Of a stretch of 64,000 nt of DNA, positions 1 through 64,000 are shown piece by piece. How positions within the stretch are numbered: position 1 is the first letter of the stretch; every line of letters begins with the position of its first letter. The notes under the pieces are model-generated. The model saw nothing but the letters and a program-made list of their open reading frames with translations. It was not told the origin of the DNA and searched no databases. Both the position numbers and the translations under genes were made by a program. Source of the DNA: a bacterium HR37 (GTDB lineage Bacteria > Desulfobacterota_D > UBA1144 > Nemesobacterales > CSP1-2); contig BEIN01000002.1 of assembly GCA_002898375.1 (NCBI GenBank), positions 128,347 to 192,346 of the forward strand. The letters run 5' to 3'.

Positions 1-119
1 TTGGTGGTCAGATAATGAGTCTGGGGGCAGGTATACAGATTCCCTTTGGTAGTGATGAAGTAACGGATTTTGCAAACGTGGGTTTCCTTCTGGATCTGAT
101 TATAAGGTTTGGAAGTTAA
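1..119 (+). CDS. C-terminal end of an unidentified protein, possibly an outer-membrane beta-barrel
   Basis: Partial gene. The frame is open from the window edge to a TAA at 117-119 and gives 38 residues. The visible tail alternates hydrophobic and polar residues and ends in LLDLIIRFGS, which resembles a last beta-strand of an outer-membrane barrel with an aromatic near the C-terminus. That is only a resemblance; no family can be named from so short a piece. A strong hairpin with a T-run follows directly. Confidence 0.4.
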   Translation, partial: GGQIMSLGAGIQIPFGSDEVTDFANVGFLLDLIIRFGS

Positions 120-146
120 AGTCCTAGGGTCTCTTTCAACTTAGTT

Positions 147-195
147 TTTTGGGCTATGGATTAACTTGTATTAATTCATAGCCCAAAATTTTTTT
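147..195 (+). terminator. Rho-independent terminator
   Basis: GGGCTATGGATTAA (151-164) pairs with TTAATTCATAGCCC (171-184) around a 6-nt loop, with one G-U pair. The stem is lengthened by TTTT (147-150) against AAAA (185-188). Seven T follow at 189-195. It ends the upstream partial gene and sits just before the -10-like TATTAT (201-206) of the ABC gene. Confidence 0.85.
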
Positions 196-212
196 CTGGG
201 TATTATTTTTAC

Positions 213-1130
213 ATGACCTATGAAGCTGTAGTCTTTGCCGAGGATCTGTCAAAGGAGTTTGGTTCAATCCGTGCAGTTGATGGAATCTCTTTTTACGTAA
301 GAGAGGGAGAGTGCTATGGTTTTCTTGGTCCAAATGGGGCTGGGAAAACAACTGCGATCCGGATGATTTACTGCCGTACCCCTGTTACCTCCGGTGTTCT
401 TAAGGTGTTTGGACTAGATGTAAGGAGGTATGGAAGGGAGATAAAGTCTATGGTGGGGGTTGCTCCTCAGGAAAACAATCTGGACCCTGATCTGGATGTT
501 ATAGAAAACCTGCTTGTATACTCAAGGTACTACGATATACCTAAAAAAGTGGCAAGGGAGAGGGCAATGGAATTGCTCAGGTTCCTTAGCATCGACGAAA
601 GGAGAAAGGAGCAGGTAACCAAGCTTTCCGGTGGAATGCAAAGGCGACTTGTAATTGCAAGGGCGCTTATTAACAACCCAAGGCTTCTGGTTCTTGATGA
701 ACCTACCACCGGGCTTGACCCTCAGGCAAGACACCTTATATGGCAGCGCATAAGAGAGCTAAAAAGGCAGGGGGTTACAATGATTCTTACCACTCACTAT
801 ATGGAGGAGGCAGAACAACTATGTGATAGGGTAGCAGTTATGGATCTTGGAAAGATACTCGTTGAGGGGCCTCCACGGGAACTTATAGAAAGGTATGCAG
901 GAAAAGACGTATTTGAGATAAGGCGTGTTGAGGATGAAGGTTTTCTTAAAGCACTGAGGGGGCTAGAGTTTAGTTTTGAAAAAGCGGGTGATACGATTTA
1001 TATCTACTCTAACAATGGGGATGAAATAGGTAGGAGGCTATTTTCTATAAAGGACATTGAGGTTCTTCATCGCCGTTCAAACTTGGAGGATGTGTTTCTA
1101 AAGTTAACGGGTAAGGAACTAAGGGACTGA
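213..1130 (+). CDS. ABC transporter ATP-binding protein (ABC-2 / drug or polysaccharide export type)
   Basis: This is the cytoplasmic ATPase subunit of an ABC exporter. Walker A GPNGAGKT is at residues 39-46, the Q-loop Gln at 86, the signature LSGGM at 138-142, Walker B LLVLDEP at 158-164 and the switch His at 195. A C-terminal domain of about 80 residues follows, as in CcmA/NodI/DrrA-type ATPases. The length (305 aa) is usual. No permease gene is adjacent, because the next gene runs the other way, so the substrate is unknown. A TATTAT lies 6 nt before the ATG and there is no clear Shine-Dalgarno sequence. Confidence 0.9.
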   Translation: MTYEAVVFAEDLSKEFGSIRAVDGISFYVREGECYGFLGPNGAGKTTAIRMIYCRTPVTSGVLKVFGLDVRRYGREIKSMVGVAPQENNLDPDLDVIENLLVYSRYYDIPKKVARERAMELLRFLSIDERRKEQVTKLSGGMQRRLVIARALINNPRLLVLDEPTTGLDPQARHLIWQRIRELKRQGVTMILTTHYMEEAEQLCDRVAVMDLGKILVEGPPRELIERYAGKDVFEIRRVEDEGFLKALRGLEFSFEKAGDTIYIYSNNGDEIGRRLFSIKDIEVLHRRSNLEDVFLKLTGKELRD

Positions 1131-1165
1131 TGGTAAACTGACTATCTGTTCTGGATTGTACTAGC

Positions 1166-2506
1166 TCAGGATTCCATCTCTATATTCTCAAAGATGGCCC
1201 TTTTTACCGCTTTAAGATCAGGGGGAAGTTCTATTGGGGTATTTGCATATCTTGATTTTACCCCTTCAAGTGTTCCCTGATGGTATCCAATTTTAAACTC
1301 CACAAACTTAAGCCCGTGTGCGGTGGATATGATTACTATCCTGTCTTTTGGATTGAATACCTTTCTGTTTAAAAGCTTTAAGAAAACTGCAATTGCTACC
1401 CCTGTGTGGGGGCAGTTAAAAGTGCCGGTTCTGTCAACAAGTGCAGCAGCATTTGCAAGTTCATCTTCGCTTGCCTGCTCAACTATACCGTCAAACATCT
1501 TTAGTATCTTTATTGCCTTTTTCACACTTACCGGGTTTCCTATCTGAATTGCACTTGCAAGGGTCTTCTTTGCCTTTACGGGATGAAACTCTTTAAAACC
1601 ATTTAGGTAGCTAAGGTAAAGGGGGTTTGCATTTTCTGCCTGAGCACAGACCAACCTTGGTAGCTTTTTTATAAGACCGAGTTCATACATTATGAGAAAG
1701 CCCTTTCCAAGTGCGGATATGTTTCCAAGGTTTCCACCGGGTATGATTACCCAATCTGGAACCTCCCAGTCGAACTGCTGACATATCTCTATACTTACGG
1801 TTTTTTGCCCTTCAATGCGAAGGGAGTTCATGGAGTTTGCAAGGTATATGTTGTGCTCTGTGCATATCTTCTGAACCATTTCCATACAGCCGTCAAAGTC
1901 CGTATCCAGAGAAAGTACAAGAGCACCGTTTGAGAGCGGCTGAACAAGCTGGGCAACTGAGACCTTATTTTTTGGAAGAAACACTATTGCTCTTATTCCC
2001 GCTGCTGCACAGTATGCTGCAAGTGCGGCTGATGTATCCCCTGTAGATGCACAGGCTACAGCCGGGATGTGCATGCCATCTGCTATCATCTGTTTGACAA
2101 CAGATACAAGAACGGTCATCCCAAGGTCTTTAAAAGACCCTGTGTGGCTGTTGCCACACATCTTTATCCACAGATCCTCTATTCCTACCTGTTTTCCAAA
2201 ACGTTCTGCCCAGAAGACATTTGTTGCGCCCTCATACATTGATACCACGTTGTGGTCTTCAACGTATGGACAAACCCACTCTTTCTTGCCCCAGACAGAG
2301 CTTCCATATGGCCATACTTGTCTTCTGTAGCGATCGTCAAAGAGTTTTTTCCATTCTTCAGGTGTTTTTTTTCTAAGCTTATCCAGGTCGTGAACTACCT
2401 CAAGAAGCTCTCCGCATCTCCTGCAGCGGTAAACTATTTCATTTAGCTGGTATGTTTCACCGCATTCCTCATTTATACACTGAAACCAAGCTTTGTATTC
2501 ACACAT
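1166..2506 (-). CDS. thrC: Threonine synthase
   Basis: PLP enzyme converting O-phosphohomoserine to threonine in the cytoplasm. An N-terminal zinc-ribbon-like segment has Cys10, Cys15, Cys28 and Cys31. The PLP lysine is Lys126 in [11 protein letters not shown], and a glycine-rich phosphate loop PGGNLGN follows. At 446 aa it fits the class with an N-terminal ribbon. It stands alone, with no homoserine kinase or dehydrogenase nearby, and is divergent from acyP. It has a well-formed promoter with a leader of roughly 10 nt. The last residues are Met-Glu-Ser. Confidence 0.93.
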
Positions 2507-2522
2507 GCTTTATACCCTAAAC

Positions 2523-2551
2523 AAAATACAACCTAGGAATTTAGGTGTCAA
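2523..2551 (-). promoter_or_regulatory. thrC promoter
   Basis: On the minus strand TTGACA (plus 2546-2551), a 17-nt spacer and TATTTT (plus 2523-2528). Sixteen nt separate the -10 box from the thrC ATG, which predicts a leader of about 10 nt. Confidence 0.7.
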
Positions 2552-2614
2552 CATGATTTTAATATAATACTTTAATGGTTTAATCTAATCTATCAAGTTT
2601 TGGGTCAAAAACAT

Positions 2615-2643
2615 TTGACACAAACTCTTAGCTTTGGTAATCT
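2615..2643 (+). promoter_or_regulatory. acyP promoter
   Basis: TTGACA (2615-2620), a 17-nt spacer and TAATCT (2638-2643). The -10 box ends only 11 nt before the acyP ATG, so the message should carry a leader of about 5 nt. Confidence 0.7.
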
Positions 2644-2654
2644 GAGCTTGAGGT

Positions 2655-2936
2655 ATGGGTAAAGAGCGAGCGCATATTGTGGTTTACGGTAGAGTTCAGG
2701 GAGTTTTCTTTAGGGCATCAGCAGAGGAGAAGGCAAGGGAACTTGGACTTACCGGATGGGTAAGAAATAGGAGTGATGGTACGGTGGAAATTGTAGCTGA
2801 AGGGGATAGAGAAGAGCTTGAAAAGCTAATAAGCTGGTGCCACATTGGTCCAAAGCACGCTCGTGTAACCCGTGTCGAAGTGGTATGGGAGCCTGCAACA
2901 GGTGAGTTTTTGGACTTTACAATTAGATACGATTAA
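2655..2936 (+). CDS. acyP: Acylphosphatase
   Basis: Small cytoplasmic enzyme that hydrolyses acyl phosphates. The motif VYGRVQGVFFRASAE near residues 10-25 carries the catalytic Arg, and GWVRN near residues 36-40 supplies the catalytic Asn. The length of 93 aa is typical. It starts a rightward run with the MBL hydrolase, 16 nt downstream. Its ATG follows GAGG closely. Confidence 0.95.
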   Translation: MGKERAHIVVYGRVQGVFFRASAEEKARELGLTGWVRNRSDGTVEIVAEGDREELEKLISWCHIGPKHARVTRVEVVWEPATGEFLDFTIRYD

Positions 2937-2952
2937 TTAACTGGGGTAGAAT

Positions 2953-3597
2953 ATGATAGTAAGGTGCATACCTGGTGGTTCTTTCCTTACAAACTCCTAC
3001 ATAGTTGCTGATGAGGAGACAAAGGAGGGGATTCTTATAGATCCCGGAAGTCAGGTGGATGAGGTTCTTGAAGAGATAGAGAGGCTTGGACTTAATATCA
3101 CAAAGATTGTAAATACACACGCTCATATAGACCATGCAGCTGGTGTTGAGAAAGCAAAAAGGGAGCTTGGAGCAAAGTTTTATCTGCATCCCAAGGAGGA
3201 GCCGGTTTTGCTGGCACTTCCTGAATCCGCTCTGCGTTTTCCTGAGTTTGGCCATGTGGATGTTCCCGAAATAGATGTTTATGTAGAAGAGGGTGACAGC
3301 ATAGAGTTTGGTAACTACACTGCAAAGGTAATACACACCCCCGGTCATACTTATGGTAGTATATGCCTTTTGGTTGATGAGAGTGTCTTCTCAGGTGATA
3401 CCCTCTTTGCTGGGAGTGTGGGCAGGGTTGATTTAACAGGTGGTACATCCATGCGAGAACTTATTCGTTCTATAAAAACGAAGCTTATGGTTTTGCCTTC
3501 CCACTATAAGGTTTACCCGGGCCATGGTCCCTTTACAACTATCGGAACCGAGAGGAGAAGCAATCCTTTTATAGCTGGTGGTATAGTTCTTTTTTAG
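2953..3597 (+). CDS. Metallo-beta-lactamase-fold hydrolase (glyoxalase II / YcbL-like)
   Basis: Two-metal hydrolase, cytoplasmic because no signal peptide is visible. Metal ligands are seen in order: NTHAHIDHAAG (HxHxDH), HTPGHTYGS, SGDTLF and YPGHG near the C-terminus. At 214 aa it matches YcbL-type short glyoxalase II homologues and lacks the extra helical domain of classical glyoxalase II. The substrate may be S-lactoylglutathione or another thioester; I cannot tell. It sits between acyP and the ftsB-like gene. Confidence 0.85.
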   Translation: MIVRCIPGGSFLTNSYIVADEETKEGILIDPGSQVDEVLEEIERLGLNITKIVNTHAHIDHAAGVEKAKRELGAKFYLHPKEEPVLLALPESALRFPEFGHVDVPEIDVYVEEGDSIEFGNYTAKVIHTPGHTYGSICLLVDESVFSGDTLFAGSVGRVDLTGGTSMRELIRSIKTKLMVLPSHYKVYPGHGPFTTIGTERRSNPFIAGGIVLF

Positions 3598-3605
3598 GTT
3601 TTCTA

Positions 3606-3872
3606 ATGAGGAGAGTACTAAGATACACACTCATACTGCTTCTTGTTTCGTTCTTGAGTTATGCGTTCGTAAAGGAGATTGCAAGATTGTATTTTCTTTA
3701 TGAAGAAAATCAGAGGATAGAAGGCAGGATTTTTGAACTTCAATTGGAGAACAAAAGGCTTAAGAAAAAGATAGAGGCATTAAAAAACGATCAACGCTTT
3801 ATTGAAAAGGTAGCAAGAGAAGAACTAGGGATGATTAAAGAAGGTGAGAAGGTATTTAAATTTAAAGAATAA
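3606..3872 (+). CDS. ftsB: FtsB/DivIC-type septum formation initiator
   Basis: Small bitopic division protein. The N-terminal membrane helix spans about residues 7-25, followed by a coiled coil (EENQRIEGRIFELQLENKR region) and the family ending in which REELGMIKEGEKV is recognisable. In other bacteria FtsB bridges FtsL and FtsQ at the divisome. Its 88 aa is usual. Its 3' end overlaps the GGDEF gene by 29 nt, which suggests coupled translation. Confidence 0.85.
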   Translation: MRRVLRYTLILLLVSFLSYAFVKEIARLYFLYEENQRIEGRIFELQLENKRLKKKIEALKNDQRFIEKVAREELGMIKEGEKVFKFKE

Positions 3873-5964
3873 ACTTGGTTTTCCAATCTCTGTCTATGAT
3901 TTTTTTCTTACACTACTTTCTTTTGCCATTTTGTTTCTAGTTTTAAAGAGGGGCTTTAGAGACATTAACTGGTTCTCTGGCTTAGCCTTAGGGCTTTTGG
4001 CCCTCTCTATCTTTTATCTTTTGCATAGATACGGAAGACATATTGAACGCGTTTCTGTTGTAAGAAAGGTAGAGGTTGCTGTTTTATTAGCCCTTGCATG
4101 TGAGATAGCTCTAGAAGTATTGGGAAGGACTCTTTACCCGTTTTTATACATAGCCAGTCCCATATTATTTGTTTACCTTGGTTGGCAGGCATCTTTAGCG
4201 TTTGTGGTTCTTGTTTCATTTGCCGAAACGGTTCTTTACTATAACGACGTAGAGGGCTTAGGTGATGTCCTCTACACTGTTTCTCCGCTTGTAATCTCGA
4301 CTTTCGGCCTTGGATACATGATAAATAGAAATCGGAAGTCAATGCCGGTTTTTAGAGAGGTTATAGGTCAGGAAATTGGTCCGGATCCGGTACTGGATAA
4401 GGAAGGTAGGGAAAAAGAGCTTCTTGGTGAGTATGAGTTAAAAAAGAAAAATGCCATAAGGGGTTCTATAAGGATGCTAAATGATATTTTATCTCCCCAT
4501 AGCATAGTGCTCTATGTGAAAGGGGAGGGTGGCATTTTTGAGATATTTGATTTTGTCTCAAAGAGTGAAAGGCTTATAGATAAGGAGCAGAAACTGCACT
4601 TTCGCAGTGGGTATTTTGGATGGGTAGTTAAAACTAGAACCCCGGTTTTGTTAAACGATATAAGAAACCGCAGAGAAAACCTTATATACTATACCAGGGA
4701 GGTTCCCGTTGAATCCCTTATTATAAGCCCTGTTGTCGAGGATGAGGTGAGGTCTTCTGATACAATGGGTGTACTGGTCGTTGACAGCTTAGAGAAAGAT
4801 GCCTTTGGTGAGAAGGAAAAACTCGTTGTATCTCTTGTATCAAAGCAGATTGCCCACATATTGACAGAGTCTTTTCTGTCACAGAAGGTACAGCTTAGTT
4901 CTAGGGAGCTTGACTCCTTTTATGAGTTTACAAAGAAGCTTGGATCTACGCTGGAACTGGAAAATATTATCGACCACATTATAGACACACTTGAAAAGGT
5001 TTTCGATGCTGACCTCTTCTGTATAACCCTTCTCAGCGAGAGTGGGAAAGCAAGTGTTCTAAAGCGTGTGGGTTTCCAAAGAAGGGAGGATCTCGAAGGG
5101 AAGCTGGTACCCCATGAAGATACACTCGTTGGGTTGGTATCTGAAACCGGAGAGTACTTTGGTTTTGATGACATTTCCACAAGAAAAAAGTACAGAAGCG
5201 TTTTTGGTAAAGAACTTGACCTTGCACTGGGAATGAACGGTATAAGGTCTGTTCTAATTTACCCTCTTAAAGAGATCAAGGTGTATCCGGATAAAGAGGT
5301 AGAGAGCGTAATTGGGTGCATCTTTATAGGGAGAAAAGAAAAAAAGCCATTTAACGATGCAGAAAAAAGTATAGCAAGGATAGTTGCCCAGGAGAGTGCA
5401 AAAGCAATCTCAAACTCTATTGTTTACCTTAAGGTAAGGGAGCTTGCTATAACGGATGGACTTACAGGTCTTTACAACTACAGATACTTTCAGGAAGCGC
5501 TTTCTCATTTTCTTGCACACTCTGATAGGTGTGAAGAGAAGCTTTCTCTTGTTTTTATAGATCTGGATAATTTTAAGCATGTTAACGACACCTACGGACA
5601 CAAATTGGGTGATGTTATCCTCAGTCAAGTAGCTGATAGGATCTCCGGGTCTCTTAGAAAGGTTGATATTCCTGTAAGATACGGGGGAGATGAGTTTGCG
5701 GTTATCCTTCCAAGTACTGGAAAGAAGGGTGCGCTTCTCGTTGCAGAGAGAATAAAACAGAGGGTGGAGCAAAGGGCTTTTAATGTAGATGGTAAAGAGA
5801 TTTTTATAACGCTTAGTATCGGTATAGCCACTTACCCTGATAGTGCTTCTACCAAGGATGCTTTAATTGAAAAGGCTGATATTGCTCTTTATGAGGCAAA
5901 GAAGCGGGGAAGAAACAAGATCGTTCACTACGAGGATTTATCTTTTAAAGAAGTGGTAAGCTAG
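3844..5964 (+). CDS. Membrane-bound GAF-GGDEF diguanylate cyclase
   Basis: Probable c-di-GMP synthase. About 150 N-terminal residues form several membrane helices, followed by two GAF-like sensor regions (about 195-340 and 365-525) and a C-terminal GGDEF domain. The active-site loop reads YGGDEF near residue 615, and RKVD lies five residues before GGDEF, which is the RxxD product-inhibition site, so the enzyme should be active and feedback-controlled. The chosen GTG start lies inside the ftsB gene; no ATG is available near the N-terminus. Its pairing with a division gene may be only positional. Confidence 0.85.
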   Translation: MRRYLNLKNKLGFPISVYDFFLTLLSFAILFLVLKRGFRDINWFSGLALGLLALSIFYLLHRYGRHIERVSVVRKVEVAVLLALACEIALEVLGRTLYPFLYIASPILFVYLGWQASLAFVVLVSFAETVLYYNDVEGLGDVLYTVSPLVISTFGLGYMINRNRKSMPVFREVIGQEIGPDPVLDKEGREKELLGEYELKKKNAIRGSIRMLNDILSPHSIVLYVKGEGGIFEIFDFVSKSERLIDKEQKLHFRSGYFGWVVKTRTPVLLNDIRNRRENLIYYTREVPVESLIISPVVEDEVRSSDTMGVLVVDSLEKDAFGEKEKLVVSLVSKQIAHILTESFLSQKVQLSSRELDSFYEFTKKLGSTLELENIIDHIIDTLEKVFDADLFCITLLSESGKASVLKRVGFQRREDLEGKLVPHEDTLVGLVSETGEYFGFDDISTRKKYRSVFGKELDLALGMNGIRSVLIYPLKEIKVYPDKEVESVIGCIFIGRKEKKPFNDAEKSIARIVAQESAKAISNSIVYLKVRELAITDGLTGLYNYRYFQEALSHFLAHSDRCEEKLSLVFIDLDNFKHVNDTYGHKLGDVILSQVADRISGSLRKVDIPVRYGGDEFAVILPSTGKKGALLVAERIKQRVEQRAFNVDGKEIFITLSIGIATYPDSASTKDALIEKADIALYEAKKRGRNKIVHYEDLSFKEVVS

Positions 5965-5981
5965 GGGCTTGGTGTCATCCT

Positions 5982-6818
5982 GTGAAAAAGATTGAGTCTC
6001 CAAGAGAGTTTTTTTTGTCTCGTGGCATCGTTCCCAAAAAGGCTCTGGGACAGAGCTTTTTGGTAGACCACAGGATACTTGAGCGTATAGGTGAAATTGC
6101 TGAGCTTTCAGGTCAGGATGAAGTGGTAGAGATTGGAGCGGGACTGGGTGTTCTTACAACTTTTTTAGGAGAGCGGGTAAAAAGGGTTATTGCAATAGAG
6201 AAAGACCCGCGTTTTATTGATAAGCTAAAGGAAATTACAGCACCCTTTAGTAATATTGAGATTGTGCATCAAGATGCCCTTGGGGTTGAGTTTAAGAGGT
6301 TCTACTTGGGAAATAAACTAAAGGTTGTGTCGAATCTACCATACAGCGTTTCTTCTCCCATACTTATTAAACTTCTCGATGAGCGAGAGTTTTTCTCTCT
6401 TATGGTTTTGATGGTTCAAAAAGAGGTTGGTGAAAGGATAGTTGCCTCACCTGGCACAAAGGCTTATGGCTCCATTTCCGTTCTTATTCAGACATACATG
6501 GATGTTGAAATTAAGCTTCATGTACCTCCAAGTGCCTTCTGGCCTCAACCAAAGGTGGAATCGGTTGTTTTAAAGCTTATTCCACTTTCATCTCCAAGGA
6601 TTAATGTGCCTGATGAGAGGTTTTTTAGAAGAGTAGTAAAGGCTGCCTTCTCTTCAAGAAGAAAGATACTGGTCAACTCCCTTTCCTCCATTTTCCCCAG
6701 AGATATGGTAGAGACTATACTCAAGGCAGCGGAAATAGACCGGAAAAGAAGGGCTGAAACCCTGTCTCTTGAGGAATTTGGAAGGGTTGCCTATGAGGCT
6801 TTTATAAGGTCAGGTTAA
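5982..6818 (+). CDS. rsmA: 16S rRNA (adenine1518-N6/adenine1519-N6)-dimethyltransferase
   Basis: KsgA/RsmA dimethylates two adjacent adenines in helix 45 of 16S rRNA. The SAM motif GAGLG is at 52-56 and the catalytic NLPY at 118-121. GQSFL near the N-terminus and the C-terminal helical domain are present. The 278-aa length is normal. It starts with GTG, 17 nt after the GGDEF stop, and ends 2 nt from the convergent dacB stop. Confidence 0.93.
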   Translation: MKKIESPREFFLSRGIVPKKALGQSFLVDHRILERIGEIAELSGQDEVVEIGAGLGVLTTFLGERVKRVIAIEKDPRFIDKLKEITAPFSNIEIVHQDALGVEFKRFYLGNKLKVVSNLPYSVSSPILIKLLDEREFFSLMVLMVQKEVGERIVASPGTKAYGSISVLIQTYMDVEIKLHVPPSAFWPQPKVESVVLKLIPLSSPRINVPDERFFRRVVKAAFSSRRKILVNSLSSIFPRDMVETILKAAEIDRKRRAETLSLEEFGRVAYEAFIRSG

Positions 6819-6820
6819 AT

Positions 6821-8221
6821 TTATATGCTGCTTTCACAACAGTCTACAAGATGGGTTAGCAACGCATTCTGAAACTCAACGGCTTTCCACCCCAGTCCGT
6901 TTGCCAGTATTGAGAACACAAGGATTTCTCCCTTTCTGGTAATCAAATAGCCTGATAGTGCGTTTACATTGTTTAGGTGTCCTGTCTTTGCAATTACTCT
7001 GCCTTCAACCTCAGACATTCTAAATCGTCTTTTTAATGTTCCATCTACACCACCAATTGGCAGGGAGGATATGAATTCGGAAAAAATGGGTTTATTTATG
7101 TATGCAAATTCAAGAACCTTTATCATGGTTTGGGGAGAAACCCGGTTTAGGAGGGAAAGACCTGAACCATCGACTATGTTGAATTCATCCTCTACACTAA
7201 CTGCCTTTCTTAGAAAATCAGAGACCACTTTTGAACCCTTTTCCCAGGTTCCTGGAGGACCAAGTATCTCTGCCCCGAGGGTTTTAAACAGGTTCTCTCC
7301 TATGAGGTTTATACTGTTCTTATTATATTGAGTGATTATGGTGTAAAGGGGCTCAGAAAGGTGTGTGTAGAGTTTGTTTGCCCAAGTTGGGGTCTTGCCG
7401 GTGCTTATAAATCCCTGAACCTTTATACCTGAATCCTCAAGCAGTTTTTTAAAAACACTCCCCGTGTATATTGCAGGATTAGAAACAGTAACCTCAAAGA
7501 CAGCCGGAGAAGCTCTTGATGGAATCCTTCCCTTAATCAGTATGGTTTTTCCTTCCTCAAGACGTCTGATTAAAACTGTGCTTTTTCTACCCCCTGTTAC
7601 AGCGTTGTTTATTACATTTACGCTTGTTCCTTTTGGTTCTAGCTCTACAACCGGAGCTTTCCCTGGTTTTGAGGGGCGTACATGTACTCTGTATTTGTTG
7701 TGGTTAAGGGTAAGTGCACCTATGGGTGGACAAAATGGGTTACCTCTCCATTGCTCTTTCCAGCCCTTTCCGTATCTGTCTTGGCCAAAATAGGAGTCAT
7801 CTACCGTGATCCCACCTCTTATCTCCTTTATGCCCATTTCCTTTAGCTTATAGACCATAAGGCTAAGGTCTTGGGTTGTAAGTGTGGGATCCCCATAACC
7901 CTTTATAAAGAGTCCACCATAGAGGATACCGTTTATTATTTCACCCCCTGAGTAGATCTCGGTTTTAAACCGATAGTCTGGCTTAAGGAGTGAAAGGGCG
8001 GTAACCGAGGTTATTACCTTGATATTTGAGGCCGGGATAAACAGTTTGTCAGAATTGTACTCAAATACGCTTTCCCCCCGGGTAAGGGACTTAACCACCA
8101 CACCTAGCTTTCCGTTACTTACTGCTTCCTTTGGGATTAGGTGGTAAAGGTTGGTTTGCGAAAAGGCATATGAACTAAAGGTGATTAGGAGGATTAAGAA
8201 TAGCATCCAAGCCCTTTTCAT
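6821..8221 (-). CDS. dacB: D-alanyl-D-alanine carboxypeptidase/endopeptidase (PBP4 type)
   Basis: Periplasmic peptidoglycan enzyme of the class C (S13) penicillin-binding proteins. A signal peptide covers residues 1-21. The nucleophile motif SNIK is at 65-68, DGSGLS is mid-protein and KTG near 412. At 466 aa it is family length. It is the last gene of the leftward thiD operon, 57 nt after polA. The start codon and next three codons lie in a perfect 13-bp inverted repeat with upstream sequence, and no Shine-Dalgarno sequence is seen, so translation may be structure-controlled. Confidence 0.9.
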   Translation of the reverse strand: MKRAWMLFLILLITFSSYAFSQTNLYHLIPKEAVSNGKLGVVVKSLTRGESVFEYNSDKLFIPASNIKVITSVTALSLLKPDYRFKTEIYSGGEIINGILYGGLFIKGYGDPTLTTQDLSLMVYKLKEMGIKEIRGGITVDDSYFGQDRYGKGWKEQWRGNPFCPPIGALTLNHNKYRVHVRPSKPGKAPVVELEPKGTSVNVINNAVTGGRKSTVLIRRLEEGKTILIKGRIPSRASPAVFEVTVSNPAIYTGSVFKKLLEDSGIKVQGFISTGKTPTWANKLYTHLSEPLYTIITQYNKNSINLIGENLFKTLGAEILGPPGTWEKGSKVVSDFLRKAVSVEDEFNIVDGSGLSLLNRVSPQTMIKVLEFAYINKPIFSEFISSLPIGGVDGTLKRRFRMSEVEGRVIAKTGHLNNVNALSGYLITRKGEILVFSILANGLGWKAVEFQNALLTHLVDCCESSI

Positions 8222-8266
8222 TGTTGGAAAAATGTTAACACGTTTGGGTAGTTATGAAAAGGGCTT
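8209..8266 (-). promoter_or_regulatory. Start-codon-sequestering inverted repeat before dacB
   Basis: In the dacB message AAGCCCTTTTCAT (plus 8254-8266) is perfectly complementary to ATGAAAAGGGCTT (plus 8209-8221), which is the dacB start codon and the next codons. The arms are 13 bp and the loop is 32 nt. Folded, it would hide the initiation site. A terminator is less likely, because no T-run follows and the 3' arm is coding. Confidence 0.6.
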
Positions 8267-8278
8267 TACTAAAAATAC

Positions 8279-10987
8279 CTAGTGAGCTTCTGCCCAGTTC
8301 TTCCCTATTCCTATATCTACCTTGAGTGGAACCCTGAGCGCCCATGCTCCTTCCATCTCCCGCTTTATCGTGGTGGTTGCTTCTTCAAGCTCATCTTTGT
8401 GTACCTCAAACAGGAGCTCGTCGTGCACCTGAAGTATCATTCGCGATTTAAAGCCTTTAGTGAGGCTATCGTGTATTCTTATCATGGCAATCTTTATTAT
8501 ATCCGCAGCAGAACCCTGTATCGGGGTGTTTATAGCTGTGCGTTCTGCAAATCCTCTACTTGTTCTGTCTTTGAGCTTGAGCTCGGGTATCGGGCGACGG
8601 CGACCAAGTATAGTTTCAACATAACCCTTTTTTTGAGCCTCTTTAATCGATGCCTCTATGTATTCCCTTACTCTTTTGTATCGTTTGAAGTACTCGTCTA
8701 TATAGCTTTTTGCTATGGAGTTTGAGGTGCCAAGTTGTTTTGCAAGACCAAAGGGGCTTATACCGTATATGATTCCAAAGTTTATTGTTTTGGAAAGCCT
8801 TCTCATCTCCGGTGATACAACATCTTCTGAGACCCCAAATATCTCTGATGCGGTTCGTGTGTGTATGTCACTTCCTGCCAAAAAGGCATCTATAAGGCTT
8901 TTGTCTCCTGAGAAGTGGGCAAGGAGTCTAAGTTCTATCTGGGAGTAGTCTGCTGAGAGAATGAGAAAGCCATCTTCAGGGATAAAAGCCTCTCTGATTT
9001 TTTTCCCTTCGGGAGTTTTAACCGGAATATTCTGGAGGTTTGGCTCGCTGGAGCTTAGCCTTCCAGTGGAGGTCCCTGCCTGGTTGAAAGAGGTGTGTAT
9101 TCTTCCGGTTCTAGGGTTTATTAACTTTGGAAGAGCATCTACGTAGGTAGATTTTAGTTTGGATATTCCTCTGTATTCTAGAATCTTCTGAGGGATGTGA
9201 TGGAATTTAACAAGTTCTGTTAAAACTTCAACATCGGTTGAGGCTTCCCCTGTTTTTGTTAGTTTTTTTCTCGGTAGTTTTAAAACATCGAAGAGAACCT
9301 CTCTTAACTGGGTTGGGGAGTTTAGATTAAATCTAAAACCTATATCCTCAAATATTTCCCTGCCTATTCTCTCCAGCTGTTTCTGGAACTCCTGGGATAG
9401 CTCTTTTAGGAGTGTGGGATCTATTCTTACACCGTTTATCTCCATTTTTGCTAGAACTTCTATGAACTTTATCTCTACGTCTCTGTATACATCCATTAGG
9501 TTTAGTTTCTCAAGTTCGTGTAAAAGCTTCTTTCCCAGTATCATTGCTACATCTGCATCTTCACATGCATAGAGCTTTGCCTTCTCAAGTTCTACCTCAT
9601 CAAACCTTAGTCTGCTTCTATCTGTAATCTCTCTGTAGGTGATTGTTTTATGTCCAAGATAGTGCTTTGCAAGGTCATCGAGACTGTAGTTCAATCTGGA
9701 AGAGTCAATAAGGTGTGCTGCAATCATGGTATCACAGTATATGCCTTTAAGTCTTATTCCGTGTCTTTCAAATACTATGTACTCGTATTTAAGGTTCTGA
9801 CCAAATTTTTTGATTTCCTCATCTTCAACTATGGGTTTTATCCTCTCTAGAACATACCCTAAATCAAGTTGCTTAAATGGGTTAGAGGCCCCTGATTTAT
9901 GAGCCACAGGTACATAGTATGCCTCGTGTTGGGTCGGTGAAAGAGCAATACCTATTATCTCTGCAAGCATTGGGTTGTGAGAGGAGGTTTCGAGATCTAT
10001 TGATACCTCTTTGGTGTTTTTTATCCTCTCAATTACCTTTTCAAGGTCTTCTCTGGAAAGTACCAGGTTATAGTTGCTGTAAGAAACTGGGCTCATGTCG
10101 AGAGGAAAAAGGGTAGATGGGTTTTCCTTTGGACTGTTTCCAAGCTCACGAAGTAAGGATCTGAATTCGAGTTCCTCAAATATCTTTCTTAATCTTTCTT
10201 TATCAAATCCTTCGTATTTAAATATCTCAATGTCTTCTATGTCTATTGGGATATCGGTTTTAATTGTAACCAGCTTCTTGCTTAGGATTGCACTTTCTTC
10301 TCCGGTTTCTATAAGCTCTCTTTGCTTTTGAGGGAGTTTGTCTTTATTTTTAAGCAATTCTTCAAGTGAACCAAAGCTTTTTATCAACTCCAGGGCAGTT
10401 TTTTTCCCTATCCCCTGGATTCCGGGTATGTTGTCTGTTGTATCTCCTGAAAGGGCTAGGATATCGGTTACCTTATCAGGGGGGACTCCAAACCTCTCTA
10501 TTACTTCCTTTATTCCCGTTTTGGTGTTACGCATTGTATCAAGAAGGGTTATCTTGTCCGAAACAAGCTGGCAGAAGTCTTTATCTCCTGTTACAAGAAC
10601 AACACTTACCCCCTTGGCTTCCATTTTTTTTGCCAGCGTTCCCATAACGTCATCTGCTTCGTAACCCTCAACTTGGATCCTTGGTATCCTGAAGGCATCT
10701 ATAATCTCAAGTATCTTTGGAATCTGTACTTTTAAGTCATCGGGGGCTTCTCCCCTGTTTGCCTTGTAAAGTGGATACAGGTTGTCTCTAAATGTCTTAC
10801 CCTTTGAATCCAGCACCACCCCTACATACCTTGGATCATAGTCTTTTAGAAATCTAAAAATCATTGAGGTAAATCCGTAAATTGCGTTTGTGGGAAAGCC
10901 CTTCGATGTACGAAGGCTTCTTATGGCATGGTATGCACGAAATATATATGAGCTTCCATCAATTAAGTAAAGAACCTGCTCTTCCAT
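8279..10987 (-). CDS. polA: DNA polymerase I with 5' nuclease and proofreading domains
   Basis: Three-domain PolA, 902 aa. The 5' nuclease (about 1-290) has VEGYEADDV, TGDKDF and LSGDTTDNIPG. The 3'-5' exonuclease keeps its acidic residues: SIDLET, CDTMIAAHL and YACEDAD, so proofreading is probably retained, unlike in Thermus Taq. The polymerase domain has motif A DYSQIELRLLAHFSGD, motif B with KTINFGIIYG and motif C QVHDELLFEV. It acts in Okazaki-fragment maturation and repair. It lies between yggU and dacB in the leftward operon. Confidence 0.97.
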   Translation of the reverse strand: MEEQVLYLIDGSSYIFRAYHAIRSLRTSKGFPTNAIYGFTSMIFRFLKDYDPRYVGVVLDSKGKTFRDNLYPLYKANRGEAPDDLKVQIPKILEIIDAFRIPRIQVEGYEADDVMGTLAKKMEAKGVSVVLVTGDKDFCQLVSDKITLLDTMRNTKTGIKEVIERFGVPPDKVTDILALSGDTTDNIPGIQGIGKKTALELIKSFGSLEELLKNKDKLPQKQRELIETGEESAILSKKLVTIKTDIPIDIEDIEIFKYEGFDKERLRKIFEELEFRSLLRELGNSPKENPSTLFPLDMSPVSYSNYNLVLSREDLEKVIERIKNTKEVSIDLETSSHNPMLAEIIGIALSPTQHEAYYVPVAHKSGASNPFKQLDLGYVLERIKPIVEDEEIKKFGQNLKYEYIVFERHGIRLKGIYCDTMIAAHLIDSSRLNYSLDDLAKHYLGHKTITYREITDRSRLRFDEVELEKAKLYACEDADVAMILGKKLLHELEKLNLMDVYRDVEIKFIEVLAKMEINGVRIDPTLLKELSQEFQKQLERIGREIFEDIGFRFNLNSPTQLREVLFDVLKLPRKKLTKTGEASTDVEVLTELVKFHHIPQKILEYRGISKLKSTYVDALPKLINPRTGRIHTSFNQAGTSTGRLSSSEPNLQNIPVKTPEGKKIREAFIPEDGFLILSADYSQIELRLLAHFSGDKSLIDAFLAGSDIHTRTASEIFGVSEDVVSPEMRRLSKTINFGIIYGISPFGLAKQLGTSNSIAKSYIDEYFKRYKRVREYIEASIKEAQKKGYVETILGRRRPIPELKLKDRTSRGFAERTAINTPIQGSAADIIKIAMIRIHDSLTKGFKSRMILQVHDELLFEVHKDELEEATTTIKREMEGAWALRVPLKVDIGIGKNWAEAH

Positions 10988-11017
10988 AGTTGCTGTTACG
11001 GTTAAATCTGATTTAGG

Positions 11018-11305
11018 CTATTTTGCTATTTTTGCTATATAGGATTTAAATAAATCCTCGGTTATACCCTGAATTAATATCTTCTTTATCCTTGTCTTCT
11101 CCCCTTTTAATATTTTAACCTGTGATTTTGGTATTTTGAATTCTCTTGCTATAACCTCTCTGAGTCTTTCGTTTGCCTTACCCTGCTGGGGAGGAGATGT
11201 TACCCTTACCCTGAGCGTTTCGTTTTCATAACCCGCTATCTCATCTCGGGTTGATTTTGGCTGGACAATCACTTTGGTTATGAAGTATTCTGCAGGGTCT
11301 GGCAC
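11018..11305 (-). CDS. yggU: YggU/DUF167 family protein
   Basis: A 95-aa protein of unknown function. The family pattern is clear: VRVTSPPQQGKANERL and a late segment SQVKILKGEKTRIKKI. It starts with GTG overlapping the yggT stop (TAGTG). The yggS-proC-yggT-yggU order is a common conserved cluster in bacteria. Confidence 0.85.
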   Translation of the reverse strand: MPDPAEYFITKVIVQPKSTRDEIAGYENETLRVRVTSPPQQGKANERLREVIAREFKIPKSQVKILKGEKTRIKKILIQGITEDLFKSYIAKIAK

Positions 11306-11613
11306 TACAGAGCTCCCATCTTTAGCCTAAATCCTATTTCCCTTATGGTACCAACGAGAAACGTATCCAGAAAGTAGATAATTACAAATACCAGAATCGG
11401 GGAGAGATCTATACCACCTATGGGTGGAATTATCCTTCTTGCGTATCTGAGAACAGGTTCTGTTAGTCTGTAGAGAAAACTTACTATGGGGTTGTAAGGG
11501 TCTGGATTAACCCAGGAGATCAGGGCTCTTATTATTATGATCCACATATATGCATAGAGCAGGTAGTGAAATGCTACCGATAGTGCTATTAAGAGGTTTC
11601 CCAGAATAAACAT
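11305..11613 (-). CDS. yggT: YggT family integral membrane protein
   Basis: About 102 aa with two hydrophobic stretches and the family segment RALISWVNPDPYNPI, followed by RLTEPVLRYARR. The family is linked to ion tolerance and cell-division-associated membrane organisation in some bacteria; the mechanism is not established. I chose the ATG at 11613, which overlaps the proC stop as TGATG; a GTG one codon earlier is possible. Confidence 0.85.
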   Translation of the reverse strand: MFILGNLLIALSVAFHYLLYAYMWIIIIRALISWVNPDPYNPIVSFLYRLTEPVLRYARRIIPPIGGIDLSPILVFVIIYFLDTFLVGTIREIGFRLKMGAL

Positions 11614-12428
11614 CACTTCTCCTCCTTTGACAGGGCTTTTGACCGCTCTGATGCGGCTTTTACTGCAGAGATTACACTACCTCTAAACCCTCTTATTTCA
11701 AGCTCCCTTATGCCCTCTATGGTTGTCCCGGCCGGAGAGGCAACGCGATCCTTAAGCTCTGCAGGGTGAAGATTGGTTTCAAGGATCATTTTTGAGGTTC
11801 CATAGACTGTTTGAGCAGCAAGTTTTATTGCCATATTCCTTGGAAGGCCCATGTTAACTCCTCCGTCAGAGAGGGCTTCTATAAACATAGATACAAACGC
11901 TGGACCACTCCCGCTCAGACCTGTGGCTGCATCTATAAGCTTTTCATCTTCTACGGTATAAACGATACCTACGGTTTCAAAAATCTTTTTTACCTCTTCT
12001 CTCTCTTCCTGGGTTATCAAAGGGCTACAGTATAGAACCGAAGCTCCTGAGAGTACAAGCGCGGGCGTGTTTGGCATTACACGCACTATCTTTACCTTCT
12101 TCTTTATTCTCTCGGAAATAAAGGAGGTTGTGATACCGGCTGCTATGGATACAATTATTTTTTTTTGGTTTATATACCCTCTTATCTCTCTTATAACCTC
12201 CTCAACGGTGTTTGGTTTTACAGCAAGCACCAAAATATCGGAGAGCTTTGCAACTTCGGTGTTCTTCTGAGTTGTGCTAACCCCGTAAAGGGAAGAGACC
12301 GTTTGTAGTCTTTCCCCAAGGATATCACTCATGATTATCTGCTCTTTGGTAAATGCTCCTGATGTTAGCAGTCCCTTAACCAGCGCTTCAGCCATGTTCC
12401 CTGAGCCTATAAATCCTAACTTCTTCAT
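11613..12428 (-). CDS. proC: Pyrroline-5-carboxylate reductase
   Basis: Last step of proline synthesis, using NAD(P)H. The Rossmann motif [12 protein letters not shown] is at the N-terminus. VMPNTPALV and the C-terminal signature region ([16 protein letters not shown]) are present. The 271-aa length is typical. It sits in the yggS-proC-yggT block; no other proline genes are near. Confidence 0.94.
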
Positions 12429-12460
12429 CTGTGTCTCCTAATTCTCGATTTGTTACAAAG

Positions 12461-13153
12461 CTACACACTTCTTGGTCCAAAGATTAATGTGCCTATTCTT
12501 ACCATAGTAGCTCCCTCTTCTATTGCAACTTCAAAGTCTACACTCATACCCATTGAGAGTTCTCTTAGATCCGGAAGGAGCTTTTGAAGCTCATCTCTTA
12601 GTTCCCTTAGTTTCCTGTAGTAGGGGCGGGTAAGCTCTGGGTTATCAAAGTAGGGGGGCATTGTCATAAGACCAATAACCTTTACACTGGGAAGATCCCG
12701 TACTCTGTTTAGAAAGTCTTTTAGTTCATCAAGAGGAATTCCCCCTTTTTGTTTTTCTCCGCTTGTGTTTACCTCAATGAGTACGGGAACAAGAGTTCCA
12801 AGTTTCTGTGCCCTTTTATTGATTTCCTCCGCAACTGTAAGGCTATCAAGGGAGTGGATAAGCTCTACTTTTCCCAGCAGGTACTTTACCTTGTTTCTCT
12901 GAAGTCTTCCTATAAAGTGCCATTTAACCTTGCTGCCAAGGGTTTTCTCTATGACTTCGTATTTGTTTCTAAATTCCTGTGCATAGTTTTCCCCAAATGT
13001 GTCTATCCCGCATCGTACTGCTTCTGTTATCTTCTCTATGCTAACTCCCTTTGTGACAGCAATCAATCTTACCTCTTTGGGATCTCTTCCTGAGTTTAGT
13101 GCTGCTTTCTGTATTCTCTCGCGTACGATTCTTATGTTATCAGCAATGCTCAT
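12461..13153 (-). CDS. yggS: YggS/PLPBP family pyridoxal phosphate-binding protein
   Basis: Alanine-racemase-like barrel protein of the PLP-homeostasis family, 230 aa. The PLP lysine is in LIAVTKG near residue 35, and GENYAQE and [11 protein letters not shown] are family hallmarks. It is believed to buffer PLP rather than catalyse a reaction. It overlaps the maf gene by 14 nt, indicating coupled translation. Confidence 0.92.
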
Positions 13154-13748
13154 CTTGGCAGCTAAACAGTTTTAGGACTCCCAGCTTGGTAAGAACATCA
13201 ATGAGTTGTGATAGGGGAAGTCCAACTATATTTGTGTAAGAGCCATGTATCTCTTCTATCATAAAAGCTCCTATTCCCTGAATCCCATAGGCACCGGCCT
13301 TATCCATGGGCTCTCCTGTTTTAATGTAACCTTCTATCTCCCAGGGTTCAAGCCTTTTTATTCTAACCTTACTCTCTACAATCTGTTTATGTAGTATCTC
13401 TGCTTTTGACCTTACAATGCAAAACGCTGTAATTACCGTATGTTCCCTTCCTGAAAGCTTGTTAAGGATAACCCTTGCTTCTTCTTTGTCTTCGGGCTTA
13501 CCCAGTATTTCATCATCCACTGTAACCGTTGTATCTGCTCCAATTACAATCCAGTTGCCAGATAGGCTTCTGGATACAGAAAGGGCTTTTTCTGTTGAAA
13601 TGCGAAGGACATAACTATAAGGGGATTCATCGGGAAAAGGGGTTTCATCTATCTGTGGTGGTATAACCCTGAAATCTATTCCCAGTTTCTCAAGGAGTTC
13701 CCTTCTTCTCGGTGAGGAAGATGCAAGTACTATACCATCCATAAACAC
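13140..13748 (-). CDS. maf: Maf family nucleotide pyrophosphatase
   Basis: Hydrolyses noncanonical or surplus nucleoside triphosphates to monophosphates. LASSSPRRRELLEKLG is at the N-terminus, GADTTV mid-protein, and DKAGAYGIQG is the family substrate loop. At 202 aa it is normal. The start may be GTG at 13748, abutting the folD stop, or ATG two codons later. Confidence 0.92.
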   Translation of the reverse strand: MFMDGIVLASSSPRRRELLEKLGIDFRVIPPQIDETPFPDESPYSYVLRISTEKALSVSRSLSGNWIVIGADTTVTVDDEILGKPEDKEEARVILNKLSGREHTVITAFCIVRSKAEILHKQIVESKVRIKRLEPWEIEGYIKTGEPMDKAGAYGIQGIGAFMIEEIHGSYTNIVGLPLSQLIDVLTKLGVLKLFSCQDEHC

Positions 13749-14618
13749 TTATCGTGTGTAATTCTCTGCCTTAATTGAGTTCTTTGCAGATTGGAGTGTA
13801 TTCCATAGAAGCATTGCTATAGTCATGGGACCAACTCCACCTGGAACGGGTGTGATGTAGGAAGCCTTTCTGGAGACGTTTTCAAAATCCACATCTCCTA
13901 CGAGTTTTCCATCAGGCAACCTGTTAATTCCGACATCTATTACCACCACATTTTCCTTTACCATATCCTCTTTGATAAATCTTTCTCTTCCTATTGCAGC
14001 TACAAGTATATCTGCCCTGCGGGTAACCTCTTTTAGCTCTCTTGTCCTTGAGTGACATACGGTAACCGTTGCATGACGATGCAGGAGAAGGATCGCAGCG
14101 GGTTTTCCAACAATGTTGCTTCTTCCTACCACCACGGCTTCTTTACCCTGTATTTCAATACCGTAGTGCTCAAGAAGCCTTATTATCCCGTGGGGAGTAC
14201 AGGGGATAAACCTGGGGTTTCCCTCTACCAAAAGGCCAACGTTTTCCGGATGAAAACCGTCTATATCTTTTAAAGGGGATACAGCTCTTAGTATCCTCGT
14301 TTCGTTTATGTGTTCTGGTAGTGGGAGCTGAACGAGTATTCCATGTATCTTATTATCCCTGTTTAGCCTTTCTATAAGAGAGAGTAACTCACTTTCAGGG
14401 GTTTCCTCAGGAAGCCTGTATTCCTCTGAGTATATGTGAACCTCTTCACAAGCTCTTCTTTTGTTTCTTACGTATATCTGAGAAGCAGGGTTGTTTCCAA
14501 CAAGTACAGCAGCAAGCCCGGGTACTATTCCTGTCTCCTCTTTTAGTTTTTTAACTTCCTGCGCAACCTCTTTTTTTACTTCCTCGGCTACTTTTTTCCC
14601 ATCTATTATATTTGCCAT
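13749..14618 (-). CDS. folD: Bifunctional methylenetetrahydrofolate dehydrogenase / methenyltetrahydrofolate cyclohydrolase
   Basis: One-carbon metabolism enzyme, 289 aa. YVRNKRRACEE carries the catalytic Tyr and Lys, and VQLPLPEH, VVGRSNIVGKP and the C-terminal TPVPGGVGPMT are the standard FolD motifs. It is the second gene of the thiD operon, 12 nt after thiD. Confidence 0.96.
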   Translation of the reverse strand: MANIIDGKKVAEEVKKEVAQEVKKLKEETGIVPGLAAVLVGNNPASQIYVRNKRRACEEVHIYSEEYRLPEETPESELLSLIERLNRDNKIHGILVQLPLPEHINETRILRAVSPLKDIDGFHPENVGLLVEGNPRFIPCTPHGIIRLLEHYGIEIQGKEAVVVGRSNIVGKPAAILLLHRHATVTVCHSRTRELKEVTRRADILVAAIGRERFIKEDMVKENVVVIDVGINRLPDGKLVGDVDFENVSRKASYITPVPGGVGPMTIAMLLWNTLQSAKNSIKAENYTR

Positions 14619-14630
14619 TGTTCTCCTTCC

Positions 14631-15437
14631 TTATTGTTTTTCAAGGATCCAGAAATGGTTTAAAGGACCATATCCACTGCCTAGGTTAAAAGAGGTTCTT
14701 ATTGCTTCTGTAACATATGTCTTTGCTTCCTTAATGGCTTCAACTACATCAAACCCCTTTGCAAGTGCTGCGCATATAGCAGCAGAGTAGGTGCAACCGG
14801 TACCATGCGTGTTTTTGGTCTCTATTCTTGGGGCTTTAAACTCATAGAATTCTTTCCCATCATATAGTATGTCTATTGCCTCTTCTGAGCCTCTAAGATG
14901 CCCACCTTTAACAAGCACATACCTCGGACCCAGGGATTTTATCCTCCGGGCTGCTTCTTTCATATCTTCAACGGTGTTTATCTCCAGTTCCGAAAGTGCC
15001 GTTGCCTCAGGCAGATTGGGTGTGACTATAAATGCCAGGGGAAGAAGCCTTTGTTTTAGGGCCTTCTCTGCTTCGCTTTTAAGGAGTGGAGCACCACTTT
15101 TTGACCTCATAACCGGATCCACTACCAGCTTGTTGATACCGTATTCCTCGATTTTCTCGGTTACAGCAAGTATTATCTCCTCGTTTGATAGCATTCCGGT
15201 TTTTGCAGCATCAACCCCGATATCCTTTACCACTGCATCGATTTGGAGTTTCACAAAATCTGCAGGAATGTCTTTTATACCAAGTACGGATTGGGTATTT
15301 TGCGCCGTTAGTGAGGTTATTACTGACATGCCAAAAACCCCAAGGGCTGTAAAAGTTTTTAGATCCGCTTGGACTCCTGCACCTCCTCCTGAATCAGAGC
15401 CAGCAATTGTAAGTGCTCGTGGAACTTCTTTTTTCAT
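14631..15437 (-). CDS. thiD: Hydroxymethylpyrimidine/phosphomethylpyrimidine kinase
   Basis: Phosphorylates HMP and HMP-P in thiamine synthesis. [17 protein letters not shown] is at the N-terminus, and VKGGH and [12 protein letters not shown] (catalytic Cys loop) later. At 268 aa it is ThiD alone without a fused ThiE or TenA domain. It is the first gene of the long leftward operon and has its own promoter with a leader of only a few nt. No TPP riboswitch fits in the 47 nt upstream. Confidence 0.94.
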
Positions 15438-15445
15438 TGACCTTT

Positions 15446-15473
15446 ATTTTACAGTATCTGGGTTAGTTTACAA
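15446..15473 (-). promoter_or_regulatory. Promoter of the thiD-to-dacB operon
   Basis: On the minus strand TTGTAA (plus 15468-15473), a 16-nt spacer and TAAAAT (plus 15446-15451). The -10 box ends 8 nt before the thiD ATG, so the message would be nearly leaderless. Confidence 0.55.
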
Positions 15474-15484
15474 ATAAAGTCAGA

Positions 15485-16744
15485 TCAGGGATAGAGACCT
15501 CGCAGCTTTTTTGCCTCCGCTACCTGCTTTATTCCAAGCATGAGAGCTGCCATGCGTAGGGAAACGGCTTTATCTTTTGAACACTTTAGAACTTTTTGAA
15601 ACATAAGCTGCATGCGCTTCTTTAGTTCCGCAAATACCATTTCCTTTGACCAGTAGTATTCCTGTAATCCCTGCACCCATTCAAAGTAGGAGACTATAAG
15701 ACCTCCTGCATTTGCCAGTATATCGGGAATTACGGTTATGCCTCTTTCTTCCAAGATGTCATCTGCCTCTGTTGTTGTAGGCCCGTTTGCGGCTTCCACT
15801 ACCAATCTGCAGTTGAGTTTAGGAGCGTTCTCTTTTGTGATCACCCTTCCTACTGCTGCTGGAATAAGAATGTCACACTCAAGGGTAAGAAGCTCCTCGT
15901 TTGTTATTTTTTCAGCCTCTTTGAACTCTTGTATACGCCTCCTGTTCTGTACAAGCTCTATAAGCTGTGGTACCGGAAGCCCCTTTGGATTGTATATGCC
16001 ACCGTACACATCACTTACAGCTACTATAATACAACCCATCTCTGAGAGTTTTATGGCTGTATGGGTTCCTACATTGCCAAACCCCTGAATGGCTACCCTG
16101 AGTCCCTCGGGTGACTTCTCAAATATGTGCTTTAGAGCATCTTCTACCACATAGGCTACACCAAAACCAGTGGCTTCTTCTCTTCCCAGCGAACCTCCTA
16201 TTAGAACTGGTTTGCCGGTAACAACTGCTGGGGTTGTATACCCCTCGGTCATGCTGTATGTATCCATCATCCAGGCCATTATCTGGGGATTTGTTCCCAT
16301 ATCGGGGGCCGGGATATCTTTGTTTGGTCCTATTATTGGAAGTATTTCAGCTGTGTAGCGCCTCGTTAGGCGTTCAAGTTCAGGTAGTGAGAGTTCCATT
16401 GGGTTAACAGAAACCCCACCCTTTGCTCCTCCAAACGGTAGCTCTGCAAGTCCGCACTTCCAGCTCATGCTCATTGCCAGGGCAGCTACTTCCCCCATAT
16501 CCAGGTCAGGATGGTACCTAACACCGCCCTTACACGGACCCAGGGTAAGGTTGTGTTGTACCCTGTAGCCGGTAAAAACTCTAATCTCCCCGTTATCCAT
16601 TCTTACCGGGCAGCTTACAATCAGGGTTCTTTGAGGAAGTCTTAATCTCTCCTTTATCCAGTCTTCAACGGCCAGTTTATCACAGGCTCTTTCGAATTGA
16701 GCAATAGCGTTATCAAAGGCAGGGGATTTAAAAAGCTCTTGCAT
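15485..16744 (-). CDS. gdhA: Glutamate dehydrogenase
   Basis: Interconverts glutamate with 2-oxoglutarate and ammonia. GPCKGGVRYHP, WKCGLAELPFGGAKGG (catalytic Lys residues) and the Rossmann motif GFGNVG are present. At 419 aa it belongs to the short hexameric group common in thermophiles. The coenzyme cannot be settled by eye. The gene is divergent from the PrmA-like gene across 98 bp that holds a 17-bp palindrome. Confidence 0.95.
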   Translation of the reverse strand: MQELFKSPAFDNAIAQFERACDKLAVEDWIKERLRLPQRTLIVSCPVRMDNGEIRVFTGYRVQHNLTLGPCKGGVRYHPDLDMGEVAALAMSMSWKCGLAELPFGGAKGGVSVNPMELSLPELERLTRRYTAEILPIIGPNKDIPAPDMGTNPQIMAWMMDTYSMTEGYTTPAVVTGKPVLIGGSLGREEATGFGVAYVVEDALKHIFEKSPEGLRVAIQGFGNVGTHTAIKLSEMGCIIVAVSDVYGGIYNPKGLPVPQLIELVQNRRRIQEFKEAEKITNEELLTLECDILIPAAVGRVITKENAPKLNCRLVVEAANGPTTTEADDILEERGITVIPDILANAGGLIVSYFEWVQGLQEYYWSKEMVFAELKKRMQLMFQKVLKCSKDKAVSLRMAALMLGIKQVAEAKKLRGLYP

Positions 16745-16754
16745 CTTTATATGT

Positions 16755-16771
16755 TGCTAGTTAGTCTAGCA
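16755..16771. promoter_or_regulatory. 17-bp palindrome upstream of gdhA (possible operator)
   Basis: TGCTAG (16755-16760), five central bases, CTAGCA (16766-16771): a perfect 6-bp arm palindrome 10 nt upstream of the gdhA start in a divergent promoter region. The position fits a repressor or activator site, but no regulator is known. Confidence 0.35.
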
Positions 16772-16842
16772 TATTGAAATGGGTAACAAAAGGCGTTTTT
16801 ACTTTTTCTTTTGACTGTATATAATAAAGGCATTTCCAGGTC

Positions 16843-17433
16843 ATGATAAAGCATTTTGAGCCATACATTGAGTTTCGTCCCTATGGTGCAAAGGTTTCCC
16901 TTAGGACCCCTGAGGGTAGGGAGGTATTTATCGAGATAGGTGCTGGCTCTTCATTTGGTCTTGAACACAGAACGACAAGGTTGTGTATAAGGGGTATTGA
17001 AGAGGTATTTATGGAAAGAAGGATAAGAACTGTTTTGGATCTAGGGTGTGGTAGTGGTATCTTGAGTATCTCTGCTGCAGCTATGGGTGCTGAAAAGATT
17101 GTTGCAATTGATATTGACAGGGTTGCTGTGGAGGAAGCAAGAAGAAACGTTGAGTTAAACAACATGAGTTCAAGGATTCAGGTTATTTGCGGATCCATCT
17201 ATGATATAGAGGAGAGGTTTGAGCTTGTTGTAGCTAATATAGCAACAGATGACCTTTTGTTTATGTCTGAAAGGATTAAAGGTAGTGTTGAACCCGGTGG
17301 TGTTTTACTGGTTTCAGGAATCTCTGATTTAAATAAGAAAAAGGCAGTATCAAGGTTTAATGATATGGGATTTAGACTAAGCAGGAGCTTTGAGGAGGAA
17401 GGGTGGGTTGCTATATGGTTTGATTATCTGTAG
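16843..17433 (+). CDS. Short PrmA-like SAM methyltransferase
   Basis: Class I methyltransferase resembling the catalytic half of ribosomal protein L11 methyltransferase. The SAM motif DLGCGSGILSISAAA is near residues 67-81, FGLEHRTTRLCI resembles the PrmA loop FGTGxHxTTRL with the GTG lost, and VVANIATDDL replaces the usual VVANIL. At 196 aa it lacks the L11-binding N-terminal domain of PrmA (about 300 aa), and the 98 bp upstream hold no remnant of it. TATAAT at 16820-16825 lies 17 nt before the ATG. The true substrate is uncertain. Confidence 0.7.
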   Translation: MIKHFEPYIEFRPYGAKVSLRTPEGREVFIEIGAGSSFGLEHRTTRLCIRGIEEVFMERRIRTVLDLGCGSGILSISAAAMGAEKIVAIDIDRVAVEEARRNVELNNMSSRIQVICGSIYDIEERFELVVANIATDDLLFMSERIKGSVEPGGVLLVSGISDLNKKKAVSRFNDMGFRLSRSFEEEGWVAIWFDYL

Positions 17434-17459
17434 CTTGGATTAAATATACTGATTCAATT

Positions 17460-18281
17460 ATGAAGGTCCCTATCGGTATCCTAACTTTTCTTCTTTTCCT
17501 AACGAATGTGACATTAAGGTGTTTCTCCCATGAATTGGAAAAAGATAGAGTCTTTAAGGACAGTGGTTTTTCTGCTACCGCTTCTGACCTCTTTCTTCTT
17601 GGAACTGTTATAGCACAGCGGGGTTCAAGGGCTATTTTAAAGAACATAGCCACGGGGGAGATAAAGAGTTACGGTGAGGGAGAGCGGGTAGATCTTCTCT
17701 ATCCAGATGAGGTTAGGATTGTAAAGGTTTTAGATTGTCTGGTACTTATTGAGCTTGGAGATACGTATAGAATCCTTGACTGTAAGGATACCTCCGTTTC
17801 AGTTAAAAGGGATGGATTACCCACCCCGCTTTCAAGGTATAAACTGGTTGATTTAGATAATGACTCAGAGGGAAATGAGGCTGGTAACCATTATGAGGAG
17901 TCCATACTTAGAGCGGGTAAAAGATACGGAGTAGATCCAGACCTTATTAAGGCTATTATAAAGGTGGAGTCCAATTTCAATCCGGAAGCTGTCTCAGCCA
18001 AAAGTGCTATTGGGATGATGCAACTTATGCCAGAGACTGCAAGGGAGTATGGGGTAAGCAACCCTTTTGACCCGGAAGAGAACATAGAAGGAGGTGTTAG
18101 GTTCTTAAGGGATCTTATAGGGTATTTCAATGGGGATTTAATGCTGGTTTTAGCAGCCTATAACGCAGGTAAAGGGGCTGTTATAAAATACGGTTTTGAT
18201 GTTCCACCTTATAGGGAAACTGTAGAATACGTTAGAAAAGTACTTTACCATTATGCTCGTATCAGAGATGAAGGGAAATAA
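17460..18281 (+). CDS. Secreted lytic transglycosylase (SLT family)
   Basis: Cleaves peptidoglycan glycan strands in the periplasm. A signal peptide covers about residues 1-24. A region of about 120 residues of unknown type follows, then an SLT domain (about 150-270) with catalytic Glu170 in IKVESNFNP, then GMMQLMPETA and AAYNAGKGAV. A -10-like TATACT (17445-17450) ends 9 nt before the ATG, with TTGATT 19 nt upstream of it and no Shine-Dalgarno sequence, so it may be translated from a near-leaderless message. Confidence 0.88.
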   Translation: MKVPIGILTFLLFLTNVTLRCFSHELEKDRVFKDSGFSATASDLFLLGTVIAQRGSRAILKNIATGEIKSYGEGERVDLLYPDEVRIVKVLDCLVLIELGDTYRILDCKDTSVSVKRDGLPTPLSRYKLVDLDNDSEGNEAGNHYEESILRAGKRYGVDPDLIKAIIKVESNFNPEAVSAKSAIGMMQLMPETAREYGVSNPFDPEENIEGGVRFLRDLIGYFNGDLMLVLAAYNAGKGAVIKYGFDVPPYRETVEYVRKVLYHYARIRDEGK

Positions 18282-18314
18282 ACCAGGTGATATCTGTAGC
18301 CTGTAGGAGAGGAG

Positions 18315-19439
18315 ATGAGTGGGTTAAGGAGATTCAATGAGTTAAGACCCCCTGAAAGGATTCTTATGGGCCCTGGCCCTAGCAATATTAACTACAGGGT
18401 TTATAAGGCTATGTCTACTCCTATTTTAGGCCATCTGGATCCGGATTTTATGTCTGTAATGGATGAGATCTGTGAGATGTTAAGGCTGGTGTTTAAAACC
18501 AGAAATAGGCTTACTATTCCAATATCGGGCACTGGAAGTTCGGGAATGGAGACTGCCTTTGTAAACCTAATAGAACCTGAAGATAAGGTAATTATAGGGG
18601 TAAATGGTTTGTTTGGTGAGAGGATGGTAGATGTTGCTTTAAGGTGTGGTGCAAGGGTTTTTAGGATCGATGAGGAGTGGGGAAAGATAATAGATCCGGG
18701 GCGTGTGGTGGATACGTTGGTAAAACACCCCGATACCAAGATCTTTGCAATTGTTCATGCGGAAACATCTACAGGAGCCAAACAACCTCTGGAGGAGATA
18801 GGGGCTTTCTTAAGGGATAAAGACACCCTCTTTGTTGTTGATGCTGTAACCTCACTTGGGGGATGTGAACTTAAGGTCGATGAGTGGGGGATAGATGTAT
18901 GTTATAGTGGAACGCAAAAGTGCCTGAGTGTGCCACCTGGGCTTTCACCCATTACTTTGAGTGAAAAGGCTCTTTATATCCTGCACTCAAAAAGAAGTAG
19001 GGTACAGAGTTGGTATCTTGATCTAACGTTGATTGAGAGGTATTGGGGAGAGGAGCGTTTCTATCATCATACGGCTCCAGTTTCCATGCTTTTTGCCTTG
19101 CATGAGGGTCTTCGTATTGTTCTTGAAGAGGGAATGGAGAGAAGAATAGAGCGCCATCAAACTGTAGGGGACTACCTAAAAACTAGATTGCAGGAACTTG
19201 GTTGGGAACTTTTTGCTCAGGAAGGCTATAGGCTACCAATGCTTACCTCCGTGGTTCTTCCAAATGGAGTGGACGATGCTAAATTAAGGACAAGGCTATT
19301 GCGTGACTATGGTATCGAAATAGGTGGAGGACTTGGAAAAACAAAGGGCAGGATATGGAGAATAGGGCTTATGGGGGAGACATGTAAACGCCAAAACGTT
19401 GAGCTGTTTCTTCTGGCTTTAAAGGAATTAATCGGGTAG
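18315..19439 (+). CDS. Class V aminotransferase (alanine/serine-glyoxylate type)
   Basis: PLP enzyme, 374 aa. GPGPSNIN near the N-terminus, GSSGMETAF, and the PLP lysine in SGTQKCLSVPPGLS are characteristic of the alanine-glyoxylate / serine-glyoxylate / serine-pyruvate group. If it acts on serine it would yield hydroxypyruvate, a glycerate precursor, which could feed the glycosylglycerate pathway elsewhere in the window; that link is inference. A (S)-ureidoglycine aminotransferase is an alternative. Confidence 0.85.
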   Translation: MSGLRRFNELRPPERILMGPGPSNINYRVYKAMSTPILGHLDPDFMSVMDEICEMLRLVFKTRNRLTIPISGTGSSGMETAFVNLIEPEDKVIIGVNGLFGERMVDVALRCGARVFRIDEEWGKIIDPGRVVDTLVKHPDTKIFAIVHAETSTGAKQPLEEIGAFLRDKDTLFVVDAVTSLGGCELKVDEWGIDVCYSGTQKCLSVPPGLSPITLSEKALYILHSKRSRVQSWYLDLTLIERYWGEERFYHHTAPVSMLFALHEGLRIVLEEGMERRIERHQTVGDYLKTRLQELGWELFAQEGYRLPMLTSVVLPNGVDDAKLRTRLLRDYGIEIGGGLGKTKGRIWRIGLMGETCKRQNVELFLLALKELIG

Positions 19440-19584
19440 CTTTACCCCTTTTTAAGTGGTTACCTCTCTTAAGGCTAGGCAGCTTGGTGTGGATAAGAAA
19501 AAAAGAAAGTTGGCTTGTGTTAACCCTATCTGTGGAAATTGATTTCGGTATATGAGATAATATCAAAGGGGAAGGGGTAAGAGG

Positions 19585-20649
19585 ATGGGAAAAATATTTT
19601 TTGGGTTTATCTTTCTTTTTGCACTCCTAACCTATCCAGCACAGGCCAGGGGATTTCAAAGAGCGGGTTTTGGTAAGGGTTTTGGCAGCAGGGTAAGTGG
19701 AACTAAGCTACGTTTACCCTCTAACTTTGTTTCCTCCGGTGGTAGGGTTAAAGTTGATAGCGGACTGAGTGGTAGCAGAAATAGCGTTAGGGGTATATAT
19801 ATAAGAAGAGAGCAATTTCCAACACGTAATAGAGGTAATTTTGGTTTCCATGCCATGCCAGGTGGTGTTTTAAGAGGTAAAGGCGCTTTATCTTTTCCTA
19901 ATACGGTTACCTTTCATCAGGTAAGAAAGAGGGCTAACTACGGTATTGAGGGTAGGATGAAGCTTAGCCGTGGTTTGGGTAGAGACTTTAATTCAGAAAG
20001 GGGTTCTATAACCTCAAGGAAGCATTCTGAAATCAAAACAGTTGGTATTTTAAAGGAAGGAATCTATCGTGGCCATACTAAAGAGCACTCTTCACCTTTT
20101 ATCAAAAAAAGGATTTTTCACTGGGTTGATAAAAGGGATGTTTTGCACTTTAGTAATAACCCCGCTTCAGTGTATGACACTTCGGGAGATAAAAAGATAT
20201 CGGGAGGTTATGGGAAGAAGGCGGATTCGGAACTTAACAAGGGGGCTTCAAGAGTCTTTATCAATGTGGCTGATAGAGCAAAGGAACATCCAGGAATGAC
20301 AAGAAGAGTAAGTTCTTTGGATTTTAGCAAACCGATTAGCCAAACTAGTGGTGTTAAGGTTAGCGAAGTGGCTGTGTTTGATTTTTCTTTTTTCCTTTTT
20401 AATCCGTTTTTCCTAAATAATTTTTCTCTGTGTTTTCAGGGATTTGTTTTTTGCCCTGTTGCTGTGTCTCCGTTGTTTGCTTTTAGACCCCTTATTCCAT
20501 CTCCTTTTTTTGCTTTTCGTCCCCTTATTCCTTTTCCTGTTTTTAGTCAGTTTTTTGTTTTAAGGCCTCTTTTCCTGTCTTTTGTTTTTAATCCACTACC
20601 CTTTGATCCGGTTTTCATAGTCTTTCTGTCTCCTTTTGTTATCTGGTAA
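19585..20649 (+). CDS. Secreted basic protein with DUF4124-like motif and Phe/Pro-rich repeat tail
   Basis: I do not recognise a full-length family. A signal peptide (about 1-21) ends in AQA. Residues 22-170 are rich in Gly, Ser and Arg and look disordered. Near 172-192, [15 protein letters not shown] matches the start of the DUF4124 pattern. The last 90 residues are very hydrophobic, dominated by Phe and Pro, with repeated FAFRPLIP-type units. The reading frame is intact, with a GAGG before the ATG, so it is a real gene of unknown role, probably in the envelope. It converges with the SDH-type protease gene. Confidence 0.7.
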
Positions 20650-20685
20650 GGCCGGTTGCTTAGCACATCTTATCTTAGGTGCATT

Positions 20686-21513
20686 TTAGCTTCTACTCTC
20701 TTTGCTTCTTGGAACAGGAATATACTCAACGGAGGGTTGCCTTCTTACCGGCTGTGGATAAAGGCTCATCAGCTCCATAAACTCTTCTGGCATATCTGAA
20801 TTAACGTGTAGACCCAGCTCCTTTGCCTTCTCAAACGTTATTGGGTAATCGTGAGTCCATATGCCCTGAGAGAGGGTCTTTGCAAGCTCATCCACCTTGT
20901 TCTCAGGGTATCTATCCTGTAGCAATTCTTTAAGGCTCTCATAGAGTTGCTCCATGGCCTTTTTGGCTATATCAGCAAGAACCAGTGTTTTATCTTCCAC
21001 CTTATCAACTGGTTTTTTGTTTACCACACTTATAATGGATGCTGCCGGGTATTCTCCTAGTTGAGGGTCAACCGGTCCAAGTACGGCATGTGGACTCATA
21101 ACTATTTCATCTGCAGCAAGTGCAATTAGTGTGCCTCCGGACATGGCATAGTGGGGAACAAAAACTGTTACCTTTCCCCTGTGTTTCCTTACAGCACGTG
21201 CTATTTGCAGGGATGCAAGAACAAGACCACCAGGGGTATGCAGTACAAGGTCTATTGGTATTTCTGGGTCTGTCATGTTGATAGCACGTATTACCTCTTC
21301 TGAGTCGTTTATATCTATGTATCGAAATATGGGAAATCCAAGGATTCCCATAGTTTCTTGTCTGTGAACCAGAAGTATAACCCGTGACTTCCTTTTACGC
21401 TCTATTCTTGAGATTAGCCTCTGTCTGGTTATATCTAGCAGCCTTTTTTGAACTATAGGTTGAAGAGAAACTATTATGAAAAATAACCAGAAGATATCAA
21501 ATATACTTGGCAT
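20686..21513 (-). CDS. Membrane-anchored ClpP-class serine protease (SDH proteinase family)
   Basis: 275 aa. One N-terminal membrane helix (about 3-20) is followed by a crotonase/ClpP-fold domain. LHTPGGLV forms the oxyanion-side loop and YAMSGGTLIALAADE carries the catalytic Ser; the segment GPVDPQLGEYPA is typical of the serine dehydrogenase proteinase (SDH_sah) family. It is likely a membrane-associated housekeeping or quality-control protease. Substrates are unknown. Confidence 0.85.
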   Translation of the reverse strand: MPSIFDIFWLFFIIVSLQPIVQKRLLDITRQRLISRIERKRKSRVILLVHRQETMGILGFPIFRYIDINDSEEVIRAINMTDPEIPIDLVLHTPGGLVLASLQIARAVRKHRGKVTVFVPHYAMSGGTLIALAADEIVMSPHAVLGPVDPQLGEYPAASIISVVNKKPVDKVEDKTLVLADIAKKAMEQLYESLKELLQDRYPENKVDELAKTLSQGIWTHDYPITFEKAKELGLHVNSDMPEEFMELMSLYPQPVRRQPSVEYIPVPRSKESRS

Positions 21514-21614
21514 TTTTGTTACCCTTTTTGTTAAGTTTGGTTAGAGCTGTTTGCATGTTTTTGGGTAGTAAATAAAATACAGCGGATTCCTGTAAAAAAC
21601 AACACTTAAGGATT

Positions 21615-21644
21615 TTGCATGCTTTTGGAGATTTTGATTATATT
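21615..21644 (+). promoter_or_regulatory. tonB-like gene promoter
   Basis: TTGCAT (21615-21620), an 18-nt spacer and TATATT (21639-21644), ending 9 nt before the ATG at 21654. The TTG here could be misread as an upstream start codon. Confidence 0.45.
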
Positions 21645-21653
21645 TATCTGGAA

Positions 21654-22385
21654 ATGATATCTTTTTCCTTAAGGAAATCCTTAATCGTATCGTTTGGGTT
21701 GCATGTTATACTTATCCTGGTGCTTGCTTTTATCTTTAAAACAGATAAATCCCACAGGGCTGGTTCAATCATAAGGTTTGGAGTATTTGAGGTGGTAGGT
21801 AAATACGGAGAACCTAAAGATAAGGATAACCCCTTGTTATCTGTGAAGAGTGCAGTTAAAGATGTAGGGCCTAAAAGGAGGAACTTGAAGCAGGACGCTA
21901 ACCTCCATGAGGAGGTCAGGAGGGAAGAAAAGAAGGAAAGAACAACCGGAGAAAAAGACACAGTGGAAGGGGTTAAAATTTCTACCGCAGGAAATGGTAA
22001 GGAAATCTCCGGCAAAAGGGGTGGATCTGTTTCGAAAGACAGTACAGGAACCAGGCAGGGTGAGCCATCCAACAGTTTGGGAATAGCTTCTTTAAGCAAT
22101 TATGAGCTTGCTTACCCTGACTATAAGGTAAACCCAAAACCACACTATCCATATGTAGCAAGAAGGAGGGGTTATGAGGGCATTGTAGTTCTTAAGGTGC
22201 TGGTTATGGAGGATGGAAGGGTTGGGGAAATTAGAATTGAGGAATCTTCGGGTTTTGAGATACTTGATGAGGCTGCGATTAAGAGTGTAAGAAAATGGGT
22301 TTTTTCCCCCGCAAAAAGAAATGGGATACCGGTTTCAAGTTGGGTAAAGATCCCTATAAGGTTTGAGTTGAATGAAGCCGGGTAG
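21654..22385 (+). CDS. TonB-family energy transducer
   Basis: Periplasm-spanning protein linking inner-membrane proton force to outer-membrane transporters. One N-terminal membrane helix (about 8-26), a charged low-complexity linker, and a C-terminal TonB domain with PHYPYVARRRGYEGIVVLKV and FEILDEAAIKSVRKWVFSPA. I start it at the ATG 21654 (243 aa) rather than an upstream TTG, which lies in the -35 box. No exbB/exbD or receptor gene is near. Confidence 0.88.
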   Translation: MISFSLRKSLIVSFGLHVILILVLAFIFKTDKSHRAGSIIRFGVFEVVGKYGEPKDKDNPLLSVKSAVKDVGPKRRNLKQDANLHEEVRREEKKERTTGEKDTVEGVKISTAGNGKEISGKRGGSVSKDSTGTRQGEPSNSLGIASLSNYELAYPDYKVNPKPHYPYVARRRGYEGIVVLKVLVMEDGRVGEIRIEESSGFEILDEAAIKSVRKWVFSPAKRNGIPVSSWVKIPIRFELNEAG

Positions 22386-22402
22386 TTTCTCCGGGGACAA
22401 TT

Positions 22403-24649
22403 ATGCTTTTAAGTAGGCTTTTACTTTCAAAGAAGGTACTTTTTGTTTTCTTAATTGTTGTTATCTTTTCTTTGTTTCTTACGAGGTTTTCCCTTATAGG
22501 GGTACTAGGTTTTGAGTTTTCTGCAGTTGTTTCAGTGGTACTCTCTTTTGCTTCAGCTCTTATATCTTCTGATTTTGTAAACCTTGATCTCGAGAAGAGA
22601 TTTGTAACGAGAAGAAGGTTTTCAGACCTTATTGCTTTTATCTTCTTTGTGAATCTTTTTATGGCTTTCTTCCCTTTCCTTATAGGTTTTCTGAGTTCTT
22701 TAATAAGTAAAGATTGTTACATAAAGGAAGGGGTGCTATTTTACCTGCTTATACCGGTTGTTACCGTTTTTTTCTCCACATCTATCGGGCTGGTTGCGGG
22801 TGCTTTTTTCCCTAAAAGAGGTTTCCTAATAAGTACGGTTGTAATAACCGCACTTATACTCGCTTCCCTCTGGCGTCTCTACAGTGGTCCATCCTTTTTT
22901 TCCTACAATCCGATATTTGGTTTTTTCCCGGGACCCATTTATGATGAGGCAATCCCGATAACCCATACGCTTGTTGTGTACAGGATAACTGTGCTCTTAT
23001 GGGGTGTGTTGTTGTTAAGTGTGTTAAGGGTGGTGCGGGGTTTTAGGTATGGTATGCTCAGTTTTTTTGATATAATCGCACTTGTTGTTCTTGCCTTTGG
23101 TCTTTATATATCACACTTAAAGAAAGAGGAGCTTGGAATAGCATATACCAGAAGCTATATAACGGGAAACGTACTTACCGGATCGATTGAGACGAAACAC
23201 TTTATTATTTACTACGCTCCTGGTACCAGTGATGCCAAGCGCATAGAGCTTATAGCAGATGATCACGAGTGGAGATATCATCAACTACAGGAGTTTTTAG
23301 GTGTTGGTTTTAAGGGAAAGATACGCTCCTATATATACCCGAGTGTGGAGATAAGGAAAAAAATGGTTGGAGCAGCAAACACAACCGTTTCAAACCCCAT
23401 ACACAAGGAGATTCACCTGGTCTACAGTTCCTTTCCTCATCCTCTGCTTAAGCACGAGCTGGCACACGTTATGGCTTCTGAGTTTGGGATTAAAGGTCTT
23501 GGAATAAGTCCCAAGGTGGGCCTTATTGAGGGGCTGGCTGTAGCAGCTGACTGGAGTAGCGATTTATTTACACCACACCAGTGGTCTAAGGTGTTAATAC
23601 AGGGAGAAGATGAGGCTTCTATAAGGAGAATGTTAGGAGTTGGTTTTTGGTATGCTCCACCCAGAAAAAGCTATACCCTTATGGGCTCTTTTTGCAGGTA
23701 CCTAATTGATACATATGGTATTGAGAGGTTTAAGGAACTCTATAGAACTGGAAGATTCAATGTTTATGAAAAAACTCTAGAGGAGTTAATATCGGAGTGG
23801 AGGAGGTTTTTAGAACATATAGAGGTTCCTTCAGAAATTTGGCCTCTTGCGGAGTATAAGTTCGGTGGGTTAAGTCTGTTTCAAAGGGATAGGTGCCCAA
23901 GGAAGGTTTCATCTTTAAAGGAAGAGGGCATCAAGGCTTTTAAAGACGGTGATCTCTACAGGGCAAAGGTAGCGTTTCAAAATGTTTTAAGTCTAGAAGA
24001 AGGTGATCCTGAAACTGTTATAAACCTTGCCTATGTCTACTACTTCTCTGGTGATTATATGGAGGTTGTAAGGTTTGTTAAGAGGAGGGCTGGTTCTCTT
24101 AAAGAGGTGGAGAGAAACATACTTGAGAACATAAGGGGTAACGCACTCTGGCAGATGGGAAGAGGTAAGGAAGCAAGAGTGGTTTTTGAGTATCTTCTTC
24201 AGAGAACCATACCGCCAGAGATAAAAAGGGAGATAGAGATCAAGCTCTCAGCTATGTCTTTGGGAGGAGATATAGAGGATAGGATACGGCAATACTTTGG
24301 TAGCCGGGAAAAAATCATTCAGTTTGCTTCTCTTGAGGAGGTTATAAGGTACTTTCCCGATTATGCTCCTGCCTACCATTTACTCGGAAAGATGTTTTTC
24401 AATGAGGGGTACTACAAAAGGGCTTCCCTTGCTCTTTTAGATTCTGAATCTATAGGGCTTCCTTCAAAGGATCTGGAGATGGAAAACCTCCGAATCCTTG
24501 GGGTTTCTCTCTTTGCAGTTGGTGATTATAACGGGGCAATTAAGAGGTTTGAACAGATTCTTGATATGGGCACTGAGTCTTCCTTAAAGGATTATGCACT
24601 TGATTTTATAGAAAGGTGTATTTGGGTAAGGGATAGAGAGTTGAAGTAA
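22403..24649 (+). CDS. Polytopic membrane gluzincin peptidase with TPR repeats
   Basis: 748 aa with an unusual layout. Residues 1 to about 245 hold roughly seven membrane helices resembling an ABC-2-type permease. A peptidase domain follows, with the zinc motif HELAH at 351-355 and a likely third ligand Glu376 in IEGLAVAAD (gluzincin, Peptidase_MA-like). The remaining 250 residues contain TPR-like helices (for example GDLYRAKVAFQNVLSLEEGD). It is probably membrane-bound with the peptidase facing the periplasm; this topology is inferred. It lies 18 nt after the tonB-like gene. Confidence 0.7.
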   Translation: MLLSRLLLSKKVLFVFLIVVIFSLFLTRFSLIGVLGFEFSAVVSVVLSFASALISSDFVNLDLEKRFVTRRRFSDLIAFIFFVNLFMAFFPFLIGFLSSLISKDCYIKEGVLFYLLIPVVTVFFSTSIGLVAGAFFPKRGFLISTVVITALILASLWRLYSGPSFFSYNPIFGFFPGPIYDEAIPITHTLVVYRITVLLWGVLLLSVLRVVRGFRYGMLSFFDIIALVVLAFGLYISHLKKEELGIAYTRSYITGNVLTGSIETKHFIIYYAPGTSDAKRIELIADDHEWRYHQLQEFLGVGFKGKIRSYIYPSVEIRKKMVGAANTTVSNPIHKEIHLVYSSFPHPLLKHELAHVMASEFGIKGLGISPKVGLIEGLAVAADWSSDLFTPHQWSKVLIQGEDEASIRRMLGVGFWYAPPRKSYTLMGSFCRYLIDTYGIERFKELYRTGRFNVYEKTLEELISEWRRFLEHIEVPSEIWPLAEYKFGGLSLFQRDRCPRKVSSLKEEGIKAFKDGDLYRAKVAFQNVLSLEEGDPETVINLAYVYYFSGDYMEVVRFVKRRAGSLKEVERNILENIRGNALWQMGRGKEARVVFEYLLQRTIPPEIKREIEIKLSAMSLGGDIEDRIRQYFGSREKIIQFASLEEVIRYFPDYAPAYHLLGKMFFNEGYYKRASLALLDSESIGLPSKDLEMENLRILGVSLFAVGDYNGAIKRFEQILDMGTESSLKDYALDFIERCIWVRDRELK

Positions 24650-24668
24650 TAAGCTCATTCGATATAAT
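24641..24668 (+). promoter_or_regulatory. lspA promoter
   Basis: TTGAAG (24641-24646), a 16-nt spacer and TATAAT (24663-24668). The -35 box lies at the end of the preceding gene, and the -10 box ends 9 nt before the lspA ATG. Confidence 0.6.
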
Positions 24669-24677
24669 CATAGGAAG

Positions 24678-25163
24678 ATGAAAAAGTATAAGATAGCGTT
24701 TTGGGTTTCTTTTGTTGTTGTGATTGCGGATCAGCTATCAAAGTGGTTTGTTAGGTCAAGTCTTGAGCTTTTTGAAAGGGTTTCTGTATTACCTTTCCTT
24801 GATATAACCCATTTAAGGAATAGAGGAGCAGCTTTTGGGATACTTAATGAGCTTCCCGAAAATATAAGGTTGCCTTTCTTTGCTATCGTTTTTGTTCTGG
24901 CTATTGTGGTTATTCTGCTCTTTTTGAGAAAGGCTTATGAGAGAGATACCCTGCTTGTTTTTTCCTTATCTCTGATTCTAGGAGGAGCCGTTGGCAATTC
25001 TATTGATAGGTTTAGGCTGGGATACGTAACCGATTTTATAGACTTTCACTGGTTTGGACATCCTGACTACCACTGGCCTCCCTTTAACATCGCAGATTCC
25101 GCAATAACAGTTGGTGTAGTGCTTATTCTTTTCGATGCTTTCTTCACAAGAAGGGGTGGATAG
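24678..25163 (+). CDS. lspA: Lipoprotein signal peptidase II
   Basis: Inner-membrane aspartyl protease that cleaves prolipoproteins. 161 aa with four membrane helices. The conserved segments DQLSKWFV, NRGAAFGIL, GGAVGNSIDRFR (first catalytic Asp) and FNIADSAI (second catalytic Asp) are all present. The next gene, ribE, starts 2 nt after its stop. Confidence 0.95.
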   Translation: MKKYKIAFWVSFVVVIADQLSKWFVRSSLELFERVSVLPFLDITHLRNRGAAFGILNELPENIRLPFFAIVFVLAIVVILLFLRKAYERDTLLVFSLSLILGGAVGNSIDRFRLGYVTDFIDFHWFGHPDYHWPPFNIADSAITVGVVLILFDAFFTRRGG

Positions 25164-25165
25164 GG

Positions 25166-25801
25166 ATGTTTACAGGGATAGTTGAGGATGTTGGAGAAAT
25201 TAAGAATATAGTATCTAAAGAAAAAGAGGTTCTCTTTACTATAAAGACCGGAAGCATAGATGTTAAAGAGGTTAGTTTGGGAGAAAGTATAGCCGTAAAT
25301 GGGACCTGTCTTACGGTAATTGCTAAGGGAGATGATAGTTTTACGGTGGAAGCCTCTTATGAGACGCTTAGAAGAACAAACCTCTCCTCTCTTGGGGTTG
25401 GTAGCAAGGTGAATCTTGAGCGCTCCCTTAAGGTGGGTGGCAGACTTGGAGGGCATATAGTAAGTGGTCATATTGATGGGGTAGGAAGGGTTGAATCCCT
25501 AAAAAGGGAAGGAGAGTCCTTAGAGGTCTGGTTTGAGGTACCAAAGGAGCTTTCCAAGTACATAGTTGAAAAGGGTTCCATAGCTGTGGATGGCGTGAGT
25601 CTAACCATTAATCAGGTAAAAGGCAGTAGATTCTCCGTGGTTATTATACCTTACACCCAGAGGGCTACGACTTTTTCGGGTTTAAAACCAGGGGATCTGG
25701 TAAATATTGAGTGCGATATACTGGCAAAATACGTTGAGAAACTTATAGGAGAGGGAAAAGACAGGAAAGAAAGCTTAGAAGAACTCATTAAGAAGTTTTA
25801 A
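25166..25801 (+). CDS. ribE: Riboflavin synthase alpha chain
   Basis: Forms riboflavin from two 6,7-dimethyl-8-ribityllumazine molecules. Two lumazine-binding repeats are visible: MFTGIVEDVGEI with NGTCLTV, and GGHIVSGHIDGVG with DGVSLTIN. At 211 aa it is normal. No FMN riboswitch could fit before it and no other rib genes are nearby. Confidence 0.95.
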   Translation: MFTGIVEDVGEIKNIVSKEKEVLFTIKTGSIDVKEVSLGESIAVNGTCLTVIAKGDDSFTVEASYETLRRTNLSSLGVGSKVNLERSLKVGGRLGGHIVSGHIDGVGRVESLKREGESLEVWFEVPKELSKYIVEKGSIAVDGVSLTINQVKGSRFSVVIIPYTQRATTFSGLKPGDLVNIECDILAKYVEKLIGEGKDRKESLEELIKKF

Positions 25802-25812
25802 GAACCCAGTTT

Positions 25813-26340
25813 ATGTGGCTATCTAGAAAGCCCGGGGCTATTTTCCTTATAGGTTTTATGGGAGCCGGTAAGACAACGGTTGGTAGGATACTTGCAAGGG
25901 AAATTGGAGCTGGGTTTGTTGATCTGGATGAGGTTATTGAAAGAGAGTGTGGGGTAAGTATATCTGAGATATTTGCAAGATTTGGAGAGGACTACTTTAG
26001 GGATTTGGAAACAAGGTCTTTAGGTTCTGTGGATACGGATAAGGTTATGGTGATTGCAACGGGTGGTGGTGTGGTTTTAAGGGAAGAAAACTGGAGCATT
26101 ATGAGGCAAAGAGGTGTTACAGTTTATCTTAGAGCATCTCCTGAGGTTCTTTATATGCGTGTTAGGAATAGCAGTTTTCGCCCTCTTCTTAATGTCAAAA
26201 ACCCAAAAGAGAGGCTATTTGAGCTTCTCTCTCAGAGAGCCAGCCTGTATGAGAGGGCAGATTTAATAATCGATACCGATAGCATCTCCCCATACGATGT
26301 GGCAGAGGAGATTATACGGAGGCTTTCTTTAAGGGGGTAG
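25813..26340 (+). CDS. aroK: Shikimate kinase
   Basis: Phosphorylates shikimate in the chorismate pathway. The P-loop GFMGAGKTTVGR is near residues 14-25, followed by FVDLDEVIE, FRDLE and the substrate-binding GGGVVL. RPLL in the lid is present. 175 aa, last gene of the tonB-lspA-ribE rightward group, 6 nt from the convergent treT stop. Confidence 0.94.
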   Translation: MWLSRKPGAIFLIGFMGAGKTTVGRILAREIGAGFVDLDEVIERECGVSISEIFARFGEDYFRDLETRSLGSVDTDKVMVIATGGGVVLREENWSIMRQRGVTVYLRASPEVLYMRVRNSSFRPLLNVKNPKERLFELLSQRASLYERADLIIDTDSISPYDVAEEIIRRLSLRG

Positions 26341-26346
26341 AAGCCT

Positions 26347-27585
26347 TTACTCAAAGCTTACACTTGGATAGTACTTTAATCTGTAGTTTGCTTCAAATGC
26401 ATTGAAAAGATCCAGGTAGTTTTCAAGATATCTGGTCATTAGAAACCGTTTCCTTACAGTCTCTCTTGCGTTTTGACCCATCCAGTCCCTAAGCTTTTTG
26501 TCTTTTATTAGCTGCACTATTCTCTGAGCAGCTTCTTCAACGGAAGATACCAAAAACCCGTTTACCCCATCTTGGATCTGGTATCTAATGCCCCCTACGT
26601 TGCCCCCAATAACCGGTGTTCCCTTCCACATGGCCTCTGCTACTGTAAGACCGAACCCTTCCCGGATGGATTTTTGAAGGACAACGGTTGCGCGACGTTG
26701 TAGGGCGTTTACCAGAGCGGTGTCTTGACGGCAAAGTATTATTATGCGCTCTTCCCTGTGACTTAGAAGCGATTGGTAAATTTCCTCTCCTTCGGGGTCA
26801 TCTGTGGCTACGTTTCCAAGAAGTACGAGGGTACAATCCACTTCTTTTCTGGCTATCTTAAAAGCCCTTATAACCCCCTCGGGGTCCTTCCATCTGTCGA
26901 ATCTGGATACCTGGACCACAAGTGGGAGATCCGTGGGGATATTGTAGCGGGCAAGACGGTTGTTTATCTCTTCTTCACTAAGCTCCCGATTCTTTATGGA
27001 AAATGGGTCTATAGCGGGCATAAAAAATAGCTGAGGGGGAGATATCTTCTGTTCGTATTCCTTTATACTGAATACCACAGCATCGTATTTTTCAACGAAT
27101 TGAAGTAGATAGCTCCACAGCTCTTTGTTCGGTGTGGAAAGGTCAATATGACACCTCCATATCCAGGGTGACTTCTTCTTATAGAAATTTATCATTGGAA
27201 GGGGTTGGGGGTCATGTATGATCACTATATCGTGATCCAGGTGGTTTCTTATTGCGTTTTCGTGTACAACCTCTTCGTATATCTGTATTTTAAGCTCAGT
27301 AAGGTTTATATCAGCACCCTGAAGGGCGTTGTGCATTTTCTTTGTTATGCTAAAGAAATCGGGACAGCCATGAATTACCCTCCACTCCGTTTTTATCCCA
27401 AGGTTGTTCATAAGAAGCGTAAGTGATGAGAGAAGCTCAGCAACGCCACCTCCATAGTAGGTAGAGTTTATGTTAACAACACTTAAATCGGTTAGCGTTT
27501 TTGCTTTCTGTTTTATTCGTTCTATTACCTGAGGTCCAACAAACCTTTCGTAGTCTTCTACCGATATCCTATAATGGTCAATCAT
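26347..27585 (-). CDS. treT: Trehalose glycosyltransferring synthase (TreT-like, GT4)
   Basis: Makes trehalose from NDP-glucose and glucose (reversible). The GT-B fold is seen in NINSTYYGGGVAELL near residue 40, VSRFDRWKDPEGV mid-protein, and the GT4 donor motif EGFGLTVAEAMWKGTPVIG. At 412 aa it matches the TreT family of Thermococcus and thermophilic bacteria. Trehalose would be a second compatible solute besides glycosylglycerates. It lies 36 nt downstream of pfk in the same direction. Confidence 0.82.
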   Translation of the reverse strand: MIDHYRISVEDYERFVGPQVIERIKQKAKTLTDLSVVNINSTYYGGGVAELLSSLTLLMNNLGIKTEWRVIHGCPDFFSITKKMHNALQGADINLTELKIQIYEEVVHENAIRNHLDHDIVIIHDPQPLPMINFYKKKSPWIWRCHIDLSTPNKELWSYLLQFVEKYDAVVFSIKEYEQKISPPQLFFMPAIDPFSIKNRELSEEEINNRLARYNIPTDLPLVVQVSRFDRWKDPEGVIRAFKIARKEVDCTLVLLGNVATDDPEGEEIYQSLLSHREERIIILCRQDTALVNALQRRATVVLQKSIREGFGLTVAEAMWKGTPVIGGNVGGIRYQIQDGVNGFLVSSVEEAAQRIVQLIKDKKLRDWMGQNARETVRKRFLMTRYLENYLDLFNAFEANYRLKYYPSVSFE

Positions 27586-27621
27586 CTCTTTTGTGTTTTT
27601 TATTGTCTGATTTTAAACATA

Positions 27622-28896
27622 CTACGCTCTTACTGCTTTAGAGAAATAGTTTAGAAACTCCTCAGGACTCATATTTGCGGTGCTTGCAAGCCTTTTTAGC
27701 TGCTCTGGGTTCTCAAGATCCTCTTTCTTTAGCTTTATCATGTACTTCTCGGCCACTTCATAGGCTTCTGTTTTTATGTCAACGTAGCGTATCCTTGTGG
27801 TTCCGGTTTCAGGGTGGAGAACCTCATCGAAGAATATGGGAACCATTTTCCCGGTTTGAATGCTTATCATTGCTCCGGTTCCTCCCTCGAGTAGGAACTT
27901 AACAGCGCAGTAACCAAGGTCTCTTGTGTACTTTGCATCAAAGGGGATGGGTGGTGCAGACCTAAGTTCATAACCTATCCTTTTATTAACTATCCTTACA
28001 TTTATCCCTTTCTCCAGGAGCCTTCTTCTTGTCTCGTGTTTAAGAACCCTTCCAAGGTCTACCTCAGATAGCCTGAGCCTTCCAAACTCATCTCTTTCAA
28101 GATCTTTAATGTTTTCCAGCTCGTTTTCCTCAAGCTTTTCTGTGATTCCCTCAGCAAGTATTGCAACACCGTCTTCCCTTCCCATGCTTTTTCTTTTTAT
28201 AATTGCCCCTTCAAGGATGGCTATAAGCTTATCAAGGGATACCTTTCCCCTGCCAAATTCCTCCGGAATAACGGTAAGCGTTGCCCCGGAAGCCTTCCCT
28301 ATACCAAGCGCAAGATGGCCGGTTTTTCTTCCCATGGTGGTAACAAAATACCATCTGCTTGTTGTTCGAGCGTCTTCCATAAGGTACTGAACTATGCGTG
28401 TTCCCAGGTGCCTTGCTGTCTCAAACCCAAATGTCGGTATGTAGTGGGGAAGTGGAAGGTCGTTATCTATTGTTTTGGGAACATGGGCAACCTTTATCTG
28501 TCTTTTTGCTTCTGCCTCAACACGGCTTGCAAGGTACATTGTACCATCTCCGCCTATTGTTATAAGGTACCTTACTCCCAGCTCCTTCAGAACCCTTACC
28601 GTGTTTTTAAGACCGTTTGGAACAGAAAGGGGGCTCTCTCTTGATATCCCTATTATTGAGCCTCCAGTAAGGTGGATGCGTGAGGTATCCTCAATGGTTA
28701 ATCTACGAATGTGGGTTTTATCACCCCGGGATATCCATTTAAAACCATCGAGTATCCCTATTACCGTTTTCCCACGGTTAATTGCCTCAATCGTTGCTGC
28801 ACTTATTACCCCATTTATGCCGGGTGCGGGTCCTCCCCCTACAAGTATGGCAAGAACATCTGATGAGTTCTTTTTAGTCCTGTCGTTCTCTATCAT
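27622..28896 (-). CDS. pfkA: 6-phosphofructokinase, phosphoryl donor ambiguous
   Basis: Glycolytic enzyme of the PFKA superfamily, 424 aa, longer than E. coli PfkA (320 aa) and closer to the PPi/plant/trypanosome group. The donor-site motif is GGDGT (115-119), with Gly where ATP enzymes have Gly and PPi enzymes Asp. PKTIDND (140-146) has Lys141 where bacterial ATP enzymes have Gly. The Gly/Lys pair is known from ATP-using enzymes of the trypanosomatid type, so ATP is more likely but unproven. CATAAT ends 9 nt before the ATG. Confidence 0.88.
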   Translation of the reverse strand: MIENDRTKKNSSDVLAILVGGGPAPGINGVISAATIEAINRGKTVIGILDGFKWISRGDKTHIRRLTIEDTSRIHLTGGSIIGISRESPLSVPNGLKNTVRVLKELGVRYLITIGGDGTMYLASRVEAEAKRQIKVAHVPKTIDNDLPLPHYIPTFGFETARHLGTRIVQYLMEDARTTSRWYFVTTMGRKTGHLALGIGKASGATLTVIPEEFGRGKVSLDKLIAILEGAIIKRKSMGREDGVAILAEGITEKLEENELENIKDLERDEFGRLRLSEVDLGRVLKHETRRRLLEKGINVRIVNKRIGYELRSAPPIPFDAKYTRDLGYCAVKFLLEGGTGAMISIQTGKMVPIFFDEVLHPETGTTRIRYVDIKTEAYEVAEKYMIKLKKEDLENPEQLKRLASTANMSPEEFLNYFSKAVRA

Positions 28897-28941
28897 GTCT
28901 TAAGAATTATGATGCAATATTAATTTTCCGGATACAAGCCC

Positions 28942-29631
28942 CTATCTAAACCACCTTGCCCTATAATAGTATCTTCTTTTCTGAAAGAACCTTGCAAGTG
29001 CTAGCCCGGAAACAAATCCTCCTATATGTGCCCAGAAAGCTATTCCACCTGTGTTTTGAGCTACCGCAAGAGAGGCAATTCCGCTAAAAAACTGAATTAT
29101 AAACCATATGAAGAGGAAAACTACTGCTGGTATTTCAACTAGCTGTATGAAGAAGAATATGGGAACCAGTGTAAGTATCCTTGATGTCGGAAAAAAAAGC
29201 ATATATGCCCCTAGCACGCCTGATATCGCCCCGCTTGCTCCAACCATTGGAACGGTTGAGTATATGTTTGTAAGTATCTGGGTAAAGGCCGCTGCAATGC
29301 CTGAGAGCAGGTAAAACAACAGGTATCTAAAGTGACCCATTCTATCTTCTACATTGTCCCCAAATACGTATAGGAAAAGCATGTTACCTATAAGATGAAA
29401 CCATCCGCCGTGAAGAAACATAGATGTGAAGAAGGGATAGATGCGTTCGAATGTGGTTATATCTGAGGAAAAGATTAAATAGGCTGGAATAAGACCGTAC
29501 TTGTTGATAAATAGGTGGATTTGGTTTCCAAGAGATACTTCATAAAAAAAAATCAGGATGTTTAGTATGATAATCGCTACATTAACAAAGGGAAAACTGC
29601 TTGATGGAATGGTATCTCGTAATGGAATCAT
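28942..29631 (-). CDS. Rhomboid family intramembrane serine protease
   Basis: 229 aa with about six to seven membrane helices. Catalytic Ser133 lies in GASGAISG and His202 in HIGGFVSGL; HGGWFHLIGNM is the conserved loop. I start at the ATG that gives MIPLRDTIPS, the usual beginning of this subfamily. A longer frame up to 29670 would run through a clear promoter (29642-29670), so it is rejected. Substrates are unknown. Confidence 0.9.
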   Translation of the reverse strand: MIPLRDTIPSSSFPFVNVAIIILNILIFFYEVSLGNQIHLFINKYGLIPAYLIFSSDITTFERIYPFFTSMFLHGGWFHLIGNMLFLYVFGDNVEDRMGHFRYLLFYLLSGIAAAFTQILTNIYSTVPMVGASGAISGVLGAYMLFFPTSRILTLVPIFFFIQLVEIPAVVFLFIWFIIQFFSGIASLAVAQNTGGIAFWAHIGGFVSGLALARFFQKRRYYYRARWFR

Positions 29632-29641
29632 TACCCAACCC

Positions 29642-29670
29642 ATTATACATAATCGGGAATTTGACTTCAA
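29642..29670 (-). promoter_or_regulatory. Rhomboid gene promoter
   Basis: On the minus strand TTGAAG (plus 29665-29670), a 17-nt spacer and a perfect TATAAT (plus 29642-29647), ending 10 nt before the chosen ATG. It decides the start codon and predicts a leader of about 4 nt. Confidence 0.7.
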
Positions 29671-29689
29671 AGTCCCTGACTGTGGTTAC

Positions 29690-29718
29690 TTGCAATTGGT
29701 TATTTTAGTACTTAAAAT
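29690..29718 (+). promoter_or_regulatory. Promoter of the KdsC-like gene
   Basis: TTGCAA (29690-29695), a 17-nt spacer and TAAAAT (29713-29718). The -10 box ends 17 nt before the ATG at 29736, and the promoter diverges from the rhomboid promoter. Confidence 0.5.
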
Positions 29719-29735
29719 GAGGTTCATAAGTTATA

Positions 29736-30227
29736 ATGTTTCAAAAACTAAGAACCGACCTTGTAAAGAAGCTCTCATCCATAAAGGTTTTGCTTGTAAA
29801 CGCCGATATGATACCTGCGGATGGAGAGGAATCTTTTAGTGACAGGGAATCCGGAGACTTTGGTGGGATTAGAGAGTTAGAGAAACTGGGGGTTAAAAGC
29901 ATTGCGTTTTTTACAACCACGAAAAACGCGGTTATTGATGCTGTTTTTAGACTTGGTATAGATTTAATTGTTCAGGTTGTTTCTACAAAGGCTGCTTTTT
30001 ACTCTAAACTCAAATCAAAACATAGGGTAGATGATAAGGAGGTTGCCTTCATAGGAGGTACTCTCTCAGACATTCCAATAATTGAGAAGGCAGGTTTTTC
30101 TGTTGCTTTCCCTGATGCTCCTCTTGAAGTAAAAGCCAAATCTTACTATGTTGCTTATGGAATGGGCAGAGAAGCCATAAAGGAGGTGGTGGGTCTTATT
30201 ATAAAGGCAAGGAGCTCTGGCGGCTAG
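29736..30227 (+). CDS. KdsC-like HAD protein with degenerate active site
   Basis: 163 aa, the size and layout of 3-deoxy-D-manno-octulosonate 8-phosphate phosphatase (KdsC). Motif I, normally DVDGVLTDG, reads NADMIPADG (22-30), so the nucleophile Asp is Asn22. Motif IV, normally GDDLND, reads GGTLSD (107-112), losing metal-binding acids. The Thr of motif II (near 60) and a Lys remain. It is probably not a phosphatase, but is kept as an intact gene with its own promoter; a binding or regulatory role is possible. No other kds genes are seen. Confidence 0.7.
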   Translation: MFQKLRTDLVKKLSSIKVLLVNADMIPADGEESFSDRESGDFGGIRELEKLGVKSIAFFTTTKNAVIDAVFRLGIDLIVQVVSTKAAFYSKLKSKHRVDDKEVAFIGGTLSDIPIIEKAGFSVAFPDAPLEVKAKSYYVAYGMGREAIKEVVGLIIKARSSGG

Positions 30228-30269
30228 CTTCAGGATACAATCTACTTATACGTTAAAATTGGATTGATC

Positions 30270-31403
30270 ATGGATACGGTTGCCCTTACCAGATCAATAA
30301 AAGAGAAGGCATTGGAGATCGGTTTTGATTTGGTTGGAATTTCCCCTGTAGGGCCGTTTCCTGAAAGCCAGTTCTTTAAAGAGTGGCTTTCAAAGGGTTT
30401 TAACGGTGAGATGAAATACATGGAGAGAAACTCAGAGCGAAGAGAGGATCTAAGAAGGGTTTTTCCTGAGGCAAGGTCTGTTATATCATGTGGGTTAAAC
30501 TACAATACCGAATACCCTTATTCGATTAATAGGGTTGATAAACAAAGAGGATGGATTTCTAGATATGCTTGGGGTGATGATTATCACGAGGTTATAAAAG
30601 ATAGGCTTTCAAAGCTTTTAGGCTTTATACGGGAGGTTTCCCCGGTAGAGGTAAAAGCCCTTATCTATGTGGATACCGGGCCTGTTCTTGAGAGAGTTTA
30701 CGGACGGTATGGGGGAATAGGGTGGATAGGGAAGAACACTTGCTTGATAAACCAGAAAATAGGCTCATGGATCTTTATAGGGGAGATAATAACGAACCTT
30801 GAGCTTAACTACGACAGTCCTGTTCCTGATAGGTGTGGAACGTGTAGGCGGTGTATAGATGCATGTCCAACAGGTGCACTTGTAAAGCCCTATGTCCTCG
30901 ATTCAAGGTTATGTATATCCTATCTAACAATAGAGCTTAGAGGTAAGATACCCGTTGAGTTAAGGGAGAAAGTGGGTAACAACGTATTTGGCTGTGATAT
31001 ATGTCAGGATGTTTGCCCATGGAATAGAAGGGCAAAATTCAGCCGTGAAACATCTTTTCTGCCCAGAGAAGGGCTTTTGAATCCTGAGCTCTCATCCCTT
31101 TTAGAACTTGCAGAAGAGGATTTTAAAAAAGTGTTCAGGAAAAGTCCTGTTAAGAGGGCTAAAAGAGGAGGCTTTATAAGAAATGTATTGGTTGCGATGG
31201 GAAACTCTGGCAATAAAAGGTTTATTCCCCACGTTAAAAGGCTTTTAAAAGATGCTGATCCGCTGGTTAGAGCCCATGCTGTTTGGGCTCTGTGGAAGCT
31301 TGAGGGAAAGGATGCACTGGAAACCATTAAAGGGCTTTTGGCTAAAGAGCATGATCCAATGGTCAGGGAAGAGATTCTTAACGTAATGAATCAGGGCTTG
31401 TAG
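30270..31403 (+). CDS. queG: Epoxyqueuosine reductase
   Basis: Cobalamin- and iron-sulfur-dependent last step of queuosine tRNA modification. The N-terminal cobalamin-binding half is followed by two [4Fe-4S] motifs, CGTCRRCIDACPTGAL and CDICQDVCPWN, and a C-terminal HEAT-like segment, which defines QueG rather than QueH. 377 aa from the ATG at 30270; a TTG two codons earlier is possible. TAAAAT (30254-30259) ends 10 nt before the ATG. Confidence 0.93.
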   Translation: MDTVALTRSIKEKALEIGFDLVGISPVGPFPESQFFKEWLSKGFNGEMKYMERNSERREDLRRVFPEARSVISCGLNYNTEYPYSINRVDKQRGWISRYAWGDDYHEVIKDRLSKLLGFIREVSPVEVKALIYVDTGPVLERVYGRYGGIGWIGKNTCLINQKIGSWIFIGEIITNLELNYDSPVPDRCGTCRRCIDACPTGALVKPYVLDSRLCISYLTIELRGKIPVELREKVGNNVFGCDICQDVCPWNRRAKFSRETSFLPREGLLNPELSSLLELAEEDFKKVFRKSPVKRAKRGGFIRNVLVAMGNSGNKRFIPHVKRLLKDADPLVRAHAVWALWKLEGKDALETIKGLLAKEHDPMVREEILNVMNQGL

Positions 31404-31465
31404 GGTGGGGTTTTTGTATTTAGTATTATTTACCCAAAAGTTAAAACAGGAGGTTTAAACTTAAG

Positions 31466-31882
31466 TTGATCAGAGAGAGGCTTCTTAATATTGGGCTTTT
31501 GTGGCTTCGTGTATTAATGGGTTTTGGTATATCACTGCTTCACGGGTATGGCAAGGTATTTGGTGGACGTATGGAGCAGTTTACAGAAGCCGTTGCAAAG
31601 ATGGGGTTTCCGTTACCGGGCTTTTTTGCCTGGTCAGCTGCCCTATCTGAATTTGCTGGAGGCTTGCTTATAGCCCTTGGTCTGGGAACCAGAATAGCTG
31701 CTTTTTTTGTATTTATTACAATGAGTGTGGCTGCATTTGTTCGCCATGCAGATGACCCAATAAATGTAAAGGAGCTCTCACTTGCTTATTGGACTGTATC
31801 AGCGGCTATTTTGCTTATGGGACCTGGCCGTTTCTCTATAGATAACTGGTTGACAAGGTTCTTTTGCAAAAGCAAACAATAA
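31466..31882 (+). CDS. DoxX family membrane protein
   Basis: 138 aa with four membrane helices and the DoxX pattern: LLHGYGKVFGG, ALSEFAGGLLIALGLGTR and a late short helix. The family is linked to quinone or thiol redox in some bacteria, but no specific function can be assigned. The TTG start follows AGGAGG (31448-31453) at a somewhat long spacing. Confidence 0.8.
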   Translation: MIRERLLNIGLLWLRVLMGFGISLLHGYGKVFGGRMEQFTEAVAKMGFPLPGFFAWSAALSEFAGGLLIALGLGTRIAAFFVFITMSVAAFVRHADDPINVKELSLAYWTVSAAILLMGPGRFSIDNWLTRFFCKSKQ

Positions 31883-31891
31883 TCATAGCGG

Positions 31892-32998
31892 TTATTCATC
31901 TAGAAATATCTTAAGCAGGTTATCTACCGGGATGGTTGGTAGCCTAGCGACCTGCATGTTCTCTTCAACGTGTTCTGTCCTGCTCATTCCTACAAGTGTG
32001 GTTGTTATCCCAGGAATTGAGCGGGCAAATTGAATAGCACGTTGTGCATCTGTGTTAAGCCCTCTTAGGTACTCGGTTATGAATTCTGGTAGATCTCTAG
32101 AGAGCCTTCCCTGAAGTAACGGAGAGCTTGTAATAACGGTTATTCCCAGGTCCTTTGCTGCTTCGAGTGGAGAAACCCACTTTCCTTTTACGAACTGATT
32201 TTTAAATAAAAAGGCCTCTGGCATTGCCAGGTTAAAGGGAAGTTGAATTACCTTAAAGTTGTGCTTATCTCCTGCAACCCTTTTTGCTATTCTAACTGCA
32301 TCTTCTAAAGACAAGTATCCCTTAGAGCCTGGCTCTTCTCTGTATCCGCTCCAGGTAGCCATACCGTAGAGTTTTATCTTCCCTTCTGATACCTTTTTCT
32401 CAAAAAGTTCAAAGGTGCTTTCCATACGTCTTTTAAACTCTTTTGGTGATATCTCCTGTAGTTGTTCTTCAGGGTTATGAAGGTAGTAGATATCTATGCA
32501 TTTTACCCTGAGGTTCTTAATGCTCTGTTCAAGTTGGTTCTCAATGTAGCTTGGTGCCATACAGTGAATTCCACCAACTATATCTTCAGGTTTTATAACC
32601 CCTGTTTTTATAAATGTTTTTGCTATGTATTCTCTAAAATCCCGTGGAGGTGTACTATCAAAAGGGATGTATCCACCTTTTGTAGCAACTATAACCTCAT
32701 CCCTCTGGATCTTTCCTTCCTCAATGAGTTTGGAAAGAGCCATTCCAATGGCGCGTTCGCTTCTTTGACATCTGTAATTTATGGCTGTATCAAAAACATT
32801 ACAGCCAAGTTCAACTGCGCGTATTAGGGACCTTTGGTAGTTTATATCGGTTGTATCATCGTAGTTGCCAAGGTATGAGCCAAATCCTATAGATGAAAAC
32901 CAAAAGCCATTGGAGTTTCTAAAGTGACCCTGATCAACTACGCCTCTGTATCTTTCTTTGAAACGTGTAGTTCCCTCAGTGGTTGCATGTTGAATCAA
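31892..32998 (-). CDS. Aldo/keto reductase family protein
   Basis: NAD(P)H-dependent barrel oxidoreductase, 368 aa. The catalytic set can be placed: Asp and Tyr in FDTAINYR, Lys in VIVATKGG and His in YYLHNPEE. No iron-sulfur C-terminal domain is seen. The substrate is unknown. It starts with TTG behind AAGGAGA and has a clear promoter. It ends 9 nt from the convergent doxX stop. Confidence 0.85.
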   Translation of the reverse strand: MIQHATTEGTTRFKERYRGVVDQGHFRNSNGFWFSSIGFGSYLGNYDDTTDINYQRSLIRAVELGCNVFDTAINYRCQRSERAIGMALSKLIEEGKIQRDEVIVATKGGYIPFDSTPPRDFREYIAKTFIKTGVIKPEDIVGGIHCMAPSYIENQLEQSIKNLRVKCIDIYYLHNPEEQLQEISPKEFKRRMESTFELFEKKVSEGKIKLYGMATWSGYREEPGSKGYLSLEDAVRIAKRVAGDKHNFKVIQLPFNLAMPEAFLFKNQFVKGKWVSPLEAAKDLGITVITSSPLLQGRLSRDLPEFITEYLRGLNTDAQRAIQFARSIPGITTTLVGMSRTEHVEENMQVARLPTIPVDNLLKIFLDE

Positions 32999-33025
32999 AA
33001 CTTACCTATCTCCTTAATGTCTGTA

Positions 33026-33054
33026 ATTATAGACGCAGGAGCTCTTATAAACAA
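33026..33054 (-). promoter_or_regulatory. Aldo/keto reductase promoter
   Basis: On the minus strand TTGTTT (plus 33049-33054), a 17-nt spacer and TATAAT (plus 33026-33031), 27 nt before the TTG start. Confidence 0.6.
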
Positions 33055-33118
33055 CAAAAACCCTATATACAGTAGGCTAAAAGAACCTACCGTAACTCCT
33101 TAAGGTCCGGTTCAGATT

Positions 33119-33149
33119 CGTTTTCCGGGAAGAAAGATCCCGGAAAACG
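33119..33149 (-). terminator. Hairpin downstream of the cold-shock gene
   Basis: CGTTTTCCGGG (33119-33129) and CCCGGAAAACG (33139-33149) form a perfect 11-bp stem with a 9-nt loop, 28 nt past the csp stop. There is no real T-run on either strand, so it may stabilise the 3' end rather than terminate alone. Confidence 0.55.
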
Positions 33150-33176
33150 TTTAAATAAACTGCGTGGTTTTAAGAT

Positions 33177-33389
33177 TTATCCTTCAGAGCTAACCTTTAC
33201 TACCTTGCTTGCCTGAAGTCCCTTTGGACCCTCGATGACTTCAAACTCTACAATGTCTCCCTCTTTGAGGGTTTTAAATCCAGAGCTCTGGATAGCACTG
33301 TAGTGGACAAATATGTCCTTACCGTTTTCCTGCTCGATGAATCCGTAACCTTTGGACTCATTAAACCACTTTACTTTACCTCTACTCAA
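33177..33389 (-). CDS. csp: Cold-shock-domain protein
   Basis: 70-aa single-strand nucleic-acid-binding beta barrel acting as RNA chaperone. RNP1 KGYGFIEQ and RNP2 IFVHYSAI are present. The start is TTG (MSRGKVKWF) behind AAGGAGG. The leader is only about 25 nt from the predicted promoter, so the long thermosensing leader of E. coli cspA is absent. Confidence 0.95.
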
Positions 33390-33420
33390 GTAAAAGCCTC
33401 CTTAAATTTAATACCCCTTA

Positions 33421-33449
33421 AATATCTCACGCTTTTTTTTATTTGTCAA
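33421..33449 (-). promoter_or_regulatory. csp promoter
   Basis: On the minus strand TTGACA (plus 33444-33449), a 17-nt spacer with an A-tract, and GATATT (plus 33421-33426), 31 nt before the TTG start. Confidence 0.7.
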
Positions 33450-33550
33450 ATCCAATTTTTTACCCTGCTTGCTAAGTAAGCCTAGTATTGACTTTATTTT
33501 GACTTCTATATAGCCTAATCATTTAGTTGCAAAATAAGGAGGTGTATATA

Positions 33551-34069
33551 ATGGCACAGGAGAGACCAGGAGCAGTTACAATGAGGGGAAACCCAGTAAC
33601 TTTAATAGGTCCTGAGCTGAAGGTAGGGGATAAGGCTCCTAATTTTACAGTTTTTGAAGCAATAGGGTCACCTGTTACCCTGGACGATTTTAAAGGTAAG
33701 ATTAAGGTATTTAATGTGATTGTATCGGTTGATACACCTGTATGTGATGCTCAAACAAAGCGCTTTAACCAAGAAGCAGCAGGGCTTCCGGGTGATGTGG
33801 AGATAATTACTGTAAGTATGGATCTTCCCTTTGCACTTAAGAGGTACTGTAGTGCTGCTGGAATAGATAGGGTAAAAACAGTGTCGGATTATCGCGATGC
33901 CTCCTTTGGACAGGCTTACGGTGTTTTAATAAAAGAGCATCGTCTTCTTGCCAGGGCCATATTTGTTGTGGACAGAGATGATACTATTCGACACGTAGAA
34001 TATGTAAAGGAGATTACAGAACATCCAAACTATGATAAAGCTTTGGAGGTCTTAAAGGGACTTGTGTAG
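33551..34069 (+). CDS. tpx: Thiol peroxidase (Tpx-type peroxiredoxin)
   Basis: Reduces peroxides through two cysteines. The peroxidatic Cys is in VDTPVCDAQTKRF and the resolving Cys in LKRYCSAAG, the Tpx spacing. 172 aa from the ATG at 33551, which follows AAGGAGG; an upstream in-frame TTG at 33527 lies before that ribosome site and is rejected. It heads a group of redox genes with sufT and bcp. Confidence 0.93.
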   Translation: MAQERPGAVTMRGNPVTLIGPELKVGDKAPNFTVFEAIGSPVTLDDFKGKIKVFNVIVSVDTPVCDAQTKRFNQEAAGLPGDVEIITVSMDLPFALKRYCSAAGIDRVKTVSDYRDASFGQAYGVLIKEHRLLARAIFVVDRDDTIRHVEYVKEITEHPNYDKALEVLKGLV

Positions 34070-34105
34070 GTTCTTCTTTAAAAAAGACCCAAGGAGGGAG
34101 ATAAA

Positions 34106-34660
34106 ATGGGGCTTGGAGATATGTTATCAAGGTTATTTAAAAAAGAGGAAACCAGGGAGGAGGAAAAAAACAGAGAAGAGCAAACACAAAAAGTTGGAGA
34201 TTCCAGGGAAGATGTTTCCCGCTCTACAGAGCCTGTTATGGCTTCCAGGCTGGAGAGCATAAACAAGTTTCAGACGCGTGATATTGAATCTTCTCCTCCT
34301 TCAAGCAATTTAGAGACAGAGGGGAAGGAACAGCCTTCTGAAAAAAAAGGAGAGGTCCAGGAGGTTACGGAGCAGAAGGTTTTAGAGGTGCTAAGTGAGG
34401 TCTATGATCCCGAGATCCCTATTGATATCGTAAATCTGGGTCTCATATACGGTATCGATATTAAGGACGGAAGGGTTCATGTTAGGATGACAATGACTGC
34501 TCCAGGGTGTCCTGCTTCAGCTCAGATTGCCGCAGAGGCAAAGATGCTTATAGAGGAGATACCGGGTGTAAAGGAAGCTGTAATAGAGATTGTATGGGAT
34601 CCTCCATGGGACCCAAGTATGATGAGTGAAGAGGCCAAACAGAGCCTTGGCTATATATAA
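34106..34660 (+). CDS. SufT/MIP18 (DUF59) iron-sulfur assembly protein with charged N-terminal extension
   Basis: The C-terminal 100 residues are a DUF59 domain: VYDPEIPIDIVNLGLIYG, TMTAPGCPASAQ with the conserved Cys, and WDPPWDPSMMS. The family assists Fe-S cluster maturation. The first 80 residues are a Glu/Lys/Arg- and Ser-rich segment that looks disordered and is not part of the standard domain. A clear AAGGAGG precedes the ATG. Genes on both sides are peroxiredoxins, fitting oxidative protection of Fe-S clusters. Confidence 0.85.
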   Translation: MGLGDMLSRLFKKEETREEEKNREEQTQKVGDSREDVSRSTEPVMASRLESINKFQTRDIESSPPSSNLETEGKEQPSEKKGEVQEVTEQKVLEVLSEVYDPEIPIDIVNLGLIYGIDIKDGRVHVRMTMTAPGCPASAQIAAEAKMLIEEIPGVKEAVIEIVWDPPWDPSMMSEEAKQSLGYI

Positions 34661-34672
34661 AGGGTTGCCAGC

Positions 34673-35125
34673 ATGTTAAAAGTGGGTGATAGAGCACCGG
34701 ATATCGAAGCTAAAACGTACGGTGGACAAAAAATAAGGCTTGGTGATTTTCTTGGGAAAAAGATAGTGGTTCTCTATTTCTATCCAAAGGACAATACCCC
34801 GGGTTGTACTAAAGAGGCCTGCTCAATGAGGGATAAGATGGAGGATTTTAAGAAACTAGGTATAGAGGTCTTGGGGGTAAGTGTCGATAGCGTAAGAAGC
34901 CATGAGAACTTTAGGGATAGATTCAATCTAAATTTTCCCTTACTTAGCGACACGGATAGAAAAATAGTAAGGGCATACGGGGTGGAAAGTGAATCTGGAA
35001 CGGCAAAAAGGGTGACTTTTTTAATAGACAGGTCTGGGGTTATAAGGTACATCTGGCATAAGGTGGATACATCTCATCATGCAGATGAGGTTTTAGAGAA
35101 GGTAAGGGAGTTAGGATTGGTTTAG
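34673..35125 (+). CDS. bcp: Bcp/PrxQ-type peroxiredoxin
   Basis: Thioredoxin-dependent peroxidase, 150 aa. NTPGCTKEACSMRD holds the peroxidatic Cys and, five residues on, the resolving Cys typical of PrxQ. It begins 12 nt after the sufT-like gene. Confidence 0.94.
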   Translation: MLKVGDRAPDIEAKTYGGQKIRLGDFLGKKIVVLYFYPKDNTPGCTKEACSMRDKMEDFKKLGIEVLGVSVDSVRSHENFRDRFNLNFPLLSDTDRKIVRAYGVESESGTAKRVTFLIDRSGVIRYIWHKVDTSHHADEVLEKVRELGLV

Positions 35126-35154
35126 AGCCAAAGTTTTTCTACTTTGGAAGTTAG

Positions 35155-35931
<777 letters not shown>

Positions 35932-35940
35932 ATTTAAATC

Positions 35941-35969
35941 TTGACAGATTTGCTGTGTAATGATATACA
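35941..35969 (+). promoter_or_regulatory. Promoter of the alternative complex III operon
   Basis: TTGACA (35941-35946), a 17-nt spacer and TATACA (35964-35969). It is about 60 nt upstream of actA, so this operon has an ordinary leader of about 55 nt. Confidence 0.75.
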
Positions 35970-36030
35970 TAGTGGGCGTTTTGTCATAGTCTAGATTTTA
36001 GCTCTCCAAAAAGCTTTAGGATAAAGTGAT

Positions 36031-36609
36031 ATGAGCAAAAGAGCCAAAATCTTACCACTTGCCCTTGTTCCCGTTCTTGTCCTTTTAGGACTTTACTTTA
36101 AAGCCTATGAAAAGGCGGCCGAAAGCAGCACAAAAGGTCCCCAACAGCCTATTCTCTTCAGCCATAAGATCCATGCAGGGGAGAACCAGATTCCGTGTGA
36201 GTACTGTCATAGCTATGTCACCAAATCCCCAAAACCCGGGATACCTTCTATGCAAAAGTGCATGGGATGCCATCTGCAGGTTGCTGGTCGGGATGTGGAT
36301 TACGAGTATGATGGAAAAAAGATCAACATAAAGCAGGAGATTCAAAAGTTAAAGGATTACTGGGATAAAAAGACACCCATTGCATGGACAAAGGTTTATT
36401 ATCTTCCGGATCACGTCCACTTTAATCACAAGAGGCATGTTCTTCGCGGGATTGAGTGTAGAACCTGTCACGGTGATGTTGAGAATATGGATGTTGTCTA
36501 TCGTGTCCCAAAACTTGAGATGGGGTGGTGTATCGGTTGTCATGAGCAGAATGCCAGGAACGAGGAAGAGTTAACACAGCTTAAAGACTGCTTGACCTGT
36601 CACTATTAA
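36031..36609 (+). CDS. actA: Alternative complex III subunit ActA, pentaheme cytochrome c
   Basis: 192 aa. An N-terminal membrane helix (about 5-25) is followed by five CxxCH haem sites: CEYCH, CMGCH, CRTCH, CIGCH and CLTCH. This matches the five-haem class III-type cytochrome subunit of ACIII, which passes electrons from the iron-sulfur subunit on the periplasmic face. It leads the operon and ends 13 nt before the actB ATG. Confidence 0.92.
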   Translation: MSKRAKILPLALVPVLVLLGLYFKAYEKAAESSTKGPQQPILFSHKIHAGENQIPCEYCHSYVTKSPKPGIPSMQKCMGCHLQVAGRDVDYEYDGKKINIKQEIQKLKDYWDKKTPIAWTKVYYLPDHVHFNHKRHVLRGIECRTCHGDVENMDVVYRVPKLEMGWCIGCHEQNARNEEELTQLKDCLTCHY

Positions 36610-36622
36610 TTTGGAGGGAAAT

Positions 36623-39577
36623 ATGCAGGAAAATAAGAGGGGTGGAATAAAGAGAAGGGATTTCCTAAAGATTATAGGGGTGGTGGGAACTACCGCTGCT
36701 GTTACAGGAGGGTGTTCTTCAGAGCCTGTGGAGCAGATAATCCCTTATGTTATTCCACCTGAAGACATAGTTCCCGGTATTCCAAAGTGGTATGCAAGTA
36801 CATGTCTGGAGTGTCCAGCAGGGTGTGGAATTGTTGTAAAGAACCGTGAGGGAAGGGCAATTAAAATAGAGGGAAACCCAAAGAATCCTGTTAACTCTGG
36901 TAGCCTTTGTGCGCGTGGACAGGCTGCGCTTCAGGGACTGTATAACCCTGATCGTATAAGATCCCCTCTTGTAAAGGATTCCTCAGGTAGGTTTAAACCC
37001 CTTGATTGGGGTAGTGCTGAGAAGACACTTCTGGAAAAAATACAGAGTCTTAAAGAGCAGGGTAGGGGTGATAGGATTGTATTTATGAGTGGTAATATCT
37101 CTGGAAGCCTTGAAAGGCTTATAAAGGACTGGCTAGGTGCAATTGGTGGCGGAAAGCATCTGGTGTATGAGACCTTTGCTTATGAGCCGCTAAAACAGGG
37201 CAATAAAATTGCCTTTGGGATGGATAAAATCCCAACCTATCACGTTGAAAAAACCAGATTTGTGCTCTCATTTGGTGCGGACTTTCTAGAGACCTGGCTT
37301 TCCCCTGTAGAGTATGCAAAGAAGTTTGGCCTTATGCACAGTTATAAGGAAAAGAGTATGGGAAAGTTTGTTCAGATTGAGCCCAGGCTTTCCCTTACGG
37401 GTGCGAATGCTGATGAGTGGATAGCAATAAAACCTGGAACAGAGGCGTTTCTTGCCCTTGGCATAGCACATGTTATTGCAACTGAAGGGTGGCACTCAAG
37501 TGGTATTTCAAAAGAGGAAGTGGATATGTTGGTAGCTCTCCTTGGCCGCTTTTCACCCGATAGGGTTTCTTCTATAACGGATGTTCCATCAAGCACCATA
37601 AGGAGGCTTGCAGAGGAATTTGTGAGGTTAAGACCAAGCATTGCAATAGGTGTTGGAGCAGCAAATACCTCAACCAGTGCAACTCAGACTGTGGTTGCTA
37701 TAAATATACTGAATTACATAGCTGGTAATACAAGGGAAATCGTTAATTTTGGGGAATCTCTAACGATATCGAAGGCAAGCTCTTTTAAGGATATTGCCTC
37801 TCTGGTTGATTCTATGTCAAAGGGAGAGGTTGAGCTTCTTTTCGTTCACAATACAAACCCTGTTTTTACGCTCCCCGATGCCCTCGGTTTTAAAGAGGCA
37901 CTTAAAAACGTTCCCTTTGTTGTGAGCTTCTCTACCTTTATGGATGAAACTACAGAGCTGGCAAGTCTTGTTTTGCCAGACTGTACAACCCTTGAGAAGT
38001 GGGGGGATTATGTTCCAAGAGAGGGGGTCTATGGGCTGGTTCAGCCTGCAATGGAGCCGGTTCCCCTATTTAATACAAAACCCATTGGTGATGTGATTCT
38101 TTCTCTAAGCAAGCAGTTAAGCGGGCTTGAAGAGCTTTTTCCACAGCAGAGCTTTTTTGAGTATCTAAGAGATTCTTGGAGGGCAATTCACTCAGAGGTT
38201 GCTCCCAATAAGGATTTTGAAACGTTTTGGAGTGAATCACTGCAGGATGGAGGTGTTTTTAGAGAGGTAGCTTCACCAGAGGTTCGGCTTTCTAGGGATA
38301 TTCTGGGCGTTGATTTTTCTGAACCGAGTTTTAACGGTGAGGGAAGCCTCTATCTCATGGTGTATCCTTCTTCAAGGTACTATGATGGTAGAGGAGCCAA
38401 TAAGCCTTGGCTTCAGGAGCTTCCTGACCCCATTACCACAGGTGTTTGGGACTCCTGGATCGAGCTTCACCCTGATACCGCAAAGAAGCTGGGGGTTAAG
38501 GAAGGTGATTTCCTTTTGGTTGAGTCCGCTTATGGAAAGATAGAGGTACAGGCATTTTTGTATAAGGGAATAAGACCGGATACAGTAGCCATTCCAATTG
38601 GGCTGGGTCATGAGAGCTATGGGAGGTACGCTGAAAAGATTGGGGTAAACCCGATTAAGATTCTTCCTCTAGCCTATGATGCCCTCTCAGGTGGTCTTGC
38701 TTGGCTTTCTACCAGGGTAAAGATTTCAAAGACGGGAAGGTGGGCAAGGTTTGTAAAAACCCAACAGACTACCTCACAGGCGGGAAGGGGAATTGCTCAG
38801 GCTGTTGGCCTAGAAGAGATTCGAAGGGGTTTGGTAAAACGTGAGGAGCACCATGAACCAGATATGTACAAACCCCATGATCACAAGCATAGGTGGGGTA
38901 TGTCTATAGACCTTTCAAAGTGTATAGGATGTGGGGCCTGTGTAACCGCCTGTTATGCTGAGAATAACGTTGCTTTTGTGGGGAAGGAACAGGTAGCACG
39001 AGGGCGTCATATGTCTTGGATCAGGATAGAGAGGTTCTTTGAAGAGGAAAGTGGGTTTGAGGCAAGATTTATCCCCATGCTATGCCAGCACTGTGACAAC
39101 GCCCCCTGTGAGCCTGTCTGCCCGGTCTATGCCACCTACCACAACTATGAAGGGCTAAACGTTATGGTATACAACCGTTGTGTTGGAACCAGGTACTGCT
39201 CAAACAACTGCACGTACAAGGTGAGGCGGTTTAACTGGTTTACCTATAAATGGCCTGAGCCTCTTAACTGGCAGCTTAACCCTGATGTTACGGTAAGGAC
39301 GAAAGGGGTTATGGAAAAATGCACCTTCTGCTCTCAACGGATAATATACGCCAAGGATAGGGCAAAGGATGAGGGACGGTTCCCTAGAGATGGGGAGATT
39401 ACTCCTGCGTGTGCTCAGACCTGCCCAACAAAAGCGATTGTCTTTGGAGACTTAAAGGATCCTGAAAGCGAGGTCTCCAGGCTTTCAAAGGATGAAAGAG
39501 GTTATCATGTACTAGAGGAGATAAACACAAAACCTTCAATCACCTATCTAAAAAAAGTAAAGTGGGATAGAGTATAA
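36623..39577 (+). CDS. actB: Alternative complex III subunit ActB, molybdopterin-oxidoreductase-like iron-sulfur protein
   Basis: 984 aa, start chosen at the ATG behind GGAGGG rather than an in-frame TTG within the ribosome site. The N-terminus has a twin-arginine signal (KRRDFLK) and a lipobox-like TGGC, suggesting Tat export and lipid anchoring. The long first part is a molybdopterin-enzyme-like fold that still has CLECPAGC and a later SLCARGQ. The last 250 residues carry ferredoxin cysteine groups (CIGCGACVTAC, CQHCDNAPCEPVC, CTFC, CAQTCPTKA). Confidence 0.93.
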   Translation: MQENKRGGIKRRDFLKIIGVVGTTAAVTGGCSSEPVEQIIPYVIPPEDIVPGIPKWYASTCLECPAGCGIVVKNREGRAIKIEGNPKNPVNSGSLCARGQAALQGLYNPDRIRSPLVKDSSGRFKPLDWGSAEKTLLEKIQSLKEQGRGDRIVFMSGNISGSLERLIKDWLGAIGGGKHLVYETFAYEPLKQGNKIAFGMDKIPTYHVEKTRFVLSFGADFLETWLSPVEYAKKFGLMHSYKEKSMGKFVQIEPRLSLTGANADEWIAIKPGTEAFLALGIAHVIATEGWHSSGISKEEVDMLVALLGRFSPDRVSSITDVPSSTIRRLAEEFVRLRPSIAIGVGAANTSTSATQTVVAINILNYIAGNTREIVNFGESLTISKASSFKDIASLVDSMSKGEVELLFVHNTNPVFTLPDALGFKEALKNVPFVVSFSTFMDETTELASLVLPDCTTLEKWGDYVPREGVYGLVQPAMEPVPLFNTKPIGDVILSLSKQLSGLEELFPQQSFFEYLRDSWRAIHSEVAPNKDFETFWSESLQDGGVFREVASPEVRLSRDILGVDFSEPSFNGEGSLYLMVYPSSRYYDGRGANKPWLQELPDPITTGVWDSWIELHPDTAKKLGVKEGDFLLVESAYGKIEVQAFLYKGIRPDTVAIPIGLGHESYGRYAEKIGVNPIKILPLAYDALSGGLAWLSTRVKISKTGRWARFVKTQQTTSQAGRGIAQAVGLEEIRRGLVKREEHHEPDMYKPHDHKHRWGMSIDLSKCIGCGACVTACYAENNVAFVGKEQVARGRHMSWIRIERFFEEESGFEARFIPMLCQHCDNAPCEPVCPVYATYHNYEGLNVMVYNRCVGTRYCSNNCTYKVRRFNWFTYKWPEPLNWQLNPDVTVRTKGVMEKCTFCSQRIIYAKDRAKDEGRFPRDGEITPACAQTCPTKAIVFGDLKDPESEVSRLSKDERGYHVLEEINTKPSITYLKKVKWDRV

Positions 39578-40911
39578 TGAGCCAAGAGACAACCATAACT
39601 TATTCTAAGGTAAATGAAGACATAATAAAGATGCTTGATAAGCCCACTGTTAAGTGGTGGGCTCTTTTCGTTTTTGATCTTATTGTTTTGGGTATAGGCC
39701 TTTTGTGTTTTCTCTATCAGGTCTACACCGGACTTGGAGTTGCTGGATACAGCCATCCTGTTTTCTGGGCGGTCTATATAACGAACTTTGTGTTCTGGGT
39801 AGGAATTGCTCATTCTGGTACCCTGATTTCAGCCATCCTTTTCCTCTTTAGGGCTAGGTTTAGGATGTCCATATACAGAATTGCTGAGGCTATGACGGTT
39901 TTTGCTGTGCTTACCGCGGGTCTTTTCCCAATCATACACCTTGGAAGACCTTGGAATTTCTACTGGCTTATACCTTATCCTAACCAGCGTGAGCTTTGGG
40001 TAAACTTTAGGTCTCCTCTCATATGGGATGTGTTTGCGGTAAGCACCTATCTAACGATAAGTTCGGTCTTCTTTTTTGTTGGAATGATTCCGGATATAGC
40101 AGCAATAAGGGACAGGGTAAAAGAGGTTCCAAGGAAGATAATCTACACGATACTCTCTCTGGGCTGGAAGGGGTCAAATTGGGAGTGGATGCATTATACA
40201 AGGGCTTATCTGTATCTGGCTGCCTTTGCAACCCCACTTGTTATCTCTGTTCATAGCGTTGTGTCCTGGGACTTTGCCATGGCAAATACCCCTGGGTGGC
40301 ATACAACCATATTCGCCCCTTACTTTGTTGCTGGTGCTATTTTCTCAGGGCTTGCAATGGTAATAACGCTTGTTGTTCCGATTCGTAGGATCTTCCACCT
40401 TGAAAAGTATATAACCATATCGAACTTTGAAGCCATGGCAAAGATGATTATCCTTACCTCACTTATCGTTTCTTACGCGTATGGTGTGGAGTTCTTTATG
40501 GCCTGGTACAGTGGGAATCCCTACGAGTGGGAACAGTTTAAGTACAGGGCAACGGGTGATTATGCTTTCTTCTACTGGCTTATGGTTTTTTGCAATTCTC
40601 TGGTACCTGTTCTTCTTTGGTTTAAAAAGATACGTACAAACATAAAAGCCCTTTTTATAATATCTCTTTTTATAAATATAGGTATGTGGTTTGAGAGGTT
40701 TAACATAATAGTGATTTCGCTATCTCATGAGTTTATGCCAAGCACCTGGAACCTCTATAAGGTCTCCCTTGTTGAGCTTGGTATAACTGCGGGAAGCTTT
40801 GCCTGGTTCTTTATGTTCTTCCTCTTGTTTATCAAGACCCTTCCTGCAGTATCAATTGCTGAGTTAAAGGAAATCTTGCCAGCACCTGTTAAGGAGGCAA
40901 AAACAAAATGA
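39577..40911 (+). CDS. actC: Alternative complex III subunit ActC, NrfD-like quinol-binding membrane protein
   Basis: 444 aa, with about ten membrane helices of the NrfD/PsrC family. It is the likely quinol oxidation site of the complex. HPVFWAVYITNFVFWVGIAH and the HSVVSWDFAM segment are typical. Its ATG overlaps the actB stop (TAATG) and its end overlaps actD by 4 nt, so translation is coupled. Confidence 0.93.
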   Translation: MSQETTITYSKVNEDIIKMLDKPTVKWWALFVFDLIVLGIGLLCFLYQVYTGLGVAGYSHPVFWAVYITNFVFWVGIAHSGTLISAILFLFRARFRMSIYRIAEAMTVFAVLTAGLFPIIHLGRPWNFYWLIPYPNQRELWVNFRSPLIWDVFAVSTYLTISSVFFFVGMIPDIAAIRDRVKEVPRKIIYTILSLGWKGSNWEWMHYTRAYLYLAAFATPLVISVHSVVSWDFAMANTPGWHTTIFAPYFVAGAIFSGLAMVITLVVPIRRIFHLEKYITISNFEAMAKMIILTSLIVSYAYGVEFFMAWYSGNPYEWEQFKYRATGDYAFFYWLMVFCNSLVPVLLWFKKIRTNIKALFIISLFINIGMWFERFNIIVISLSHEFMPSTWNLYKVSLVELGITAGSFAWFFMFFLLFIKTLPAVSIAELKEILPAPVKEAKTK

Positions 40912-41420
40912 CAAAGGGTCAAGGTGTGCTGGGAATATTCTCTTACGTTGATTCAACGGTTGAGGCAATAAGAAACCTTAAAAAAGCCGGTTACAAAGAT
41001 ATAAAGGCTTTCTCTCCGGTTCCAAACCATGAAATAGAAGAAGAGCTTAAGGAAAGGGAAAGTATAGTACGCTTTTTTACACTGACGGGAGGAACTCTGG
41101 GGGCAATATGTGGAATCTCTTTTACCGTTCTTACCTCTTTATCATGGCCTATTCAGACCAGTGCAAAACCAATTGTGTCTTTGCCCCCGTATATGATTAT
41201 AGTTTTTGAGTTAACCGTTCTTCTGGGTGGACTTGCAACCCTTTTGGGGTTGCTTATAAATGCCAGGTTGCGAAAGAACATTCCCTTTAGCTTGTATGAT
41301 CCAAGGTTTTCGGAGGATAAGTTTGGGGTCTTGGTTGTCTGTAAAAAGGATGAGGTAAGGGATGTGGAGGGTATTTTAAAATCGTCTGGAGCAGAGGAGA
41401 TCAAGTTTGAAGGAATTTAG
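40908..41420 (+). CDS. actD: Alternative complex III subunit ActD (DUF3341)
   Basis: 170 aa with two membrane helices in the middle and the DUF3341 pattern: an N-terminal soluble part (GIFSYVDSTVEAIRNLKKAG), TLGAICG at the first helix, and a soluble end with FSLYDPRFSEDKFG. It is a structural subunit of ACIII. The start overlaps actC as ATGA. Confidence 0.9.
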   Translation: MTKGQGVLGIFSYVDSTVEAIRNLKKAGYKDIKAFSPVPNHEIEEELKERESIVRFFTLTGGTLGAICGISFTVLTSLSWPIQTSAKPIVSLPPYMIIVFELTVLLGGLATLLGLLINARLRKNIPFSLYDPRFSEDKFGVLVVCKKDEVRDVEGILKSSGAEEIKFEGI

Positions 41421-41459
41421 TTTTTATACCCTCATAATGCTTCGAGGAGGTAAGGCAGG

Positions 41460-41990
41460 TTGACTGTCAGATTCAAGAGGTTTTTTCTTATCCTTGTAGT
41501 GGTGTTAGCAGCGGGAACCATAAGGGTGTTTGGCTGGCCTTGGTCTACAGATATGTGGAAACAACCATCTATAAAGCCTTATAGAATGCCTCTTAGATAT
41601 CCTGAATTCTCTGTTGCAACGGATGGAACAAGATTGGAACCGTTACCCAGGGAGGAGTTTGAAAAAATAACCCAAAACCCTAAAAGACCAACGGCTGCTT
41701 CTTTGGAAAACGGACAGAGGCTATTTAATACCTTTTGTGCAGCTTGCCATGGTATGGATGGAAAAGGGAATGGTCCGGTAATAAAGAGGGGTTTTTATCC
41801 TATGGATCTTACTTCTGTTGGTGTTAAGGGAAGAACTGATGGTTACATATATGCTTATATAAGATACGGTGGTAAGGTAATGATGCCAAGCTACCGTGAA
41901 AATGTATCTTCTGAGGAGGCTTGGGATATCGTAAACTACGTTAGAAAACTTCAAGGAAAACTCAACAATACCGTGGAGGAGAATCAGTAG
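41460..41990 (+). CDS. actE: Alternative complex III subunit ActE, monohaem cytochrome c
   Basis: 176 aa. An N-terminal hydrophobic segment (about 7-25) acts as signal or anchor; no lipobox cysteine is present. GWPWSTDMWKQP and EFEKITQNPKRPTAASLENG are family segments. One haem site, CAACH, with a likely Met ligand in MMPSYRE. It starts with TTG behind AGGAGG. Confidence 0.9.
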   Translation: MTVRFKRFFLILVVVLAAGTIRVFGWPWSTDMWKQPSIKPYRMPLRYPEFSVATDGTRLEPLPREEFEKITQNPKRPTAASLENGQRLFNTFCAACHGMDGKGNGPVIKRGFYPMDLTSVGVKGRTDGYIYAYIRYGGKVMMPSYRENVSSEEAWDIVNYVRKLQGKLNNTVEENQ

Positions 41991-41993
41991 CAA

Positions 41994-43247
41994 ATGGATG
42001 AGAAAGCCAAAGAAGAGTTGCTTCTAAAAAGAGCGCGGCCTCCAAGGTGGCTGTTTTTCATACTAATTCTGCTAATGATTGCAGGAATTGTTACGTTTAT
42101 ATCAGGTGTGGTTGGCCCTCATGCCAAGGAGGCCTGGCAGATTTACCTTGTTAACTTCCTTTTCTGGGCTGGCGTTGCACAGGCAGGGGTTGTTTTTTCA
42201 TGTGCCCTCCGTATTACCTCTGGAAGGTGGGGAAGACCACTTCTTAGGATAAGTGAGGCTTTTAGTTCTTTTATACCCGTCTCTTTTGTTTTGCTCCTTG
42301 TTCTGTTTCTTGGAAGAGAGTATGTTCTGCCGTATGCAACTGAGCACTATCACCATCCAAAGGATATCTGGCTTAGTATTCCTTTCGTGTTTGCAAGAAA
42401 CGTTATTGGTATTTTTATCCTCTCTGTGCTTAGTCTCATATACGTTTACTACTCTTTGAGACAGGATCTTGGAGAGGTTAAGGATAGGCTGTCTGGTATA
42501 TGTGGATGGATAGCCTCGGATTGGAAAGGCGAAGAAGATAAGAGAAGATGCTGGGATAGGCTTTCTAAACTTGCACCTGCTATTGCGCTTATCTACGCTC
42601 TTACCTTTAGCATTATTGCTTGGGATTTTATTATGTCACTTGACCCACACTGGTACAGTACGTTGTTTGGTCCCTTCTACTTTGTGGCCAGTTTTGTTGC
42701 TGCACTGGGTGCAACTATAATTTTATCTTCTTTCGTTAGAAGGTATCTTGGTCTTCAGGACTATATAACCCAATTTCAGTTCTACGATATAGGTAAGCTG
42801 CTTCTGGGTTTCTCGATGTTCTGGGTCTACCTAATGTTTTCCCAGTTTCTTCCCATATGGTATGGAAATATGCCTGAGGAAACGGTTTTTGTTATAAAGC
42901 GTGTTAAGGAAGAACCATTCAGAACCCTTTCCTGGGTTGTGATCTCGTGTTGTTTCTTCTTTCCCTTTGTAACACTTCTTCCCAGAACCAATAAGGTGGT
43001 TCCCCCTATACTTGCGTTTATTGCCTCGGTTTCTTTTGTGGGTTTTTGGCTTGAGAAGTTTGTCCTTGTTATCCCTTCTCTTTCTCATGGGATTGAGTTT
43101 GGTCTGATGCAGCTTTTAATCACGTTAGGTTTCTTTGCAACCTTTGTTTTTATGTTTCTAGTATTTATAAAGTCCTTTCCGGTTCTTCCCGTAGGGGATC
43201 CCCTGTTTCCCGGAAAGGGTGATTCCGGTCACTCTGGAGGGCATTGA
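41994..43247 (+). CDS. actF: Alternative complex III subunit ActF, second NrfD-like membrane protein
   Basis: 417 aa, about ten membrane helices, paralogous to ActC: FLFWAGVAQAGVVFSCALRI and SIIAWDFIMSLDPHW. In ACIII it is the second quinol-side or proton-path subunit. It ends in a His/Gly tail overlapping a 52-codon gene (TGATG). Confidence 0.92.
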   Translation: MDEKAKEELLLKRARPPRWLFFILILLMIAGIVTFISGVVGPHAKEAWQIYLVNFLFWAGVAQAGVVFSCALRITSGRWGRPLLRISEAFSSFIPVSFVLLLVLFLGREYVLPYATEHYHHPKDIWLSIPFVFARNVIGIFILSVLSLIYVYYSLRQDLGEVKDRLSGICGWIASDWKGEEDKRRCWDRLSKLAPAIALIYALTFSIIAWDFIMSLDPHWYSTLFGPFYFVASFVAALGATIILSSFVRRYLGLQDYITQFQFYDIGKLLLGFSMFWVYLMFSQFLPIWYGNMPEETVFVIKRVKEEPFRTLSWVVISCCFFFPFVTLLPRTNKVVPPILAFIASVSFVGFWLEKFVLVIPSLSHGIEFGLMQLLITLGFFATFVFMFLVFIKSFPVLPVGDPLFPGKGDSGHSGGH

Positions 43248-43405
43248 TGGAGGAGTACGATTACAACTTGGAGAGATTTACACAGCTTGTGGTTGCAATT
43301 CTTGCAATAGGGGTTTTGGGTTTTATTCTTACGGTAGCTGCGGTTGCCCTTTTTGGCCCACATATACAGGATTACCTAAAAGGGCTCCCATGGGGTGTTG
43401 GTTAG
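43247..43405 (+). CDS. 52-aa single-helix protein, candidate accessory subunit of alternative complex III
   Basis: Short gene translated as MEEYDYNLERFTQLVVA..., with one membrane helix at about residues 13-37 and a short end GLPWGVG. The ATG overlaps the actF stop as TGATG and is preceded by a perfect Shine-Dalgarno GGAGGG five nt upstream. Position at the operon end, coupled start and single helix make a small respiratory-complex subunit likely. I cannot name a family, and homology to any known ActG/ActH chain is not checked. Confidence 0.75.
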   Translation: MEEYDYNLERFTQLVVAILAIGVLGFILTVAAVALFGPHIQDYLKGLPWGVG

Positions 43406-43447
43406 AATTAAAAAAGCCTTCAAGTTGGCAAGCAGGTAGGTCTCTGA

Positions 43448-44377
43448 CTAGAAAGCTGACATTACCTCTTTGGCAAAGAAACGCAGGTAATCTGGTTTCA
43501 ATACATCATAGAAAAACATTATCAGCTTGCTTACCCCTTTGTCCATCTTTTCCCTTATCCTTTTTATACATTCATCGGGTGTGCCAACGATTCCGGTTTT
43601 TTCTATGTCCCCAAAGAAGCTGTACCTCTTTTTTGCTTTTGGAAGCTTTTCTTCAAGCTCTGCTTTGCTCTTTGCAACCACGCATACCGTTTGCTCCGAT
43701 ATAGATATATCCCCTATGTCTCTCCCTATAGCATCACAGTGACTTTTTAAGATCCTCTTTTTCCTATCGAATTCAGAGGCGCTTGAGGCAGGACAGTTCC
43801 ACTCATCAGCAAGCTCAGCAACAACTCTAAGAAGGTGTTTTTCACCCGAACCACCTATTATAATTGGAGGGTGGGGTTTCTGTACTGGCTTTGGATTACA
43901 GTAGGCTTCTTCAATGCTATAGTATTTGCCCTTAAAAGTTGGTTTTTCCTCAGTCCATAAAGCCTTTATTATCTCTACTGCTTCCTTTAGCTGCTCTATT
44001 CTTGTAACCGTATCCGGAAAAGGGTACCCATAGGCCCTGTATTCCCGTTCAAACCATCCAGCTCCTATTGCAAATTCAACCCTTCCATTGCTTATGTTGT
44101 CCAGAGTTGAAACCATCTTTGCAAGCAGTGGTGGGTGTCTGAATGAGTTACATAAAACCAGTGTTCCGATCTTTACTCTAGATGTTATGGTTGAAAGTGC
44201 GGACATAAGAGTCCATGCTTCAAATATATCTGAGTCAATAGAGCCCATTCCCAGCAAATGGTCATAAAACCAAAGGGAATGATAGCCGAGCTCATCGCAT
44301 AGCTGTGCTGTTTCTCTAATCGGTTTAAAGTCTATCTTTTCCTGTCTTAAAACAATTCCAAATTCTACGCCCACCAT
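43448..44377 (-). CDS. LLM-class (luciferase-like) flavin oxidoreductase
   Basis: 309 aa from the ATG behind AAAGGAGAT; a longer frame to 44398 would include that ribosome site. GYHSLWFYDHL, LDNISNGRVEFAIGAGWFEREY and KPHPPIIIGG are typical of the F420- or FMN-dependent luciferase-like superfamily. Cofactor and substrate are unknown. It converges on the act operon, 42 nt from the small gene. Confidence 0.85.
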   Translation of the reverse strand: MVGVEFGIVLRQEKIDFKPIRETAQLCDELGYHSLWFYDHLLGMGSIDSDIFEAWTLMSALSTITSRVKIGTLVLCNSFRHPPLLAKMVSTLDNISNGRVEFAIGAGWFEREYRAYGYPFPDTVTRIEQLKEAVEIIKALWTEEKPTFKGKYYSIEEAYCNPKPVQKPHPPIIIGGSGEKHLLRVVAELADEWNCPASSASEFDRKKRILKSHCDAIGRDIGDISISEQTVCVVAKSKAELEEKLPKAKKRYSFFGDIEKTGIVGTPDECIKRIREKMDKGVSKLIMFFYDVLKPDYLRFFAKEVMSAF

Positions 44378-44512
44378 GGTATCTCCTTTTAACCACATGA
44401 ATCTTTTGTCATGAACAATTTAACAGAAGCACATATTCGATTCAACCTTTCTGTCTCTGATGTTTAGAGGTTTTTCTAGACAAAGGAAAAACGTTGGGTA
44501 TTATTCATCTCC

Positions 44513-45559
44513 GTGGGCAAAAGGATCACCTACAGGGATGCTGGGGTTGATATTAACAGGGGGAATCGTTTTGTAGAGCTTATAAAACCTCTTGTTCGCT
44601 CTACTTACAACAAAAAGGTATTGGGTAAATTTGGCGGTTTTGCAGGTCTCTATGTATTCCCCACCGATAGGTACAGTCGTAATCCGGTTCTTGTTGCATC
44701 AACTGATGGCGTTGGAACAAAGCTTAAGATTGCCTTTATGATGAGGAAACTAGATACAATAGGTATAGACCTTGTGGCTATGAATGTTAACGATATAGTT
44801 ACATGCGGGGCAGAGCCTCTGTTCTTTCTGGACTACTTTGCCACATCAAAGCTAAAACCTGAAGAGGATGTGGAGATTGTAAAGGGTATAGCGGAGGGAT
44901 GTAGAAGGGCTGGTTGTGTTCTCCTTGGAGGAGAAACTGCTGAGATGCCTGGGTTCTACAGTAAAGGTGAATTTGATATTGCTGGTTTTGTTTGTGGGGT
45001 TGTTGAGAGGGAGGAAATTATAGATGGCTCAAAGGTTAAGGCGGGAGATACGGTAATAGGAATTGCTTCTAGTGGTCTTCACTCAAATGGGTACTCGCTT
45101 GCAAGAAAGGTTCTTTTTGAGAAACTCAAGCTGGATATACACGATGTACCTAGCCCCCTTAATAGAACGCTTGGAGAAGAGCTTTTAGAGCCTACAAGGA
45201 TTTATGTTAAGTCAATTTTGGCATTAAAGAAAGAGGTCAATTTAAAGGCTATAGCACATATTACGGGAGGAGGACTTTTAGAGAACATTCCAAGAGTTAT
45301 TCCTGAAAACTGCTCTGTGCTGCTTGATTCTTCTCTTTGGGAAATTCCTCCAATTGTAAAACTCATAAAGATAGGGGGGCGTATAGACAGGAACGAGTTG
45401 TTTAGGACCTTTAACTGTGGTATCGGGATGGTTGTTATTGTTTCAGAGAGTGACACCGAAAGGGCTTTAAAAAAGCTTGGCAGGTTGAAGGAAAAGGCAA
45501 GGGTAATCGGTGAGGTAAGAAGGAGAAAAAAGGGAGCGGATAAAATCACAGTGATTTAA
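44513..45559 (+). CDS. purM: Phosphoribosylformylglycinamidine cyclo-ligase (AIR synthetase)
   Basis: Purine synthesis enzyme, 348 aa. TYRDAGVDINRGN at the N-terminus, STDGVGTKLKIAF, GGETAEMPGFY and the C-terminal FNCGIGMVV are standard PurM motifs. The start is GTG without a Shine-Dalgarno sequence; TATTAT (44499-44504) ends 8 nt before it. It is isolated from other pur genes. Confidence 0.95.
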   Translation: MGKRITYRDAGVDINRGNRFVELIKPLVRSTYNKKVLGKFGGFAGLYVFPTDRYSRNPVLVASTDGVGTKLKIAFMMRKLDTIGIDLVAMNVNDIVTCGAEPLFFLDYFATSKLKPEEDVEIVKGIAEGCRRAGCVLLGGETAEMPGFYSKGEFDIAGFVCGVVEREEIIDGSKVKAGDTVIGIASSGLHSNGYSLARKVLFEKLKLDIHDVPSPLNRTLGEELLEPTRIYVKSILALKKEVNLKAIAHITGGGLLENIPRVIPENCSVLLDSSLWEIPPIVKLIKIGGRIDRNELFRTFNCGIGMVVIVSESDTERALKKLGRLKEKARVIGEVRRRKKGADKITVI

Positions 45560-45574
45560 ATCAACCAGTGCCTT

Positions 45575-46477
45575 TTAGTACACCTTCCATCCGTATCTTA
45601 TTTCGTACCTAAAGATAGCACGTATATTTAGCCTTTCCAGTCCCCAGCTCTCCGGGAATGGGCTGAAGGGTGATGCCACTTTTATTGCACGGATTGCTTC
45701 TTCATCTAAACGGCTATATCCAGATGAGTTTATTAACTTTATGTCTTCAAGCTGTCCGTCTTTTCTTATTGTAAATACAAGAAAGAGTTCTCCTTGTTCT
45801 CCTCTTAACCTCGATATTTCGGGATAGTTCCATACTCCTTCAATCTGCCTTTTGATCTTTAAAAAGTAAGAGAGGTATTTGAATTCCGTTGTGCTAAGAT
45901 CTACCGTGTCTTCCTTTTTGTTTGCATCTCTTGAGCCCAGAAAACTCTGTGTGCTGTTTCCTGGCATCTGGTTTGGTGAGAGGCTAAAGAGTTTATCCTT
46001 GGTTATTCTTTCTAGCGTTTCTCTTGGCCTTGGTACTTCTTCTGGTTTTTTTATATCTTTTGGAAGAGAGGCTATTTGGGGGGAAGTTTTCTCTACCTCC
46101 TTTCGTTTCGGTTTATCCTGTGGTAGCTGCTTTTGTTTCTCTGTTCTTTCTGCTTGTTGTTTCTGATCTGGTTTTATCTCAGGTGGCATTGGGTTTCCTA
46201 ACTTTGTAAATTCATCCTTTGTTTTCTCCTCTTTTGCCGTATGAGACCTTTCTGCAAGACGCTTGGTTTCTTTAGGAGGAAGTGTTTCTTTTTCCTTTGG
46301 AACTGGAATCTCTGTTATCTCTATAAGTTTTGGTTTATCTTTTTTTGCTACCTCATGAAAGTAAAGTGGATATGAGGAGATCAGGAGCAGAATAAGAATG
46401 TGGAGAAGAATAGAGCCTAGAAGAAAGGGAATAAGCGTGTTTCTTCTTTTCCCTTTTTTACCCTTAAATAACCTCAC
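45575..46477 (-). CDS. TonB-family protein
   Basis: 300 aa. A basic N-terminus, one membrane helix (about 16-37), a long Pro/Lys/Glu-rich linker, and a C-terminal domain with LRGEQGELFLVFTIRKDGQL and YSRLDEEAIRAIKVASPFSP. It is the last gene of the leftward gpgS operon, 33 nt after the glycosyltransferase. The link to osmolyte genes may be positional only. It starts with GTG and a TATCAT ends 8 nt upstream. Confidence 0.85.
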   Translation of the reverse strand: MRLFKGKKGKRRNTLIPFLLGSILLHILILLLISSYPLYFHEVAKKDKPKLIEITEIPVPKEKETLPPKETKRLAERSHTAKEEKTKDEFTKLGNPMPPEIKPDQKQQAERTEKQKQLPQDKPKRKEVEKTSPQIASLPKDIKKPEEVPRPRETLERITKDKLFSLSPNQMPGNSTQSFLGSRDANKKEDTVDLSTTEFKYLSYFLKIKRQIEGVWNYPEISRLRGEQGELFLVFTIRKDGQLEDIKLINSSGYSRLDEEAIRAIKVASPFSPFPESWGLERLNIRAIFRYEIRYGWKVY

Positions 46478-46510
46478 AGATTCTTATGATACCACAGCAT
46501 GGTTTGATTT

Positions 46511-47800
46511 CTATCCCCACTTTTCAAGCAGATAGGGTTTTAGCTCTTCAAACTTTAGAGCCTGTGTTTCTATAAGCAATTCAGCATCGTATGTCTTTAA
46601 GTCTTTGCTCTCAACTACAAACGAGGCAACTCGTCCAAAGTAAAGAGATGTCATTGACTCTACTATCCTCTCCTTTTGAGAAGTGTCTTCTGTTTTGTTA
46701 AAGGCTACTGCGAAGTCATAAACCGTTTTTACCCATACCTCAACTGGAAAGTTAAATTTTTCTGTGCTAAGGGAAGCTATTGAGCTTAACTCATCCAGCC
46801 TTTCTTTTGGTAAGAAGCTACTCCATAGGGTTTCATTTTCCTTAAGTCCTATTCTGAACTTTTCTATCATCGGCTCAAGTGTTATCTCTACGGGTTCTGG
46901 ATATACCTCAGACACAAAGCCATACATTGCCGTCGGTGTGCTCTCTTTAACCTCTTTCCATCTGTTTTCATATTCTTTCATAAGCCTAAACACCGTTGCT
47001 ACTACCTGCTTAAACATTGGACCAAGTGATTTACTCGGATCCTTTGCATCATGTATCTTTGCCCCTAGGAAGGCCTGACAGATTCTGAAGTCTTCATTTA
47101 TAGCTACTGTGGTCATCCAGATATCTATTCCGTATCTTGCCACATCTGTATTCCAGACGTCTTTTTCCAGAAAGGTTTTTATAAGCCTCTTTGATATTCC
47201 GAAATCTCCACCTATTGGTTGCCTTACCCGCTTTCCATAAAGGGCCCTTGTAAGGGGGTAAACAATCATGTTTGTTATCGTCCCATCGTATTTGTGACGT
47301 GAGTAGTAAGGTGCTACATAGTCATATCCTCTTCTGATTATTGGCCTTGCAAGAAGCTCTATCCACTCAGGGGTTACGCTTCTGAGGTCCGAATCCAGCA
47401 ACACACAGACCTTTGCCCCTAGCCTGTCTGCGATCTCAAATATGGCCCTAAGTGCACTTCCCTTCCCTGGGATACCATTGTAGGTTGCTATGACCTGGGC
47501 AGCAGGAGAAACTGGATGGTCTATTAAGATGGTGTGAAGGTGGTGATAAACCCCTGCATCTCTAACCGCTTCTTTTGTCCTATCTGTAGAACCCCCGTCT
47601 GAGTTAACCAGAACGGCTTTTTGATTTGGAAAGTATTTTGCAAGCCCGTACTCTGCAGCTTTAACTACATGGCCTATAGTTTTTTCGTTATTAAAGCTCG
47701 GGATACCAACCACTATATCTGCCTGTTCGATCTCTTCTATCTGTCTTTTCGCTTCCTCATCTATTATGTCCAAAATATTTTTCTTCTTTTTGGTTCGCAT
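46511..47800 (-). CDS. GT-A glycosyltransferase, mannosylglycerate-synthase-like (GT78-like)
   Basis: 429 aa, cytoplasmic. VVGIPSFNNEKTI opens a GT-A fold; LLDSDLRSV is the DxD metal site; QPIGGDFGIS and YGIDIWMTTVA resemble the acceptor region of Rhodothermus mannosylglycerate synthase as I recall it. It lies in the gpgS-gpgP operon and has a paralogue at 52430-53698. It could make a glycosylglycerate directly or add a second sugar to glucosylglycerate; the sugar is unknown. Confidence 0.7.
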   Translation of the reverse strand: MRTKKKKNILDIIDEEAKRQIEEIEQADIVVGIPSFNNEKTIGHVVKAAEYGLAKYFPNQKAVLVNSDGGSTDRTKEAVRDAGVYHHLHTILIDHPVSPAAQVIATYNGIPGKGSALRAIFEIADRLGAKVCVLLDSDLRSVTPEWIELLARPIIRRGYDYVAPYYSRHKYDGTITNMIVYPLTRALYGKRVRQPIGGDFGISKRLIKTFLEKDVWNTDVARYGIDIWMTTVAINEDFRICQAFLGAKIHDAKDPSKSLGPMFKQVVATVFRLMKEYENRWKEVKESTPTAMYGFVSEVYPEPVEITLEPMIEKFRIGLKENETLWSSFLPKERLDELSSIASLSTEKFNFPVEVWVKTVYDFAVAFNKTEDTSQKERIVESMTSLYFGRVASFVVESKDLKTYDAELLIETQALKFEELKPYLLEKWG

Positions 47801-47811
47801 TTTTCTCTCCT

Positions 47812-48453
47812 CTATTTACATTTAAAGCATAGTTTTAGTTCTTCATTTTCTATCATTGATATAAGCTCATCGGAGTTCAACACAAGCCCATAAGCTTCAG
47901 CAATTTGCTCAAGAGTGTTTTCATGGTGTTTTTGGTTTCTCGATGCAACACAGTCTCTTAAAAGAATAACATCGTAGCCCTTGTTAAAGGCATCTCTTAC
48001 CGTACTTTCAACACATATGTAGGTGTCTATCCCTGTAAACACAATCGTATCTGCTCTAAGAGCCTTTAGCCAGAGTTCAAATTCAGTGTCCTGAAAAACA
48101 GAATCCCTTCTTTTCTCCACTATGTAGTCTTCAGGTTCGGGTTTTAGCTCATCAACTATATCGCTATCCCATGTATCCCTTATACAGAGGTGCATCTTTT
48201 CCAATCTTTCTCTACGGCTCTCGGGTATGATCTTATGGACCTTGTCGATAAGATCTATCCCGGAAGCCTCTCTTATAGCCTTTGAGTAATAGATTGGAAC
48301 ACCTTTCCCCCTCATATAATCTATCATCCTTCTTATGTTGGGAATAATGGCCCGGTAGGGTTTTATATTAAAGCCGAACTTATCAAATGAGCCTCCTTTA
48401 CTGCAGAAGCCGTTTTGCATATCCACTACCAGTAGTACGGGATTTATTTTCAT
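47812..48453 (-). CDS. Isochorismatase-family cysteine hydrolase
   Basis: 213 aa. The catalytic triad is visible: Asp11 in VVDMQNGF, Lys114 in VEKRRDS, and Cys147 in TYICVEST. This family includes nicotinamidases, carbamoylases and N-carbamoylsarcosine hydrolases. It overlaps gpgP by 4 nt and is followed 11 nt later by the glycosyltransferase, so it is translated with osmolyte genes; its role there is unknown. Confidence 0.85.
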   Translation of the reverse strand: MKINPVLLVVDMQNGFCSKGGSFDKFGFNIKPYRAIIPNIRRMIDYMRGKGVPIYYSKAIREASGIDLIDKVHKIIPESRRERLEKMHLCIRDTWDSDIVDELKPEPEDYIVEKRRDSVFQDTEFELWLKALRADTIVFTGIDTYICVESTVRDAFNKGYDVILLRDCVASRNQKHHENTLEQIAEAYGLVLNSDELISMIENEELKLCFKCK

Positions 48454-49271
48454 GTTTTACCCTTTTGTAGAAGATTTATAATTGCTCTATTCCATCCCCT
48501 GGGCCCTTCCTCTCCTGCGAGTATAAGGTTGTCTAGCTTTACCCTGTGATCGTATTTACCATCGGGCTTTTTTACAAGAATTGGGATGTCAACTGACTCA
48601 AGCATATCCAGATCATTTAGGCTATCTCCTATTCCTACTGTTTTGAGTTCCGGAAAGGATCTTTGAAATAGCTTGGTAAGGGTTCTTACAGCCTTTCCCT
48701 TATCATTGTCCCCTGTTAGATGGAAAAACCTCCCACCCTCGGTATATTTAAAACCCATTCGTTTTATCTCTTCCTTTACAAGATAGGAGGCTTTTTCATC
48801 TTCGCAGACGGTAAAGGGTTCATCGTATTCTCGTATCTTTGCAAGCTCTGCTAACTCTTTGCTAAGGCCACATTTCCTGGCTATTTCAGACACACTCATA
48901 TCGGAGAATCCTTTTATATGCAAGCCAGTCTTTTGTCTGATTTCATTTAAAACCTCTACCAGCGTTTCGTATCTCGTTCCAAGTTCAACCACCTTGTATT
49001 CGTTTGTCTCCCTGCTGTAGTTAAAGTCAAAGTTAAAGTATGCTTTGGGTATAAAAATACCCCCACCGTTTTCTGAGATAAAGGGTTCTCTGTTATCAAG
49101 CTTCCTTCTGAAGTACTCTATCTCTGCCCTTGTCTTGCTTGAGCATATTACCACAGGGATACCCAGGGATCTTGTAAGCTCAAGTGCTGGAACTGCATCT
49201 TCGAATGAATAAGAGTTGTGATCTAGAAGTGTTCCATCTAGATCCGTAAATACCACGATTTTACTACGCAT
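48450..49271 (-). CDS. gpgP: Glucosyl/mannosyl-3-phosphoglycerate phosphatase
   Basis: HAD phosphatase of the MpgP/Cof-like group, 273 aa. Motif I FTDLDGTLL (Asp10, Asp12), FISENGGGIF, and motif IV GIGDSLNDLDML are intact. It would dephosphorylate the product of the neighbouring synthase to give the compatible solute. It overlaps gpgS by 8 nt, a layout matching the known gpgS-gpgP or mpgS-mpgP pairs. Confidence 0.88.
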   Translation of the reverse strand: MRSKIVVFTDLDGTLLDHNSYSFEDAVPALELTRSLGIPVVICSSKTRAEIEYFRRKLDNREPFISENGGGIFIPKAYFNFDFNYSRETNEYKVVELGTRYETLVEVLNEIRQKTGLHIKGFSDMSVSEIARKCGLSKELAELAKIREYDEPFTVCEDEKASYLVKEEIKRMGFKYTEGGRFFHLTGDNDKGKAVRTLTKLFQRSFPELKTVGIGDSLNDLDMLESVDIPILVKKPDGKYDHRVKLDNLILAGEEGPRGWNRAIINLLQKGKT

Positions 49272-50472
49272 TATCTTCTTCTACAGCCTCTCGCAGTAGG
49301 TCTAAAAAGTTTGGTATTGCTGAGGTAACCCGACTCCAATTTGGAATAAGGGGGGCTCCAAGTGGATCATCCAGGAAGTGTTTGCTTGCTATCCTTATTC
49401 CCTTTACAAATGTTTCCACAGCCAGTCCCTCTTCATGACGGTCAAAGAAGAGGCTGTTTATGGATGCATCGTCACTGTAGACCTTGATGGTATCTTGCGC
49501 TGTTCTGAGGTAGGTTGATATAAGGGTGTTAAAGAACCCATCTGAGAAAACCACACCTTCTGCTGCAAGCATTCTGAAGAATACCTTGGATATGTCTATA
49601 CACATCTTAAGAAGACCAGCTTCAGGGTTATCAGAAGACAGTTCCTGGTGCTTGTGCTCATAGTTATCACAGAGGTCTACCTGACAGATTCTCTTAAGGG
49701 AGACGTTTCTAAAAACCTCGGCAAGCATACCTATCTCCAGTCCCCAGTCAGAGGGAATCCTGTTTACCCTTGCAAGATCCGCTTTCATTGCAAACTCTCC
49801 AGAAAGGGGATATCTAAAGCTGTCCAGATAGACTAGAAAGGGCAGGTACCCAACTATCTTCTTCAGTGCCCTTATAAGGGGTGTGATAAAAAGCCTGGTT
49901 ACCCGGCCGTACATGCGGTCTGTAACCCTTGCGTAGTAACCTTTACAGAACTCATAGTCCAGATTGGGGTTTACAACCGGATAGCAGAGTCTTGTTAGAA
50001 GTTCTCTGCTGTAGTTTACTATATCACAATCGTGTAGGGCTATTATCTCACTGGAGTCTTGTGCTAAAACGTAACCGTATGCAATCCATGCAGCCCTTCC
50101 TTTTCCTGGTCCACCTACGTATAATCCGTTATCTTCTAGTAGTTTAAAAAGGGATGTTATTCTCTCACCATCATCCCAGATTATCCTTACCCTCTGGGGA
50201 AGTACAGAAAAGTATTCCCTTGCGTGTCTAAACTCTTCCCTGTTTGCTCTTCCGAGGGTTATGACTATCTCGTTTATGTAATCTACTTTCTTTAGCTCCT
50301 CCACTATGTTTTTTAGCGCTTCTCTTTGAAGTTCGGAGTAAAGACAGGGAAGAACCAAAGCAACTGGACGGTGCTTTGAGTACATCCTGAGGTCATCTTC
50401 TAACTTATCCAGATTGTCTTTCCTTAGCCTGTGTAGTGTGGAGATGGATTCGGCTTGATGAAAATCGTTCAT
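49264..50472 (-). CDS. gpgS: Glucosyl-3-phosphoglycerate synthase (GT81-like)
   Basis: 402 aa, first gene of the leftward osmolyte operon. GT-A glycosyltransferase with a GGPGKGRAAW loop, the DxD site in ALHDCDIVNYS, and LSGEFAMKADLARV and SDWGLEIGMLAEV late in the domain, as in GpgS enzymes such as that of Persephonella. It transfers glucose from NDP-glucose to 3-phosphoglycerate. A mannosyl-3-phosphoglycerate synthase (GT55) is less likely because that family's motifs differ. Its start follows CAGGAGAC. Confidence 0.82.
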   Translation of the reverse strand: MNDFHQAESISTLHRLRKDNLDKLEDDLRMYSKHRPVALVLPCLYSELQREALKNIVEELKKVDYINEIVITLGRANREEFRHAREYFSVLPQRVRIIWDDGERITSLFKLLEDNGLYVGGPGKGRAAWIAYGYVLAQDSSEIIALHDCDIVNYSRELLTRLCYPVVNPNLDYEFCKGYYARVTDRMYGRVTRLFITPLIRALKKIVGYLPFLVYLDSFRYPLSGEFAMKADLARVNRIPSDWGLEIGMLAEVFRNVSLKRICQVDLCDNYEHKHQELSSDNPEAGLLKMCIDISKVFFRMLAAEGVVFSDGFFNTLISTYLRTAQDTIKVYSDDASINSLFFDRHEEGLAVETFVKGIRIASKHFLDDPLGAPLIPNWSRVTSAIPNFLDLLREAVEEDNA

Positions 50473-50518
50473 AATCGTCTCCTGTAAAGGAAGTTAAGAA
50501 GAAAACCTACAAACAACT

Positions 50519-50547
50519 ATTATAGTCAACCTTTTATAGGTGAGCAA
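50519..50547 (-). promoter_or_regulatory. gpgS operon promoter
   Basis: On the minus strand TTGCTC (plus 50542-50547), a 17-nt spacer and a perfect TATAAT (plus 50519-50524), giving a leader of about 40 nt. It lies in the 130-bp region shared with the divergent mscS gene. Confidence 0.6.
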
Positions 50548-50602
50548 ATTTAGTTGTGCAAGTGGTTTATGGTAAACTCTACTATGTAGAGGTAACTAAT
50601 AA

Positions 50603-52429
50603 TTGGAAGGAACAACCGATAGTTTTATACATACGTTAAACATACTTTTTCATTCCATACTGAGGGATGTAGGTTCTAACCTTACAAAAGAGCTAACGGG
50701 ATTCCTAATCCTGAGTATCGTTTTTGTATCTTTGGTGTTTCTTAAAAGAAAGGTTCAGGGTCTAATCCGTACCCCCAGGGAAGGGCAGAGGGCTTTTTAT
50801 CTGATTATAGCAGATATATTCTTCCCTGTGTTGTTCCTGGTTGCGGTTTTGATATCTAAGGTTTTTTTAAAGGGAAGCATTCTGTTTGCTTTCTTTGACC
50901 CGTTGGCCTATTTCTACATGGGTTTCTTTATCATAAGAAACCTCTTAAGGTACTTAAGGGTAGGTTTTTTCTCATGGATTTTGTATATTTTGCTTTTATT
51001 TGCGGTTTTAAGTCTTTTCATTGGTAACCTAAACGGTCTTTACATTAAAAATACCCAGCTTGAGTCCCTCTTGTTAGTGGTTTTAAAGCTTTCCCTTGCA
51101 CTTCTCTTCTATGTTTTCTTATTCAGCTTTATAAGAACCTGTATGGGCTTTATTAAGCATACCCTTTTAAGAGAGGTTCTTGAGAATCTAACCTGGTTTT
51201 TTCATATAGTTTACGTGGTTATCACGGTACTTTGGGTACTAAAGATTATAGATTTTGCTTCATCTTTTTTAATTGGTTTTATCTTTTCGATTCTAACCAT
51301 TGCCGTTTATGCCCTTTTAAGTACGTACCTCGGAAACTATTTTAAATCCAGATTTAAAGGGGATGAGTATATACCTCTTCTGGTTAATATAAACCGTTTT
51401 CTAATTCTTTGTCTCGTTTTTGTTCTCTATAGCATCTTTAAAGGCTTCTTTAATGTGGGTTTTATAGTGGATTACTTAAGTGGTTTCTATTTGATAAAAA
51501 CGGATATTATAAGCGTATCGGTTGTATCTATAGCCTCAGCTATCTATACCTTTGTCTTTCTTTTTACCCTGGTAAATCTTTTAAAGCACGGTGCATATTT
51601 TTTCTACATTCGCAGGAACAGAGAGGTTGAAGCAGGCTCAATAAGGGCTATGGTATCTAACCTGGGCTTTCTGTTGGTCATACTTATATCGCTGTCAAAA
51701 CTTGGACTTACCTGGAAAGCCCTGCTTCCGCTTGCAGGGGCTCTGGGAATAGGAATTGGTTTTGGTCTCCAGACCATAATGAACAACTACATAAGTGGTT
51801 TTATTTTGCTCTTTAGCAAAAAGCTAAAGGTGGGAGACATAGTTGAGATAGAAGGTAACGCAGGGAGGGCTATAGGAAACACACTTGAGACCATATACGG
51901 AAGGGTAATAAGCATAGACGTTCTAAGTACCGTAATAAGAACAACGGATGGGATTGAGATAGTTATTCCAAACTCCCAGTTTATATCACAGCAAATAGTT
52001 AACTACTCGCTTTCTGATAGCTATATAAGGGTTCGAATTCCCTTTGGGGTATCTTATAACTCTGACCCTAATACGGTAAAAGAGGTGCTTTTAAAGGTTG
52101 CAAGGGATAGCCCTTTTGTCCTCAGTAATCCTGAGCCTGCGGTGTGGTTTTCCGAGATGGCAGATAGCGCCTTGGTTTTTTATCTGCTCTGCTGGGTTAA
52201 TATAAGAATGCTGTGGCGAATAAATCCATTTGTAAGTGAGATCTACTTTAAAGGATGGTATGAGCTTAAGAAGGCAGGTATAGAGATTCCCTTCCCGCAA
52301 AGAGATGTCTGGTTTAGAAACCGATTAAGGATTGAACTGGAAAAAAGACCCAATACCTTGGAGCCACATGAAATAAGGGTTTCTGACTCTTCTGCTTCCT
52401 CCTTCAAGGAGGAAAAGGATTTGGATTAG
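50603..52429 (+). CDS. MscS-family mechanosensitive channel
   Basis: 608 aa: many membrane helices (about ten) before the MscS core, which has the pore helix GALGIGIGFGLQTIMNN near 380-395, then VGDIVEIEGNAG and the beta-domain segment VIPNSQFISQQIVNYS. It should release solutes on hypo-osmotic shock. It is divergent from the osmolyte synthesis operon, a fitting partner. The TTG start follows AGAGGT. It ends next to the stop of the convergent glycosyltransferase, with no spare base. Confidence 0.9.
   Translation: MEGTTDSFIHTLNILFHSILRDVGSNLTKELTGFLILSIVFVSLVFLKRKVQGLIRTPREGQRAFYLIIADIFFPVLFLVAVLISKVFLKGSILFAFFDPLAYFYMGFFIIRNLLRYLRVGFFSWILYILLLFAVLSLFIGNLNGLYIKNTQLESLLLVVLKLSLALLFYVFLFSFIRTCMGFIKHTLLREVLENLTWFFHIVYVVITVLWVLKIIDFASSFLIGFIFSILTIAVYALLSTYLGNYFKSRFKGDEYIPLLVNINRFLILCLVFVLYSIFKGFFNVGFIVDYLSGFYLIKTDIISVSVVSIASAIYTFVFLFTLVNLLKHGAYFFYIRRNREVEAGSIRAMVSNLGFLLVILISLSKLGLTWKALLPLAGALGIGIGFGLQTIMNNYISGFILLFSKKLKVGDIVEIEGNAGRAIGNTLETIYGRVISIDVLSTVIRTTDGIEIVIPNSQFISQQIVNYSLSDSYIRVRIPFGVSYNSDPNTVKEVLLKVARDSPFVLSNPEPAVWFSEMADSALVFYLLCWVNIRMLWRINPFVSEIYFKGWYELKKAGIEIPFPQRDVWFRNRLRIELEKRPNTLEPHEIRVSDSSASSFKEEKDLD
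52396..52414. terminator. Palindrome at the 3' end of mscS (possible shared terminator)
   Basis: TTCCTCC (52396-52402) and GGAGGAA (52408-52414) can pair around TTCAA; the arms continue to 9 bp on DNA. It is inside the mscS coding end, where two genes converge with no intergenic space. There is no T-run. Confidence 0.25.
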
Positions 52430-53698
52430 CTACTCTGTCCACATAGAGAATCTATCTATTAGATAAGATTTGTTTTTCTCAAAAACTCTAGCCTGTTCCT
52501 GTATAACCTCCTCGGCTTCTTCGTTGCTCATATCCATTACCTGCTCGCAGTAGCTCTTTGTGCGACCGAAGTAAAGTGGTGTGATTATATCCACAAGCCG
52601 TCTTCTGTTTCTCTGCCAGAGTTGATATATAACGGCAAAATCGTAAAGGATTTTGCTCCAGAGATCTGCATCAAACTCCTCTGTCTTTTTCTCATTGAGT
52701 TCCCAGCTTCTGTGTATTTTTTCAAGTTTTTCCATGTTCTCAGAGCTCAGTATGTGTTTGTACATTGGTTTGAAGTGATTAAATCCTTCTATAAACTCTG
52801 TGTAGAGCTTCTTTAGATTTACCTTGATTGGCTCTAGTTCGACATTGCCCTCTATGCTGTTTATTATCGGAATTGGTTGTAGGGGAGTTTCTCTGTTCCA
52901 CTTGCTTTCATACTTACCCATAAGGTAAAACAGGGTGCTTACAACCTGCTGAAACATAGGACCGAGGTCACTGCCAGGGTCTTTAGCACCGTGGATTTTT
53001 GCCCCTAGATACGCTTGTACTACATTGTACCCTTCGTTTATAGCACAGGTTGTCATCCATATGTCGATCCCAAATCTTGCCACATCCGTATCCCACACAT
53101 CTTCCTTGATATAGAATTCAGCCAGCTTGGGGGATAGACCGAAATCACCACCTATGGGTTGGCGTATATCCTTTCCGTAAAGTGCTCTTGTCATGGGGTA
53201 AACTATGTGGTTTGTGATTGTGCCATCGAATTTGTGTCTTTTGTAAAATGGAGCTACAAACTCTGCTGAGCCATCAAGGATGGGTTTAACTAAAAGATTT
53301 ACCCATTCAGGGGTAATGCTTTTCAAATCAGAATCAAACACAGCAATTGCCTTTGCTTGAAGAAGCAAAGCCACTTCAAAAACGGCCCGAAGGGATGTTC
53401 CCTTGCCGGGGATTCCCCTGTATATCGTAACCCGCCTCTCTATGTTGGGGGGTATAGGAGCTTCATAGGCACGTTCTCTGGTATCATCTAGGGAGCCACC
53501 ATCACTTATAAATACCGCACACTTGTAGTCTGGGAAAAACTTGGCCAGCCCTTTTCCCGTCTGTTCTACAACGTATCCTATTGTGTCTTCACTGTTATAA
53601 CAGGGTATGCCAACGAGTACATCAATGGTTTTTATCTTGTTTATCCACATATGAACGTTTTCTCTTAGTGCAGATTCGTATTTCTTGATTACTCCCAT
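52430..53698 (-). CDS. GT-A glycosyltransferase, mannosylglycerate-synthase-like (second copy)
   Basis: 422 aa, clear paralogue of the gene at 46511-47800: VLVGIPCYNSEDTIGYVVEQ, AVFDSDLKSITPEWV, QPIGGDFGLS and FGIDIWMTTCAIN align in order. It lies 24 nt downstream of pyk in the same direction. A role in glycosylglycerate or diglycosylglycerate synthesis is inferred from family resemblance and the neighbours. Confidence 0.7.
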   Translation of the reverse strand: MGVIKKYESALRENVHMWINKIKTIDVLVGIPCYNSEDTIGYVVEQTGKGLAKFFPDYKCAVFISDGGSLDDTRERAYEAPIPPNIERRVTIYRGIPGKGTSLRAVFEVALLLQAKAIAVFDSDLKSITPEWVNLLVKPILDGSAEFVAPFYKRHKFDGTITNHIVYPMTRALYGKDIRQPIGGDFGLSPKLAEFYIKEDVWDTDVARFGIDIWMTTCAINEGYNVVQAYLGAKIHGAKDPGSDLGPMFQQVVSTLFYLMGKYESKWNRETPLQPIPIINSIEGNVELEPIKVNLKKLYTEFIEGFNHFKPMYKHILSSENMEKLEKIHRSWELNEKKTEEFDADLWSKILYDFAVIYQLWQRNRRRLVDIITPLYFGRTKSYCEQVMDMSNEEAEEVIQEQARVFEKNKSYLIDRFSMWTE

Positions 53699-53722
53699 CT
53701 AAATAAACCTCCTTTTAATTTG

Positions 53723-55144
53723 CTATTCTATGACCTCTGCCTTTATTAGGTTTGTTTTTCCGGTAATTCCCAAGGGGATACCGGCGGTTATTACAACCTT
53801 GTTACCTCGTTTTATAAGCCCAAAGCCCAATGCGGCTTTTATCGATTGCTCAAACATCTCATCTGTATTTTCCATATCCCTACACAGGATAGGGGTTACC
53901 CCCCATACCAGCGAGAGGGAACGATAGGTGTCCTCTGAAGGGGTTACTGCCAGAATAGGAGATCTTGGTCTGTATTTTGAAACCATTTGAGCAGTTGTTC
54001 CCGATTTCGTAAAGGTAATTATCGCATCGGCATTTATATCTTCTGCCAGAGTACAGGCAGCAAAACTTACCGCTTCTGTCAGGGTTTTTGGTTGGTTTTC
54101 TTCTAAAGTGGGCTTTTTGGTGCTTACCTCAGGTCTTATCTGTGGCTCTACATCATCTGCAATTTTTCTCACAATCTCAACTGCCTCAATTGGATATTTC
54201 CCAATTGCAGTTTCTTCAGATAGCATAAGTGCATCTGTACCATCAATTATAGCGTTTGCAACATCTGTTACTTCCGCTCTTGTAGGTTTTGGACTCTCTA
54301 CCATTGATCTTAACATCTGTGTAGCCGTTATAACCGGTTTGCCAGCCTGGTTTGCCTTCTTAATTAGCTTCTTTTGAACCATTGGTATTTTCTCAATGGG
54401 TATCTCGACCCCTAAATCCCCTCTTGCTATCATTATACCCTCTACCGTTTTTATGATTTCTTCCATGTTGTTTAGGGCCTCGTGTTTTTCAATCTTTGCA
54501 ATTATTGGTATTGTCTTTCCCTGTTTTTTCATAAACTCCTTAACATCAAGAATGTCCTTAGCGGTTCTTACAAAGGAAAGAGCAATGTAGTCTACACCCT
54601 GTTCGATACCAAAAACCAGATCCTCTTTATCCTTCTCAGTAAGTATGGGAATCTTTAGCGAACGTGTGGGAAGGTTTATTCCCTTATTTGAGCTTAGGTA
54701 TCCTCCCACAATTACCTGACACCTTATATCGTGGGTGGATGTTTCTATAACCTTAAGCTCTATTGCTCCATCGCTTAGAAGCAGCGTATCACCCTGCTTG
54801 ATCTCTTTGGGAAGATCAGGGTAGTTTACTGAAACTTCATTTTCATTGCCAGCAACGGGTCGGGTTGTTAGGGTAAAGATCTTTCCAGGTTCGAGTAAAA
54901 CCGTTCCTAGTGAGATTTGCCCAATGCGTATCTTCGGACCTGCTAGATCCTGAAGAATGGCAACAGGTTTGTTTAGCTCCCTGGCTATGTGCCTTATGTT
55001 CTTTATAACCTCACCGTGTTCGGATCTTGTTCCGTGTGAGAAATTAAGTCTTGCTACACTCATACCGGCTTGAATCAGTTTCTTTAACCTATCAAACGAA
55101 TTTGAAGCTGGTCCTATTGTGCAAACAATTTTTGTTTTTGACAT
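53723..55144 (-). CDS. pyk: Pyruvate kinase
   Basis: Converts phosphoenolpyruvate to pyruvate with ATP formation; 473 aa. CTIGPAS at the N-terminus, ARLNFSHG, IIAKIEKHEALNN (catalytic Lys), MIARGDLGVEIP and the C-terminal SGTTAQMVSKYRP are standard. It follows the glycerate kinase gene by 18 nt, giving glycerate, 2-phosphoglycerate, PEP and pyruvate as a likely route (enolase is elsewhere). Confidence 0.96.
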   Translation of the reverse strand: MSKTKIVCTIGPASNSFDRLKKLIQAGMSVARLNFSHGTRSEHGEVIKNIRHIARELNKPVAILQDLAGPKIRIGQISLGTVLLEPGKIFTLTTRPVAGNENEVSVNYPDLPKEIKQGDTLLLSDGAIELKVIETSTHDIRCQVIVGGYLSSNKGINLPTRSLKIPILTEKDKEDLVFGIEQGVDYIALSFVRTAKDILDVKEFMKKQGKTIPIIAKIEKHEALNNMEEIIKTVEGIMIARGDLGVEIPIEKIPMVQKKLIKKANQAGKPVITATQMLRSMVESPKPTRAEVTDVANAIIDGTDALMLSEETAIGKYPIEAVEIVRKIADDVEPQIRPEVSTKKPTLEENQPKTLTEAVSFAACTLAEDINADAIITFTKSGTTAQMVSKYRPRSPILAVTPSEDTYRSLSLVWGVTPILCRDMENTDEMFEQSIKAALGFGLIKRGNKVVITAGIPLGITGKTNLIKAEVIE

Positions 55145-55162
55145 ACTTCCAGTATAAAGATT

Positions 55163-56491
55163 CTAAGATACCAGCATCACCCTTATATCCATCACGTTTG
55201 TAAGGGTAGGCCCTGTAAAAAAAAGGTCCCCAAGTTGCTTAAAGAAGTTATAAGAGTTGTTTTCCCTTAAAAAGGTTTCTGCATCAAGCCCAAGCTCTCT
55301 TGCTCTCTTAAGGGTTGTTCCGTCTGCAAAAGCCCCGGCAGCATCAGTTGGACCATCGGTTCCATCGGTTCCGGCACTTAAAATCAAAATATCCTCAATC
55401 CCGTCAATCTCAATTGCGGCTGAAAGACAGAACTCCTGGTTTCTACCACCCAGGCCACTGCCCCGAATCGTAACGGTTGTTTCTCCACCCGATATGATGC
55501 AGGCTGGCTTTCTTACAGGATTCCCTGTTTTCAGTATCTCTTTTGCTATTCCCGTATGTACCTTGGCTACCTCTTTTGTTTCTCCTTCTATAAGGCTTGA
55601 CAGTATAGTGCCTCTGTAGCCTAGCTCTATGGCTTTTTTCTTTGCTGCTTTAAGTGCTAGGATATTGCTACCTATAACCACATTATGTGTTCTCCTAAAT
55701 ACAGGGTCTTTTGGCTTCGGTGTTTCTTCTACCTCACCCCTTAGCCCTCTTTCTAGAAACTCAACCACTGAAGCAGGGATCCTGTCCTGTATCTGGTACT
55801 TGTTAATTATCCTGAGACAATCAAAGAAGGTGCTGTTATCAGCAACAGTAGGCCCGGAAGCAATTATATCAAGATCATCTCCCACTACATCGGATAGTAT
55901 GAGTGAGATAAGAGTTGAGGGATGCGCTATGCGTGCAAGTCTTCCACCCTTGACACAGGATATATGTTTTCTTATGGTGTTAATCTCATGGATTGTGGCT
56001 CCGCACTCCAGAAGTGTCTTTGTTACGTTTTTTTTCTCCTCAAGTGTGATACCGTTGGCCGGACAGGGTAGTAGCGCTGAACCACCACCCGATATAAGAC
56101 AGAATACAAGGTCGTTTTCTTTTGTCCCCCTTAGCAGCTCGATTATCTCCCTGGCTCCGTTCAGCCCGGGTTCATCGGGTAGAGGATGACCTGCCTCATT
56201 TACCTTTATCCTTTTAAGCGGAAGCGAGTGTCCGTATTTGACATTTACAACCCCGTACTCCAGGCGCTCTCCTAACAGCTCTTCTAGTGCCTGTGCCATG
56301 GCTGCAGATGCTTTACCCATCCCTACTACGTATGTTCTCTTAAACTTTGAGATATCAAACTTTTTTCTGTTTACCGTTATGGTGTTTCCCCTTAGTTTAA
56401 GGTGTGACTTTACAGAGTTTATTGGGTCTACTGCGTCAAGAGCGGATTTAAATATTAGCCTGGCGTCTTCTCTTAGTTTTTTTAAATCCAT
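55163..56491 (-). CDS. gck: Glycerate 2-kinase (MOFRL / GckA type)
   Basis: 442 aa. VVGMGKASAAMAQALEE, CLISGGGSALLPCP and the C-terminal MOFRL part with AGTDGTDGPTDAAGA are diagnostic. It phosphorylates D-glycerate to 2-phosphoglycerate. Beside glycosylglycerate genes it could recycle glycerate released from the solute; that is inference. Other members of the family act as hydroxypyruvate reductases only by old misannotation. Confidence 0.9.
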   Translation of the reverse strand: MDLKKLREDARLIFKSALDAVDPINSVKSHLKLRGNTITVNRKKFDISKFKRTYVVGMGKASAAMAQALEELLGERLEYGVVNVKYGHSLPLKRIKVNEAGHPLPDEPGLNGAREIIELLRGTKENDLVFCLISGGGSALLPCPANGITLEEKKNVTKTLLECGATIHEINTIRKHISCVKGGRLARIAHPSTLISLILSDVVGDDLDIIASGPTVADNSTFFDCLRIINKYQIQDRIPASVVEFLERGLRGEVEETPKPKDPVFRRTHNVVIGSNILALKAAKKKAIELGYRGTILSSLIEGETKEVAKVHTGIAKEILKTGNPVRKPACIISGGETTVTIRGSGLGGRNQEFCLSAAIEIDGIEDILILSAGTDGTDGPTDAAGAFADGTTLKRARELGLDAETFLRENNSYNFFKQLGDLFFTGPTLTNVMDIRVMLVS

Positions 56492-56520
56492 TTAGTAAAG
56501 TATATCGAACAGTGGATTTA

Positions 56521-57501
56521 TTAACAAACCTTGGACTTTGTTTTTTTATCTGGGGTTATGGAGCCCGGGTTTGTTTGGGGAGCTTGGGTGTTTGGTTTTG
56601 TGGTTATAATCGATGCAAGTATGGATATCGAGAGGATTCCTGCTACAATAGCAAGCGTAAGCTCAATCGGGAACTTGTAAAAATTGCTTAGCAGCATCTT
56701 TAACCCTATAAATACAAGGACTATAGAGAGTCCATAGTGCAGGTAATGAAAAAGCCTCATTAGACCAGCAAGTGCAAAGTATAGGGAACGAAGTCCCATT
56801 ATGGCAAATACGTTTGATGTGTATACGATAAAGGGATCGGTGGTTATGGCAAGTATTGCTGGAATTGAATCTAGGGCAAACATTATGTCGGTTGTTTCAA
56901 TTGCAAGGAGAACAACAAAAAGTGGGGTTGCAAAGTATCTTCCACTTCTTTTAACAAAGAACCTCTCTTCCCTGTAGTGTTTTAAAATCGGCATGAATCT
57001 GCGAAAGAGTCTAAGTACGGGGTTTCTCTCAGGGTGTACTTCTTTGTCTTTTTCAAGTGCCAGCTTGATTCCGCTTACAACGAGAAATAAACCAAACACG
57101 TATATGATCCAGTGAAACTTTTCGATGAGCTTTATTCCAGCAAATATGAAGGTAATCCTCATAACTATTGCACCTATAATCCCCCAGAAAAGAGCCTTAT
57201 GCTGGTATTGTGGAGGAACGCTAAAGTAGGAGAATATGAGAAGAAAAACAAAGAGGTTGTCCACACTTAAGGACAGCTCAATTAGGTACCCTGTTAGGAA
57301 CTGCAGGGCTGCTGTATGTCCTTTCCAGAAGAATATGCAGAGGTTAAAGAGAAGAGCAAGGATAATCCATATGGAACTCCAGGCAAGGGATTCTTTTATA
57401 TGGACTGTGTGTGCCTTTTTATGAAAAACTCCAAGATCCAGGGCAAGCATAAAAACCACAAATACGTTAAAAAAAATCCAGAACAAGGCTTGGGTGGTCA
57501 T
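56521..57501 (-). CDS. TerC/Alx family membrane protein
   Basis: 326 aa, about eight to nine membrane helices. SLSVDNLFVFLLIF and TTDIMFALDSIPAI hold the paired acidic residues of the family, and a cytoplasmic loop near residues 155-185 is basic. Alx/TerC proteins have been linked to manganese export and metalation of exported proteins. It is 105 bp upstream of the next leftward gene. Confidence 0.85.
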   Translation of the reverse strand: MTTQALFWIFFNVFVVFMLALDLGVFHKKAHTVHIKESLAWSSIWIILALLFNLCIFFWKGHTAALQFLTGYLIELSLSVDNLFVFLLIFSYFSVPPQYQHKALFWGIIGAIVMRITFIFAGIKLIEKFHWIIYVFGLFLVVSGIKLALEKDKEVHPERNPVLRLFRRFMPILKHYREERFFVKRSGRYFATPLFVVLLAIETTDIMFALDSIPAILAITTDPFIVYTSNVFAIMGLRSLYFALAGLMRLFHYLHYGLSIVLVFIGLKMLLSNFYKFPIELTLAIVAGILSISILASIITTKPNTQAPQTNPGSITPDKKTKSKVC

Positions 57502-57606
57502 CCCACTTCTATCCCTTTTATTTTAATCTAAAACTCCCCTGCCTAAGAGTATATTTTATGGCTTTAAGCCATTTGCTTCTCTCTTACATGTGTACCACGT
57601 CAGAAA

Positions 57607-59112
57607 CTATTCTTCCTTTTTTGACTCTATAGAGCTTACCCATTCTTTTATCTTCTGCGAAGCCACCTCTCTTCCTCCCAGTCCAAACGCTATGGCCGTT
57701 GCTACGGCAAATGCTCCTATTAAGAGACCAAAAGCCAGGTTTATGATCTCATTTGCCAATCCCATTTGGCGCAAGGCTATTGCGCTGGCCAGCACTATGA
57801 TGGATATGCGTGCTACCGCTGAGAGAAGTCTTGCCTGTGGCATGTTACTGCTTCGAACCACATTGTACACTATATTTGCTAGGTAAAGACCTATGGCAAA
57901 TATTACTATACCCAGTATTATGTGACCGGAAAAAACGAGAAACTGGGCTATAAGACCCGCTAGGGTTGAGAACCCAAGTATATTTAGGGCCTCTGTTATT
58001 GCAAATAGCATTATGGCTACAAGAACAAGGTATCCTGTAATTTCAGAGGGTGTTTTCTCTCCCTGCTGTGGCTCTTTTCCCAGACCTAGCTTGGCTAAAA
58101 TTGCATTAAAGCCCATACTGGTTAATACGTTTGTTATAAGTCCTGCAAGTATTTTCCCCACTATATAGGCTATTGCAAGAACCAGTATGGCAGCAAATAT
58201 ATCAGGAAGTTTGTCAAGGATCGTATCAAGCATATTGCTTGCCGGCTGGGTTATGGCCTCCAGTTTAAGGGCATTTAGAGCTGCTATTAGTACGGGAATG
58301 AAGATCAGTATGTATACTATAAGCCCAAGAACCCCTGACAGCCTTTGAGTGCCAAGGATCTGATTAAGACCCACCCTGTCACTTAGCTGGTCTACTCCAA
58401 CAGCGGCTGTAAGTCCTGTAACTATTCGCTGAACAATGCGGGCAAGAAACCACCCAATTAGGAGTATTAGGATAGCGGTAAGTATATTGGGTAGAAAAGC
58501 AAGTATCTTGTTTACCATTGAGTTAACAGGCTGAAGTAATCCCTGAAGAGCCAAGGCATTTAGTATGGCCGGTAGGAAAAGTAGAAAAATGAGATAGTAG
58601 ATTGCATCAGCCAGTGTTTTTGTGATAGGTACCTGTTTTTCTTTCTCAAAACCAACGCTTCTTCCAAAACGCTCATCTATCTTTGCTGCGTTTAAAATGC
58701 GAAGCAGTATTGCTCTTAATACGTTACCAACTATCCAGGCTATAAGGAGAAGTAAAGCTGCACTAAAGAGTCTTGGGGCGAATTCAAAGACCTCATTTAA
58801 GAACCTGTTAAGCGGTTCAGTAATAAGGGTGATTCCAAGAACCTGAAAGAAACCAACTAGGACAAATAGCATGATTATATAGTATATTCCTTTTGATATC
58901 CATAGCCCTGTATCCACACCTTCTGCTTTCTCTTTGCCCATTATCCAGTTTGCCAGTTTCTCATCTAGCTTTGTGCGTTGAAGTGCTTTGCGGGTTAGGT
59001 TGGAAACTGCTAGTGCAACTACCCATCCAATTACCAGTACGGCTATTGCTGCAATAAGCACTGGCAAATAAGACCATATTAGTTGAAATGCATTATCTAA
59101 ACTCTGTGTCAT
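57607..59112 (-). CDS. Multi-repeat mechanosensitive-channel-like membrane protein
   Basis: 501 aa made of about five repeated units, each a glycine-containing helix such as VLVIGWVVALAVSNL, LLLIAWIVGNVLRAIL, ILLIGWFLARIVQRI and VLAIAYIVGKILAGLI, followed by an amphipathic segment with a KxDE-like end. This is the conserved TM-helix repeat family related to MscS. It ends in FGLGGREVASQKIKEWV, like the MscS pore end, but has no MscS beta domain after it. Confidence 0.8.
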   Translation of the reverse strand: MTQSLDNAFQLIWSYLPVLIAAIAVLVIGWVVALAVSNLTRKALQRTKLDEKLANWIMGKEKAEGVDTGLWISKGIYYIIMLFVLVGFFQVLGITLITEPLNRFLNEVFEFAPRLFSAALLLLIAWIVGNVLRAILLRILNAAKIDERFGRSVGFEKEKQVPITKTLADAIYYLIFLLFLPAILNALALQGLLQPVNSMVNKILAFLPNILTAILILLIGWFLARIVQRIVTGLTAAVGVDQLSDRVGLNQILGTQRLSGVLGLIVYILIFIPVLIAALNALKLEAITQPASNMLDTILDKLPDIFAAILVLAIAYIVGKILAGLITNVLTSMGFNAILAKLGLGKEPQQGEKTPSEITGYLVLVAIMLFAITEALNILGFSTLAGLIAQFLVFSGHIILGIVIFAIGLYLANIVYNVVRSSNMPQARLLSAVARISIIVLASAIALRQMGLANEIINLAFGLLIGAFAVATAIAFGLGGREVASQKIKEWVSSIESKKEE

Positions 59113-59390
59113 GTCTGCACCTCCTTAGATTTATTCTTATATTCTAGTATTTAAAGGGTTTCATTGTCAATTTAGGATTAAACCATCGAATATATACTGC
59201 ATATATAAAATATCCAACTAATATATATAATATCTGTAATTGTGGTTTTATTGATTTATGATTTATTGTTTGTTACTATTATAAAAAATCTAAAAATCTT
59301 AGAAAAAATCTTAGAAGAAATCGGAAAAATGGTGTTTTAAATGAGTCCAAGCAGGATATTAGGAAACACTATTTTCAAAGGAGGAGAAAA
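59113..59390. other. AT-rich divergent intergenic region with a small tandem repeat
   Basis: Longest gene-free stretch in the window. Besides the leftward promoter it has an AT-rich stretch near 59190-59240, a possible rightward promoter TTGATT (59251-59256), 17 nt, TACTAT (59274-59279), and two tandem copies of AAAAATCTTAGA (59292-59303 and 59304-59315). AAAGGAGG precedes asnB. No RNA gene is apparent. Confidence 0.5.
59141..59170 (-). promoter_or_regulatory. Promoter of the multi-repeat channel gene
   Basis: On the minus strand TTGACA (plus 59165-59170), an 18-nt spacer and TAGAAT (plus 59141-59146). The leader contains AAGGAGGTG just before the ATG. Confidence 0.6.
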
Positions 59391-61037
59391 ATGTGTGGTA
59401 TATGTGGTTTTATAGACCACAAACCAAGATCCGCACTAGATACTGTGGATATGTTGATTAGGTTAAGACATCGAGGGCCTGACCAGGCAGGCATATACAT
59501 TGATGGGATAACATTTCAGGTTAAAGATACTGAGGAGTTAAGAGGGATAGATGCCAAGGGTAGAGTTTCTCTTGGGCAATCCAGACTTGAGATTGTTGGA
59601 GGGGAAGAGGGGATTCAACCAATTTCTGGAAGGGTTTTAACAATTGTACACAATGGAGAAATATACAATTACAGGGAACTTAGGGAGCTAATTGGTTCTC
59701 CCGATATGAGAAGTACAAGTGATAGTGAGGTTCTTGTTCGCTTTATTGAGCTCTTCTACGGTGGAAACCTGCTTGAAGCGGTAAAGAAAGCCATGCCATT
59801 TCTTGATGGAATGTATGTCTTTGCCGTAACGGATGGAAAGACCCTTGTGCTTGCAAGAGATCCAATCGGCAAAAAACCCGTTTATTTTACGGATGGTTTT
59901 CCTTTCTTCTTTGCATCGGAAAGAAAGGCTCTTATTAAGGTAAAGGGGAGCAACCAAATAAAGAGACTCCCCCCAGGGGTAATTCTGGAGGTATCAGAGA
60001 ACGAAATAAGGGTTGAGAGGGGATATAGCATAGAGAAACCCCCCATTGAGATTAACGATATGGAAGAGGCCATCTCTGCGTATGAGAGGGCCTTTGACAG
60101 GGCAGTGCGAAAAAGGATTTCTGGCCTTAAGAGGGTTGGGGTACTTTTTTCCGGTGGGATTGACAGTGTCTTGGTAAGCAGAGCCCTTCAGCTTTACGGC
60201 TGTGATATTACCTGTTATTCCGTTGGTGCTGAGGATGGGGATGATATTAAAATGGCACTGAAAGTAGCCAGAGAACTTGGGTTTAGGATCAGGGTTAAGT
60301 ACCTTACCGAAGAGCTTATAGAGGAACTTTTACCCGAAATTGTAGAGGCTATAGAGCTAAATGGCCTTATACAGGTTGAGGCTGCAATTCCAATGTATAT
60401 AGCTGCAAGGATGTGTAGGGAGGATAACCACAAGGTGATGTTTACTGGACAGGGAGCAGATGAGCTTTTTGCAGGATACTCCTGGTACAACGATGTTGTA
60501 AGGGAAGATGGCTACACTGCACTTCACCTGAGGTTATGGGAGGATATAGAGAGCCTCTATATAGATACCCTTGAGAGGGAAGACAGGATGGCTATGGCCC
60601 ATGCAATTGAGCTAAGAGCTCCCTTTCTGGACAGGGAGTTGATAAGAACGGCAATGAGAATATCCCCCAGACTGAAGATAAGGGATGCAGGTGATCCTTA
60701 CAGAAAGATTGTTCACAGAGAGCTTGCACTCAGAAAAGGAATTCCACTTGAGATTGCTTATCGTAAAAAATCTCGTGCTCAGGATGGCACTGGTGTTCAT
60801 AATATGATTGAGTCCCTTGCGAAGAGGTACTTTAAGGGAAGGAGTTTTAAGCGTGTAAACGTTTTGGATTACGGAAGCAACTATCGCTACCTTGATGAAG
60901 AGTACTCAACTCCTGAGGCCGAGGCTTTTTTAGATGAGATTGCAAAGAGAAATAATGTCTGGTTTCTTGCCCGAAGTGATGAGGATTCTATAAAGGCTTC
61001 AGCGTACCAGACCAACCTATTGCGGAAACTTACCTAA
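59391..61037 (+). CDS. asnB: Glutamine-hydrolysing asparagine synthetase
   Basis: 548 aa. The glutaminase domain starts with Cys2 (MCGICGF), with RLRHRGPD and NGEIYNYREL following. The synthetase domain has the PP-loop LFSGGIDS and TGQGADELFAGY. Length matches E. coli AsnB. Since the following genes are sugar-type dehydrogenases, a relative amidating another carboxylate cannot be excluded, but the standard call is best supported. It follows AAAGGAGG. Confidence 0.9.
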   Translation: MCGICGFIDHKPRSALDTVDMLIRLRHRGPDQAGIYIDGITFQVKDTEELRGIDAKGRVSLGQSRLEIVGGEEGIQPISGRVLTIVHNGEIYNYRELRELIGSPDMRSTSDSEVLVRFIELFYGGNLLEAVKKAMPFLDGMYVFAVTDGKTLVLARDPIGKKPVYFTDGFPFFFASERKALIKVKGSNQIKRLPPGVILEVSENEIRVERGYSIEKPPIEINDMEEAISAYERAFDRAVRKRISGLKRVGVLFSGGIDSVLVSRALQLYGCDITCYSVGAEDGDDIKMALKVARELGFRIRVKYLTEELIEELLPEIVEAIELNGLIQVEAAIPMYIAARMCREDNHKVMFTGQGADELFAGYSWYNDVVREDGYTALHLRLWEDIESLYIDTLEREDRMAMAHAIELRAPFLDRELIRTAMRISPRLKIRDAGDPYRKIVHRELALRKGIPLEIAYRKKSRAQDGTGVHNMIESLAKRYFKGRSFKRVNVLDYGSNYRYLDEEYSTPEAEAFLDEIAKRNNVWFLARSDEDSIKASAYQTNLLRKLT

Positions 61038-61072
61038 GAGAATCTTTTTGTCTACTCTAAGGAGGTGTATCC

Positions 61073-62089
61073 ATGCCTAGGGAATTTAGGATTGGGATAA
61101 TAGGAAACGGTAACATATACAATCTGGCCCACAGACCTGCCTGGAGGGATATAGAAAGTGCAAGGGTTGTTGCCACGTGTGATGTGGTTGAAGAAAGGGC
61201 AAAGAAGGCATCTAAAGATTTCGGAATAGATAGGTACTACAGAGACTTTAGGGACCTTATCAAGGAAGATGACATAGATGTGGTTGATATCTGCACTCCA
61301 AGCCACACGCATGCAGAGATATCCATAAGGGCAATGGAGTCAGGAAAACACGTTATATGTGAAAAACCTATAGCTACTACCCTTGGTGATTCAAAAAAGA
61401 TGATTGAAGCCTCAAGACGAAATGGTGTACATCTTTTTATTGGACACACAAGACGCTTTGATGACAGATGGGTGCAGATTAAAGAGGTTATAGATGAGGG
61501 ACGAATTGGGGAGGTTGTCAACGTAAGGAGAACAGAGAGATCGTGGGCTGGTTTTCCAGGGGATGATTGGCACTGGAGGAGGGAAAACGGAGGTGTCGTT
61601 GTTGACCTTGGAGTGCATGTGGTAGACCTGGCAAGGTGGTTTTTGGGAGAGGAGCCGGTTGAGGTTTTTGCAAAGCTAAAAAGCATAAGGGAGGAAGCCA
61701 GGGTTTATGGGTGTTACGATTTTGGGGTTATGATTATTTACTTTACGGGTGGTAAACAGGCCCTTCTTGAGGTAAGCTGGGTTCACCCTAAGGCGTATGC
61801 TCCTTTTTACTCTTCAACGGAGGTAATAGGGACAAAGGGAAAGATTCAACACAGTGATAGGGATTCCAATCCTGCCTTTATAGTGGATAATAATGAGGTT
61901 AGGTTTCCGATGTTTTCACCGTTGCTTTCATCTATGCCTTATGTGTTTACAAAAGAGTTCTCTCATTTTCTGGATTGTATAGAAAACGGAAGCAAACCGA
62001 AAATTACAATGGAAGACGCTGATATGGCACTTAGGGTAATAGTTTCTGCTATAAAGTCTTCAGAAGAGGGAAGACCCGTAAGAATATAG
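61073..62089 (+). CDS. Gfo/Idh/MocA family oxidoreductase
   Basis: 338 aa. Rossmann motif GIIGNGNIYNLAH at the N-terminus; CEKPIATT carries the conserved Glu-Lys-Pro; GVHVVDLARWFLG is the active-site His region. NAD(P)-dependent oxidation of a sugar or inositol-like substrate is expected. It has AAGGAGG before the ATG, 36 nt after asnB, and is followed by a second member of the family. Confidence 0.88.
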   Translation: MPREFRIGIIGNGNIYNLAHRPAWRDIESARVVATCDVVEERAKKASKDFGIDRYYRDFRDLIKEDDIDVVDICTPSHTHAEISIRAMESGKHVICEKPIATTLGDSKKMIEASRRNGVHLFIGHTRRFDDRWVQIKEVIDEGRIGEVVNVRRTERSWAGFPGDDWHWRRENGGVVVDLGVHVVDLARWFLGEEPVEVFAKLKSIREEARVYGCYDFGVMIIYFTGGKQALLEVSWVHPKAYAPFYSSTEVIGTKGKIQHSDRDSNPAFIVDNNEVRFPMFSPLLSSMPYVFTKEFSHFLDCIENGSKPKITMEDADMALRVIVSAIKSSEEGRPVRI

Positions 62090-62113
62090 TCTGTAAGAAG
62101 GAGGGGATCTATT

Positions 62114-63130
62114 ATGCTACGCTTTGGAATAGTGGGGTACGACCATCCTCATATTATCAGATACGCTCCTACTATAGCAACGCACAGACACATTAGATTA
62201 ACTGCTATAGCGGCTATCGGCTTAAATAAGGAGATGGCAAAAAAAGATGCAGAGAGGTTTGGGAGCAGATACTATGAGGATTTAGAGGAGTTTGTTTCAT
62301 CTGAAGAGCTAGATGCTATCTATATTGCAACGGATCCTTCAAGGCACCTTGAGGTGGTAAGCAAGACCGCCCCTAAGGGGGTGCATATACTCTGTGATAA
62401 ACCAATCGCTATAAGCTTAAAAGAAGCCGATGAGATTATCTCTTTGGCAGAGAAAAACGGGGTTAAACTCATGGTTCCTTTTAATCCCCCTTATCAACTG
62501 GGTGTTATAAGAATGAAAGAGATGATAGAGAAAGGGGAGTTTGGTGACATCTACAATCTAAATGCTACGAAGTACGGAAAGATTCCAACAACTATAAAGG
62601 GAATGGATACCTCCTGGTTTCTGGATAAAAGCAGGGCAGGGTTTGGAGGGTTTGCAGATATTGGTATCCATGCAGTCTATGGGCTTATGTGGCTTATCCA
62701 AAAACCCGTAAAAAGGGTTTATGCAAAGATAGAGAGAAAGCTCTACAAAGAGATACCGGTGGATGATATAGGTGTTGCTCTTATGGAGTTTGAAGGTGGT
62801 ACTGTTGGAACGGTATCGGCTGGATGGGCAAATCCCCTGGGGTTTCCAACCCATCTTGATGCAACGTTTGAGGTGCTTGGCTCCAAAGGGGCAATGGTTG
62901 TAGCCAAGCCGTATCACGACTTTAAGGTGTTTGATCAGGAAAAAACAGAGTCTGTAAACTGGTGGAGGGTGGATATTACAAGGCTCGTTGATGAGTTTGT
63001 AATGTCCATACTTGAGAACAGAGAGCCTGCAATAACAGGTAAAGATGCAAGAGATGCTCTTGAGGTTGTGGTTGCTGCCTACAGATCATCAGAAACCGGA
63101 ACTGAGGTAACCTTGCCCCTTACGGTATGA
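62114..63130 (+). CDS. Gfo/Idh/MocA family oxidoreductase, divergent second copy
   Basis: 338 aa, the same size as its neighbour but only distantly similar. The Rossmann loop reads GIVGYDHPHIIRY, without the usual second and third Gly, and the EKP motif is DKP (CDKPIAIS). IGIHAVYGLMWLI is the His region. It starts behind AGGAGGGG. A role next to the symporter suggests uptake and oxidation of one substrate, by inference. Confidence 0.82.
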   Translation: MLRFGIVGYDHPHIIRYAPTIATHRHIRLTAIAAIGLNKEMAKKDAERFGSRYYEDLEEFVSSEELDAIYIATDPSRHLEVVSKTAPKGVHILCDKPIAISLKEADEIISLAEKNGVKLMVPFNPPYQLGVIRMKEMIEKGEFGDIYNLNATKYGKIPTTIKGMDTSWFLDKSRAGFGGFADIGIHAVYGLMWLIQKPVKRVYAKIERKLYKEIPVDDIGVALMEFEGGTVGTVSAGWANPLGFPTHLDATFEVLGSKGAMVVAKPYHDFKVFDQEKTESVNWWRVDITRLVDEFVMSILENREPAITGKDARDALEVVVAAYRSSETGTEVTLPLTV

Positions 63131-63152
63131 AATCTGGATATATCGGTATGCT

Positions 63153-64000
63153 ATGAATATACTGGACTGGATTGTTGTAATAGTATATGCACTAGGGCTT
63201 ATAGTTTTTAGCAGACACCTTGGAAAGAAACAGCTAAATACAGAGGATTACTATCTTGGGGGACGAAAGATCTCATGGTTGGCCACAGGCCTATCTACCA
63301 TGGCTACACAGCTTGGAGCAATAAGCTTTGTTTCTGCTCCTGCTTTTGTGGCACTAAAGCCCAATGGAGGGCTTATATGGCTTGGATACGAGTTTGCGGT
63401 GCCAATTGCCATGGTTTTTTTTGATGGCCTTTATTGTTCCGGTGCTGCACAGAGCTAGGGTGGTAAGCATTTATGAGTACCTTGAAAGAAGGTTTGATTC
63501 CCAAACTAGGTTTCTTATAAGCTTTATCTTTCAGATAAGCCGTGCTCTTGCAACCGGTGTAAGTATTTATGCTGTTGGTATAGTGCTTTCAGCGATCTTG
63601 GGGCTTTCTCTATTTTCTACAATCATCCTTATAGGGATTATTACGGTTGTTTACGATACCCTCGGAGGGATAAAAGCCGTTATCTACAGTGATGTTATCC
63701 AGATGCTTATACTTATTGCGGGAATAGCTTTATGCACTTTTTTTGCCTATGAGCTCTCAGGTGGTTGGACAGAGGCAATTTCTACCATTCCACATGATAG
63801 GCTGCGTATCCTGGATATAGAAAGTCATGGATTTGGAGACGGAAACGATTTTAGCTTCTGGGCACTGGTTATAGGTGGGTTTTTTCTCTATGCCTCATAC
63901 TACGGGTGTGATCAGAGCCAGATTCAGCGCGAGATGTCTGTAAGAAGTGTCAGTGATGTAAGAAAGTCCCTTATGTTTAACGGTGTATTTAGGTTTCCTC
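63153..64000 (+). CDS. Sodium:solute symporter family protein, frameshifted, partial at window end
   Basis: The N-terminus (MNILDWIVVIVYALGLIVF, then TEDYYLGGRKISWLA) is typical of the SLC5/SSS family. The frame breaks at eight T (63415-63422), after which it stops at 63458. The next frame continues the protein seamlessly (MAFIVPVLHRARVV, SIYEYLERRF, TVVYDTLGGIKAVIYSDVIQ) to the window edge. One T too many restores as a deletion, so it is a sequencing error, a slippage site or a fresh pseudogene. Confidence 0.8.

Follow-up and report, generated by a model that had tools for sequence, protein, structure and literature searches.

A conserved single-helix gene after actF in Dadabacteria: a candidate small subunit of alternative complex III

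The ACIII operon and its last gene

The window, meaning the whole 64,000-nucleotide stretch of DNA analyzed here, carries an alternative complex III (ACIII) operon in the canonical order actA-actB-actC-actD-actE-actF, with a small open reading frame (ORF) in last position. All seven genes lie on the + strand. The operon begins with actA (36031–36609), a multiheme cytochrome c gene with Pfam Cytochrome_C7/Cytochrom_CIII matches, and actB (36611–39577), which encodes a fused B1/B2 iron-sulfur subunit with Pfam Molybdopterin and Fer4 domains. These are followed by the NrfD-like actC (39577–40911; Pfam PF03916, 6.5e-27), actD (40908–41420; Pfam ActD PF11821, 1.8e-43) and the monoheme cytochrome c gene actE (41460–41990; Pfam PF13442/PF00034). 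The product of actF (41994–43247) is an NrfD-like membrane subunit of 417 aa that matches ActF of 6f0k (4e-36), 6btm, 8k9e and 6lod. With actA to actF identified and the next gene, for a luciferase-like monooxygenase, on the opposite strand, the small ORF does end the ACIII operon as the first-pass annotation of this DNA had placed it. The other gene flanking the operon is purM.

The small ORF spans 43247–43405, stop codon included, and encodes a 52-aa single-helix peptide, MEEYDYNLERFTQLVVAILAIGVLGFILTVAAVALFGPHIQDYLKGLPWGVG. Its 52 codons occupy 43247–43402 and its TAG stop 43403–43405. The ATG (43247–43249) shares one base with the actF stop codon TGA (43245–43247), forming a TGATG overlap at 43245–43249. 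Five nucleotides upstream (CATTG) lies a Shine-Dalgarno sequence, GGAGGG, at 43236–43241, inside the final codons of actF, where the same bases encode the ending Gly-Gly-His-stop. Both the overlap and the ribosome-binding site had been reported in the first-pass annotation, and the sequence bears them out. Translation could also begin at an in-frame TTG (43244), but conservation of the ATG in relatives makes that less likely. Most relatives retain a GGAGG-type site within the 3′ end of actF and a TGATG or TAATG overlap between the two genes. Because the Shine-Dalgarno sequence sits in the end of actF and the start overlaps its stop, translation of the small gene is probably coupled to that of actF. 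In genus g16 (loci L008 and L014), ∼50–100 nt separate actF from the small gene, which has an AAGGAG-type site of its own; such coupling is therefore not universal. A peptide split off ActF as a fragment was also considered and ruled out, as ActF is full length (its residues 27–417 align to 6lod_F).

The gene had been described as too short for usual gene calling. This is doubtful: standard bacterial gene callers have a minimum of about 30 aa, and 52 aa is thus within their reach. What the gene lacks is a family name.

The single membrane helix claimed from the sequence holds up in both hydrophobicity and structure prediction. The peptide has one hydrophobic helix, and the hydrophobicity of its homologs agrees. 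AlphaFold, given 10 natural rows, likewise predicts one helix over residues 2–45 with a mean pLDDT of 80 and a less confident tail. Most families combine an acidic N-terminus with a slightly positive tail, a pattern that by charge would suggest an N-out, C-in orientation; the small-genome family f8 departs from it. One-sided periodicity of the conserved helix positions was not significant (p 0.2–0.5), and the assignment of a docking face by one-sided conservation was dropped on that ground.

Coding potential and distribution within Dadabacteria

Substitution patterns were compared in 43 pairs within genera and families with dS < 1.5. The median dN/dS of the peptide is 0.086 (maximum 0.25), close to the ActF median of 0.063; read in its two remaining frames, this DNA yields 1.5 and 3.5. 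Between the peptide of the window and its nearest relatives, dN is about 0.2 with dS saturated; identity to those relatives is about 70%, equal for the peptide and ActF. The first-pass annotation had named an unconserved peptide, with synonymous and non-synonymous changes at equal rates, as the outcome that would speak against a gene; the opposite was found. The small gene is real and under strong purifying selection. An untranslated chance ORF, for which short length alone could be cited, has a negligible chance of explaining phylum-wide conservation, these substitution rates, and a conserved start and ribosome-binding site.

Every homolog has glycine at position 37, and almost every one has proline at 38. 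In most genomes the peptide is 46–52 aa long and ends about 12 residues past the helix, in most families with the residues LPW; the tail of f8 differs. In one species, two loci from the same contig region (L017:1399–1650 and L024:5251–5502) encode an 84-aa peptide that extends beyond LPW with an Arg-rich, low-complexity segment, as if the normal stop had been lost.

The first-pass annotation had proposed looking for conserved short ORFs after actF in related genomes, and these proved to be the rule. The relatives nearest in ActF are Candidatus Dadabacteria together with metagenome-assembled genomes of the same group labelled Deltaproteobacteria or Thermodesulfobacteriota. From those that are named we take the label ‘Dadabacteria’ for the 58-genome phylum. 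Most relatives yielded homologs already in a single-sequence search. A profile built from 34 homolog sequences then found the peptide in 56 of the 58 phylum genomes (E ≤ 4e-11), with one strong match per genome. ActF is present in the identical 56 genomes. In every one of them the peptide gene lies directly 3′ of actF, on the same contig and strand by coordinates and no more than 109 nt away. In searches of the 58 genomes, the remaining two (G006 and G034) lack the peptide, ActF and ActD alike, so within Dadabacteria the gene is present if and only if ActF is present. The absence in G034 is informative because this assembly, of about 1.6 Mb and 91% complete, is a single contig. Its genus mates keep ActD, ActF and the peptide, and G034 has apparently lost ACIII. 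Separately, in the small genomes of f8 (G053, G055, G050 and G051), actC and actD lie on other contigs than actF and the peptide gene, either because the assemblies break there or because the operon is split in this streamlined family.

The peptide looks like a partner of ActF: the two genes co-occur strictly, adjoin and mostly overlap, each genome has a single strong match, and the constraint resembles that on ActF. The main rival to a structural role is an ACIII assembly or insertion factor, a membrane chaperone that would bind ActF or ActC transiently and be absent from the finished complex. Certain single-helix small proteins of respiratory operons do act in this way, and the shared operon, the coupled position and the co-loss with ACIII would all be expected of such a factor; position and co-loss fit it equally well. 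Translational coupling and an evolutionary rate like that of ActF would be expected no less of a partner in fixed stoichiometry, and we regard the assembly factor as unlikely, though the most serious of the alternatives.

Relation to ActG and to families outside the phylum

The peptide has no match above cut-off in Pfam or NCBIfam and only chance matches in the PDB, whether searched as a single sequence or as a profile. Homologs were likewise missing from the named non-Dadabacteria ActF loci and from 39 whole ACIII-bearing genomes outside the phylum, where the best match (E 0.09) fell inside long ORFs. By record title, these outgroups include Gemmatimonadota, Deltaproteobacteria/Myxococcales, Oligoflexales, Zixibacteria, KSB1, Bacteroidota and others. 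Sixty genomes of one Bacteroidota class gave no homolog and three weak matches, none near ActF. Within what was searched, the family appears confined to Dadabacteria.

The closest known parallel is ActG. In Rhodothermus marinus (R. marinus), ActG has one predicted transmembrane helix and was detected by mass fingerprinting; it is missing from some act clusters (PMC5928083). In the Chloroflexus aurantiacus structure 8k9e it is a solved chain (8k9e_G). In genomes of the Bacteroidota phylum, actF is often followed by an ORF for a single-helix protein of 125–184 aa with a conserved LNSY...IPIxxAM tail, and ActG-type ORFs come after actF in 13 Bacteroidota-phylum loci. The best PDB match of their profile is 8k9e_G, with an alignment exactly over this tail; at E 0.11 the match alone is weak, and we take these ORFs as ActG homologs because they share both the motif and the operon position. 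Four of the ActG-type proteins (L152, L155, L156 and L157) carry an N-terminal transposase-type helix-turn-helix (PF01527, 1.1e-6 in L155), followed by the membrane helix and an IPIxxAM-like tail. Such a fusion is odd within a respiratory operon.

Like ActG, the Dadabacteria peptide is encoded next to actF in the act operon and has one predicted transmembrane helix. This slot and topology class, as in the Bacteroidota-phylum loci, are what a truncated, diverged ActG without its periplasmic tail would show. However, ActG is at least 112 aa long with a segment after the helix, and the LNSY...IPIxxAM segment common to the Bacteroidota-phylum proteins and 8k9e_G is absent from the much shorter peptide and its homologs. 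Against ActG-type profiles, hhalign returned probabilities of 1.7% and 0.2%. Moreover, a search of the 58 Dadabacteria genomes for ActG gave nothing convincing, with one marginal match over the helix region only. A truncated ActG is thus improbable, and judging from sequence comparison the peptide would not be ActG, though it sits in the ActG operon slot.

A candidate accessory subunit and its parallels

We consider it probable that the peptide is a small accessory membrane subunit of ACIII, Dadabacteria-confined as far as tested. A probable undescribed subunit is indicated because the gene is phylum-wide, always follows actF and occurs only in ACIII-bearing genomes. Among the literature searched, no paper dealt with the ACIII of Dadabacteria. 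It would be accessory because the core complex works without the small gene in other phyla. The first-pass annotation had asked whether the peptide is one of the additional short helices of ACIII. A real gene strictly tied to the ACIII operon was found, but it has neither a matching PDB chain nor an ActG tail, and its sequence does not support identity with a reported extra helix. Membership in ACIII is likely.

Probably produced in step with ActF by way of the Shine-Dalgarno sequence in the end of actF and the overlapping start, the peptide would span the membrane once and continue into a conserved Gly-Pro bend and the short tail. Most likely it packs against the ActC/ActF/ActD membrane module. 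Elsewhere, ActG is thought to stabilize or help assemble this module. Going by this precedent and by further one-helix subunits of respiratory enzymes, the simplest role of the packed helix would be to stabilize the module or aid its assembly. A helix that instead links ACIII to an oxidase or cytochrome partner is also conceivable, since ACIII-oxidase supercomplexes form in other bacteria (PMC5928083, PMC8552683). The locus holds no pointer to an oxidase, its neighbors being the luciferase-like monooxygenase gene and purM, and we rate a supercomplex helix as very improbable.

Many bacteria use ACIII in place of complex III, and its mechanism of coupling is not yet settled. If the peptide is a subunit, the ACIII subunit list is incomplete for Dadabacteria, and its sequence is one to seek in maps and proteomes. 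More tentatively, a phylum-specific small subunit unrelated to ActG may occupy the ActG slot as an independent way to stabilize or tune the proton-translocating ActC/ActF module. Set against ActG, the peptide suggests that having a peripheral helix close to ActF is of enough use for one to have evolved at least twice.

Small additional subunits of ACIII have precedents. ActH of R. marinus is periplasmic, forms a three-helix bundle and is limited to R. marinus and its near relatives (PMC5928083). The peptide resembles it as a candidate lineage-restricted extra, and differs from that periplasmic bundle in being a single helix. As a candidate small ACIII subunit beyond ActABCDEF, it also resembles ActI, reportedly an extra small subunit of the C. 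aurantiacus complex; no PDB chain, those of the solved ACIII complexes included, matches the peptide profile in a searched set whose inclusion of ActI is unconfirmed. Other respiratory complexes offer a broader parallel. CydX, CcoQ and PetL/M/N are about 30–60 aa long, have one membrane helix, are often encoded by the last gene of their operon, and stabilize a large membrane subunit. The Dadabacteria peptide is, like these, a small one-helix product, with an unrelated sequence and a different complex as its probable partner.
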